From: Pegea sp. RAD2-039
Taxonomy: Eukaryota; Chordata; Thaliacea; Salpida; Salpidae
Length of the DNA: 64,000 bases
Reading direction: 5' to 3'
Assembly (NCBI GenBank): GCA_034620365.1
Contig: JAQGEQ010000192.1
Location: forward strand, 434,001-498,000
Shown here: piece by piece, positions 1-64,000 of the stretch
Position numbering within the stretch: the first letter of the stretch is position 1
How the letters are laid out: every line of letters starts with the position of its first letter
Program-made: the position numbers and the translations under genes
The notes under the pieces: generated by a model
What the model was told of the DNA's origin: nothing
Seen by the model: only the letters and a program-made list of their open reading frames with translations
Databases searched by the model: none

Positions 1-1118
1 TTACAAATAGTTGCTGAGAAAGAAGTAAAAGGAGCTGTCTACTCAATTTGCTCACTAGAGGGCAGTATACTTGCATCTGTCAATAACACTGTGTGTGTTT
101 ATGAATGGTTGAGTGAACAGCGACAGCTTCGCGCGCTTTGTAGTCGTCAAGGAAACGTGATGGCGTTGTATTTGAAGAGTTGTAATGATCAAGTGTTAGT
201 TGGTGATATCATGAGATCAATGTCTGTACTTCACTTTAATCGATTTAAAGAAGAATTACAGGAAGTAATAATTCGAGTTGTCGTGACGTCATAATCACGT
301 GATGATCGTAGGTAGCGCGCGACTACAATCCGAATTGGATGACTGCAGTTGAGATGTTAGATGAAGAAACTTTTATCGGGTCTGAGAATTTCCACAACAT
401 TATCGTTTGTCAGAAAAAGTAATTACAAAATACTTCTCGTTGTGACGTGTCATGAGTGTTGATGACGTCATAGGCTTGTTCGTTCGAGTGAAGTGGAAAC
501 GACGAAGTTGGTTGAAGTTGGTAATTTCCATGTTGGTGATTTTATCAATACATTTCGACATGGGACTTTAGTGATGCAAAATGCTGTTGAAACTGAACTA
601 AAAACTGAGGTACAAAAAAAATGTCAATTTGAATTAAAATTTCGAAAATCTGGTTGGATAGGAAAGTCGAATCTTGTATGGGACTGTTGCTGGATGTATC
701 GGAGTTGTTGTCGGATTGCAGAAGAGTTCTTTCGAGTTTCTTCTTGAATTACAAACCAAATTAGCAAAGATTATGTACAGCGTCGGAAACATTAAACATG
801 AAAAATATCCTTTGAAATCAAATTTAATCAAATTTTTATTTCCTTAACTTTTAATTTCTACTTGGAGGTCATTCTGCACTGTCCGCAAAACAGAACCTAG
901 TCAAGGATTTATTGATGGAGATCTTATTGAGAGTTTTTTAGATCTTCCTAGAGAAGATAAGAAGAAGATAGCTTCTAACATCTATGTCAGATAAGATGTG
1001 AAATCATTTGTATCTTTTACTGACTTTTTATTTGTAGATTAAAGATGGAAGCAGTGAGAAGTTGGCGACGGTTGATGAACTAATTAAGAAGATTGAAGAA
1101 TTGAGTCGTTTGCATTGA
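1..1118 (+). CDS. DDB1: DNA damage-binding protein 1, 3' part (last six exons)
   Basis: DDB1 is the WD-propeller adaptor that links substrate receptors to CUL4-RBX1 ubiquitin ligase and senses UV damage with DDB2. The visible part is the C-terminal third, cut at the left window edge. Exons: 1-264, 312-418, 474-609, 662-804, 862-985, 1038-1118. Recognisable family blocks in order are [56 protein letters not shown] and a final helix ending in Leu-His just before TGA, exactly as in animal DDB1. Introns are 47, 55, 52, 57 and 52 bp. Four are GT-AG; the one at 805-861 is AT-AC of U12 type. Two introns carry a TGACGTCA octamer. Two AATAAA signals lie at 1255-1260 and 1264-1269, about 140 bp after the stop. 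The frame is intact throughout. Identification is from remembered family sequence, and I regard it as secure. Confidence 0.95.
805..861 (+). other. U12-type AT-AC intron in DDB1
   Basis: The 57-bp intron begins ATATCCTTT (805-813), contains the branch-site sequence TTCCTTAAC ending at 848, and ends in CTAC at 861, 14 nt after the branch A at 847. These match the minor-spliceosome consensus for donor, branch site and spacing. No GT-AG alternative restores the conserved frame; splicing here gives K-H-E-N-W-R-S-F, aligning with the family's E-H-S-F-W-R-S-F without gaps. Confidence 0.92.
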
Positions 1119-1640
1119 TTAGTTATCACCCTAATCAAGTGTTGCTCATTTAAAAAATCTTTTTTTATTATTAGATTAGTAATTAATTTTTTGTTTATTT
1201 AGTTTTTATTTCTACTTTTATCATAAAATGTTTCAATTTGAAAAATTTTGAAATAATAAAACCAATAAAACTAACTTTCTGTTTACATCTTCAAAAGTAA
1301 GAAAAAGTTAAAATCAACAAATTCTTAGAGAAAGATTTAAAGTTTTAAAAGATTTTAACTTAGAAATTTTTAGACGAAAAAAAATATATTTTGATGAAAT
1401 CAAAATGAACAATTTTTATACAAGTAAGTCACCTCTTTCTTACAAGGAAATAAACTTTTAAAATCAAACTTTTTTATAACCTAGCTTTGCGTGGCTGAAA
1501 ATATTGAAAAAATAGATTTATTTAAATATTCAATTTGGTAAATTTCAGATTTTTTCCATTCAAAATCAGTTTCTGAAAATACCAGTTGTTAATCAAAAAG
1601 TCGAAAATTTAATTATTTTTCTCTAAAAACAAATATTTTT
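1119..1640. other. AT-rich spacer after DDB1
   Basis: This holds the DDB1 3' UTR with two AATAAA signals near 1255-1269 and then AT-rich sequence. I see no further coding signal before the LINE fragment. Confidence 0.6.
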
Positions 1641-2650
1641 AATAAAAGATCATTATGACATCAAGCAATTATCTTGCAAAACTTCAAACTGCACTACACA
1701 CGGTCGAAAACTGGTCTACGAATTGGCAGCTCAGATTCCAACCCACAAAGTCTGAACTTATAACTTTTTCTCGTAAACCAGCTACAAATTCCTTAAACCA
1801 ATACTCCATCAATAGATTTATTATTCAACAAATATCTTTGGTCCTAGACCTTGGCATTACTCTATCATCTGACTTTAGATAGAACAACTATGTTTCCAAA
1901 ATCTTTGGAAAATTAATCAACCTTGTCTACCTTATTATAAAGACCTTTAATTCTAAGGACCCATGCTTCTTTATCAATCTTTTCAAATTGTACGTACGTC
2001 CAGTTCTTGAAAACAATGTTAGTGCATGGATACCATATCAAGTAAGTGATATCAAAAAAATCGAATCTGTTCAGGCCACATTTACGAGATTGGTATGCAG
2101 GAAACTTAATATTAAATAATAATTAATTTGAAAATTCGACAGATTAAATACTACTTAATTCTTATTTTTGAAACTATCCACAATTTAATTGACCTTCAGT
2201 TTGATGATTTCTTTTTCATTAGTCCTTCCCTCAAGTTATATCAACTCAGACGACACACATTACATCTTAATAAGCACATATCACCTGGTACATTAATCAC
2301 AGCAAGTTGTTTCTCATACTGCACAATTGGTACTTGAAACCAGTTGCCATCAGACATTGTCATGTCAGAATCACTCGCGTTGTTCAAACAGAAGCTGAAA
2401 TGTTTTGATAATACCAAAACTTCTATTTTCTTCTTTTATACTTTTTATACATTTTAAATATTCGCTGTCACTTTGTATGCTGAACTGTCATGCGTTCTAT
2501 TTTGTTATATTTCCAACTTAATTATACATAATATCATTTATTTAATATTTATAATATCAATATTATTGTTGGTGAGATTGTGTGTTAACGAGAGGTGTTC
2601 TTTTCAAGCAACCTCTTTCGCGTTTATTGAAATAAATAAACTTAGTACTT
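1640..2650 (+). mobile_element. 5'-truncated LINE copy (RT C-terminal part and 3' end)
   Basis: The segment carries the region downstream of the reverse transcriptase palm domain: an open stretch at 1655-1882 with the motifs NWSTNWQLRFQPTKSELITF and DLGI, followed by broken frames with VRPVLENN and IKKIESVQATFTRL. It is closely similar at nucleotide level to 12590-13260 of the large element at 9400-13512, including the wording around LQTALHTVENW. Stops and frameshifts show it is dead. Its 3' end near 2570-2640 carries a degraded version of the family hairpin and the terminal CGTTTATTGAAATAAATAAA. The 5' end is truncated within ORF2, as expected from incomplete target-primed reverse transcription. 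Confidence 0.88.
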
Positions 2651-2689
2651 CTACTTCTACAAATATTCTGTTTTCTAAACCTTGACTGT

Positions 2690-3320
2690 AAGTCTCGAAA
2701 ACTTTTTATTACTGGCTGAATGAAGAAACTGTTTCGAAAATTCTGTTAAAACTAAATTTACTTTAAATAGTTTTACAAAGATTCATTATTATTGTGTCTG
2801 TAATTTCATTTAATTGTTTTTTTACGATTTGGTTATTAAAATGAATAAAAACCAAAACAGTATAACGCCATAAAATAACAGTTTTTGTTTAAGTACTTTT
2901 AGTCCAGCATGTAAATAGCATCATGACTATATCAATTTAAAAGTAATACTTTCTCTGCTTAATTTCATTTCTAGTTTACTAATATATTTTAAATTTTTTA
3001 AGTTTCTAGAAAGAATATATAATTGTTCTACCCGATATTTATATTTTGGTTTAAGAATAATTTCAAACTAGATAATTTACGTTAGCAAAATTATTTAAAA
3101 ATAATAAAATTGTTTTTAGGAAATAATTGTTTTTAAAATTAGTTTTTAAATTATAAATCACAGAGTCAATATCAGGGCTTCTTCAAAAATAAATTTAAAA
3201 ATTCATTTATTTTAATTTCCAAAAGTTATTTTTTAGTTCAAACAATTTTTTAAATTTTTTATTTATTTAATTGGTTTTAGATTGCATAATTTTTGAATAA
3301 TTTATATTTTTACTAATAAG
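2690..3320. other. AT-rich spacer, no gene seen
   Basis: Runs of A and T with stops in all frames lie between the LINE fragment and CDPF1. The CDPF1 promoter must lie in its right part, but I recognise no motif. Confidence 0.5.
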
Positions 3321-3322
3321 CA

Positions 3323-3729
3323 ATGAGTGAAAAAAAGCAATTTATTTGTAATATTTGCAACATTGAATTAAATTATGAATATTTTGGAAAACAACACCCA
3401 TCAAGTAAAAATATGATGTAAGTATCAAACTAAACTTACAAATGTCAGATCTAATTCAATCTTAGATATTTAGAAGAAGTATATATGACAAAAAACCCAT
3501 TTAGTGGAAAAGAAGATTACCTCATAATTGGAAGTCACTGTTCTGTTTGTAATTGTTTTGTTTGTAACAATTCAAGCTGTTCGCTTTTCTACTGCAAAAG
3601 GTAAAATATCTTTAAAAAAATTTCTTTATTAATTTTTTTTTTAGATATTGTAAGAAGTGTTCTCAAAAATATTCAACTGAATTCCCATCTGAAGTCCAAT
3701 CAGATATCAAAAAATTTATGACAACTTAG
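3323..3729 (+). CDS. CDPF1: Cysteine-rich DPF motif domain-containing protein 1
   Basis: CDPF1 is a small conserved animal protein of unknown biochemical function, presumably metal-binding. Three exons (3323-3417, 3466-3600, 3645-3729) give 104 residues, close to the family's usual size of about 120. Introns are only 48 and 44 bp, both GT-AG. Cysteine pairs and family blocks are visible: F-x-C-x2-C near the N-terminus, LEEVYMTKNPF (the family's LEESYVMKDPF, containing the DPF-type motif as NPF), LIIGSHCSVC, then CSLFYCKRYCKKC and FPSEVQSDIKKF at the C-terminus. The start is the first ATG of exon 1, just before F-I-C-N-I-C. An AATAAA lies at 3786-3791. The DPF Asp is Asn here. The assignment rests on recalled similarity to human CDPF1 along the whole length, so I am confident. 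Confidence 0.9.
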
Positions 3730-3810
3730 AAGATGATTATATGTGTGTCTTGACTGATTTGTTGTTTTATATTTCTTAAAAGCCAAATAAAAAACTACTT
3801 TTTTTTTAAA

Positions 3811-4107
3811 TTTATTACAATAAATGCGAAGGAGGGTGCCTGAAAAAAGCACCTCTCGCTAACACATTCTCAGAAATAACATTTATTCAGCCAAAAATAT
3901 AGAAAGCAAAAGATGTAACATATGGCATTTTAGTAGTCCTCAAAACATATGACTGTGAACAATTACATAGAATCATAATAATATAAAAAAGGAAAAAAAT
4001 ACAATTTAGAAATGACAATTTTGGTAATATCAAAACGCTTCAACTTCTGCTTGAGCAACGCGAGCGACTTCGACATGACAATATCTGATGGCAGCTGGTT
4101 ATTTTAT
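3811..4107 (-). mobile_element. LINE 3'-end fragment, minus orientation
   Basis: The reverse complement reads through TTGTCATGTCGAAGTCGCTC, the AT-rich 3' UTR and the terminal hairpin to CGCATTTATTGTAATAAAT, matching 13265-13512. The hairpin strand GCGAGAGGTGC is preserved. The copy begins immediately after the CDPF1 polyadenylation signal, so the insertion is 3' to that gene. Confidence 0.88.
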
Positions 4108-4109
4108 CA

Positions 4110-5985
4110 ACAAAATATAAGCAAAAAAATTTATCTTTTTACCCAGCTTCACAAACCACAATTTTAGTATCTTAAAAGACTTATCAATGAGATGTTTAAA
4201 AGGAATAGGAATCTTTATTTTATCTTTAACTATCTTAATGGAAAACAGCTTCTTTTTGGTGCTAGTTAATATTGTAAGAAATATTAGTTACTAAAAATCT
4301 ATTTATTTTCCTCAACACATTACAGCAGATGACAAATTATAAAGCGCTTATAGTACACAATAGCAGAAATATAATTGAAAGAATTTAAGTATCACAATTA
4401 AGCATAATTAATGTAGAAAAAATAAGCAAGTATAAATAAATATAAGTTATGAATCATAAATAAAAAATAAGAATAAAAACTGACTGTATTCAATTGCTCA
4501 TAAAATTACTTAAATCATATATTCTTTAAATTTCAATATAAATAGAATTTGATGTTAAGTTACCAGTATTGGTTACTTTATTAAAAAAGCTGTTAGTCAT
4601 TAGGTTAGACAAATAGAACATTTTAACTATTTTATTTATATACTATATTGAAGATTTTTTGAAAAAAAGGTTGAATTATAGAAAACCCATTAGAATATAT
4701 TTATTTGGAAAAGGAAGAAAATATTTTACGATTATTAAACAAATCCAGAAACGATAATGATTTACACTTATACATATTCTTATTATTAAAATTAGTAAAA
4801 AATATCATTAAGTACGTTTAAAAACGCTACAATTTTTGTATTTAAGCTCATTTAAAAAGAAATTCACTTCGATTAAAGCTGTTTACTTCAACAAAAATTA
4901 AGTGATTTCAGTGGTATTTTATTATTTAATTTATAAGAAAATAAAATGGAGAAATTAGCTTAAAAAATTGTTTTTAATCTTCAGTAAGTTGGAGAAAAGT
5001 TCGCTTTGAGCAAATTATAAATTTTTATTGAATACAAAATGTTGGTTACAAAATTATCAGCTGATAATCTAATTCATTAATAGATTGGTTGGATATTTCT
5101 CAAACTAATAAATTAAAAAAACAATCTTTAAATAATTTAAAAGTAAGATGCTAAATAAATCACAAGTTTAAAACATCAAACTTAAAATTGGTTTTTACAC
5201 ATTCAAACGAAAATTTTTACTTTCATTGAAAACTATAAATACTTTGAACAAGCTAATAATGTATCAAAATCAACCACTTAGATATATACACGTTTTTATA
5301 TCAAACATTTTGACAAAAATAAAATACTGTTAAATTAAACTCTGCAATATTTGAAAATGTCACTTGAAAATAGGATTTCCAAGAGTTAATTTTATAAATA
5401 AAGTAATAATTAACTTATTTTTACAGTCTTACAGAAGCAGATGAGTTCACAGCACCTTCAAGCACCAAGCATAAGATTTGTTTGTAAGACAAATTAGTAT
5501 TGATTTGGTGTTGTTGGTCAAAGAGTTGTTATAAGTCAAGGTTCTAGATTAAGCGTTAGTTTGTATTTTAAAATATTTTTATTTGTTTTCTCAATAAACA
5601 TTTAATTTATTTATTAATTAACTGGTTATTAGGATGCAAAAATACTTTAAAACTTTATAAAAAAACAAAATAGATTTAAATTTAAACATTTTTATTTTGA
5701 GAATATCTTGTTGTGAACAGAATTTTCAATCATATAATCTTTAATACCTAAAAAAAGACTTGAACAAAAAAGAAAAAGAAAACAGAAAACAAAAAGATAA
5801 TATGAAAAACAATTAACACAGTAACAAATACATTGCACAAAACCTGTATAGTATTAGGCCAAACTTATTATTATACTTGGCGAAAAATGGTAAATAAAAT
5901 TAACACAAATTATTAATTACAAAAGCTCTAGTAAAATTTGCCACTAGACCAAGTGCTTGAAGAAAGTTTATAACATAAAAATGTT
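4110..5985. other. AT-rich intergenic stretch
   Basis: No gene is supported. A short piece near 5427-5490 (after a TTTTTACAG) could be read as a terminal exon of about 20 codons, but it has no partner exon that I can find. Confidence 0.4.
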
Positions 5986-6023
5986 AGTTTCTTTGTTAAT
6001 CTCTCTAATGTTGTGAGAGATAG

Positions 6024-6044
6024 TGACGTCATAACATGACGTCA
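6024..6044 (+). promoter_or_regulatory. Paired CRE-type TGACGTCA sites
   Basis: Two perfect TGACGTCA palindromes (6024-6031 and 6037-6044) lie 13 bp apart, about 140 bp before the possible small gene at 6181. The octamer is the cAMP-response element bound by CREB/ATF bZIP dimers. Paired perfect sites in 28%-GC-like DNA are unlikely by chance, and a promoter function is inferred. Confidence 0.5.
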
Positions 6045-6180
6045 TCGTTTAAAACACAGTGAAATAATTTTGTGGTGTTTTAAGTACGTAAATACGAACT
6101 GCTCGGAGATTTCTTCTTCTAAATTATAATTTGGTGAATTTGTACAAGATGAAGAAGATCTTTTTGGAAGAAATCAAAAG

Positions 6181-6464
6181 ATGAGGAGCGTGAAGAGGTC
6201 TTCTGGAAGTCCAAAACATAAAAAGTACCAACTGTTTGCTGCACACTTTGGTTGTAATCACGCAGCCATGACGTCATCAAGCAAACTAGGTTTCAAAGAA
6301 TTTGATTGGTCAGCAGAAGTCAGGTGACTTTTGGCTTGTTGTCTGTTAATTAGGTGATAAGAGAACTGTTCAATCGCGATTTGGTTTTAACCAAAAACAG
6401 TGAAGAGACTTTGGAAAAAGATTTCATCTTTTTGGTTAACAACTCTTTGATATCAATTAATTAG
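6181..6464 (+). CDS. Possible small two-exon gene, unrecognised
   Basis: Exon 1 (6181-6323) starts with ATG and reads M-R-S-V-K-R-S-S-G-S-P-K-H-K-K, then Q-L-F-A-A-H-F-G-C-N-H. A 77-bp GT-AG intron (6324-6400) joins in frame to 6401-6464, ending E-K-D-F-I-F-L-V-N-N and TAG; AATAAA follows within about 10 bp. The product would be 68 residues, basic at the N-terminus, with no signal peptide or membrane segment. The frame is also open upstream of the ATG back to 6130 (D-E-E-D-L-F-G-R-N-Q), so an earlier exon is possible. Paired CRE sites lie upstream, and a third TGACGTCA lies inside exon 1 as Met-Thr-Ser codons. I do not recognise a family. GC content is higher than the surroundings, which favours a real gene, but the model is weak. 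Confidence 0.33.
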
Positions 6465-6690
6465 TAATAAATAAAAACGACAAATTTGTCTTCTTTATCT
6501 TTTGGCTTTTAACCAAATCTTTCCAAAGAGAATTTTCAGTAAAATAATTCGACAAAAAAACTTTCTATTTACAAACAAAAATTGCACTGTTCCCATAACA
6601 ACCGAGTAGCGTTGCTAGGTGAGGACGATGATTTAAATGAGTTGTTTACAGATTGATTACATTTCATGCTTTGATTTTGAGGTTTTAAAT

Positions 6691-6996
6691 CTAATTTCGT
6701 TCAAGAATTTGATTCAAAATGACGATGTAACGGAGAGTTTGTCGGATAATCTCGATCTTATTCATTCGCAAGGATCTTCTTGTTGAAAGAAATCGCGGAA
6801 GAAGACCGCGAAGTTGAACAAAAGCGACATCAAGCGGCGAAATTGGATTCCGTGATCTTGAAAGTTTAATGTTCAATTTATGCAAATTTATACAATTTGT
6901 TAATTACTTGCTGGTTGGATTACTACGGATAACTCGTCTGCGCAGTGGACCGCAACGACGACGCTTGATTTGCTGATCAGCTGATGATGACGTCAT
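6691..6996 (-). CDS. Small HLH protein, Id-like (atypical basic region)
   Basis: Exons 6996-6908 and 6856-6691 flank a 51-bp GT-AG intron and give 84 residues. The N-terminus is basic (K-R-R-R-C-G-P-L-R-R-R-V-I-R). The second part is a helix-loop-helix: helix 1 P-L-D-V-A-F-V-Q-L-R-G-L-L-P, a loop with R-R-S-L, and helix 2 N-K-I-E-I-I-R-Q-T-L-R-Y-I-V-I-L. The K-x-E-I-(I/L) and Y-I signatures are those of bHLH helix 2. The residues that should contact the E-box are absent: where bHLH factors have N-A-R-E-R-R-R the sequence is T-S-K-S-R-N-P, with proline and no Glu. It therefore looks like an Id/Emc-type dominant-negative partner or a divergent bHLH. The ATG overlaps a TGACGTCA site. Upstream exons could exist, since the frame stays open to an acceptor-like CTTTTCAG near 7041. 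Class assignment is uncertain. Confidence 0.65.
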
Positions 6997-7116
6997 CTCT
7001 TTGGCGTTCGGAATAATTTTTTTGGAAACTTGAATCTGAAAAGCGGTTTAAAAAGTTTGAAATTTTTGTCGCTGAAAAATCTTCGAGAAAAAATCAATTT
7101 CTTTATTCGCCACTTT

Positions 7117-7125
7117 AAGTTTTGG
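7117..7125 (-). promoter_or_regulatory. E2F-like site upstream of the HLH gene
   Basis: TTTTGGCGC lies about 120 bp upstream of the HLH start codon and matches the E2F/DP consensus TTTSSCGC. It is a single short match, so this is only suggestive. Confidence 0.25.
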
Positions 7126-7665
7126 CGCTAGAGAGTAACTGAAAGCCATATGTTGGTTGTGTTTAAATTTTAATAATAGATAAAACAAAAAATGAAGAAA
7201 AAATAGATATTTAAGAAAAACAACAACTTTTGATATTAATTAATAAATCTATTAATGAATTATTCAGGATTTCAATAAATTATTCAAAGCTTAATTCAAT
7301 TATTCAAGCAGCAAAAGGAATGGTTGAAAAAATCCTAGTCCAAATACAAACTAAAAGTTTACTTACTTGATTTTTAGACAGATAGATCACGTGTTTGCTT
7401 CTGATCCTGTTTCTACTTAAAACAATTTTCTATTCTTGAAAACAAATATTTAGAAACTAACAAAAAGTTTTCTAAAACATCAAAATATCTTTTTATAAAA
7501 TTAATTAGTTGATTAAATGAAAACAAAATTGTTTTAATATATTCTTATTGAAATAATTTTCAAACTACTTAAAATTTAAACAAAGAATTAATTTTATTTA
7601 AAATATTTAAAAAATTAAAAAGTAAATTGCTCGATCTACAAGATCTACATTCTGTCAAAGTCTTA

Positions 7666-7679
7666 GTTACTATAGCAAC
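7666..7679. promoter_or_regulatory. Perfect RFX X-box
   Basis: GTTACTATAGCAAC fits the palindromic X-box consensus GTHNYYATRRNAAC at every position. RFX factors use it to drive ciliary genes in animals. I see no ciliary gene next to it. Chance expectation for this degenerate pattern in a 64-kb window of this composition is roughly 0.4, so the match alone is weak. Confidence 0.35.
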
Positions 7680-8434
7680 GCCATCAGCAGATGGGTTTTC
7701 TATAAATAAAAATTGAAATAATTTGAAATCCCTAAACTCCAAAAGCTCTTTGGAATAAACTTTTATGTCACTACATCTGCGCTGAAAATGCAAAGAAAAA
7801 AAAAACAGGAAAAATCGATAAAAACAAAATTATGAAACAAACCATATGCTGCCACCAACCAATGTCATGATGACGTCACTACTAAAACTTCCTTTTCGAT
7901 GCTCAGCTCGAATAATTTCGAATCAAAATCTGCTTTAAGTTGAATCAAAAGAAATGAAGAATCATTGAAAAGTAGAAAAATTGAATTTGTCGTAGATGAA
8001 CATTTTTTAAATTTATTTTTATTTCGGTGGAATTTTTAACTTTACCTAAAAAATTAACGAATATTTTCAACTGAAATAAAACTTAACTAAATTGAAGAAG
8101 TAAATCTCAAACAGAAATTTTATATTTTATCAACTGATGTCTGATCTTTCCTTCAAAAACTCTGCTTCCAACAACTCTCCAAGCAACCTTCAACTCACAA
8201 ATATATTTAAGTACTTTCAGCTTTTTTCTTTTCTTCTTACAAACGTCTGTCGGGCGCTCTCGGGTTGCTCTTACTCCGTCTTCAGCCGCACTTTATGAAA
8301 TTGTACTTTTTTAGCTGCAACATCTGTTTTCTCAACACAAATATCGACATTTAACTTGCGCAAATTTGTCTCAGACCATTTTGTTCTGTTTTCTTTCATC
8401 CTAGCACCATCTGCTTTCCGAGTTATATTTTTTG

Positions 8435-8446
8435 TGCGCATGCGCA
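8435..8446. promoter_or_regulatory. NRF1 palindrome in a GC-rich promoter-like island
   Basis: TGCGCATGCGCA is an exact match to the NRF1 consensus YGCGCAYGCGCR and lies in the most GC-rich block of this area (about 8230-8600), which also has several CpG dinucleotides. NRF1 sites of this kind mark housekeeping promoters in animals. The gene it serves is unclear. A short open frame with a GTAAGA donor lies on the minus side (8471-8274), and ATG codons with good context lie on the plus side near 8562, but neither connects to a recognised gene. Confidence 0.55.
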
Positions 8447-8747
8447 GTTTGTAGCGATGAGCGCGCAACATAAGGCGCGTAGTCGACGGAAGGAAATATA
8501 GATTTCCGATAGCTGATCAATTTCGCTTTTTCGCGAGACGTCTGCTGTTACTAAGACGACGCCATGCTGGCACCCAGGGAGCGATGTTTAGGAGCTATCT
8601 CAATTACCAGCTGGGAACAAATTGACATTTACATTTGCAGAATGAATCTCTAATTGAAAGTTACAAAATCAATCTGGAAATTTAATCACTAAACATTTAT
8701 TAGCATTAAAAGTTGTTGATGAAATTTAAAAATAAGTTGATAGATAG

Positions 8748-8830
8748 ATAGTGGTTGAGTTTGCTAATCAATTGTGCTTTGCACTCATGGGTTTGAACTC
8801 CATGTTGTTGTTAAAGATACAACATTTTAT
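8748..8830 (+). repeat. tRNA-derived SINE head
   Basis: An A-box-like GTGGTTGAGTTTGCTAA (8751-8767) is followed 19 bp later by a B box. The B-box region folds as a T arm: stem CATGGG, loop TTTGAAC, stem TCCATG (8786-8804). This is the split polymerase III promoter of a tRNA-derived SINE. The acceptor stem and 3'-CCA are not convincing, so it is not a functional tRNA. I found no second copy in the window. Confidence 0.6.
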
Positions 8831-9766
8831 ACTCTAATACGCCACCTACTGAGAGTTTCTTTTCCTCAATTATTTCAAACAGATCTCAAACATATCTTGT
8901 AAAAGAATAAAAAGAAATTTTATACAAAAAAATAACTTCATTTCCTATATTTAATCACTCTAATTGGTATAATAAGTCATCTTAAAAACAATTTATCTAT
9001 AATTGATGTTTGAGTACTACAGAAACCAACCAAAAGTTATAAAATGTTTTTATGTATACGATATTTAAAGATATTAGAAATGTTTTAATAAATAAATGTA
9101 ATAACAAGCTTTTCGAAATTTATTCAAAAAATCGATGATTAATCAGTAATTCTATGTTTTTGACAACAGAAATACCTCTAAAACATTTTTTTAAGAAAGA
9201 TAAAAAAGAAATCTTAATTGCTAGTTCAAAGATTTTATACAAATTGTTTTTTTTTAATAAATTAGATTTTCAATGTAAATTTCTAATGTTGCTTGCAAAA
9301 TGACATTATTACTAGTAAGTGATTTGCATATTAGTTTTGATTAATTATTCTATCTGAATAATAGATAGATTCAAAGTGTTTATGTTGGTGACACTAAAAA
9401 GCTTTGATGAAAACTATGGTTGATCCACATAAAAGTGGCAAAACTTTACGTTTCAATAAAATTAAGGAAAAGTTCTGACAAACCGACTTCATCAAAACAA
9501 GCTTGCAATGGTAATTGCCAATCCTGCAATAAAATTTGCTCTGGTGAAAATCCGGTAATTGAATGCTTTAAACGTCTCTCCTGGTTTCATCTCACCTGTA
9601 GTGATGTGAGCAAAACAATTTACGATATATTTGATAACAACCAAATGAAGCAAATGGGATTTAAATGGTTTTGCATTAAATGTAGAACCATTCAGATAAC
9701 ATCTACCTTCTCTAATTCTAATTCAAATCTATTGTCCGACATCAGCAAATCTATATCCGCTGAGTT

Positions 9767-9865
9767 GGCCAAATTTAAATTGGAAATTGCTACAGAAGTT
9801 GCCAAGATTGATGAGAAAACTTCTAGGCCAAATTTAAATTGGAAATTGCTACAGAAGTTGCCAAG
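9767..9865 (+). repeat. 59-bp tandem duplication inside LINE ORF1
   Basis: A 40-bp block starting GGCCAAATTTAAATTGG occurs at 9767-9806 and again at 9826-9865. The period is 59 bp, not a multiple of three, so the duplication itself shifts ORF1 out of frame and separates the zinc-finger part from the D-R-E-D-R part. Confidence 0.9.
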
Positions 9866-10336
9866 TAACATGGGCTCGGTGGTCGGTGATCCCGGTTCCG
9901 ACGAAAATGCTAGTATGGTGCAGCTTCTTGCCAAGAAGGTCACCGACACGCACAAACAAATTCACTTTAGACCGTGAGGACAGAGAAAACAATGTCATCA
10001 TCTCTAATGTCTCTGAGACTGATAAAGATGATGACAGTGAGTTTTTTAATCAAATGTGCTCTCAAAGCCTTGATTTTATGGATGTTCCAAAGGTACCAAT
10101 GACCAGACTTGGAGCGAAAAGCTCAGATAATCAAAGACCGTTGAAAGTATCCTTTCAGGAAAATTGGAACAAACGCAAGTTTCTTGCCAAGCTGTATAAG
10201 CTAAAGAAAAAATTCGAGCGCATTAGAGTAGCACATGATATGTGTGAAGATGATCACTTAGAAAATAAGCGCCTTCTAAAAGAGGCGTATAACCGAAATC
10301 AGAAGGAACAACCAACTGATTTCAAATACAAAGTTC

Positions 10337-10876
10337 GAGGTCCACCATGGGCCTTGAGAATTGTCAAGGTTTTTCAAAAAACGGAAGTGGCAAATAATCA
10401 TTGGACCCACATCTTCTTTTTTCAAACTCTCTCCGGACACAATTGTTAATACCCAAGATATCAATTTACAGAAGCCCATCATCAAATCTCACAAGCATCA
10501 AAAAGACAATTCTTCTATCACATTAGGTATGTTCTTCAACGCACGGTCGATTATTAACAAAAATTTGCAATTGAAAGCTCTTTTGCATTCCCAAGATTTC
10601 ACATTTGTTTTTATTAGTGAAACTTGGTTGAAACCGTATTATCCTGATTCTTTTCTGGTTGACGGTAATCTTTTTTGTGTTTTGCGTTGTGATAGACTGT
10701 ATGATAGAGGCGGCGGTGTTTGCGTAATTTACAAAACATCGCTTGCACCCAAGATGTCTATTTTTCGAAAATATTTAAATTATAAATTATGAGGTCCACT
10801 ATAGGCCTTGAGAATTGTCAAGGTTTTTTCAAAAAACGAAAATGAAAACTAACCACTGGACTCACATCTTCTTTTT
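10337..10876 (+). repeat. Dispersed duplication of an ORF1-end segment into the endonuclease region
   Basis: About 85 bp at 10337-10420, starting GAGGTCCACCATGGGCCTTG, recurs with a few changes at 10791-10876. The second copy interrupts the endonuclease coding region right after I-F-R-K-Y-L. No target-site-like feature is evident. Confidence 0.85.
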
Positions 10877-11632
10877 CACATTCTTCTAAGTCCAAATTTT
10901 CTTGTTTTATATGTACCTACCTACCACCCTCTAAAACTAATGATGAGGTTACTATTAAGGCCTTATTGAAGGTTCTGAAGAGTGTTGTGTGTCCTGAGTT
11001 ATATATTTTGGGGGATTTTAGTAAAATTGATTGGAATAACCCGAATTTAGCATTTATTGGAAAATCTTTTAACTTGGATAGCGATAATACTAATTCACCC
11101 TTTGTAAGCTTCCTCAATACCAATAACCTATCTCAGATGGTTACTTTTCCGACCCAAGTTAGTGGTAATACTTTGGAACTTCTTATCACATCAAAACCCG
11201 AGAACATTATCTACGTTGATCAGAAAGAACCTTTTGATCTGACATGAGATCACAACATGATTGAATTCAAACTTTTTCCATGAACATTAAAACTTCAAGA
11301 AAACGGAATTTTTATCGTGGAATTTATGATGGTATTAACAAGTTTCTATCAGGTGTTGACTGGATTTCTGTTTTTAACTCTTCCGAAGACATTTATACTA
11401 TTTACTCAAGGTTTACTAACATCGTTAAAGAGTCAATTGTGAAATTCAAACCATTATAAAATTTATACTTTTCAATAAAGTCAATAAAATACCACATTTG
11501 CCCAGATATTTAAGGAATTTACAACATTTTAAAAACCTCCTATACAAACAAACTAAAACAGACCCTTCCATCAAATCTCTGTACAAAGATCTTTGTATAG
11601 TTTACAAGAAATCTATTTCTAATTTCTATTTA

Positions 11633-11694
11633 GGAAGAGAAAGTGCAGTTTTATTTTCACCTTGGAAGAGAAAGTGTAGTTTTATTTTCACCTA
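11633..11694 (+). repeat. 31-bp tandem duplication in LINE ORF2
   Basis: GGAAGAGAAAGTGCAGTTTT begins a 31-bp unit at 11633, repeated from 11664 with one C-to-T change. The unit length breaks the frame between the region before the RT and the RT itself. Confidence 0.88.
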
Positions 11695-13514
11695 GCAAAA
11701 AAACGTTTTTTGGTTTCATAAATCGCAAGCTTAAGGCGAGATCTCAAATACCTCACTTACTTGATAACAGCAACCAGCTTGTGATGGAACCAGAGAATAA
11801 AGCTGAGTTGCTAAACAATCAATTTAATAGCGTTTTTATAACCGATGATGGAAATACTCTTTCTCTTTCCTACTCCGACATTCCTACAAATGTCTCTGAG
11901 ATGGTTGGTATAACAGTCGATATGGTATCTAAGGCTATTTCTTCTTTAAAATCATCAGTTTCCAACACCCCAGATCAGATCCCATCTTTGTTTTTAAGAA
12001 AAACTACTTCATCTTTATCACTACCCTTATCTCTGCTACTTAACATGACTCTGAAGCGAGGAAGAGTTCAACAAATTTGGAAGAAAGCCATTATTACTCC
12101 AATTCATAAAAAGGGTCCCAGAAACACCGCACTTAACTACAGACCAGTTTCGCTGACTTCAGTTATCTGCAGAACTCAAGAGCATATCATTTAAAATGAT
12201 ATGACCAGTCATTTGATGGAGCACCATCTAATATCTGATGTCCAACATGGCTTTATGAAACGGAGATCTTCCCTGACTCAACATCTCACTTTTCTTAATG
12301 AGCTTACAGCCCATTATGAAAGGAATAGTCCCTGTGACATCATGTATCTCAATTTTGCTAAAGCGTTTGATTCTGTCCCGCACAACAAGCTTATTACTGT
12401 ATTTAAGGTAGAATCCAACAAACTCGTGTAGAAAGATCTTTATCTACTTCTAGTCAAATTACAAGTGGTGTTCATCAGGGTTCTGTTCTGGGTCCCCTTC
12501 TCTTTTTAATTTTCATCTAAGACCTCATCAGAAGATCAGTAGCAGTAGATGATGTCAGAGTGTTTGTGTATGCAGATGACAGCAAGCTAGTATCTTGCAA
12601 AACTTCAAACTGCACTAAACGTTGTATAAAACTGGTCTACGAATTGGCAGCTCAGAATCCAGCCCACAAAGTCTGAACTTATAACTTTCTCCCGTAAACC
12701 AGCTGCCAATTCCTTGAACCAATACTCCATCAATGGATTTATTATTCAACAAATATTTTGGTCCTAAACTTTGGTATTACCTGTAAATCTTTGCAAAATC
12801 AATCAAACTTGTCTTCCTTATTATAAAGACCTTTAATTCTAAGGATCCATACTTCTTTATCAATCTTTTCAAGTTGTACGTACGTCCAATTCTTGAATAT
12901 AATGTCAGTGCATGGATGCCATATCAAGTTAGTGATATCAAAAAAATCGAATCTGTTCAGACCACATTTACGAGATTAGTATGCAGGAAACTTAATATTA
13001 AATATAATAGTTATAAACATCGTCTCAGCTTCTTCAATTTAGATACTTTAGAAATTCGACGGATTAAATACGACTTAATTCTTATTTTTAAAATTATCCA
13101 CAATTTAATTGACCTTCAGTTTGATGATTTCTTTTTCATTAGTCTTTCCCTCAAGTTATATCAACTCAGACGAAACACATTACATCTTAATAAGCCCATA
13201 TCACCTGGTACATTAATCAGATTGAATTTTTTTCTCATATCGCTCAATTAATACTTGGAACAATCTGTCATCAGACATTGTCATGTCGGACTCGCTCGCG
13301 TTGTTCAAAAAGAAGTTGAACTCTTATAATATTGCCAACATTGCCATTTCTAAGTTGTGAATTTTTCTCTTTTTTATTCTATTAACTTCTGTGAAATAGT
13401 TCACTGTTTTATGCTCTGAGGACTACTGAACTTAATAAATGTTATTTGTGAGAATGTGTGTTTTTGAAGGTGCTCTCTTTAGGCACCCTCCTTCGCATTT
13501 ATTGTAATAAATTA

Positions 13515-16500
13515 TTGACTAAAGTGAAATTAGTTATCAAAATAATTTTGATTATCCTTTAATCAAATAAATAAAAACTTTTTGATGTCAGCTATTTAGT
13601 TTCATCAAATTAAAAAATATATATATATTTAAAAAACTTTTTGATTCATAATTTTTTAACATAAACTGTAATCCAGTCATTATAAAATTTAAATTAAAAA
13701 ATTGTAGTTTCTCTATTTAAGTCTATTCTGTAGTTGATGATATAACGATCTTTAGCATTTTTTTCCATGTTCTTCAATGTAATATTAGTAATAAACTACA
13801 AATAATTTTATCACAAATCTCACGAAAATAACTGAATGATTAATTCTACTAACAGTATTTTGAATTAAATGACTTAAACACAATTTGTTTAAACAATTTA
13901 AAAACCACTCATACATACAAGTTGGTGTTGTATAAATATTTTTATTGTGTTCTTTTAATGTATTAAAATAGCATTATATGCAAAGATTATTCATAATTTC
14001 TTTAGAAATGTGGTGATGAATACTGGTTAGTAAGAAAATGCAGCTAGTAGAGTTAATTTGAGCTTCTTATTTATCAAAAAGTAATATTTAAACATTTTAT
14101 CTTTTACAAATAGTAAGAAACAAACAGACTTTACATATACAAAATTGAAAATATGATAACTTATAGTTAGTTTAGTTTCAAAAGCACTTTAGTTGCACTT
14201 GAGTTATTGAATTTTTATTGTTGCCATCAAATTCGATATTATTCCACACTGTTTTTATTACACTTCTGTTCTATATCTATTTTACAATTTTTGATATTTA
14301 GCAACTAATATTGTTACTTGAAATTAGAAAAGGTTTTTGATAAATGATTTTACAAATATTTTTTAAGATTTATTTTCAGATGCAAGTTTTACAGCAAACT
14401 TAATATAAGAATAACTGTACTTAAAATGTTGTGGAGAACATATTTTTATCTATGAAAGAAAGATTTAAAATTTATTGAGTTTTAGAAGTAAATAAAACTT
14501 TTGGTAAGTTTTATAATATCATAAACAAAAGTATTTTTCTAAATTCTTAAATTTTTGGAAAACTTTTTTGAAAAATCTTGTTGTTAAGTACGGATAAATC
14601 GTTTTTTTTTTTCTGCATGTGGTTTTTAGCGTAGCTAGTATAAAATACTGATTATACCCTTTATAAGTTGTTTGCCTTTTGGGAGTGTCTAGTTGATTTA
14701 TAAAAAAGTAAAAAAGAAGAAAAAAGTTATTTAATATTTCAAAAGTTTCTGAAAACACGTTTTTAAAATGTTTGATAAATTTATTTTAACAATAAGCATC
14801 TATTTTAAAATGTTTTTGAATAAACCTTATAGAGTATACTTCAATTTTTGTAAAAAAAAGTTCTAGTTAAACGTGTTTTAGTATTTGAGAAAATAAGAAC
14901 AAATTTGAAAACCTGGAAATCAAATTTTGTCATTTGCTAATCTTAAGAAATTTTTAATTAATGTAATTATAAATAAAAGAGAATAAATAAATGATTGAAT
15001 TTTTGTTTTTGATACTTAAAGTATAATTCTCAATTAGTGAACTTAATATCTATTTTTTACGTTATTTAAAACTAAACTATTTAATAAGTTAAGATAATAA
15101 GTTAGTGGATTTAACCAACGATAGATTGAAAATATTTTTATCAAATAAATTAGAGAATTTATTTCAGAGTTTTGATTCTCAAAATTTTGTCACAAAAGTT
15201 GCAAAAGTTCGATAAATTCTATTATCAAACCCAAATATATTCAGTTAGTTGAGATTCTAGTTTTATTGAGCAGTTTAATGATTTGATATGAAAGCAACAG
15301 AGAGTTGACTAAAATATTTAGAGCGGTTATAGTTGAACTATGTACATAAAGTTCTTATCGTGTTAGTAAAGCAGAAGGTTTTATTTGTAGGTTTAGATAA
15401 GCACAAAAAAATTGAAGTCACAAAGCTGGAGTTAGAAGTGAACTTTTTAAACTAGTTTTTGTTCTTATACTTATTTTTATTTGGTTTTCTTATGAAAGAT
15501 AATTTTTCATTATTTCAAACTGAGTAAATGTAAGAAAAAACTTTTATGAAAAGCCTCATAAAATGAATTTATAAAGTTGTCCACAATTTAGATTTATTAT
15601 TAACTACAATATACCAATTTATTATGACTAAAGGTTCCTACAATAAATAAGTTAACTTATTTGCCTTTTTCTGTACTTTAAAATAAGCCTGTTAAATTTT
15701 ACTTATTTTGTAAGCTTCGAAAATTATAAACTTCTTATTTAATCTACTTTTTGATTAAAACTTAAAAAAATATCGTCAATATTTAGTTCAGTAAAAATTG
15801 TTTGCTGGATGTTTAAAGTTGTTTTTCATTAAAAAAAACTTTTAAAGAAAAGGAGAAAAAGAAAAAATTAATTAAACTTTTTGCTAATGTTTAATTAAAT
15901 GTTGCTGAGAATAACAAACAAATATTTGTACCATAAATCTTCTGGTTGACTTTTCAGTGGTTCGCTATTTTTTCATTTAGTTACTCATTGCTCTCTTCAA
16001 ATGTACAACTAAAAACCTTTTAGTATGTTTATAGAATTAGAATAGTTTTTATCCACTTAATCTGAATCAAAGCTAAAAGATTTTCTAAGGTTTATTGACT
16101 AAGTAGTTTTATGGAGTTGCATTGTTATAATTCATATAATTTCTTAAAATTCTAACAACATAAAAGTGCTTTTTTAAAAGGTATTGTCAGTTGGTTAAAT
16201 TTTGCAAGCCGTAATATTTAACTCTTAAAATCTTAGCTAGATGGATTATATTCAATAGCATAAAGTTTGTAAGTTAAAGGTTTGCTTGATTTCAGTTTAT
16301 AAGATTTAAATTGCATTTAATGAATTAGAAAATAGTTGGAAGAATTATAAAAATGATCAAAGATTTTGAGATTACAAATCGATAAAGTTTAGATCTGAAT
16401 TTGCAGCTGAATGTTTTTTAAAAATAATTTTGAAGATTTTTTAAATTTCAAATTATCGAAACATTTAAAGAAGTATTTGAAGATTATCAAATTCTTATAC

Positions 16501-16600
16501 CAAAGTAGCTACGATAAATCATAAAGTTTATATTTATTTTTTTATAGTTACTTGGATCTGTTTAATAAAAAAATTAACTTTATTGTAAGTAAATCAAATT
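13515..16600. other. AT-rich intergenic stretch before the connexin gene
   Basis: About 3 kb with A/T runs and stops in all frames. A short TA run lies at 13614-13630. I see no gene, RNA gene or recognisable mobile element. The connexin promoter is presumably in the right half. Confidence 0.5.
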
Positions 16601-16611
16601 AAGTCTTTAAA

Positions 16612-16851
16612 ATGGCTTGGCACATTGTTGAAAAACTTTTGGAACAAGTTGGGGCTCACTCGACTTTAGTGGGCAAGTTTTGGACAACTTTCTTTTTCAT
16701 CCTTCGATTTTTGATGGTGGTGTCTATCGCTGATACAGTATTTGGAGATGAGAGAGGCAACTTTGAATGCAATATAGATACACCTGGATGTGAAAATGTC
16801 TGTTTCAACGATTTCAGTCCAATCTCACTAATACGATTGTGGGCACTCCAG
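16612..16851 (+). other. Connexin first coding exon, copy 1a
   Basis: This 80-codon exon encodes the N-terminus, TM1 and extracellular loop 1. Its donor is CAG/GTTAGC, weaker than that of exon 1b (CAA/GTAAGA). It is fully open and keeps all three loop cysteines, so it is unlikely to be an old pseudoexon. Loop residues differ from 1b: G-D-E-R-G-N against D-D-D-R-D-D, and N-D-F-S against N-A-Y-S. It may be an alternative exon or what remains of a truncated tandem gene copy. Confidence 0.85.
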
Positions 16852-19800
16852 GTTAGCTTCTAAGTGATTGTGTTTCAAAAAAACAAATTTTTAAAATGAT
16901 TTATTGAAATAATGATTAATGAAAAACTAATATTTATCAGCGAACTGTGATTGATTATTATTTATTCAGCTTAATTATTAGAAAGTAATTGGTATGTGGA
17001 TATAACATTGGAATAACTGTACGGGTCTTATTTGACAAAAGTCTTAAATAAAACATAATTTCTGTTGCATCACTTTTAAAAACAAATTTTAACATAATTT
17101 GTAATGAACTTAAAGACTTCATTTTTTCAAAGACTTTTCGAAAGTTGAAAAAATGAAAAGTATTTTAAAGTTATCAACGATGACTGAATAGTTTTTATTC
17201 TAAATTTGTTAAGTAGCTCATAACAAAATTTCACTAAAATAATTTCATGAACAAAAAAACATTTTCAACATCTATACTTAAATTTGAAAAACTAATTAGC
17301 TAGATCAAAACAAAAACGATTTATTTAGTTTATGCTTCTCATACAAATTGACTTATCAAAAAAAGTTTTTGTTGTCAATATTCTTATTTAGCAGTAATAC
17401 AAACTCAATATATCGGCAGATATATTTCAAATATAATATTACACAACTTGTAAAGTAAAATATTTTACTAAATGTTTTACATATTATAGATTGCAAAGTT
17501 TTCTCACTAAACAACTAGATATATTCAGTATGATAAATAAACAAAAAAATTTATTTGTACTTTTTTTAAGTTTTAGTTATTTGAAGTTAAATAATTGAAA
17601 AAAAGGATTCTTTAACAATGTCATAATCCTGAAGTCCAGCTTTTTAACTGTTTTCAACTTTAACGTTTACAGAGCAAATACAGAAATAAAGTTTGTCAGT
17701 TAATAATTGAAAGTACCCCACCTTCTGGTTTACAAAAGTGTTTTTGACCAGTGCAAACCCACAATTTAAATCTTAAAAAATTAATTTAGGTAGATATATT
17801 TTTGGTAAAATAATAGTTTCTTGAGCAGAAGTATTTTTTTAGTTATTTAATTTACTAAAATCAGTTTAATAGAAGCTGGCAGGGAATCATTTGTTAAACT
17901 TCAAAGACTAGAAAATATTATTTTCAAAATATCCCCGCAAAATACAATGTTCTAAATGTAACTTTTCTAACATATCTCGAATATTTTTAAATTAATCATT
18001 CAAATAAATACTAAAGTTGTTTGACTTTTCGTAAACTATTTTTTTCAAGTACAGAACGAGTGATTATAGTACTTCCAAAACATCTGATAGTCCTTGCTAC
18101 GTTTAGTTTTTAAATTGTACAAAAATTGAAACTAGATAAAATACTTTTTGTGTAAAATAGTTTAGAAATAAAGAAACAAATGAATCCGATATATATTCTA
18201 ACAACAATAAAATTAGAAACTTGAATACAATAACTAATTGTAGTTCAATTAAATAATATTATTTTAGCTTAAAAGTAATATAAAGTCTTTAAAATGGCTT
18301 GGCACATTGTTGAAAAACTTTTGGAACAAGTTGGGGCTCACTCGACTTTAGTGGGCAAGTTTTGGACAACTTTCTTTTTCATCCTTCGATTTTTGATGGT
18401 TGTATCTATCGCTGATACAGTATTTGATGATGATAGAGATGATTTTGAATGTAATATAGATACACCAGGCTGTGAAAATGTTTGTTTCAATGCTTATAGT
18501 CCAATTTCACTTCTACGATTATGGGCGCTACAAGTAAGATATGAAATGGACGATTTGTGACAAATGAGATAAAAAAAGAAAATTTTATACATCAGTTCTT
18601 CTATTTACAAAAATATCAATTTTTCTGTTTCACAAAATTTTTGTTGTTTTACAAATTTATGCAACAAAATATCCAACTTAAAATTGTTGGGTCTGACTTC
18701 GATATAATTTTATCTTAACTTCTTATTAAATGAGTTTGAATTACAAAATTTTCCAATTAAATCCACTATTTCTTTAACTTTTGATAAAAGCTTATAAAAA
18801 AGATTAATAGCAGCTAGTTGATGAAACTATATTTGAAAAGTTATTCATAAAATTGTATTTTTTACAGATTCTTGCTGTATCTTTACCTGCCGTTATCTTT
18901 ATGGTGTACACTGCTCATAAGATGGAAAAGATTGCTCAAGCAAGAAAACTGAAACAAGAAGAACAAAGTAAGTTGAAGAAAAAGCGTGAAGTCGCGAAGA
19001 AGATGGCGGCTACAATTAGATGGAAAACGTTAGCTGCAAACAGAAAATTAGCAGGGCAATCACCACCAGGTTAGTTTAAGTTTCATTAATTTCAATTTTT
19101 TTAATTAATTTTAGATGTAAACAAATTTTATAATAAAAATATTATTTTCTCTCAACTTTGCTGAAACTGAAGCTTTTTCTGAAACTGAAGATAAACCTTT
19201 CGATTCATTATCTGATTATAGTTTCAATCAAACTACAAAATTTAATAAAAAAATTGATGGTTTCGATTTATTTGCAATCATATTTTAGTTTAGTAATTGT
19301 TTTATGGTAAAATCAGATAAGTATTTGATTAGGTGTTGGGTGTGAGTTATTTGCTAAATGTCTGTCAACATTACTCTTATATAAAAATTACTTCTAGGAA
19401 TTTAGAAGTCACAAAACATCTCATTTATATTTGCTTACTTTTGTTAGAAAGCTTGAAAATAATCAGAGACTTTTGGTTTGAAGTTAAAATTTTAAGGAGA
19501 ATTGAAACAGCAACGCCAATATACATCGCTTTGTTTACAAAGTTCTTTTTGAAAATATCTTAGTGAAATGATTTACATGAAATCATGACTAAGTCATAAA
19601 TTGTAAAAATATATTAAAAGGTTTTAATTTTGGAAGCAATTGATGCTTAACCATCTAATTTTTATATATTTTTTATTAAACTTTTATTTTTTTAACTGTT
19701 ATAATTATCATTTTATCTAGCACTTGTCTAAACTTTTAGACTAAAAATTATCACTATAAACTTAATTTTGTAATTATTTTGTTGTCAAATTTTACAAATT

Positions 19801-20834
19801 TGTTTTATAATTTTTAGGTTATGAAGATGTAAATGGCGAAGCTGAAGTCAGTTTTTCATCAACTTCAAAGTTTTACTTTTTAATTGGTTGAATTCAAATA
19901 GAAACTTTTAAATTAAGTTGAAATATGATTCAATATTTTTAAATTTTACATCAAAAAGTTGATATGAAAATCTTCGAACTGATTAAAGCAGCAACTAAAA
20001 CCAAAACAAACTTTTATAGACAACAACTTAAAAAAACGTTGAATAATTCAAGATTTATTATGAAAAAATTGAAATAATTTTAATGATCAAAACAACAAAT
20101 TTTTAACAATTAAAAATATAAAGTTTTAAATTAAATTTATAAAGCTGTAAAAACAAAGTAAAAAAAAGGCTTTATAGGAACCTGAAGAAAAAGAAAAGGA
20201 AGAAAAGAAAGAAGATGGTGCAGTAATAGCTACAAAACTAGATTCAGACACACCATCTCGCCTTATGTTGGCCTATGTATCTCAAGTAAGTCTCAAAGAT
20301 CCACAAAAAAAATTATTCGAAAAAAATCATGAATTTTTTAACAGGTTTTACTTCGATTGGTTATTGAGATTGCTTTTATGATTGTTCAGTATCACACTTA
20401 CTCGTTTAAATTCTGGGTTCCTGAGATCTTCAAATGTGCAAGATATCCTTGCCCAAATGTTGTTGACTGCTTTATTTCAAGACCGAAAGAGAAAACCATA
20501 ATCTTATGGATTATGTTCAGTGAGTTATTAAAAAAAAATAAGTTTTTTCTGGTATTTATTTAAATATTTCACAGGCACTGGTCTTATCATGATAATTTTA
20601 AACGTGGTTGAACTATATCATATTGGAATTCATAAAATTTGGGAAGCCTGGAAAGCTCGTGGAAATGATATCACCAAAAAGTATAAGGTTGCTAGCAATA
20701 GTCTTCCACACTTCGGTAATGGTCGAAATTACCCGAGAGGTTATCCACAAGCTGTTGGTATTCGGGTTGGTTACGCCCGAAGCAGTCTTTCAGGAGAAGG
20801 GGGAGGTGACTTTGACGGGGATCAGTTTATCTAG
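16612..20834 (+). CDS. Connexin (gap-junction channel protein) with two alternative first coding exons
   Basis: Connexins are four-pass membrane proteins that form gap-junction hemichannels. Exons: 1a 16612-16851 or 1b 18294-18533, then 18868-19069, 19818-19846, 20178-20285, 20345-20519 and 20575-20834; all are GT-AG and phases agree. With one first exon the protein has 337 residues. Features: M-A-W at the N-terminus, TM1, extracellular loop 1 with the connexin spacing C-x6-C-x3-C (C-N-I-D-T-P-G-C-E-N-V-C), TM2 I-L-A-V-S-L-P-A-V-I-F, a Lys/Glu-rich cytoplasmic loop, TM3, loop 2 with C-x4-C-x5-C (C-A-R-Y-P-C-P-N-V-V-D-C) followed by F-I-S-R-P-K-E-K-T, and TM4. The cytoplasmic tail is short, Gly/Ser-rich, and ends D-Q-F-I. 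AATAAA lies at 21149-21154. Both first exons end in phase 0 at L-W-A-L-Q and can join exon 2. Chordate connexins are often intron-poor in their coding region; six exons is in line with tunicate genes. Confidence 0.95.
18294..18533 (+). other. Connexin first coding exon, copy 1b
   Basis: Same length and phase as exon 1a. The first 107 nt of coding sequence and 11 nt upstream (AAGTCTTTAAA) are identical to 1a; the following 133 nt have 24 differences. Its donor is strong and it is the nearer exon to the common exon 2 at 18868, so it is probably the default first exon. Confidence 0.92.
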
Positions 20835-22150
20835 AATCTCACTTCAATCAAAAATAGTTTTAAAAATTAACTAGCAGACCAGTGAATTGCTATGAATAAT
20901 AATTGTTATTTGTTTGTGAATCTGTGTCAGTTTTTAAGCAAATACTGTTTTAACTTTTATTAATTTCATCTTTTATTTAATTGATTTTTATTTACTTATT
21001 TAAATTAACAATCTTCAAAATTTAAATTTTTAGCAGTAGTTTAAACTCTACTTAATAGAATTTCTTTAATTGTCAAACTAAACTGGTTTTTTTCTTGGAA
21101 ATATTCGCTTATTTTTATTGTAAACGGTTTATTGTAAACTAAAGTTTGAATAAAAAAATATAACAATTAAATAAAATGTTTAATTTCATTTCTTAGGCAG
21201 CTGATACAGTTTTAAATGGTGCTATTTTTAAATATTTAGAAATAAAAACTATGCACTCAAAAATTGTATTCTAAAAACAAACCACTAAAACAGAATGTTA
21301 TTGAAATTTAAAGTTAGTAGAAGGCTAGAGCTTAGGTAAAGTTGGTGCTAAGTGTATTCAATAACGTCACATATTTGTTTTAATAATGCATCTAAAACTA
21401 CACTAACAACATTTGAAATAAAGCTAGACTACAATCCAATATTTATAATAAATAGTTTTGTAAAACGTTCTTTAACGAAAAATGTGACTTTCTTTTTTTT
21501 AATTAAATAAAAAATATTAGCTCAACTGTTATTTGTTTGTAAAGTATTAAATAGATAACAACTGATTCATTTTTTAGTAAGCACAAACACTTTCAACAGT
21601 TAATAAAACTCTTAAAACAAAACTTTTGAAAGTTTTTATGAAATGTTATCAAAAAACTCTTATTTCATCATGTTTACCGTGTCTGAGATGTCAGTGTATA
21701 CTTATTTGAATTGCTTTATCATTCGTATTAAAGTAAACTTAAAGTACTCAGTGATGTTTGTATATTAAAGTAGTATGATAAATAAGAGTAAGAAAATTAC
21801 AGTTTCCAATATCTGTGCTTAATGAATTTTTCCTATCTGTTAAAACCACTTTATTAGAAAAAGTTTTTTAAATCAGAAATAGAAGCAATTATTAAAAGCT
21901 TTTTAGGTTATGATATGCTAGCTGAGAAAGTCTAACTTCGAATTTCTTCGCTTCAATTCACATAAATTTGAATTTGTATAAATCATAATTGAGATACAAT
22001 TGTATAAAAGTTGTTGAAAGTATGATTAAAAGCAAAAGTTGTTTTGAGGAGAAAGTATCTTTTATATATTTTGATTTACTAATTTTCAATAATATTTCCG
22101 TTTAATATATAAATGTTTTCAGCTCATATTTCAATAATTCTTACATTAAG
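20835..22150. other. Connexin 3' UTR and AT-rich spacer
   Basis: AATAAA at 21149-21154 probably ends the connexin transcript. The rest is AT-rich with no supported gene. Confidence 0.5.
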
Positions 22151-22154
22151 CAAA

Positions 22155-22236
22155 TTATTTATTTATTTATTACAATAAATGCGAAGGAGAGTGCCTAAAG
22201 AGAGCACCTCTCGCTAACACACATTCTCACGAGTTA
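22155..22236 (-). mobile_element. LINE 3'-terminal fragment (hairpin only), minus orientation
   Basis: The reverse complement contains GTGAGAATGTGTGTTAGCGA, the GGTGC/GCACC hairpin and CGCATTTATTGTAATAAATA. Only the last 80 bp of the element are present, a very short 5'-truncated insertion. Confidence 0.85.
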
Positions 22237-22239
22237 TGT

Positions 22240-24045
22240 TTGTTGATATCGTAAATTAGATAAATTTGGTATTACACAAATTTGGTTTTAGCTTTTAGTT
22301 TAAGATTTAACGATTTTTAGCAATTCAAATTAACTTAAACTATCAAAATTGCTTTAACAAGAAAATGTTTCTCTAATAATAAGTTTCTCATAACTATATT
22401 CTTGAAGTAAGATTAGTTATTCGCAACTGATTTTACTCAAATGGATTTCGGAGAAAAATAATCAAGTCAAAGAAAACTTAAGATTGATTTCTACTCTTAA
22501 ACGTTTAGTATTTCTAGAAAGATTTGATCTTTCACTTATTTTTTCGGTAATCTTATATTATAAACTTCTATAAACTCTGAGATCACCTTGCTACAAGCTA
22601 TTGTTTGTAAAACAAGTGACTCTAATTTCAATCTTGATAAAGCTAGTTTAGCAAATTAAATACCTTAACCTCTAAAACGTCTCACACAACACCACAGGTT
22701 GAAGGTGCTCAGGAAACATACTTGTCTAGATAATGACTTTTAACAATCAATTTTAAACGAAAGCTATTTTTTATTCACTTTGCCTAATATTAACTTTACT
22801 AATGTCACTAGACTACAGTGAGGTTAGGTAGAAGCAAAACCAATAATTTCGCTGTGTGTCTCCTAACAAGAATATTTATTTGAATATCTGATTTGATATT
22901 TCATTTGATAAAACTAATAAACATTGAACTAAAATCGTAATTTTTTTAATGGTTAACTAGATGAGTTTTTCTAACTTTTTTATAATTAGTAATTTTGACA
23001 GGAAGCTTTTATTGACTCAAATTTCCAGACAATGAAAAAAATTTCGAACTTTTTTAACAGAAGTTTACTTTCATTAAAGTATTTTTTATTTTTTTTAAAG
23101 AAATTCAGTAATTTTTTTTTCAGAAGTTTTAATTTTAAGACAAACTTGATTCAGTTTTCATTTTATGCATCTCTAGTTGCATCCAATCTAATTCAAAGAC
23201 TCGTATTTTCAAAGAAAGTTTGATTTACTAATCAGGTAATTGTTTCTGCATCTTATTTTTATTTTATTCATAATTTTAGAAATTGTAACAAAAATCGGTT
23301 GAATTTTTTTACTAAAAATAAAATTTTAAAAATCTCTTATAAAATGATTTGATAAAAATAAATCAGATGACCTAGGATGAGAGATACAAGATCTTCTAAA
23401 ACAACTGATGTAGAAACAACTATTAATAATGAAGATCATGAAAAAGATGTTGAATAAAATTGATAGAAATTTGACTAAAAAAAAAAACAAAATCAGAGAA
23501 TTTGAAATTTATTTAAGTAACTGAAATATCAAATTTAGTTAGAAAATCAAAATACAACAAAAAATATGTTTTTATTTTACTAGAAGTAAGTTTACGTAAA
23601 GAAAATTAAACTAAATATTTCATACTCCGTTCTGAAGCTTCATAAGAGTTTTTTAGTAATTTACTTAAATATAAGAAAATAAAATTATTTTCATTTTATT
23701 ACATAAGTTATAAAAAAAAATTAGAAAACTTTCTAAGTTAATAAATATATGAAAGAATTTGTGTAATTATTTAATCAAAAGTCTGAAAACAAACAAATAA
23801 GTTTATATTTTGTAAATTCTATCAGTTTTTACAAACAACAACAAAAATAAATATTAAAACAAACAAAAGTATCAAAGTAAAATTTATAAACAAACTAAAT
23901 TACTAAAAAAAGTTGATCATGATGACGTCAGAGAAGAAGACGCTACATAGTTACATGATCCACAGATTTCAACTAACATCAACAGACTCTCGAAAGACCT
24001 TCATCATTAATTGTTTAATCTTATAGTGCAAGATCTATGGCTGGT
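22240..24045. other. AT-rich spacer with one perfect CRE
   Basis: A TGACGTCA occurs at 23933-23940. A 26-codon open piece at 23377-23457 (after CCTAG, ending TAA with AATAAA overlapping the stop) looks exon-like but has no partner. The remaining sequence holds nothing I can support. Confidence 0.4.
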
Positions 24046-24047
24046 TA

Positions 24048-27000
24048 TTAGACGGTTTCGTGCAAAGAATTGCGCATATTAGGTGTGGGGAAATCTGGTG
24101 CGAACGCCATTTTAGTTCGCCAATCAATGACAGGGGGTAGTGACGATCCGAAGAAGGAACATTGAAACAAATCAGCAGCATTGTGAAGGATTCCACGACT
24201 GGAAAAAGACGAATAAATCTAAAATTAATTTAGTTAAAAACACAAAGTACTCGAAAGGACTTTTAGACGAATGAATGCCATGTTTGAAAGATTTGAAATG
24301 TTCATAGCGAAAAGCATTGATTCGTTCATTGGTGGTGAGTCCAAGCCAAACCATCTGAACAATTTCACTGATAAACTTCTAAATAATCTCAGATAAGGAC
24401 ACTGACCTGATAGAGTTGGGACATTAGCAGTAAAGTGACCCAGATTAGATGAAAAACTGTATTGATAAAAATCCAATTAACCCAAGGTGTAGCCTTGAGT
24501 TGGTACATAAGTTTATCAACAAATACTACATCATCATCATGAATATGATTAAAGTTCCAATCTAAACACTAATCCGTCAATAACATCCTTGACATATCAG
24601 AAACTTACATCGAAACGCTGCCAGAACATGCCAGAAAAGAATAAGAAACAGTGAAGCAAGATAAGCAACAAAGTAATGGTGGTTACCAGAACCTATAGCG
24701 TTTAATACCCACGGACAATAATGATCATATCTTGCTACACATTTGTTTGTGACTGAACAATGTTTCGACCTTAATGGTTTTGCAATCTGAATAATTGAGT
24801 TACAGTTAGTATGCTGATTTGAAAATGATGATGATACAGACAAGACAAGTACTGCAAATACTATCTTGTCGTAAAGTGTTGGTTTCCGCCATATGTACAA
24901 TCATCTAGAAAGAAGACACATTTGATTATGTTTTGCAGATGTCGTTGACGTCTTACTCGTTTCTTATCATCTTCGTGAACAGCTATAAAGCCAGGATCAG
25001 ATTTAACGACTTTATAGAAGGAGTAGAACATGAATGAACTACAGGTGAAGTAGAAAAGTAAGCTAATAAATGAATAAGTTGTTGGAATATAAAAGAAGAT
25101 AGAAGTAATGTATGTCCAAAATTTTGTAGCACAAGAAATTGCGATCAGGAAACAACTCATATAATCCATTTGTCCCACACACACTCTGTAATTAGAAACA
25201 AATGGATGGAGATAAAGATGATGAAGTACCAACTAACAGTGTTAAGGCGTGTAAGCTTCCATAAAAGATCAGGATCAAAGCTAATTTAAGAAGCCATGAA
25301 TTAATGGATGCTTCAAAAATTACTCCAACCAAAAAGATTACAAGAAAAGGAAGAAGAAAAATAAATTTCTGTTGGAACTGAAAACGATGATTAGAAGATG
25401 ATAAATAGTTAGAGATCATTTACTGATTTGTTGTAAAGGAATCTCTTCCAGATATCTTCCTCTAGATCTAATCCTTGATTTTTGCGAGCATCTTTAATTC
25501 GACCAATTATCCAGTTGTTCGATTTTTGTTGTGCTATATCTAATGGGGTTTCTCCCTAAGATGATATAAATTTAATCTGTGGTCGGTGATTGGTTAATTT
25601 CATTGTAGAAAATTGAAAAGTTGTAAATAAAAGACTTGTTGGAGGTAAAATGTATTGACAGTTATTATTTATGTGTTGTGGTCTGTTTTATTTTCACAAC
25701 TTTATGTGAATCTAATCCTCACTGCATTTAGTAAAATTATTTGGTATTCTCATAATTAAACTTTAAAACGAATTTGTTTCAACATAATCTTAATTTTAAT
25801 AAATAAATAAAACCTTGGCGTTTTTGGCATCTAAGTCAGCTCCACTTCTAATAAGTAAAGTAATCACATTTGTGTTTTGAGAGGTACAAGCCCAATGTAG
25901 AGGTGTATTACGGTTTTGAAAATCTTTTTGGTTAACATTTGCATACAAAGATATTAAAGCCCGCGTAGGGTCGACACTAAACAAAAGAAAAATTACTTTT
26001 CAAAGGAGTTATTTGCATATAAACACTTACCCGAAGACTTTCATAGCAGCCCACATCAGAGCAGTCTTTCCCTTGGCATCGTATAAGTTTGGATCAGTTC
26101 CTTTTGCAATGAGATAAGAAACAATTGAAGTAAACCCACATTGAACAGCAACATGAACAGCGGCACACCCTTCAGAATCTCGTACAGCTGGATCTGCTCT
26201 GTGAATTTAAGGTAGTTTGTAGTAGAGACAGAACATTTTCGTTTTGTGGCTTCACTCAAGTTCTTATAAAGTTGGATTAAGTATAAGAGGTTTATTGATT
26301 CTATTTTTGGGTTCATGAATATTTATTCTCCGAAACAGAAGGTCTTTTAGAGCTAGAAGATGAAATTTATTGGTCACATGACTTAATTATAGTTTTGTGT
26401 TGTCTGAAATATTATCATATGAAATAAAAAAATGAAATAACTAACCCACAACGCATAAGAAGCACTACCATCTGTAAATGACCCTCTCTAATAGCCCAAT
26501 GAAGAGGTGTTGCCATTAAATCACCTCCTAGAACATCAACTACAGCTCCTTCAGAGATATAGTACCTACATATTAGTTTATTTACAAAAGCTAGTAACAA
26601 CTGATTGTAAAAGTGCCTGGCAATATCGAGTCGGTTGTTGATGGCAGCCCAATGAAGTACTGTAATATTATCTGCATCTGGCGTTCTAACATCGAATCCA
26701 TTTGCTACAACTTCCTTGCATCGTTCAAATACTCCATACTGTGTTGCTTTAACTATATCCCATGTACTAAGATATCAAGATTAGATATAAACAAATATAT
26801 GAATAAATTTTTAAGAAGTTTTAAATGATAAGTGTTAATATATTTTGATGATATAATCATAATCTTTTTATAATATTGATAAATATTATCATAGAATTTA
26901 GATTTATAATTTTTATTTAATATATGAAAATTTAAACATATTTTAAATCTATATTTGTTCGACGAAATAATTTTCTAAATGCTTGATTTTTATTTTATAA

Positions 27001-27235
27001 AATTATAATCAATATTTAGCAGTTTTATTTTCAGTTATTGATTTTCATAATTAAGTTTCAGAATTAAAAGTAATAAAGTATTTTGCATAAAATCTTTAAA
27101 AAACCCAAAAAAAAACTCTATTATGTAATGTGTCAACAAGATTTAAATTTAATTTGAACTTTTTGTTCAAAAAATTGTTATTATTTAAATGTAAGTTGTT
27201 TAATAAATAAAGACTTACCAACTTTCTTCTGTCAT
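24048..27235 (-). CDS. ZDHHC17: Ankyrin-repeat DHHC palmitoyltransferase, ZDHHC17/HIP14 type
   Basis: S-palmitoyltransferase of Golgi and vesicle membranes; the ankyrin part recruits substrates. Thirteen exons (27235-27219, 26766-26617, 26565-26446, 26198-26031, 25976-25814, 25555-25424, 25377-25230, 25183-24957, 24904-24842, 24786-24609, 24561-24407, 24354-24251, 24198-24048) give 591 residues; human ZDHHC17 has 632. Family blocks: [66 protein letters not shown] and [12 protein letters not shown] segments flank the cysteine-rich domain. Odd points: DHHC is DHYC, and two conserved zinc cysteines are Thr and Ala. Introns are mostly about 50 bp. One intron (26566-26616) needs a GC donor, and the exon 7/8 acceptor could be 2 nt earlier. 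It may represent the common ZDHHC13/17 ancestor. Confidence 0.95.
26566..26616 (-). other. GC-AG intron of 51 bp in the ZDHHC17-type gene
   Basis: Family conservation ([15 protein letters not shown]) requires removing exactly 51 bp that begins GCACTTTT and ends ATGTAG. The donor is AG/GC rather than GT. The intron is a multiple of three and has no in-frame stop, so retention would add 17 residues inside an ankyrin repeat. Confidence 0.75.
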
Positions 27236-29110
27236 TATACAATTCTGTAGTAAAATCTAACCAATCATCAAATTAGATAATTACAGAATCAAAAGTAACT
27301 CTCTATCTAAAATGAGATTTTTATCAATTTATTAAAATTAGATTTTCATTGTTTATATAAATATAGCTAAAAAGAAAATTAGATTTTACTGAAATAAGTT
27401 TATTCTATAAATTATTAAAAAAGCTATTTTTTCTGGAGCTAATTAAATAAATATTTCAATTTTAAAAAATTTATAAACTAAAATAATAGTTTTTCTACTT
27501 ATTTCAATATCTTAATAATTAAAACAAATATATTTTATGTTGATGAATAACTCAAAAAATTTTAAAATAATAATAACCTTCTAAATAGTTTAAAGCAGAA
27601 TATTCTAAATTTATTTAAATAGTTTGTTTATTTGTAGTTTTAGTTATTATTGTAAACTTTATGATTTTAAAGAATTCAAAATATTACTAAACAAAGTACA
27701 AGTATAATTTAATTATAATTTAAATAACAGTAAATAAAACTGAAATTTTTATTACATAAAATACTGAAGTCCAAAAAAAAACTATTTAATCATCAAAATA
27801 ATCAATAAAATAATTTCTATGTAAGTTATTGATTTTACATTTGATATTAACTAGAAAATTATTGAAAAATTTAATAATTTTATCTAGCTCACAGTTTCTT
27901 ACTAATTATTTATTAGTTAAGTTTTTAAGAAATAAATTTGACGTAAAAAATTATTCATAGTGAATAATATTTAACAATTAATAATCAAAATTTAGAATCA
28001 ATTGCTACAAAAAATGCTCCCAAAATAATTTATAAGTATTTCGGCTTTTGACTGGAACGTTCTTATGAAATAAAAATATATTTAAATATAAAATGGTTTG
28101 AGTAAAATTTGAATAAATTAATTTGGAAAACTTACTTAAGTTAAACTATAAACCTCTAAAAACAAGATGCTGAATCATATGTTAGGTACCAAAATGTATA
28201 AAATTGTTTATTTAAAAATCATAAAATCTATTTTGTTTATTTTACAACTTATTTAAATACATAAATTAAAAACGTTGATTATTGTAAATAATATTAAATT
28301 ATGTTTAACTAGTTGTAGAATAACCTTTTTTAAGGGTTTAACTGACCATCTTTTGACGGTAGACTTTTCGAGATATTTTTATGCCTACATACCATTGATA
28401 ATGATTTAAAGTACAGCTAATTATGTAACAGTTATCGTAGAATTTGTGCAACATCTATGTTTAAACTTGATTTCTAAATAATTCTTGTATGCTGTCAAAA
28501 TGATATTAAATCTTACTATTAGTAGATTTTAGTCTTAAGATGTTGGTTTAATCATTTTATTGGGTACATAATCTTAAGAAGACTAATTCATTTAACTTGA
28601 TTCGTCAATTTTGTTATTTTTTCTTAATTAACAAATCACTAATTTATTTTTTTATCTTGTCTTTGCTGGTAAAGAGAACTTAAAGTTCTATAGACAATAA
28701 ATATTGCAAAGCGAAAAACTAACTTAGTTAACTATTTTTATAACAAGTTTGTTTGAAAATTTCATTTACATTAAATGTTTAATAAAAAAAAACCTTTTTG
28801 ATAGTTCAAAATTTTTACTTTATTGTTTAAAGTATTAAAAATTTGAAAAAAGTTGCACAAAATTTTGAAATATTAGACGAACATCAAACTAGGTTTTTAA
28901 TTAAGTTAATGATATATACAATAGCAAAAATGTTATTATTATTTGTTAAAATAAAACTTATTTGCTATGTCATTCCCAACTATAAAAATTTACATTTTAA
29001 CGTTTATTAATATTTTATAATTACAATTCAGTTTATTCTGTTTATAAAAGTTATTCTTACAAAATTTATGACTTTTAGTTTGAAACTGGTACTAAATTGG
29101 CGTGATAATT
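27236..29110. other. Very AT-rich intergenic stretch
   Basis: Nearly pure A/T runs between the 5' end of the palmitoyltransferase gene and the 3' end of the Kelch gene. The promoter of the former is expected next to 27240, but I see no motif. Confidence 0.5.
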
Positions 29111-32100
29111 TTACGCACAAGCTATGTATACAGCAGCACATCCATGATAAAGCCACAAATGAGGTAAAGATCCAAGTCTACTCCATGAGTTTAATGCTGT
29201 ATTATAAATCTCTAATTCATCCCAATACATATTATCTTCCCAGTGCCCTCCTGTGTGAATCAAGTCTTTTCCGAAAAGAATAAGACTTCCATTTGAGTGT
29301 AGATTGTTCATATCTTCAGCTCTTTGCCATGTGTTGGTATTTGGATGGAAAACATACATCTGATATTTAGATCAATAAAAAGTTTACAACAAATTATTCA
29401 AATGATTGTTTTTGAAAAGATTTGAAAATAGGAATTTATTTCTACAAAAATAGTTTAACTATCTTTAAAAATTATCACAAAATTTAATATAATAACAATT
29501 TCGATTAAACAAATACATTCTGTACCTTCTTTGTGTTGTCTCCTGTTATAAAGACTTTTGTTTCATCTTCAGATGTAGCTGATACTGGTGATGAAAGATG
29601 CCTTGGGACATTAGGAGATCTTACAACTGTCCACGAGTCTACCGATGGATTGTAAAGTTGAACTAATATTTTATGCAAATGAGTACTCCCAATTAATAGG
29701 AGTTTTGAATTACAGGAAGTAGCTGTAAAATTGTACATCATTCCTGAAAAAGTTTTGATTAAAAGTTGTTTTTAGAATCAGATATCAAAATTGTAAATAA
29801 ATCTTTTATAAAGTTCTATTCAATTTGGATAAACACCTGGGAGCTTCTTTTTTGATACTTGTCCACGTGTTCTTATGCTCATCATAATATTCTACATCAA
29901 TTGTTTCTAATGATCTCCCTCCAACAACATACAATCGATTGTTAAGTTGACATGAACAATGAAAAGCTCTGAATAATTCAACTCAGTATAAAAATCTTGT
30001 TCTATAACTCAGATTAATTTAAGATTAGTTTTAATGTTTTGTATTGGAAATGGAAATACTAATGAAAGCTTTGACTGAATTTAATTGGTGACATTTAAAA
30101 TGAAATTTGTTGCAAATGAAACCTGCGTTTATTCATATCAGGTAACTGTTGCCATGTGTCACTTGCTACATCATACATCCATGATCGATTTATCACAAAG
30201 TGATTACTTGAAGTAGTTGAAGAACCACCTATATTCAGATAAACAATAAAAATACGAGTTGACGATATAAAAAATCAAACTATTTGAATAAAAACCTAAA
30301 ATAAAAAAAGCAAAACTGAATTGTTTATTCGATTTATCTACCTGTAACAACTACGTTGCTATTGAACCTAGCAACTGCAAACCCTCTTAAACCTCGTTCA
30401 GGCCACGATCTTCTTTGTTTCCATCTTCTTAAATGAGGTAGATAACAAAAAACATTTGGTTGTGTCGTATCTCCTCTTTCAGCTTCAGCTAAATTCAATC
30501 CTCCAACTAAAACTAATCCCTGATGAGCACTTCTGTCTTCATCTTCACTTCCAACTGACACTTTTCTTGATATATTTTGAACTTGCATCTCTTGTACATT
30601 TTGTGTATTGTTGTCATTACTTGTTGGTTTGTAGCATCCAAGACTTAAAGACTGCCGAATATGCTCTAAGACAATTTGCTGAAAATAAAATCAAAGGTTT
30701 CGTGCAAATGGTTTAAAGTATTATGAAAGATCTACTCTAGAAAATCTGCTAAAAGAAAACGAGTCTTTAGATTTATCGAAAATCAAGTTTTTATTAGAGA
30801 CACGTTTTTTTGGGCTTCTTTTTATTGACAGAAGATTTTAAGGAATCAAAACGTTGAAATGAGTTTTTCATCAAATTTTTCGATGAAATTTGAACTAAGT
30901 TTGTTGATAAGATTGATGCTTTTAGCACGTTGGTAAACAAAAGTGAACATTTTATGTAAATAAAAGAAGGAAAACTGATTCATGAAAATTAATCTATTAT
31001 TTTTGTTTTATGTTTCTGTTAGAAGCAGTAATTTATTTTCAATTTTTCATGAAATGCATCTTACTTTTTTTCCAACAAATATTTTGTAAGTTTAAAAAAT
31101 CATTAAAATTTAAACTTCTTTAAAACATCTCTCATCAAAGTATAAAAAAAAAACTTTCGTCTCGAATGTTCTCGAAGATATTTCAAATTGTTTACCTTTA
31201 AATTCCGATTAGTTTGTAAGAATGAGTCTTTAACCAACAATTTAAGAAGAAAATGTGATGAAACCCTTTTCCACTGAATTTTATCCATTAGGCTTTCCGC
31301 ATCACTAATCCGTTGATTGAGATCGTATTTAAGCCAAGCTAACACAGACATAATTAGTGGCTCCTAAAAATTTGAAAGAAAAGTTTGAAAATATCTTGCA
31401 ATTACTTCATACAATAACCTCACTATCTTTATGTGACATAGGATTTTCTAAGACTTCCTCAACGTCAGATAATTCAATTATTGAGCTGTATTTATTTGTG
31501 AAAACTTCAAAGACATGATTAATGATGTATTGCTGTGCAGAGGACTGAAACACAAAAGTTATTAAATTGCTACGTTAAAATGATCTTAGTTATTAGAAAT
31601 TTTCATCCGTTAGTAACTTACCTGCAAAGAAGAGTAATTATTACTTTTGGCTAACTTTAAAATATCCAAACAATTAGTATGGTCGATTTGATTATGTATA
31701 TACTCAACGCAAATTTCTACAACCTAAAAATAAGGTGACAACTTGGTGCTTTTTGTATATGTCATATACTTTATATATTTTTCTATAATCTTGAATACCT
31801 TATTGCAAATATCTTACTATAAAAAATTATATAATTAGTTCAAATCATTATAATTTTTCTGTTTAAGAGTTTATATTGACTTTATTGTATTATTGTTACC
31901 TTTGTAAACTCTAGTAATGTGGCTGCTTTCAAAATACTTTCTACAGACGAATGGTTAAGTTTTAGACGTCCAGTGTAAGAAAAATCCAAAAGCGTTTTCA
32001 TTTCACTCAAAGATATATTCTGATAATTTTGAATAAAGTTTTTATATTTTCAATTTTAAAAAAGAATTTATTTACGTTGACTTCAATCCTTCCTTCCAAG

Positions 32101-32303
32101 CATTCTCTAAATCTTCCACTGACAGCTCCACGAATAAATTTACTGAATAAGCAAAGTACTGAACGGTGACAATAAAGAGATACGTCGTTTACTTTGATCA
32201 TGAAGTCACATAATGTTGGTTCATTGTATCTCATACTGTTTAGTCCAGATAACAAGAATGCAGAGTGCTCCTGTGGCTCAGAATAAATAAATGTATCCAT
32301 CAT
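29111..32303 (-). CDS. BTB-BACK-Kelch protein (KLHL type)
   Basis: Such proteins bind CUL3 through BTB-BACK and recruit substrates for ubiquitination through a six-bladed Kelch propeller. Ten exons: 32303-32076, 32019-31900, 31723-31622, 31544-31419, 31363-31196, 30678-30342, 30228-30123, 29968-29837, 29743-29526, 29359-29111; about 595 residues, the usual KLHL length. BTB: L-C-D-F-M-I-K-V-N-D-V, C-H-R-S-V-L-C-L-F-S-K-F. BACK: C-L-D-I-L-K-L-A-K-S-N-N-Y, then V-L-A-W-L-K-Y-D. Kelch blades have paired Gly and Tyr/Trp spacing, for example L-V-L-V-G-G, L-Y-V-V-G-G-R-S, Y-N-P-S-V-D-S-W and F-H-P-N-T-N-T-W. The start is the first of two consecutive ATGs. All junctions agree in phase except exon 8 to 9, which is off by one nucleotide. 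I cannot assign the KLHL subfamily. Confidence 0.92.
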
Positions 32304-34490
32304 AAGATAAATAAATATGACTCAAATCTGTTAAAGCTGTGAATTCGAGTTAAAACAACTTATTTTGGTTTTATGTCATTTTTTTTGAAGTTAAACAGAT
32401 AAAATATTAAAAGTAAATAAGTTAAATTTTAGACTAACTATTTTTAAAATACCTGAAATTAAACAAAAATCAAATAATTAAAACTTTACTAAACCTGAGT
32501 CTGTTTTGAAATAAATACTTTTGTAACTGAAAACATTTTGAAATGTTTTAAAAGAAAATCGAATAAACTTTATCTGTTTCTATATCCTTAAGTCATATGA
32601 TCTTGAAAAAGTTTTGCCAAAAGACTTTCTCATAAAGATAAAGTTTTCTATTCTAGTATTCTTATCACTAAACAACTTTAGTACTTCACAATATTGTTGA
32701 AATATCTAAACTTTAATTCAATAACTTGTATATAAAAATATATTTTTAGTAAATGACTGAATTAAAGTAGCGATTAAACTTTTGACTTAAAAGCTAATAA
32801 AAGATTAAAATTAAAACAACTTTCTAAGATTTAAACTGCAAAAAATTTAATACTTTCATATCTTAAACACAATACTTTTATATAAGAACTTCAAGCAAAG
32901 TGATTTCTGGCAAAGCAGAAAACGTATCTATTACTCATTGGTATTATGAATAGACTTATAATTAGCTCTCTACATTATCTACTAGTGTGATTGTATCAGC
33001 TACACTTACCAGCAGTTGCTTTTCATTTAATTGAATTTGATAAACGTTAAAGCTGAGATAATTTATAAAGTTTGAGTTTTATATAAAGAAATATTTATTT
33101 TGTATTCACAAATAAATGGAATAAATAAATAATATTAAATCCTAAATACAAACTCTGTCTGGTTTTTATGCTTAAAACTATTATTTAAATTGTTTCAAAA
33201 ATTCTGTCATTGCTGTAGAAGTGCTGATGCTAAGTAATATCCAAAATAACCTCGTAAAAAGCAATTATATCACTTTATTTAAACAGTATCTTTGAAATTA
33301 GTGTTGTAAAAAGCCAAAAAATGTCATTAATTAATTCTTTTGCTTTTTATACTTTTGGTTACCATTGACAAATTCTAAATAAACTACAAGTAAAACTTCA
33401 GACATTTCAATTGAACTTATATATATTCGAAAGAATACTTTTATTAATAACTTAATTAACCCACCACACTGACAGCCAAATGATTTTGAACGTAGAGGGA
33501 ATTAAATTGTTGTTTCGTAAGACTAAAGAAGCTATAAAAATAATTATTCCATTTTATCCACAATTAAACTGTTGTTTATTAAAACCACTTATTTTAATTT
33601 GAATTGCTAGATTCAGTATACATGTATAATGTAGTATACCATTAAATTTGTAAGCATAAATTTAAAGAAATAGTAAGTTTAATTTATCATATATACACTG
33701 GTTAAATTCAGTTTTAGTTTAATAAGCTTCGATAAGATATTAGGTTTTAGGTAGCAGTTTTTTGGTTTGGTTTTTCCTTTAGAATTCAGATATAAGAAAT
33801 GTTTAAAGCAATAAAGTTTATTAAATTTATTTGAAAAATATCAAAAGCTTATGAAGTTATAGCAAATATTTATTTTAATCAAATGTTTTAACATAAGCAA
33901 TATTTAACAAAAATGAAAGTTATCTAAAAAAAAAATAGTTATAACTTCATTAAAACAACAAATTAATAAATGAAATACTTCAACCAAAATTACACATAGC
34001 TACTTTTATGAAATAATACATCTTTAAAAACCAATAATAGACGTATATACGAAAAAAAGAAGATTAAATCTATTGCAATTAATTAGTAAAAGGATTATAA
34101 ACGATAGAAACTTGTCAAGTTTTCCTAAATACAAATTTACAAGAATAAATAAACATTTAAAAATATAACTAGAATATCAAAACTTTTTCTAACATCGATT
34201 TAAGATGCTAGTTATTTCAATTCTTGTTTTAGATTGTAGCATCTTTTTTATATTCAACTTTTTAATTAGTTCAGCTGTATATGAAGACAATTACAACAAT
34301 TAAGAAAAAATCGTTTGCAAATGACTTAACCTCAAAGTCAATTATTTGATTTGACAAAAATATTTCTGATCAAACAGATCATATTAAGAAGAGGTAGACT
34401 CTTTTTTCAGAATCTTATAAGATTTTTGACTTTTCTGAAACTATTTGCTTCAAAAAATTCGAGAAGAGATCGAATTTATGTGAAGAAGTT
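32304..34490. other. AT-rich intergenic stretch between Kelch and DOK-type genes
   Basis: This should contain the Kelch gene promoter (left) and the DOK-type 3' UTR (right). No coding or repeat signal is supported. Confidence 0.5.
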
Positions 34491-36443
34491 TTATAATTTT
34501 GTTACTTGATCCACAAGAGACGATAAGACCTCTTTGCAAGTCATCTTCACTTCTTCTTCTTTGCAGCGTTCAAAACTTAATCGTCTGTTCGCTCTTCTTC
34601 TTAGAGGAGCTCTTTGGGACTTCTTAGGAGATGGAGTGAGTCTTTCAAGAAGTAACAAAAACTCATTGAGATCATTTGCATCTCCAGAGATATCAAATCG
34701 ACTTTTTGAAGTCTCACAGACTCCCAAGTATCTTCTAGGAACCGGCGGAGGAGTTGGGAACGAAAAACTGGAGCATCCAGCTGGAATGTCCTCGGATGAA
34801 GATCTCTTACGATGTTGACTCGGAGATTTGAAGACTATAGAGTAAGTTGATGATCTACTATCGGATGAATTCTCTGATCTTGGAAGATAACGAGGAGGCT
34901 TTTCTGGAGGTGTATCAAAAGGATCAATAGAGCTGAAATTTTCATCAAAAATAATTGAAAGTGAAAAGTTTGGAGTCTTTCATCTTTACCTTGATGAACT
35001 AGTAGGTGAGATTGCTTCAAGATAAACTGTTTGTTGATCATCCTTTAATCAAATAATCATAACTTTAGATCATTTTTACATTTTTAACGTTCAGTTTGAT
35101 TTAAAAGTGATTTTTTCGACATTATTTCAATCAACTTGACACAATTTATCTCAAATTTATATTTTTTAAAGAAAAAGGAAGACATTTTTGATGAATTTTA
35201 TATACAAGTAAAAACACTCACTTGGTAATTATTGTCTGGACTTGTTTTTGTTAAAAGAGATGCAAACAAGTCTTCACCACCTGAGCAACTACAACTGATA
35301 AAGTTGAAGATGCCTTCACCACAGGGAGAGCTTCTGCCAACGTTTATAATAAAACTAGAAGGATTTGGAGATGAAAAAGTTCGTATTGAAGCAAAAGGCC
35401 AGACTGAAATTACAACTTGCTTCATCTAGAAAATATCAAAAGAATTAAAATCAGTTCCGACAGATATATTCGTTTTTAATGAAGTTTTTTTCTTACTTTT
35501 GAAACGAGTAAAACCCATTGAGCTGCTATAAGAACTACATATCTGCAGTTATCTTCTAAATAAAACCTTTTTGAGCTTTTTGTTGGGAATATCTTCACAT
35601 CAACTGCTGTCATCTTAGGGTCAACCCTTAATGAAAAGGTGTTGATTTCCTAAAAGAATATATTTTTGTATTTTACTATTGAATAACTTTGACTAAAAAT
35701 ATTGTAAATAAGACTTGAAACTACAATCAAGTATTAGGTGTCTGTGTTAAACAAACAATATAATAAAAATATTGGAGATTGAGTTTGTATGTTGAAAATA
35801 AGGTACCAACCTGAATTTTATGAAACCATTTGATACAATCGTGTTGTCTGTTAAAGGAAAGATACCAGGTCATGACTGATGGTTGCTCTAGTCCATTAGA
35901 AAACAGCTGGATCCGTACTACATGTCTTCGTTTTTCTTCTTTGCTACTTACTGTATCACTAAACGAAATCCAAGGATAGAGAAGTAATGTTTCTGAATAT
36001 TTAAAATATATTCCTACCACGATTTTTATACTTCAATTTTGTACCTTCAGAATTTGATTGGTTTTTAGTAATCCTTTTTCTATAGAAATATATAAACAGT
36101 CTATCTTGATCACCTTTGATTAGAGCTGCATATCTAAAAGAGACATAAAATAAAATTATTTTAATCAGTACATCTCTTGGAAAAAAATTAACCTTAGTTT
36201 CCATTTTAGTTCAACTTTTTCTTGATTTAAATACTGATTCGATTTGCAAACTTTTCTTTCTAACCAGGACTCAGCAATAATCTGTTGAGTCACAAAAAGA
36301 ACTTATTAAGATTAAGAAAAAATTATTGAAACTTCATTTTTTAATTGAAATATTATTTTCTTGTATTCAATAAAAAGACTAACCACTTTTTTTTAAACTA
36401 CTTTTGAAATAAAATGAATAAATCTAACCTTATTGAAATCCAT
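34491..36443 (-). CDS. DOK-type docking protein (PH + IRS-type PTB)
   Basis: DOK adaptors bind membrane lipids and phosphotyrosine motifs on receptors and recruit SH2/SH3 proteins downstream of tyrosine kinases. Eight exons (36443-36429, 36281-36193, 36133-36045, 35992-35811, 35649-35497, 35425-35222, 35042-34990, 34932-34491) give 408 residues. PH domain: W-K-L-R-Y-A-A-L at its start and H-D-C-I-K-W-F-H-K-I near its end. PTB: F-S-L-R-V, V-V-I-S-V-W-P-F-A-S-I-R-T-F, then I-I-N-V-G-R-S-S-P-C-G-E-G-I-F-N-F, the IRS/DOK PTB signature. The tail has Y-L-E-A, proline-rich P-P-E-K-P-P-R-Y and P-T-P-P-P-V-P-R-R-Y (possible SH3 and SH2 ligands), and a basic Ser-rich end. All phases agree. The intron after exon 3 is taken as 52 bp; a 25-bp alternative also keeps frame but is implausible. 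DOK1-3 and DOK4-7 cannot be separated by eye. Confidence 0.88.
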
Positions 36444-38904
36444 TAGACTTAGTTGAAGACATACAAAGACAGTTTTAAATGTTTCAAACTGTTTTCTGCA
36501 CCTGATATAGAAATCCGTTATAGACAAATGCTAAGTAATGATGTAATCAGTTCAAGCTCCCCCTAGAGAACATATCTCGTGTTTCAAATTTTGAAAGATT
36601 TGATTAAATTATTGGTATGTGAAATAACTTAACTGTTATTAGATTGTTGCAAATATATTATTAATATTTCTGTTGTTGCTTTTTTAAAAATTTGAAATTA
36701 GTTTTCTAACGAAAAATTGTGATTTAAAAAAATAGTATTTGAAATTGTAGTTTAGTAGATATTAATTTATTCCAATTATTTTCATTTGAATTGATAAAAA
36801 GGCTGAAATTAGTGTTGCAATTTAAAAAAAACTAAATCCAGTAGCAGAAACTAAAGTAAGTCAGTAGAAATTCAAGACTTTGAATATGAACAAAAATACA
36901 AATCAACAAATGTTGTTCATTAAACAATCAACTTACCTTTTAAAAGCATTCAGATTTTATGTATCATCATCAATTTAAAAGTAAAAATTTTTTAGAACAA
37001 AACAGTTTATTCATAGCAACAAAGAGAACACTTTTACAAACTTATCAAAAAAAATTTCAATCAAATCTTTTACATTTTTATTTCACTTTTATTTTCAAAT
37101 ATGACGAAATGCTCTATTAAAAGATTTAGTTGTTCTTTACTTCCAAACCACAATAAAAGTTAAAAGTCATAAAATCTTGATACCAACTACTGCATATCAA
37201 CTACATCTTATAGTCGACGATTCAATTATCGTGTTGTTCCGCCTCAGTGAGCTTATTTTTCATGAAGATAAAGCTTATCGTTTGTTCTAGTCACGTGCTA
37301 GCCGTGCTGTCCATTGTACAGTTATTTTGGACGATTTTCTGTGAGAGGAATTGTAAGAACAACTTGTCGAAGTGAAGATGCATTTGTGCAGATGAAAAAA
37401 AAATCTGTCCTTATTGGTAAGTTCCTTTTTCGGTTTATATTATTTATACTTTTAATAATTTTCTAATATAAATAAGCAATCGTGTTAACAGATAAACTAA
37501 GTTTGAATGACGAATCTTAAAAAATAACTTGTTCAGCTTCCAAAGCAGTATTTCGAATTTTGTTGACTCTGTTTAATATACTTTTGAAGATTTTTCAAAT
37601 AGGTAGAAAGAAAAATTTCGTTTAGAGTTATTTTCTCAGAAATCTTTTTACAATTTTGTATTTTTCGAATATAAATCGATAAAAAAGAAGGAAATAAAAG
37701 CGAGAGAAAAGAAGACAAGAAGAGGATGATACGTGATCATTGATGCATAACACTGCCAAATTTCAGGTAGTGCATATAGTGGCTTCGAGTTGGTTTGAGA
37801 AGTGTAGGAAATGACGGTAGATGTACGAATTAAATTGATCAAGTTCGTCGTGAAAAGATGATTTTACATCATGAGTTTTGATGAAAAGATTTACAGTTAG
37901 GAATAGAAGTTGACAAAGTTTATTTTAGAAATATTTGTTAGGAACAGTTGGTTTTTAAAACTTTTAATTCTTCGTTCGATTTTAACTTGTTAAAAACTTT
38001 TGTTCCAAATATCATAAAAGCTAACAATTTTTCTAAAACTTCACAAAGATTTATAAAAATAATTTTAAAAGATACCCTTTCCATAATCTACAATTTGTTG
38101 TTACAAAAGCAGTGATATTATTTTTTAGAAAAAAGTTTTTAAACCCTGAGCTTGCAGAAGCATTTAAGTGTTTATGAGTCTACAAGAACAGTTGTTTTTA
38201 GCAAGTCGTAAGTTCATATTGAGTTATTGTTTATATTGAGTCGGCAGTTATTTAAGCAAAATACTCCACAATCTACAAGCGTGCAATAAGATTAAAATGA
38301 CTTTACTAAAAAGATATCTTAAAAAGATTAACAGAATTGTAATATATCAAAGATTATGTACAGATCTTCATATTCTAATCTGGAAGTAATGTTTGCTACA
38401 AGTATTTGTTTATATGCTGTAGGTGGTTGCAATTTTTAATTACTACTCCAGCTTATATTTTAATTTTAAAAACAGACTATTAATTGTAAACAAAGCTCGA
38501 AATATGATTTAAAAAATTAAACTTAATCTAATTACAAATATTATGTCAAAATATTATTACTCAAAATTACTTTTTCATTCTAGCTTGGTATTTAAAGTTC
38601 TTAAAATATCTTTCTAAGAATGATTATACTTTTTTATTTTAAAATTGTATCTCAACTAATTAAGATTAACAATTATTACAAAACGTCTAAGTTTTTAAGT
38701 AGGTTTTATTGAAAGATTTTTGCATTTAATCGGTTATAATGAGAAGCTCTACAGTTTATTCGAGAGAGCTTTGCCTGAAAAAATGTCTTTCGTCTACAGT
38801 TGAAGGTACTGAGTTTATATAACACTGAAGTTTTATATAGGGAGTTATTTTGTAAGATGATTATTTCAATTTACTTCATTTAGATTAAAATTATTTGCAT
38901 AAAA
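36444..38904. other. Shared upstream region of the divergent DOK-type and TRIM-NHL genes
   Basis: Most is AT-rich. A GC-richer block at about 37200-37430 ends in a good donor (TTATTG/GTAAGTT at 37432) and could be a 5' exon of the TRIM-NHL gene on the + strand. On the minus strand, 37850-37648 has an open frame with one hydrophobic segment (H-P-L-L-V-F-F-S-L-A-F-I-S-F-F-F), but no ATG precedes it in frame. Confidence 0.4.
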
Positions 38905-41900
38905 ATGACATCATCAATTGACCTGTTGGCAAAGATCAATGACGAATTTCTGACTTGCCAGATCTGTTTCGAGACATACACTCGCCCAAAAAGTTTAAAC
39001 TGTCAACATACATTTTGTCAGAAGTGTTTGGAAGACTACTCACCCCCTAATAGTACCTCAGTAACCTGTCCAACTTGTCGTTGTGTCCAACCCTTATGTG
39101 AAAATGGTATAAACGGACTCAAAGACAACTTTTTTATATCTAGTATGGCCGACATGTTAAAGACAGTAAAAGAAATTCGTAATGATGATGAAGGCGCTTC
39201 GTTGCTATGCGAGACTTGTGACTTCGATAATCGAAAAGTTGCTTGTTCTCGTTGTCTTGATTGTACTGATTTTCTTTGTCACGAGTGCTCCACATGGCAT
39301 GTGCGAACTAAATTGACCAGACATCACAAAATAGTACCTCTCACTGAATTTGAAATGGGGATTCACAACGAAGAGTTGAAACATCGGGCTAAGATTTATT
39401 GCACGGTTAGTATTTATTAAAATAATTTTATGATAAATTAAGTTTTGCTTTAAGTATCCAGTTTAATTGCTACAAATTATCAAGTATTGAAACAAAATAC
39501 TTCATTCTGACGCTGCAGTTGTCTTAAAATCTTTCTGAGTTTTTATGTTGATTAACTTATCAATTAACACCATTAGCTCAACGATCTTATTTTCATATTT
39601 TTGTCTCTCAACTTTTCTAAAAACTCAACCTAAATGTCAACACTAACAGTTTAGTATTTTTAAACAACAATCGCTTCTCGTTAACTTATCTAAGTTTCAA
39701 ATAGAAACTTATTTTCAGGGAATCATTAAAATTGTAGATTTATAAAAGTTTTGTTTGAGAATACTTCAAAGGGACATCTTATTGGATAATCCTTAGATTC
39801 ATCTTCTGGATCAGATTTGCTTAAACACTTAATCTTCTTAGATTCACGATGGAGAAATTGCCAAAATCTACTGCCTCACATGCCAATGTCCAATATGCCA
39901 AGAGTGTCTTGAGTCAGAGCATAAGACACACGAAAGGTGTCCTTTAAAAGAAGAAGTCAGTAACCAAGCACGTGAGGTACAGCAAATTTTATTAATCTTT
40001 TATCTATTTTCACGAAAGTTTATATGTCTCTATTAGAATATATGTGTGAAAAAAGTTTTTAAATTCTTTTTGTTTGTTAAATTTGTTAAAACTACGAAAA
40101 CTAAACTTTTTAGCTAACTTAAAATAACCAAATTTTCTCTTGGCTACATCAACTAAAATATTTTAAAAACTTCAAAAAACTTTTTAAAAACCAGACACTG
40201 TAAATTCCGTAGTGGTTGGCTGTTAAAATTGTAGTCAAAGGGGACTTACCCTGGCTCAAAAAAGTCAGGTAAAATAATTTGAGTTCCTTGTTCAAATGTC
40301 TCTTTGTTGTATTACAACAGTTTTATTCAGTTAAATTTTATATCTAAAAATTATCTTCTAATTTTTCCATTCCTTTTCAAAGCTTAAAAAATTAAATTTT
40401 AATAAAAATAATAGAATTGTAAATAAGTTTGAAGAGCTAATCTACAAAACAGCTTATTATTGTGATATAAAAAGTCTTTCAATTTGATTAAATTCAAACA
40501 ATCAAAAATTTGATAAAAATAAATTAAGTTTATTTATATTAGATTAGGAAAATTGTGTAAACGCTTTTAGCTAAATTATTCAGATAATCTTTAATTAGGA
40601 TCAAGTTAAAAAAAGCTTGAAAAATTATTAGCTAAAATTACTGTTGTAACGTTTTATTAATTAACTAACCAATTAGATGCTTCTAAGATTTATAACTTTT
40701 AATATCTTAAGCAATCGTTGATAATTATTAGTGTTTTGAATGTTATACCACAAAACAAGTATTTTAAATACCAATCAGTTTCTGACAGTTAAGAAACCAC
40801 GTTTTTATAAATTTTAATTTATGAATTTAAGTAACTATTATTCGGATTATGCAATTAAGGTGTTACTGCAAGAGTTTTATACAACTTAAATGCATCATAA
40901 TTTTAAGATGAATCAAAACTTCACATTTAATTAAGCTACAGAAAATTTATTCCATAAAAATTAAGTTAAAAGAATTCAAACTTTCATTGGTTTTTTTGTT
41001 GATAATTAGGCATCGTTTAAAAATAAAAGAAAACTTACAAAAATGAAAAAGATTAACCATAACTAAGAATAAGCTAGGAAATTTTATTTTACAATGAATT
41101 ACGTTCATCAAAATTCTAATAGCTTCTATATATTGTACTATAAGCTCCAATTTTGATCATCAAGAAAACTTATGTATAAAAATGTATTTCAATATTTAAT
41201 TTAATAAATCTAAATTTTTAAACATGCTGAAAATAATTAAAACCATTTTGACTAACTCTAAATTTTTAAAAAAGTAAAATAAATATTGAATGTTTACAGA
41301 TTGAAAAGTTGTTGAAACGTTCTTCTTCAAAAGTGTTGATTCTTGAAAACCTTCAAAAAAGTTTAAAAGAAATTGTTCAAATCAAAAAGTCTGATAGAGA
41401 ACTGGTTCATGAAACAATTGAAAAATCTTGCGAAAGTTTTATCAATGCAATATTACGGGTTTGTTACTAGAAACTAAATCTCAAATATCTACTCAAATAT
41501 ATCTTTTGATGTTACCACAAGTTGCCGTCTAACCACAGAATTTTGTCAAAAACAAGTTTTAGATAAAAAAAGAATTCCAAATTAGAGAAATGTATTTCCA
41601 AATAAGCGGCATCACTGAATGCTTTTTGCTAAAAGCAACTAACAGGAAAATAAGAGATTTTAATGTAGCATGTCTTTCCATCTTTTCTTTGCTCTATGTT
41701 CCTGTAGGGCATTTCTCCGAACTAAAGACTAGACGGAGAGGCGCCTATAGCACTATGTGCTGTAAGGAAATTGAAAGTTTATTATTGTCAACATCTAAAG
41801 CCGCTAACCAACGTTCTACATTCTAACATTACGAAGAAATCAAATGCTTTTCTGTTTAATAAAATCAATTTTGTTTTACTTTGAATACTTTGATTATGTT

Positions 41901-44900
41901 TCTGTATTAGTTCAAAAGATACACATCGAATAACTCTTGGATAAAATTTACCTTTCATTGGATTATTTCTATTAGGTGTTTAACGAGTTAAAGTTTGAAT
42001 TACGGTTTTGTTGATCTATTTTTGATTATTTTTGATTATTAATTTACTTTGCAGCGTAAGCAAGAATTGATTGATGAACTTCAGAACATTCACACCATAG
42101 AAATTAAACACATAAGTGCTGATGAAGATTCTGTTGAGTTACAATTAAGTTCTCTTGTTTCTTGCAGTGAATTTACACAAAAAGTAAAATTTCTTTATGT
42201 TTTGTAAACAAACTCAAACAATTTTTTAATTTGTTTGTTTGAAAGGACGTTTAATTTCAATTTTCAAATACAATTTTAGAAATAGAATAATAAAAACGTT
42301 CTTTTGTTTTGTTTCAGCTTTCATAAAAAATTTTACTTAAATTTTAAAAGCTGTAATTTTTTTTAAATATTTAAAGTATTTAAAAATGAATCATCAAAGT
42401 ATTTGCTTCAAAATTTCGCTATCTATTAACAAAAACTGGAATTTTTTTCTGACATTTTCTAAAAGCTTAATTTTCAAAACTTTAAAAATTCAAACAAAAT
42501 GAAGAATTTGGAAATTGTTTCAATAACTTTCATTGTTTAACAGGTTTTAGAGTACGGTACCCCTAAGGAAGTATTAGGGTTGAAAAAACAGATGACGTTA
42601 ATACTCCAGCAGTTGCTAGGGACTCACCCTGCTCTTACGTATCATAAAATGGAACAAATTGACTCAATCCAGTTTGATCACAACCCTGGAGTATGTATAA
42701 AAGTAGTTCGAGACCATCTTGGTAAAATTTCAAATCGCAAAATACCTGTTGATAATCAATTAAAAAAAGTGAGAAAAATTTAATAGAAAGTTAATTTAAA
42801 TTTGATCAAAAAACCTTTAATTGATAATTCATTGTTGACAAAACAAAATACTTCTGATTAAAACAAATATTATTTTACTAAAATCGTAATTGTTTTTGAA
42901 TCTATCTGTTAGCTTTTTGTTCAGCTTTTGTAAGTAAGACTTTGATGTTAGACGAAGGAAGTGGTGTGCTTGATTGAAATCTAATTTTGTTTAAACTTTT
43001 GAAAGATGGTTGAACTTGGTCAGAACAGTTCAACTTCAAAACAGCTTTCTTTTATTAATTCTAATTTCTTTCACGCTCATAAAACTCGTGATATAAAACC
43101 TACAAAACCCTAAGTATCTTTTAATCGTAATTATTAAATGAATGTTAAGCACAACGTAAATAATAGTTAAGAAAATACGCTTAAGGGTAAGCGTCTTAAA
43201 TAAAAGTAAAATTAAGTTTTTAACCTTGAAATTTATCTATTTTTTTCAAATAAAAACACTCTTTTTTAATCTTTTAAAAATAATAACTTTTTATTTGAAT
43301 TATTTTTATGAAACAAAATATTTTTCTAACTTTTTTTTTGTTAGGTTCTTTTAGAACTGGATAAATACTGTGTTTCAGAAATAAAGGAAAACAGTTTGCA
43401 AACTGATGATAACTTGAGAGTTCCTTCAAAGGACCTAGAAGAGATAAAGTTACTACGACAAGTTAGCTTTTATAAACTATTGTTATTTTCTTCATAAAAA
43501 AAACTTGAAAACCAACCAAAAAATAAAGTTTCTGGGCCACAATCAAAATAAATGATTAGAGTTTTCAACTATCTAAACAAATATAAGACCTCACAAGAAG
43601 ACATCAACATCTTATATCTCTTTTATAAGATAAAAACAATATTTTTCAATTGAAGCAATATATAATCACTAAATGAACTTTTATTACTGATAAAATTTAA
43701 TGTGAAAAAGTCAATCATCACCAAATTTATTTAAATTATTTACTATTTATTGGTTTAATATCATATTTCTTTATCTGATTCAGTTTACATTAAAACTAGT
43801 TTCAAATTTTGGTAGATTGGAAAGCAAGGAATGGGTGATGGTGAATTTGAGTCAACACCAAATATAGTCGTCAACTCGGCAAATGAAATCATAACTTCTG
43901 ATTTTGATGGAACAAAAATTCAAATTTTTCACCCTGAAACAGATTTTAAAGATTCATTTATTACTGAAGTGAGTTTTTAGTTTGCAATTTGTTCTAATTA
44001 GAAATAATTACTTCCAATAATTTATGTTAAAAATCATTTAGAATAAATTACAAATTAAGTGACTACAAAATTATTTTTTAAACTAAACTCATGTAATAAG
44101 TCTTACAAATAAATAGTTTTAATAATTTACATTTTTTATTTAAAGATTAGATTAGCGACTATATAAGTTTGAATTTAAACTCTGAGTTATATAAATGATA
44201 AAAGATTATTTAAAGTATTATAGAACCAAGACTAATAAAAAATACATTTATTCGAAAATTTTAAATAAAATGCTTTTGTTTCTTTGTAAACAAAAAATAA
44301 CTTTTAATAGTTTTTAAGTCAAATAATAAATTTTCTCATTCAGTCTAAGAAATCAGTTTGATAATTCCGCTTAATATTTGAAATAGTTTTGGTTTAAGTA
44401 ATAAAAGAGCATGAAAGGCATATTTCTAAATTCAATATTTCATTTAATGAATTCAAAAAGCAACCATTGAAAGCAATTCCAGCAAAGTGTTGTATACTGG
44501 TTCAACAGTTTTCTGTAGTTATCTGTTTTACTTCATCAACGTAATAATTGAAATTTCAATTGCTGTGGTCCTGATATTGATTCAGTTGATTGAAAATATT
44601 GATATTTTTCAATTATGTTGATGGATTGATGTTGATAGGAATAAAGATAAAAGATATTCGATTGACTGTTAGGATATGCTTGCTAACAAATAGAAGAAAT
44701 GAATAAGTGTTATTTACATTTCACACCGAATTTGATTGAAGTGCTTTTTGTGATTTTTTTAAATTAGCTTGCTTTAATCACTTCTTAGAATTAGAAATTC
44801 TAACTCAGAATGGTTTTTGTTTGCTTAACTTAAGATTGGCTAAAGATCAATTTTTGGAAAAATATTTACAAACTAAACAAATCTTTGATTATTTGAAAAA

Positions 44901-47900
44901 TTTATATCTATCAAATTTTAGCAAAATAAAAAATTTTTCTACATTCTATCGATTGTTCTAGTATTAGTGATAAATAAAAATATATTTTATTAAAAACTTT
45001 ATAGCTAAATTAGATTAGGATAATACTTTCATAACTTTATAATTTTTTCTTTGAACAATTTATCCAAAAATAATTTAAATTCTTTAAACAATTTAGAATT
45101 TGAAAAATATAATCTGCTGAGATATTTGACGAAAAGCTAATAAAACAACACCAGTAAAATTGAAAAAAACATATCTCTTAGCTTGTAAAGTGCTGCATTT
45201 GTTAATATTATTTAATCATCTGTCAAAATACTTTCACAAAACATTATTTAATTGTTTAAACAGATGGATCAGAGGATATATAAACCTGTTGGGGTTGCAA
45301 TACTTAGAAATGATGATATTGTAGTTTGTTGTGAAGTTAGTGTTAATATTTGGACTCATGAGGGTAAAAGCGTTTTAAGTTTCGGTCACGACTTTTTCCA
45401 AAACTGTAGCTGTATAGCAGTCAACTCTCAGAACCATATAATCGTGGCAGATGTAGGAAAACATTGTGTTTCAGTACATAAGTAAGTTGTTTGGTGTATT
45501 TTTGTAAAAACAAAATTTTTTAAACAAATTTTTTGAATGATTTTTTTAAAATTGTTCTTGCAACATATTTATTTAGGTTTGCTAAACACATTAAAATACC
45601 TTTTGATTATTAGTTCTTAATTTGTTATATTTGGTAAATAGAATTATAAGTTTTGGAGTATTCATTGATAATCAGGTTGCTTAACCATATGGTGAAGTTT
45701 TGCGAAAATATTAACCTCTTTAATAACGCACAGTATGATTTTTTAAACATACAGTTCTACGCAGTAATTTTCGGCTTTTTTTACCGATCAATTTTTTGAA
45801 AGATTAAAACTTAGAAGTATTTGAAACAAAACTATAGTAAAAATGTTACAGAATATCTTCAGCTTACTAATTAAGATGAATATTTAGAAGATCTTGTCAC
45901 AGTGTCATTAGGACTTCAAGATAGAGGTTAAAGAACATCTGATGTACTGCACCAAAAAATAGTTTTTTTTGTGAGGTTGTAATGAAAAACAATAGATAGT
46001 TTTATGAAATATAATATCAACTAGCTATAAAATTATTAGTTACTAATTTTTAGTTATTTTCTGGTACCAATTTAACTTGTAGGTTTTTTGAAACAGTACT
46101 AAAAGAACAAACATTAAAATGAGATAATGTTAATTGGAATTCTTATTTTAACTTTAAGTTGGTTCAATTTCTTTACATAGTAACACGAAATATTAGGATA
46201 AAGTTCTTCTCACTCCTTATTATCTGAAAGTAAACATTTATTACAAGTAGTTTTTTTTTGGTAAAACTCACAATAATTTAATAACATTTTTATTTCATCC
46301 TGTTTACAAGTTTCTGTAGAGATAAAGATAACATTTTTACTCATTATTTACAAAACTAATACTAAAAAAGAAATATTATCAAAAAAGAAACTATTCTATG
46401 CGTTATTATTTGCATATTTGTAAGTTTCATTAGTTTACTAGAAGCTTAGAATTTATTGGTTAGTAGAACTTTACAAGAACAACGTTTCAAGATTTTCAAA
46501 ATTTGTGTCGAAAAATATATTTCAAATACCAAATTGTTCCAAGTGAAGATCTTAAAGGAGTAGATTTAGCTAAAAATCTCAAATACTTCTTTTAAACTCA
46601 TCGTAAAATTAAAAAAATTGCAATAAATTCCAACTCATCATAAAATCTTTGAAGAAATTAAGGAAAGAAAGCAATTTAAATTGTTTTGTGTTCAACAAGA
46701 TTTAATCTTCTAAGATGAAAAATAGAAATAGATAATAGCATAGAAAGAGTTTGATAAATAAAGATCATTTGTTAAGTATCGAATTATTTGTTATTATTTT
46801 ATGATACTTAATTTTGAAATTAAAAATATTTTACTTTTTAGTGACACTGGTAAATTGATAACTCAATTTGGCTCTCAAGGAAAAGCTGAAAGTAAACTTC
46901 TTGATCCTAGATACATAGCTTGTGATTCACATAATAATATTATAGTATCAGATAATGGTGATTGCAGTATCAAAAAGTTTGACTCACAGGTGAAAATTAT
47001 GTTACGTTTTAGTTAAGTACCTAGTACATCAAAACTTTTATAAATTAATATATATTATATATATATTATATATATATTATATACTTGTACAAATATTTCT
47101 GTAGTTACCAAATGAAGCTAAATATTAATTTTCTGTAAAAACATTTTAAGTTATTTATTTCAATGAGCTGAAATTAAAAGGTTTCTGTTTTAGTTCAAAA
47201 ACAAAAATAAATAATCCTATTCAGCAAAAACTAAATATAGATATTCCAAAAAATTATTTTCCCAGAAAGTTTTCCATTTCGAAAGAATAAATGTACCGCT
47301 CTATTGATAACTTAAAGACATTTCAAAAGTAATCTCTAATCTAAAATAAATTCAAATACTTAAAAGCTTTCGTAAAGAGCATATCATTTTAGATAAAATA
47401 AAAGAACTCAATGAAAGATTGCTTTATTTATAGTTTATCTAATATCTGAGCTTTTGTGCTTCGAACAGTTGCATAGTAATTTAAACCAAAATAATTCGTG
47501 CAGTTAGGGATACTTTAATCACAACTAATCTTCTTAAATGTCTATAAAATATTTAATTAAATATTATTTATAAAGATTATCTAAAATAAAGAAAAATGTT
47601 TGTTTGAAAATGTGTTTCTTTGTTTTTATATTTTGATTGTCAACAGGGTGAATTTCTCTTAAGTTTTGGATCTGAAGGTCCTGAAAGAGGACAGTTTCAA
47701 GGTCCTAGAGGTGTTTGTGCTGATAAATTTGATAATATTTTGGTATCGGATTGCTGGAATCATCGAATTGATCTATTTACTTGCGATGGATGTTTTATAA
47801 AACATATTGCAACGAGTAAGATTTATTAAAAAAATTGTTTCAAGTTTACTACTTATCAAGCTCTAGTTATTTTCAATTATGTTTGTTTGAAGTCGATCAA

Positions 47901-50900
47901 AATTACTCAAATATATTTATTATAATAAATGCGAAGGAGGGTGCCTGAAAAGAGCACCTCTCGCTGACACACATTCTCACAAATAACATCTATTTAGTCA
48001 AAAATATAGAAAGCAAAACATGGCATTTCAGTAGCCCTCAAAACATGTATCAGTAAACAATTACATGGAATTATTAAGAAAAGAAAAAAAAATCACAATT
48101 TAGAAATGACAATGTTGGCAATATTATAACGCTTCAACTTCTACTTGAACAACGCGAGTGATTCTGACATGACATATATATATGATCACTCAAACTTGTA
48201 GAAATGCTGCATAGGTTTGAAAATTGGTTGTTTTTGATGACCGATTAAAATCTCTGACTTTTTAAATCAAGTCTTTTCCTTTGAAATATATTTAGCATAA
48301 CATGATATGTTATTATCTGTAAATGAAGCTAATCGAAAAAAAACTTTTGAGTGGCAGAATAATTTGCTCTCATACAAAACCTTGCACTTTTGTATTTCAA
48401 ATCTTTTTATTGTATCATATTACTTGACTTAACTTGATTATTTTCTACTTTTCAAGTTAATCTTTATATAAATAAGTAGATTACTAGATTTTGTGAAAAA
48501 TTATGTTCTTAGGCAGAGACATGATAATATTTAAATTTTATATCTATAGAATTTAACAATCTGCATTTTCCGTGGTGTATTGCTTTGACTAGCAATGGAA
48601 AACTTATCTTATCAGAAGATTATAGTTGGTCTTTTAAACTATTTAACCTTCCAGGTAATTTTTCACGTTTTTTAATAACGAATTAATTTTCTTTCAATTT
48701 TTACTACAACAAAAATTACACCTTTCGAATAAACTCTTTACTAATCATAAGACCCATAAAATCTAATAATCAAAAAGACTGCTTTGTCTCTATCAACATT
48801 TCTATTATAAATGTGTTAACAGATTGAAACTCAGCTTCAAATATTTATTAAGACTTTGATAAAGTACTGATGTAAAAAAATAGATTTCCCCAAAAAATAT
48901 TAATTCAAAATCAAGATCTTTGTAAACTTTTAATTCATTTTTCAAGTTCTTAACAAAGGAGTCGACATTGATGTTTCGATAGAAGAGCTTATAGCGCCAC
49001 CTAGTGCCGAACTACTTGATTATAGACAACTTGATATTCCTCATCTTTTCAACAACAAAGTCTCGTGGTGGCTTACTTCATCAAATCTTCAAGATGCTTC
49101 AAATAATCAAAATAAGAGTAAGTTTTTCTCCACCAATTTTCTGGCTGATACAGTATTTTAGTAGAAGAATTTTTATTAGCTTTTAATGAATAATTTTTGA
49201 CAAAAGCATCTTTGTTTGGACTAAACAGTAAAAAGTAATTATACGTTTTACTTTAACTTGAAAAATTATTTCTATTTGTTTTAGTTTAAACTTAATATTT
49301 GCTGTTTAAAACAACCTGTTGATTTATTTGAACCACAACCAAATTTTAAGATAATAATCGACAAAATTATCTTAAAATGTTGCTTCAGGTTTAAATATGA
49401 AAGAGTAAATTGTTTAGAATAAATAAATGTAGTAGCATTGGTTTCTTTTGTTTAAAACTCAAGCTACTTAATTAACAATAATTTTTTTTTTGATATTTTT
49501 TGTCTTGGTTTCAATCTAACAGTTTATCCTGAAGATAATTTGTATTTTTATGAATAGATTAGTTCTTAGATGAAACGCATTTTTAGTCTTATCAAATTGT
49601 TTGCTCAAAATTACTTTCGCCTAAAGTTTTAATATGTTAAGTTCTTTTAAATTATTATTTTGAATTTTGTTCTGTACTAAAATTTCTTTTTGTAATTGAA
49701 TTAGGTCAATTGTTTTTTATTTTTCACTGAACTTTTTTAACTTTCCCTTTCTTTTAAGTAAAACTTAAAACTTAGTACAGTGATAACAACGTATATAACA
49801 TAAAATTAAAAACAAATACTTTACTTAATTAGAAAACTTTTTTGGCGTTTTAACTTTTATTAATTCAATTCTAATACTGTAAAAATCAAAAAGCTGAAAA
49901 TCACTTTTAAAATTGTAGTTAATTCATTTGACTATAATCATTCAAAGTAAAATCAGAAGCTGTTGTAAAGTTTAATAGATTAATGAGATAGGTTACAATA
50001 TAATTCTGAAATTAGTTTTTAGCTGTGAAATACAAGATAATTTTATATGTACGGCTTTTTATAATCATAAATTATAACCACAAAGATAGAGCTCACTAAC
50101 TTCAGAAAAAAGTTTTAAAACTGAATAATTTTTATAGCATCGTGAACATCTTCAGAAACCACCGAAAAAACTAAAGTCGCGTTGAAAGTATTCAGATATC
50201 AGTTTAATAAATAGACTGAAGATAATATAGTTTTGTAAAACTAACAGCAATATAATAGCCGCGATTGTTTAAAAATTGTATCATTTTGTAGATTAGGGTC
50301 TTCAAAAAGATCCCAGAACTGCTGATGTAAACAATGATGGTTATTTAATTAAAATTATTTAATAAAATAGTGTGTGCAACGCCACAATGACTTTATATTT
50401 TATGATATCTTAATAATAAGATAGACATATATATTACAAAACTAACAACATGTACTTTTCTGAAGGCTTGTATGAAATTAATACTTAAATAATATTTTGA
50501 TTGAAGTTTAAATTAATTATTCTAAATTTATCTTTTATTTATAATTTGTTAAAATTAATGCTCACAAAGTTATAAAATAATTTCTCTTTTTACTCTTTAA
50601 GTTATTGATAGATATGAAAACTAGAATATATTTTAGGTCCTGTCTTAATCATGTTGTTGGTTAACTTTAGAAATAATTTGATTAACTTTGCTTTTTTGTT
50701 TATGGTCTCTGAACAGAAAAAATTTATTGTTTTAAAAACTGATAGGTAGCTACAACAAATGTAAGATTTTATCTTTATAAATTTAATATCAGAACAAATA
50801 AAGCTTTTATGTAGTACAATAGATCATTAAAACTATTTTTTAGACAGTTTTAAAACAATACTACCTCTGAGGTTATTACTAAAGGGTTTATGGACATAAC

Positions 50901-52006
50901 TGCACATGATATTAACAAGGCTGCTTCCGGAGCTTTTGAAAATCAAAAGAACCACAACTTGTTTTAAAATCAAAGCATTCTTATTACAAAAACTTTCAAC
51001 TTGAACTTTTCTACCTACAAACAAAAATGTTAATTTCTTTGGAGATAATTCGGTTATACGCGGCTAAAATTTTTGATGTTTAGTGTATGTAGCTGAAAGT
51101 CAAAAATACCTTATAGATGATAAACACGCTAGAAATTTAAATAAAATTAGTACAATAACGTTTCATAAAATTTAAAGATTAATAAATAAGTTTGATTATT
51201 TAAGTTCAAATTATGTGATTGAAAATGAAAAGTTAATTTTGATAATGCAAAAAGTAAAAAGTTTCCTGAATGAAAATTATTTTATTTTTCAGATAATAAA
51301 GCTTATTCAAATAGTCATTTAAGATTTTACAAACTTTTAGAAAATAAACTTTTCGCTTGAAAGAATTATCGGCAAACTGTTTGAAGCATATTAATGTAAT
51401 TTATAAAATCAACTTTTACTGGTTTTAAACACTTATTTAAATCATCAGATAACTCTAATGCTTTATTAAAAAGCTAAAAACCGTGAGCTGGTTACACAAT
51501 GACTATATCAAAATATATAAATCCAAACCAACTGATTTTAATCTTATACCAAATGTTATGCCTTTTCAATAATCTTATCTGTTTTTTTTTAATATAAATC
51601 TCTTCAAATAATAGCACCAAATTTGACCAAATCTTTTAAATCTACAGCGATTGAAAATTCGAATGAGGACTACAGCTGTTTTAATGGACGCTTATTCGCG
51701 AAACCAACAACTTCGGCCAGTGACACAAGCTTTATGGGCAAAAATTTACCTCTGTCATCAAAGGTTTCGTCATCAAGTGACAATGATTCAATACTAGCTT
51801 CAACTGCTTCAGCACCATTAATTGGAACTCAATCCCCGGTTAATACAATAAAGTCAGTAAACAAAAGCAAATTTGCAGATAACATGACTACCTCATTAAA
51901 AAAGTCACATAGTTTTATGATAAATGATTGTCATAGTGGCAACGAAAGCTCAAACCTTATCCAAAATACTCACAGTTCAATTTGTTTATCTGAACAAACT
52001 TTATGA
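38905..52006 (+). CDS. TRIM-NHL protein (RING, two B-boxes, coiled coil, NHL propeller)
   Basis: TRIM-NHL proteins are RING ubiquitin ligases that often control mRNAs or neuronal differentiation. Thirteen exons: 38905-39405, 39842-39976, 41300-41458, 42055-42183, 42544-42768, 43345-43461, 43816-43968, 45264-45481, 46842-46989, 47647-47815, 48550-48654, 48947-49117, 51615-52006; 873 residues, all phases consistent. RING C3HC4 at residues 18-60 (C-Q-I-C ... C-Q-H-T-F-C-Q-K-C ... C-P-T-C-R), B-box 1 (C-E-T-C ... C-H-E-C ... H-H), B-box 2 split over exons 1-2 (I-H-D-G ... C-L-T-C ... H-K-T-H), coiled coil in exons 3-5, and NHL repeats in exons 7-11 (G-K-Q-G-M-G-D-G-E-F; I-I-V-A-D; I-I-V-S-D-N; F-G-S-E-G-P-E-R-G-Q-F-Q-G-P-R-G-V). 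I see no filamin domain. Exons 12-13 add a Ser-rich tail of about 190 residues. Introns are long (0.3-2.5 kb), unlike DDB1. A LINE fragment sits in intron 10. Confidence 0.93.
47041..47085. repeat. AT-only tandem repeat in a TRIM-NHL intron
   Basis: Units of the type ATATATATT repeat four to five times between exons 9 and 10. It is a simple low-complexity repeat. Confidence 0.8.
47915..48185 (-). mobile_element. LINE 3'-end fragment in TRIM-NHL intron 10, minus orientation
   Basis: The reverse complement matches the 3' UTR and hairpin of the 9400-13512 element: GCGAGAGGTGCTCTTTTCAG, GCACCCTCC and CGCATTTATTATAATAAAT. It is antisense to the host gene. Confidence 0.88.
49118..51614 (+). other. 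Large last intron of the TRIM-NHL gene
   Basis: A 2.5-kb AT-rich intron. Open frames in it (for example on the minus strand at 51024-50833) lack any recognisable motif, and I treat them as chance. Confidence 0.7.
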
Positions 52007-53945
52007 AACAACTTAACTCAAACTGTTGGTTAGCAGAAAAAGATTTAATCTTCTGCTTATATCTTCATTACAATATCTAGACTTTATTAAAGACTTAGTA
52101 GATCTTTATAAGATATTTGTAGAAATGACATTTAATAAGCCATATTTAAAAGTAATTTTTTATTTAGATTGATATCTTTCCTTATAAACTATTTACATAT
52201 TAGTAAAGATTCATTAAATTTATTTTTGTTCAAATTTTACGTGAAAAATCACTGTTTGCTACTTACCTTATATAGCATTCATAATGTGCACAGTACTCAT
52301 TATTTTCTAAATACTTTTGAATCCAAAAAAATTTCAAGTATGTCTAAGTATTATTATTTGACAAACGCTGGAGCTTCCCTGATAATAGTAAAAATCAGTT
52401 TTGTATATAGTAAAAACATAAACGGAAGCATTGGTTATCTTATACGTTAGTTTATGTAAGACATTTCATAAATAAAACTCGTTTTATAGATTATTTTAAC
52501 ATTGTTTTATGTTTTTTATACTTATGACCGATTTTTTTAATAATGTATAAACTTGCTTTTTTATTGAAGCGTAATTTAAAATGAAAAAAAAAATTGTGTT
52601 GAGTATTCTGTTATGTTTCTACTAAATTATACATAAAACTAATCTTATTAATGAGCGTTAACAAAAGAGAACGAAAAAACTGCTGTAATCTATTTAGACA
52701 TCTGCTTGCTTATGCAACTATTTCTGTTGCTAGTTTTTCAACCTCAATTTTTAACTGATAATAAATTAAGCCATTAAAACAAATCTAAGTGACATATATA
52801 AACTCTTTATCTAATTAGAAGCTTTGTAATTAGTTATTTAGTTAAAGACTTGCTTCACATAATTTTGATTTATTCTGTTTATATTTATTAATTTGGTAAA
52901 ACAAGAAAGTATAACAAATATTGCTGAAACTTATCCCAAAATAAAAGTAGTTTGAATTACAAATTTTCTAAGACCACAAAACTTAACTTACCATTAGGTG
53001 CATTATTAAATAATTAGCCCTCAAAATTTCAGTTAGGTTTGAAAGGAATTTGCACAGGTTTGAGGTGTAATTACTATAGTGGTTCTTTTATAATGAAGTC
53101 ATCACAGTTGTAGCCTTATATCTACTTTTACAAAAATTTACAAAGTTCTCATATATCTATTGATTCTAATAATTTTCTGACAAACTTTAATTCGGTATAA
53201 CTGAAGAAAAGAAACTGAAAAGAAAACATTTAGCAATTTAACTAAACTTCAAAGCAAATTATTTTGCGTAATTAAGCAAAATTAGATTAAAGGATTATTT
53301 GACATATATTTAAGCAACCAGGCCAAGTAGTTCACTATTAATTACTGAAAATACTTCAAATAGTTACTACAATTTTATAAATCATACAAAACAAGCAAGA
53401 AATATACTAACTAATTTCTTAATTTTGAATTGACATGAAAATATGTTAGAGCTAAAATAAACAATTTAAACTTTTTATTCATTAACAAAAAGCTGTATTT
53501 TCAATTACTGAATTAATGCATTTAACATTTTATTTTAATATATTTTAAGTAAATGATTTATGGTGATGATAATTGAGCAAACATACACCAATAAACGGCA
53601 AAAGTTTTTAATGTACTAAGCAAGTTAAATATTGCAGCATAAAATTCTATCTTCTGCACTACAATCATGCAGCTTTTCAGTTTATGGGCGTAAATAAAAA
53701 ATGTAATGAAAATATTAGTAGAAGAATTTTCTAAATAGTAAAAATTTAAATTGATTTAGAATTGGTGATAGTACCTTTATCTTTGGATGATATCTTATTT
53801 ATTGGAATTATAACAAACAGTAAGTCACACTTTAGCTTAATATGCTTTAGTTGGTTTATAATCTAAATTGCTGACTTCATCGACAGTAATAACAACAATT
53901 TAATCTATTTACAGAAACTTAATATATAGAAGCTTGTCTTCAATA
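52007..53945. other. TRIM-NHL 3' UTR and AT-rich spacer
   Basis: An AATAAA occurs near 52471. A 93-codon open stretch at 52169-52450 is AT-biased and Leu/Ile/Ser-rich with no motif. Nothing else is supported. Confidence 0.45.
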
Positions 53946-53949
53946 GACT

Positions 53950-54084
53950 TTAAATTAATAAGCCACAATGGCAACATCCAAAGCATTTATTGAAGTCTTC
54001 AAAGCTTCTATATCTGTCTAAAGGACATTTATCTTTACAAGTTGATCCTGATACTAGTATCTCCAGCAAGGCTATGAACATCAT
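53950..54084 (-). CDS. Possible small secreted cysteine-rich peptide
   Basis: From tandem ATGs the frame gives 44 residues: a hydrophobic start M-M-F-I-A-L-L-E-I-L-V-S-G-S-T that could be a signal peptide, then a 25-residue segment with six cysteines spaced C-x3-C-x13-C-x2-C-C-x-C, and G-L-L-I at the end. The pattern C-x13-C-x2-C with an internal aromatic-acidic stretch resembles a single TNF-receptor-type module such as in Fn14 or BCMA, but that is a loose resemblance. The frame is open further upstream without an ATG, and a donor-like GTGGCT near the last cysteines could join it to another exon. I found no membrane segment or other exon in the right order. The gene may equally be a short peptide precursor or chance. 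Confidence 0.28.
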   Translation of the reverse strand: MMFIALLEILVSGSTCKDKCPLDRYRSFEDFNKCFGCCHCGLLI

Positions 54085-54446
54085 AAACTCGTTTGTGAAT
54101 GACACCTTATCTACTACAGCAAGAAATTCAAACAGTTGTTCGCTTGCTTTTATCCAGTGAATTAACAAAACAGTTTCTCAAGACACTAAGGCGCTCACTA
54201 AGTACACTAGTTCGAAGCAGGACCAATAAAAGAAGAGAATAAATTCCCTAAAATTATTTCAGATAGAATTTATATTTGGTAGTGAGTATTTGTAATTTTT
54301 TGAATAAACAACTGAAGACCAGCACCTTAAGAAAAAATATTAATTTGTAACTGTTGTAAGTGTAGATAATACTACAAAGAGAAAAAATTGAGAAAGTCCA
54401 TATGAAAGATATTTGTTAAGAATGCTTATTATTCTTCTTGTGATGA

Positions 54447-56755
54447 TAGAATGTAATTCTAAATCTTGTTTGCTAATTCATTTTATTCTTGATTTTTACG
54501 ATAAAACCAAATTATAAAGTAAAAGAACTATAACATAAAAGAGCTACGACAAAAAATCTTTTTCAAATTACTGAAGATGTCTTATTAGAAACACATGACG
54601 TTATCTGAAATCTTATTTCAATCTTTAAACAAAAACTTTGTTGTGATTACCACTAAAAAGATTTCTAATTAAAAGCAAATACTTTTAAATGTTTTTGGAT
54701 TAAGTCAATATCTATTATCAGTAAAACTTCGATTTAGTGAACTATTTATTAAGTGTAACACTACCAGTTTCTTCTTCTTCTTCTTCTTCTATTTTGCCAT
54801 ATCCAACTTTCCAGTTATAATTTACACTTCACATATTATTCTACAGTGTTTGTATTCTTTCTGTACTAATCTTAAGTTATGATATTAGTAAGACCTTTCC
54901 AAACACCTTTTATTAATAGTATTGGGTTTTTTGTCAGCGACAACACATGTTGAATTTGTCACTCACAGCTATGTGTTGAATAAACAAAATAATTTGTTGA
55001 TATTTAGGTTGAGCGATTTCATATCACGCTTTCAGGTATCTTTAAAACGAAGACAAGAACAGCTGATGTCGCGTTAGACTTTTGATAGTTTTATTGTTGT
55101 AAGGAGATACCTTAGGAGATTCTGTAAGACTTCCTAGATAGCGAAGCCTTTGCTTGCTTAGCATGCTGTAGATTGGTGTTAAGCCAGTGCACTATTAGCC
55201 TTTCTTGTTTAGGATCTTTTACTGCCAACTTAAACGTAAAAGTACAACGAAGACAACAAGAATGAAAGATATTAATGTTATTTTAATTAGCCTTCAACAA
55301 AGTCATAGTTTTATTGGCTTACAATAAAGAACAGCAGACAAGCGTCCTATAGTTGGGTTGCCTAGACCCTAAAAGTATTTCGTGCAAATGAATCAGATGA
55401 AAAGGTTGGTCCAACAGTACCTGTAGTTATTGCTGCATCATCAGTAAACACCAGGTTCACGGTAATTTGTTTCCTTGTTGTTCACTTTTAGCCGCGATAG
55501 ATTGCAAAGACTTCATTCAGTTCTTTAATTAAGATAGATTTCATCAGAAGACACATTAAATTATCTTTCTAATACCATTAAGAAGAAAATCACAAAGATT
55601 ATGGGCAAAGGACAAATCCTTGGTTAGAACCGTATTTGATGGTGAAGGATTCAGAGCAACTTCCATCAGACTCGACTTTAGTATTCGTGTAAAATGATCT
55701 CACAATGTTACAGAGGCGTGGTGGGCAACCAAACTTCAACAGTATCAAAAACAGACCTTCTCTACTGATAAGGTCAAATCGGTGGCAAGGTCAATGAATG
55801 TACTGTACAAAGTCCCATGATATTCTTTGTATTTTTCTGTAACTGACAACAATTTTTTTTGGTAGATCTAATTTCTATTTCTTCTGTTTCAAAGTTATAG
55901 CCTAACAAATTGATCGTTTGTGCAATATTAAAAATTGTTTATAATTTCTTTAAAAATAATTTATTGCTTTATATATAGTTCGAAAACCATTTATGATTAT
56001 TTTTACGTTATTATTTGCTTGGTAATAAAAAGGTAATTGAACTTATATAAGCTTTATTAGTGATTTGCATGAATAACTAAACTATTGTTTTCATAATAAT
56101 ATTTTTTTAGATAAGAATTTAAGTAAGTGAAATTTAGGAATAACTTTTACCTACCGAAAAGTAAAAGATTTTATGGCAATAATGATGGCACGAAATTCAT
56201 TTTATTCAAAAATATCAACTTTTAAAAAAGTATTGCTTTCAACCACTGATATTATAGCACAAGTAACATTTTCTAAACCAAAATCTTGATAACTTTTTTG
56301 CATAAAATCATTTTTGCTTGAAAATTTGATTTAACTTTCAAAGTATTACTAGGTTTTTTCATCATTTTAAGTTCCAAAAATAAAATGTTGTAAGCTATTT
56401 TTAGACCTGTTACTTGAGCTTCAGCGCAAAGTTAGGTTTTCTGTATCTATGTATTTTCTTTAGTCTCAATCCAAGAGAAAACATTTTTAGCTTAAAAATA
56501 ATTTTTGTACATAATAAAAATAATTTGTTTTAAATTTATCTTTAGAAAAACTGCAAAATGTATTTTTTAGACTTAAATGTTTTATTCATTTAATTACAAA
56601 ACGTAACAATTTATATATTTTTTCATAGAAGTCAGATTTCATTGAGATTGATATCAAAACGAGTGACAATATTGAAAAAGATCAGTACAACCAAATACGA
56701 GGCAAATTAAAACATTCATTTTGGAGCATGATACAGACTCGTTGAAAGATCTTTG
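54447..56755 (+). repeat. Long direct repeat, left copy (2.3 kb)
   Basis: The sequence from TAGAATGTAATTC at 54447 to 56755 recurs at 61692-64000 with a constant offset of 7245 bp. I see only four substitutions and no net indels, about 99.8% identity. It contains a CTT microsatellite (54768-54790), patches of coding-like but unrecognised sequence (55380-55460 and 55610-55800, the second with internal stops), and an exon-like open piece at 56629-56745. The copy in the second position runs off the window, so the full unit is longer or equal. Confidence 0.95.
56629..56745 (+). pseudogene. Exon-like open piece inside the direct repeat, unrecognised
   Basis: After the acceptor-like TTTTTTCATAG there are 38 open codons, starting K-S-D-F-I-E-I-D-I-K-T-S and ending S-F-W-S-M-I-Q-T-R before TGA. 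The amino-acid mix is protein-like, not the Lys/Asn/Phe/Ile mix of random AT-rich frames. I do not know the family and cannot find confident partner exons. An identical piece lies at 63874-63990. Confidence 0.3.
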
Positions 56756-57261
56756 TTCTTCTAAATTCCGGATATTCAGCTGAGATATCCAAAAACATCC
56801 TAAAATATTTTTTCAGCATCGTACACTTCCTTGACGCAGCAAAACGCATGCGGCTATTACGTCATGCTCCTTGTTTATTTCAAAAGTGAGTCTTTAACAT
56901 CCGAAACCTTTTAATCTTCTGATCTTTAGAACATCCGCAATTAAAAGCAGAGCAATCCTCACAACCTTCTCACGTGACTTCTTAAGTGACGAAAGTGATA
57001 ATGAAACTTCTTTCACTGATTGGAGTTACTGAAGAAAATTATGAGAACAAAGAAGTTATATCACAACAAGAAACCGATCCAAAAATTCTCGTTGTAACTC
57101 GTTAAAATTTAAGGAAAGACATAAAAAAATACGTTTCAGTGTGAGATTTTTCCGAAGGAGTTTAAAACCAAACAAGCATTAAATAAAGTGAATTTTTCTC
57201 TTTTACAATACTATGATTCTGTGCAATTCTTCATTGTCATATGCTTTTTCGTTTACACGTC

Positions 57262-57352
57262 AAATAGATCTAATTTGTGAGAATGTGCGTTAGCGAGAGG
57301 TGCTCTCTTTAGGCACCTTCCTTCACATTTATTGTAATAAATAAATAAATAA
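57262..57352 (+). mobile_element. LINE 3'-terminal fragment next to zinc-finger remnants
   Basis: GTGAGAATGTGCGTTAGCGA, then GAGGTGCTCTCTTTAGGCAC, and TTATTGTAATAAATAAATAA match the family 3' end. It lies directly upstream of the C2H2 remnant at 57364 and probably interrupted that gene. Confidence 0.88.
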
Positions 57353-57363
57353 AAATCATCGCT

Positions 57364-57474
57364 GTCAACACGGAATAAGACCTGAATGCTGTGGAATTTG
57401 CGACAAGTCATTTAAAAGTTCTGCTGAATAAAATGTTCATATGCGCAAACATACTGGTGACAAAAACTGAATAT
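57364..57474 (+). pseudogene. C2H2 zinc-finger remnant with an in-frame stop
   Basis: The frame reads C-Q-H-G-I-R-P-E, the end of one finger plus linker, then a finger C-G-I-C-D-K-S-F-K-S-S-A-E-stop-N-V-H-M-R-K-H and the linker T-G-D-K. Spacing is the canonical C-x2-C-x12-H-x3-H with one position changed to TAA. The frame ends in TGA a few codons later. The fragment is clearly derived from a multi-finger DNA-binding protein and is not intact. Confidence 0.6.
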
Positions 57475-57803
57475 AACCCCCCATATTCTGAATCTGAATA
57501 TAAAAGTATGCCTCTTAAAGTATTACTTCCACTCTCATCAGAATTATTGTCAATTTTTTCAGAGGAATCTTTATTTTCTTCAGGTTTGCTGTCATCTGGT
57601 TCTTCAGATTTCTCAGTTGCAATTGTATAATTACTCTCAGCAACATTTGAATGAAGTGGAATCAACTGCAGTACGTTGTCATTAGCAACTGAGTCTTGAG
57701 AATGTCTCTGAAGACGTTTTAGAAGGGTTATCAGAATCAAACAAAAAAGAAAAAGTATTAGAATTATTAGAGCAACAAACAAATAAATTTCGAGTTGTGA
57801 CAT
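57408..57803 (-). CDS. Possible single-pass membrane protein or receptor tail exon
   Basis: An ATG at 57803 opens 131 codons: M-S-Q-L-E-I-Y, a 23-residue hydrophobic segment (L-F-V-A-L-I-I-L-I-L-F-L-F-C-L-I-L-I-T-L), a basic stop-transfer K-R-L-Q-R-H, and then an acidic Ser/Glu/Asp-rich region that looks cytoplasmic. The frame remains open upstream to an acceptor-like GAGACCAG at about 57833, so this could be the transmembrane exon of a type I receptor. Codon content looks real, with few low-complexity runs. The last 15 residues overlap the zinc-finger remnant on the other strand and may not be coding. I do not recognise a family. Confidence 0.35.
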   Translation of the reverse strand: MSQLEIYLFVALIILILFLFCLILITLLKRLQRHSQDSVANDNVLQLIPLHSNVAESNYTIATEKSEEPDDSKPEENKDSSEKIDNNSDESGSNTLRGILLYSDSEYGGLYSVFVTSMFAHMNILFSRTFK

Positions 57804-57849
57804 TTCAACTTTTCTTTCATCCAGTAGTTTCTGGTCTCAACAAGCTTGA

Positions 57850-59155
57850 TGGTAGTCTGTCAACAGCAGTTCTTGTTGAAGTTAGTCTATTCCAAACAGC
57901 TGTGAAGATCTTGAAGTGAGACAATGTTGGTAGCTGTAGCCTTATAAAGTTTCTGAATCATTGCATATAATCATTGCAAAAGTAACTTTGCTTGGAGGTG
58001 AACTGATTTCAAGAATAATTTTTTAGCTTTTTGTAATGATTAAAAAGAACAAAATTGAATTTCATATTTACTATAATGCTTTAACCTTAACTTTATAAAA
58101 AAATTTTGGAAATAAGTATAATTTGCTTTTGTCAATTGGTTTAGATAAAAACTAAACTCGGCAGCATTATTTTTCTTATTTAATTTTCAAATAAAGTTTA
58201 CAAATACTTAAAAGGGTGATCTTAAATGATTAAACATTTTTTACAACTCGGCAAAATAGATCTTCAGTTTGCTGATTCTATAAACAGTTTATAAAATATT
58301 TTTCAACTTTAAAAATTAATTTTTTTGAAATTTGGTCACATTCCTAGAGGTTCTTAGTGAGTTATTACAACATTTATTAAATAGTTATTAGAATTTTTTT
58401 ATAGCATCAGCTTTAAAGTTTTATAATTCTACAAAGTAAAAATGTTAACTTATGGGTACTTCTTTAGCACCTTTTTTTTAAACAGACTTGTGTTGACTAG
58501 AAGTTTTTTAAAACTTTATTTAAAGATAATTTTCTTATTTCATCAGGAAGCTAAATGGTTTGTGATTTTTGTTTTGCTTTAAATTAATACTTTATCACTT
58601 CAAAAAAAAATTGGTTGAAAGCTAAACATTTCATATAAAAATATATCTTAAAAATATGAATTGAAAATTGGATTTATGATCATTTTTCAAAGGGATAATC
58701 TTCTAATATAATCAAATATTTAAAATGGGTGATAGCCCTTATTATTTTACTTGTACACCCTGAGTTACTTTAATAATGGATTTCAGATTTTCAACAAATT
58801 AGCCAATTTTTTTGAACAATAGTCAAACTTTTAGCTTTCTTTGGTAAAAAGCTTGTAATGAGCTGATAATAACCCTTCCCTTTAAAAATAATGTAAAGTT
58901 TAATATTTTCATTTAGTTGATTTATTCTTTATAACAGCGAAATTATCGAGGTGTAAATATGTAATTGTGTACATCAGCTAGTGGTATTTATTCTTAATTT
59001 TTTCTTTCAACGTTACTCAATTGCTAATTCGTAATCGAAAGTGCTAGGATACAGAATTTTATTTTTAATAAACTAAGTTTTATCCTGATTTCTAATAAAT
59101 TTTCATCAGTTCACTTATTGGCTAATTAAAATTTAGACTTTAGACAATCGACAAT
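57850..59155. other. AT-rich stretch between membrane-protein frame and zinc finger
   Basis: No gene supported. Any extracellular exons of the membrane protein would be expected at the left of this stretch, but I could not find them. Confidence 0.4.
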
Positions 59156-59159
59156 TTGT

Positions 59160-59294
59160 CGATTTCAAAATGTGGACTGTCAAAGAATACTGACAAGATC
59201 AGATAACTATGGAAAAACTTTCCAATGTAAAGTTTGTAAAAAAGCCTTCAGACAAACTGGCAATCTGATAGTTCACAAGAGATCACATACTTAA
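59160..59294 (+). pseudogene. Isolated C2H2 zinc-finger exon
   Basis: The open frame contains one complete finger, F-Q-C-K-V-C-K-K-A-F-R-Q-T-G-N-L-I-V-H-K-R-S-H-T, with C-x2-C-x12-H-x3-H spacing, and stops with TAA right after the H-T. Residues at the DNA-reading positions are intact. Preceding residues (N-V-D-C-Q-R-I-L-T-R-S-D-N) look like a degraded finger. It could be a last exon of a functional gene, but the neighbouring finger at 57364 carries a stop, so I class it with the remnants. Confidence 0.5.
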
Positions 59295-61040
59295 TGTGAC
59301 ATTTGTGATTAGTTGGTGATTAAAACTTCAGTCTTATATTAACTTATTTTGATCTAGTGTTTGTCCGGAAAAAATTCAATTTTTTAAATTTTTTGTTATA
59401 AGTTTTATTTATTTAAAACTCTGAGAAAATGCTTGTCTTTTACAGCAGTTCTAAATTGCTTTTTTTATACATTTTTTACTTATTACTTTTTACATTGTAT
59501 GTTTCAAAGGTTTTCTTTTGACTAATATTAAGAAGTACTTCTAATGTAAAACGATTAAAAAGATTTCACGGAAACTGTTTCTAACTATTTAAAAAGAATG
59601 TTTTGTAAGTTGACAGTCAGAAATAAAAACTACTTGTCTAAATAGATCGAAACATAAAACATAATCTTATAAATAATGATAATAAAACTTATATAGAGAA
59701 ATCGTGTGACTAACAATTCAATAGGAAAGACAATATGTTTTAAAAAAAAATTTGAGAAATAGTATTTACAAATTGATGGTTCTCAAAGATGAATTACAAG
59801 AAGTTGGATTAAACTAAATAAGTATTTTGTTGTTTCAGTAATTTGACTATGCAGTTTAAGTCTTAAATACTTTTTGTAAATGTAGCTAATAAGTTCCAAG
59901 CATTTTTTGTTAGATATCTCAGATTTAAGTAATTTTACTCCTCTTTATATTCACTGAGTTTTTGTCTGATTGCCGTTTAAAGGACATAGAGGAAACTTAA
60001 TTTTAAATTAATTTACTAGGATCCACAGAATTTTAATTATTTTAGTTATGTATATAAACATCAGTTACAGAAGATTACTGGGAAAATTGAATGAAATAAA
60101 ATATCAAATATATTTTTTACAAGAGATATTTTTGTGTATACTAATGTTAAAACTAAAAAGATAGAAAAATGATAAACTTTTCTATACAATAGAAGGATAA
60201 AGAAGGTAATAAGATCCACGGAGTTTTGTTTATAGTCGCTGTTATGTGCTTCCTATTATGTTTTTTTAATATTTATTCCCTGACATTACAGACACTACAT
60301 CACTAAATGGTTCTGTAAACTCAATACTATTTACCAACTTTGCCAAACTCCTTGCTACTAAATCCTTTTCAGTCTTCGTTGGAGTTCACTAATCTATGAC
60401 TTCAATCAAAACAACTCAAACTCGCCAACGACAAATGATTACACGTGATAGTAAGTAGAACTTCCAGCTGTAGCTCACCATCAAGTTACTTTTATTAAGG
60501 TAATAATTATATTTCCTGCTTTTAGGTCATTAAAGATTTAAACTTTCACCTGTAAAGTCTTTCCCCGTTTACGATCCTTTGCTGCTAGCTTTTTCTGAAA
60601 ACTCGAATAAGACTACAAAAATGAAAAGTGTTCAGTTTATTTTTGTTATCCATCTATCAAATTAAAAGCTTCAGTGGGGTACAATAAAGTGTGACAGACA
60701 AAAGCTGTAGAGATGGCATTATCTAGTAGTAGAATAATCTAGATTATGAAATAATTTACATAAAATGATATCAAGTGAACCCCTATTAAAGTTTATTTAA
60801 GTTCAAATAAGTTTTTACTAGCCAACAAATATTAATTCATAAATGGCTTTCAGTTATCTTAAAATGCAATAAATTCTAAATAAGGTAATTCTTAAAAAGT
60901 TAAAAGCCATGTATTATGTCTTTGTCGGTCATACATTATTGTACACCACTGAAGGTTTGACTTTGATGAAGATTAACGATAATTAATCGGACATCTTTCT
61001 TGTTTTTGTCTTCCTCGAATCTTACATCTAAACTGGCAGC
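59295..61040. other. AT-rich stretch without supported genes
   Basis: Nothing recognisable. The right part (60230-61040) is a little richer in GC and might hold decayed exons. Confidence 0.4.
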
Positions 61041-61250
61041 AAAAGGTTCTAATAAGTGAAGGAATGTTATAAACGGGGAAAACTTAAAGGAGACTGACTT
61101 TACAAAAATGTACAGCTAGCTAAGAAGAAAAAGACTTCACTGGTGGAAAAGAATCTGTTGTTTCTTCTTAAGTCGACAGAACTATCAAATAACAACTACA
61201 AGAGCAGCTGTTCCTATCTTTGTTTTAAAAATATCCAAAAGCCCGATATG

Positions 61251-61424
61251 AAGTCGTTCAATCTCAATACCAGCAATTATTTATTAATTCAACGCATAAC
61301 TACGAATGACGAATTCAAGAGCTATTTTGGTAGACATAAACCAACGATTATGCGTAAAGATGTAATTAGAAGGTATTATGTACATTACAATAAGATTTCT
61401 ACAAAAGGAATACAAACACTGTAG
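61251..61424 (+). other. Open frame of unknown status
   Basis: From ATG 61251 there are 57 codons, M-K-S-F-N-L-N-T-S-N-Y-L-L-I-Q-R, ending G-I-Q-T-L and TAG. The composition (K-P-T-I-M-R-K-D-V-I-R-R-Y-Y-V) is protein-like. The frame is open back to 61143 without an ATG. No family recognised, no splice partners; it may be a decayed exon. Confidence 0.2.
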
Positions 61425-61691
61425 AAAGATAGATGAAACGTAAATTATAAATGAAAAGTTTGATATGACAAAACAGAAGAAGGTAAACAAACTATCAGTG
61501 TGACACATCACTTGAAAATAAAACTACTTGAATCTTATCTTCAAATCAAAATTACTAGAGATGATGAAGATTTTGATGTGGTGATGGAATCTTGTCTGTC
61601 AAGCTTTGTTTACTCTATTAAAGAAGTTGTTACTCTACTGGTGGTGCTTACAGTTGTTGTTAATCGAATGTGCCGTATCATGTAATTCAAG

Positions 61692-64000
61692 TAGAATGTA
61701 ATTCTAAATCTTGTTTGCTAATTCATTTTATTCTTGATTTTTACGATAAAACCAAATTATAAAGTAAAAGAACTATAACATAAAAGAGCTACGACAAAAA
61801 ATCTTTTTCAAATTACTGAAGATGTCTTATTAGAAACACATGACGTTATCTAAAATCTTATTTCAATCTTTAAACAAAAACTTTGTTGTGATTACCACTA
61901 AAAAGATTTCTAATTAAAAGCAAATACTTTTAAATGTTTTTGGATTAAGTCAATATCTATTATCAGTAAAACTTCGATTTAGTGAACTATTTATTAAGTG
62001 TAACACTACCAGTTTCTTCTTCTTCTTCTTCTTCTATTTTGCCATATCCAACTTTCCAGTTATAATTTACACTTCACATATTATTCTACAGTGTTTGTAT
62101 TCTTTCTGTACTAATCTTAAGTTATGATATTAGTAAGACCTTTCCAAACACCTTTTATTAATAGTATTGGGTTTTTTGTCAGCGACAACACATGTTGAAT
62201 TTGTCACTCACAGCTATGTGTTGAATAAACAAAATAATTTGTTGATATTTAGGTTGAGCGATTTCATATCACGCTTTCAGGTATCTTTAAAACGAAGACA
62301 AGAACAGCTGATGTCGCGTTAGACTTTTGATAGTTTTATTGTTGTAAGGAGATACCTTAGGAGATTCTGTAAGACTTCCTAGATAGCGAAGCCTTTGCTT
62401 GCTTAGCATGCTGTAGATTGGTGTTAAGCCAGTGCACTATTAGCCTTTCTTGTTTAGGATCTTTTACTGCCAACTTAAACGTAAAAGTACAACGAAGACA
62501 ACAAGAATGAAAGATATTAATGTTATTTTAATTAGCCTTCAACAAAGTCATAGTTTTATTGGCTTACAATAAAGAACAGCAGACAAGCGTCCTATAGTTG
62601 GGTTGCCTAGACCCTAAAAGTATTTCGTGCAAATGAATCAGATGAAAAGGTTGGTCCAACAGTACCTGTAGTTATTGCTGCATCATCAGTAAACACCAGG
62701 TTCACGGTAATTTGTTTCCTTGTTGTTCACTTTTAGCCGCGATAGATTGCAAAGACTTCATTCAGTTCTTTAATTAAGATAGATTTCATCAGAAGACACA
62801 TTAAATTATCTTTCTAATACCATTAAGAAGAAAATCACAAAGATTATGGGCAAAGGACAAATCCTTGGTTAGAACCGTATTTGATGGTGAAGGATTCAGA
62901 GCAACTTCCATCAGACTCGACTTTAGTATTCGTGTAAAATGATCTCACAATGTTACAGAGGCGTGGTGGGCAACCAAACTTCAACAGTATCAAAAACAGA
63001 CCTTCTCTACTGATAAGGTCAAATCGGTGGCAAGGTCAATGAATGTACTGTACAAAGTCCCATAATATTCTTTGTATTTTTCTGTAACTGACAAAAATTT
63101 TTTTTGGTAGATCTAATTTCTATTTCTTCTGTTTCAAAGTTATAGCCTAACAAATTGATCGTTTGTGCAATATTAAAAATTGTTTATAATTTCTTTAAAA
63201 ATAATTTATTGCTTTATATATAGTTCGAAAACCATTTATGATTATTTTTACGTTATTATTTGCTTGGTAATAAAAAGGTAATTGAACTTATATAAGCTTT
63301 ATTAGTGATTTGCATGAATAACTAAACTATTGTTTTCATAATAATATTTTTTTAGATAAGAATTTAAGTAAGTGAAATTTAGGAATAACTTTTATCTACC
63401 GAAAAGTAAAAGATTTTATGGCAATAATGATGGCACGAAATTCATTTTATTCAAAAATATCAACTTTTAAAAAAGTATTGCTTTCAACCACTGATATTAT
63501 AGCACAAGTAACATTTTCTAAACCAAAATCTTGATAACTTTTTTGCATAAAATCATTTTTGCTTGAAAATTTGATTTAACTTTCAAAGTATTACTAGGTT
63601 TTTTCATCATTTTAAGTTCCAAAAATAAAATGTTGTAAGCTATTTTTAGACCTGTTACTTGAGCTTCAGCGCAAAGTTAGGTTTTCTGTATCTATGTATT
63701 TTCTTTAGTCTCAATCCAAGAGAAAACATTTTTAGCTTAAAAATAATTTTTGTACATAATAAAAATAATTTGTTTTAAATTTATCTTTAGAAAAACTGCA
63801 AAATGTATTTTTTAGACTTAAATGTTTTATTCATTTAATTACAAAACGTAACAATTTATATATTTTTTCATAGAAGTCAGATTTCATTGAGATTGATATC
63901 AAAACGAGTGACAATATTGAAAAAGATCAGTACAACCAAATACGAGGCAAATTAAAACATTCATTTTGGAGCATGATACAGACTCGTTGAAAGATCTTTG
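61692..64000 (+). repeat. Long direct repeat, right copy (continues past the window)
   Basis: Direct copy of 54447-56755. Differences that I see relative to the left copy: G to A near 61851, G to A near 63065, C to A near 63095 and C to T near 63394. Homology starts abruptly at TAGAATGTAATTC in both copies; the flanking sequences to the left are unrelated. Confidence 0.95.

Follow-up and report, generated by a model that had tools for sequence, protein, structure and literature searches.

The window, a stretch of DNA of 64,000 nucleotides (C3:434001-498000; 27% G+C) in an assembly of 105.7 Mb, contains a tunicate connexin gene in which two homologous exons, 1a and 1b, are probably alternative first coding exons, each used singly with the same exons 2-6. 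We favor this reading because of the anatomy of the gene together with the protein-level constraint on both copies. The exons are as follows.

16612..16851, + strand, first coding exon 1a: N-terminus, first transmembrane segment (TM1) and first extracellular loop (E1); open frame, Pfam connexin match, phase-0 donor CAG/GTTAGC
18294..18533, + strand, first coding exon 1b: N-terminus, TM1 and E1; open frame, Pfam connexin match, phase-0 donor CAA/GTAAGA
18868..19069, + strand, common exon 2: AG/GT borders and open joined frame; TM2 and the start of the cytoplasmic loop, as predicted from the connexin family
19818..19846, + strand, common exon 3: cytoplasmic loop, 29 bases, placed by AG/GT borders and phase, too short for an independent similarity search
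20178..20285, + strand, common exon 4: cytoplasmic loop; a similar exon is present in the sister gene C71
20345..20519, + strand, common exon 5: TM3, second extracellular loop (E2) with C-x4-C-x5-C, and the start of TM4
20575..20834, + strand, common exon 6: TM4 and C-terminus, with the stop; open joined frame

Exon anatomy of the gene

An earlier note on this DNA had described two intact 80-codon first exons about 1.4 kb apart, which end in the same phase, share one downstream set and keep the C-x6-C-x3-C scaffold while differing mainly in E1, and our results agree with it on all of these points. Both exons are open from the ATG to a phase-0 donor, 1442 bases lie between them, and the five downstream exons give 338 open codons when joined to 1a or to 1b. 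Homologous first exons, the same end phase and one common downstream set, which mark alternative first exons, were thus found together at this locus. The two exons are identical at 216 of 240 bases and at 73 of 80 residues (tblastn 91.25%, E 2.3e-49), a likeness far above chance, and residues 3-80 of each match the Pfam family PF00029 (109.6 bits and E 2.6e-31 for 1a, 107.7 bits and E 1e-30 for 1b; curated cut-off 31.3). The E1 cysteines are located at 53, 60 and 64 in both exons, and in an alignment with Cx50 and Cx46 the E2 cysteines of common exon 5 follow the connexin pattern. By homology, the gene product would have four transmembrane segments and form an oligomeric channel. The donor type of 1a, GTTAG, also occurs at exon 2 of the same gene and at exon 2 of C71. 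In the mechanism that we propose, 1a or 1b would each supply the N-terminus, TM1 and E1 to the same exons 2-6, and both first exons would be expressed and joined to 18868.

A single set of downstream exons

The interval between the two first exons (16852-18293) is without a match to exons 2, 4, 5 and 6 even at E 10, and a complete hidden gene between 1a and 1b was therefore rejected. In the window as a whole, no further match to these four exons was better than E 0.1. When exons 5-6 were searched against the genome, the DNA matches were themselves and C71 only (73% over 168 of 490 bases), and no second near-identical copy was found. The 1442 bases between 1a and 1b matched only themselves in a genome search that skips very common words.

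These results bear on the explanation that 1a and 1b are the first exons of two separate and complete genes in tandem, the first of which lost its exons 2-6, or had them collapsed, in the assembly. Such tandem genes do exist in this genome: at C30, two E1 exons 9 kb apart have their own downstream exons, and a control search recovered separate TM2, TM3, E2 and TM4 exons for each, whereas the same kind of search found no such exons between 1a and 1b. Near-identical E1 exons with a spacing of 6.2 kb on C258 look like a tandem repeat, and a 7.2-kb tandem repeat is located 33 kb away on the same contig as 1a and 1b. However, the self-matching interval, the lack in it of any remnant of exons 2, 4, 5 or 6, and the length of the contig (4.5 Mb) make a lost or collapsed gene highly improbable.

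Age, gene conversion and constraint of the two first exons

The likeness of 1a and 1b is concentrated at their 5' ends.

16601..16716, + strand, probable gene-conversion tract of 1a, matched without a difference by 18283-18398 of 1b: codons 1-35 and the 11 bases that precede the ATG

The identity extends to coding base 107, silent sites included, and all 24 base differences between the two exons fall in codons 36-80. With 13 silent codon differences spread at random, the chance of none in the first 35 codons is about 0.00025 (200,000 draws). Since the absence of silent differences there is so improbable, codons 1-35 were probably homogenised by gene conversion. The 11 bases before the ATG (AAGTCTTTAAA; 16601-16611 and 18283-18293) are shared by 1a and 1b, and the C71 gene, otherwise diverged, has nearly the same 11 bases before its ATG (AAGTCTTTAGA; L009 6878-6888).

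The flanks of the two exons align like shuffled sequence (z -1.0 upstream, 0.9 downstream, and -0.3 for the intron versus the interval). Because they no longer align, the duplication is old, and the noncoding likeness has been lost. Codons 36-80 have neither stop nor indel, and their dS of 1.04 and dN of 0.075 give a ratio of 0.07, where a pairwise dN/dS over 45 codons is a coarse estimate. These values indicate that both copies are maintained as connexin protein. The homogenised codons 1-35 would also suit the explanation that 1a is a disused relic of a partial tandem duplication, which gene conversion from 1b keeps looking intact. However, codons 36-80 were not homogenised and still show the low ratio and the undamaged frame, while a copy drifting freely for half of the divergence would be expected to have pushed the joint ratio to about 0.5. 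As the donor of 1a is also intact, a relic is unlikely.

Docking contacts and pore mouth

The residues are numbered by Cx26, since query residues 1-80 match residues 1-80 of human Cx26 chains (by the match ranges; the alignments shown were with other connexins). The seven differences between 1a and 1b are 45 G/D, 47 E/D, 49 G/D, 50 N/D, 67 D/A, 68 F/Y and 74 I/L, of which six are in E1 and the seventh is near the E1 end. The earlier note had suggested that the exon swap changes docking compatibility, so that one gene makes two channels with different partners. The residues of Cx26 E1 that make docking contacts are N54, L56 and Q57, and it is to E2 residues that the compatibility of different connexins has been ascribed (PMC5414816). 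Residues 54-57 are N-I-D-T in both 1a and 1b, and E2 is in common exon 5 (20345-20519). Thus, the known docking surface is predicted to be equal in both products, and it departs from Cx26 at 56 and 57 in both. None of the three docking positions (54, 56, 57) is changed, which has a probability of 0.59 by chance anyway. Two isoforms that accept different partner connexins would fit the participation of E1 in docking and the location of six of the seven differences in E1, but with identical residues at 54-57 and a shared E2 we rejected this explanation as very unlikely. So the alternative coding first exons of the earlier proposal are supported and its different docking partners are not; the swapped residues are mostly in the pore-lining segment that is related to gating.

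The parahelix of Cx26 spans E42-F51, its pore-lining residues are G45, D46, A49 and D50, and parahelix residues have been tied to hemichannel gating (PMC11415306). Residues 45-50 are G-D-E-R-G-N in 1a and D-D-D-R-D-D in 1b. Among the predicted pore-lining positions, 45, 49 and 50 differ between the exons and 46 is the same. Over 45-50, 1a carries a net charge of -1 and 1b one of -4, so that 1a has three fewer negative charges per subunit. These differences suggest a switch of gating, in which the products would share the docking contacts and differ in the parahelix at the pore mouth, the gating element of connexin hemichannels. We regard this as possible rather than probable, but different gating is the likeliest effect of the swap and a better proposal than a docking switch.

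A similar difference has been described between Cx26 and Cx30, whose parahelices differ at position 49 (Ala in Cx26, Glu in Cx30), and charge at both 49 and 50 dampens hemichannel function (PMC11415306). The acidic D-D at 49/50 of 1b would be comparable to the E-D pair that dampens Cx30 hemichannels, and the G-N pair of 1a is neutral. Unlike Cx26 and Cx30, which are two paralogous genes, 1a and 1b are two exons of one gene, and they differ at 45, 47 and 50 as well. A cysteine at 49 has no effect on gap-junction channels, the disease mutations G45E and D50N/A give aberrant channels, and in Cx26 D50N abolishes gap-junction channels and spares hemichannels (PMC11415306). By analogy with this loss of gap junctions in D50N, 1a with its N50 might be a hemichannel form more than a junction form, contrary to the view that the two products dock alike.

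The comparison with Cx26 has its own uncertainty. Residue 42 is T and residue 61 is E in both exons, where Cx26 has E42 and K61, which are part of the calcium and charge network. Residue 57 is T in both, and Q57 of Cx26 is, to our knowledge, invariant in human connexins. Since E42, K61 and Q57 are all replaced in both exons, Cx26 may be an imperfect guide to 1a and 1b.

Other connexins of the genome are highly variable at 49/50, and for this reason the changes between 1a and 1b may be drift at tolerant sites. Five of the 17 readable parahelix strings, 1b included, are acidic at both 49 and 50, in a set of 18 strings copied from search hits that represents a subset of the E1 exons of the genome. 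This variability also suits an explanation in which the two exons are regulatory, the duplication providing for transcription by tissue or stage and the changes in the protein being of little consequence. It would be in line with mammalian connexins, for which a review attributes most transcript variants to alternative 5' regions or promoters with untranslated 5' exons and an unchanged coding region (PMC8432592). On the other hand, the 7 changes in the 45 residues of codons 36-80 include three of the four pore-lining positions of the parahelix (hypergeometric 0.009, uncorrected for site tolerance), a concentration that speaks against protein differences of no importance. We place the regulatory explanation a little below an even chance.

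Connexins elsewhere in the genome

A connexin profile search of the genome gave 54 places, several of which are exons of one gene. The nearest relatives of the gene are C71 (73% identity to 1b) and C258 (68%), and both have one first exon of 80 codons with a phase-0 end before a GT donor.

L009 6889-7128, exon 1 of C71
L011 4979-5218, exon 1 of C258

A second first exon was not found in either sister within the 9.9 kb searched around each. The 54 places include eight pairs on the same strand, no more than 12 kb apart, with an overlap of at least 15 profile positions, and the only full first-exon pair among them is that of 1a and 1b on C3 (79 positions). The C30 pair (40 positions) was rejected as a duplicated first exon, because it represents two genes. 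The C258 pair near 2.11 Mb (40 positions) was also rejected, as it looks like a tandem repeat. The pairs on C85, C46, C71, C28 and C81 (23-47 positions) are presumably neighboring exons read across introns, and a shorter duplicated exon may be among them. At C258:2109260-2115566, a connexin-like E1 exon is repeated about 6.2 kb apart together with its downstream sequence.

On the question of which copy is older, a four-sequence tree of codons 36-80 had a bootstrap of 44. The residues of 1a agree with C71 at 45, 49, 67 and 68 and with C258 at 47 and 68, and those of 1b agree with C258 at 45, 49 and 74 and with C71 at 47. At the pore mouth, C71 (G45, G49, K50) resembles the state of 1a (G, G, N), and C258 (D45, D49, E50) resembles that of 1b (D, D, D). 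The likeness of the sister genes to the two states could be due either to convergence or to ancestry.

Choice of the first exon

The choice between 1a and 1b could be made by two promoters, by spliced-leader addition at either exon, or by skipping of 1a. In a spliced-leader organism, a first exon requires an acceptor. The Ciona spliced leader followed by GT is present at no fewer than 99 exact places in the genome among the matches listed, 33 of them in a tandem array on C4, and with up to two mismatches the same pattern has 585 places, compared with 77 for the pattern read backwards. The array (C4:1135044-1142219) has a period near 199 bases and at least 33 exact copies of the Ciona-type leader with a GTAAGT donor. 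In Ciona intestinalis, the leader consists of the same 16 bases (PMC7986045), and from this leader together with the connexins the animal was taken for a tunicate with a Ciona-type spliced leader. Acceptor-like sites were located before both exons.

16534..16547, + strand, acceptor-like site TTATTTTTTTATAG, ending 64 bases before the ATG of 1a; score 10.3
18254..18267, + strand, acceptor-like site, 26 bases before the ATG of 1b; score 5.4

With an acceptor matrix built from 11 sites and background drawn from both strands of about 6.5 kb of noncoding sequence, none of 20,000 draws was as good as the site before 1a, which is a candidate acceptor for the spliced leader or a leader exon. The score of the 1b site was reached by 32% of the background stretches, which makes it like background, and for the corresponding sites before the first exons of C71 and C258, 49% and 17% of the draws were as good. 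If 1a were joined to the site 26 bases before 1b, the product would be out of frame and run to a stop. A leader exon of 37 bases (16548-16584) would be possible with the GTAAGT at 16585, which lies between the acceptor-like site of 1a and its ATG. As GTAAGT occurs at 0.41 per kb in the noncoding sequence here, the motif hints only faintly at such an exon.

Comparison with known gap-junction genes

In Drosophila, the innexin Shaking-B has alternative first thirds on a common remainder (ShakB Lethal, Neural, Neural+16), and the alternative part holds the rectification properties (PMC5412853). The connexin gene, as judged from its genome sequence, would resemble it in combining alternative first parts with a common remainder. 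Unlike in Shaking-B, the split is at the E1/TM2 border after codon 80, and the first exons are 91% identical duplicates. Innexins are unrelated in sequence to connexins. According to the same review, the introns in their coding sequence allow invertebrates to obtain a number of gap-junction proteins per gene, which vertebrates with connexins cannot do (PMC5412853).

Alternative first exons have also been reported for vertebrate connexins with alternative 5' exons or promoters, such as Cx32 and others (PMC8432592). These leave the coding region unchanged, while the first exons described here encode the first 80 residues. Cx23 (GJE1) is another connexin with several coding exons, and it is alternatively spliced; in contrast to our gene, its variation is at the third exon (a stop or another acceptor), it has four extracellular cysteines instead of six, and the excerpted text of the report describes no duplicated first exon (PMC10598745). 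Coding first exons used alternatively in a connexin were not reported in any of the titles and abstract openings listed from the open-licence literature. The main text of an eLife survey of innexin loss in chordates (PMC8769644) is without a word starting with "splic" or "exon".

If our reading is correct, the two coding first exons that selection has kept in this tunicate connexin would make the gene a chordate counterpart of Shaking-B. The gene would also provide a natural two-state experiment on the parahelix within otherwise identical subunits. More speculatively, a connexin may have reached the solution of Shaking-B independently, with the same docking address and a different pore-mouth gate, in which the 49/50 pair is neutral or acidic. 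By selecting the first exon, cells with this one gene could then build junctions that are mixed or rectifying, or have their hemichannels silenced or opened. We consider this last suggestion possible rather than probable.

Neighborhood of the gene

Scans of the window for tRNAs and Rfam families were empty. The 7.2-kb tandem repeat occupies 54447-61680 and then continues from 61692 to 4.9 kb past the end of the window, with 98.1% identity over 7240 bases. Downstream of the connexin gene, 24580-26774 on the - strand contains exons with ankyrin repeats and a DHHC palmitoyltransferase domain (Pfam), which we guess to form a single ZDHHC13/17-like gene. Immediately upstream of the connexin gene, 9411-13251 on the + strand has frames resembling a LINE-type retroelement, a label that we presume from motifs; Pfam gave only a PHD match below the cut-off in the four frames that were scanned. 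A 3' portion of this stretch is found again at 1655-2399, about 90-93% identical.
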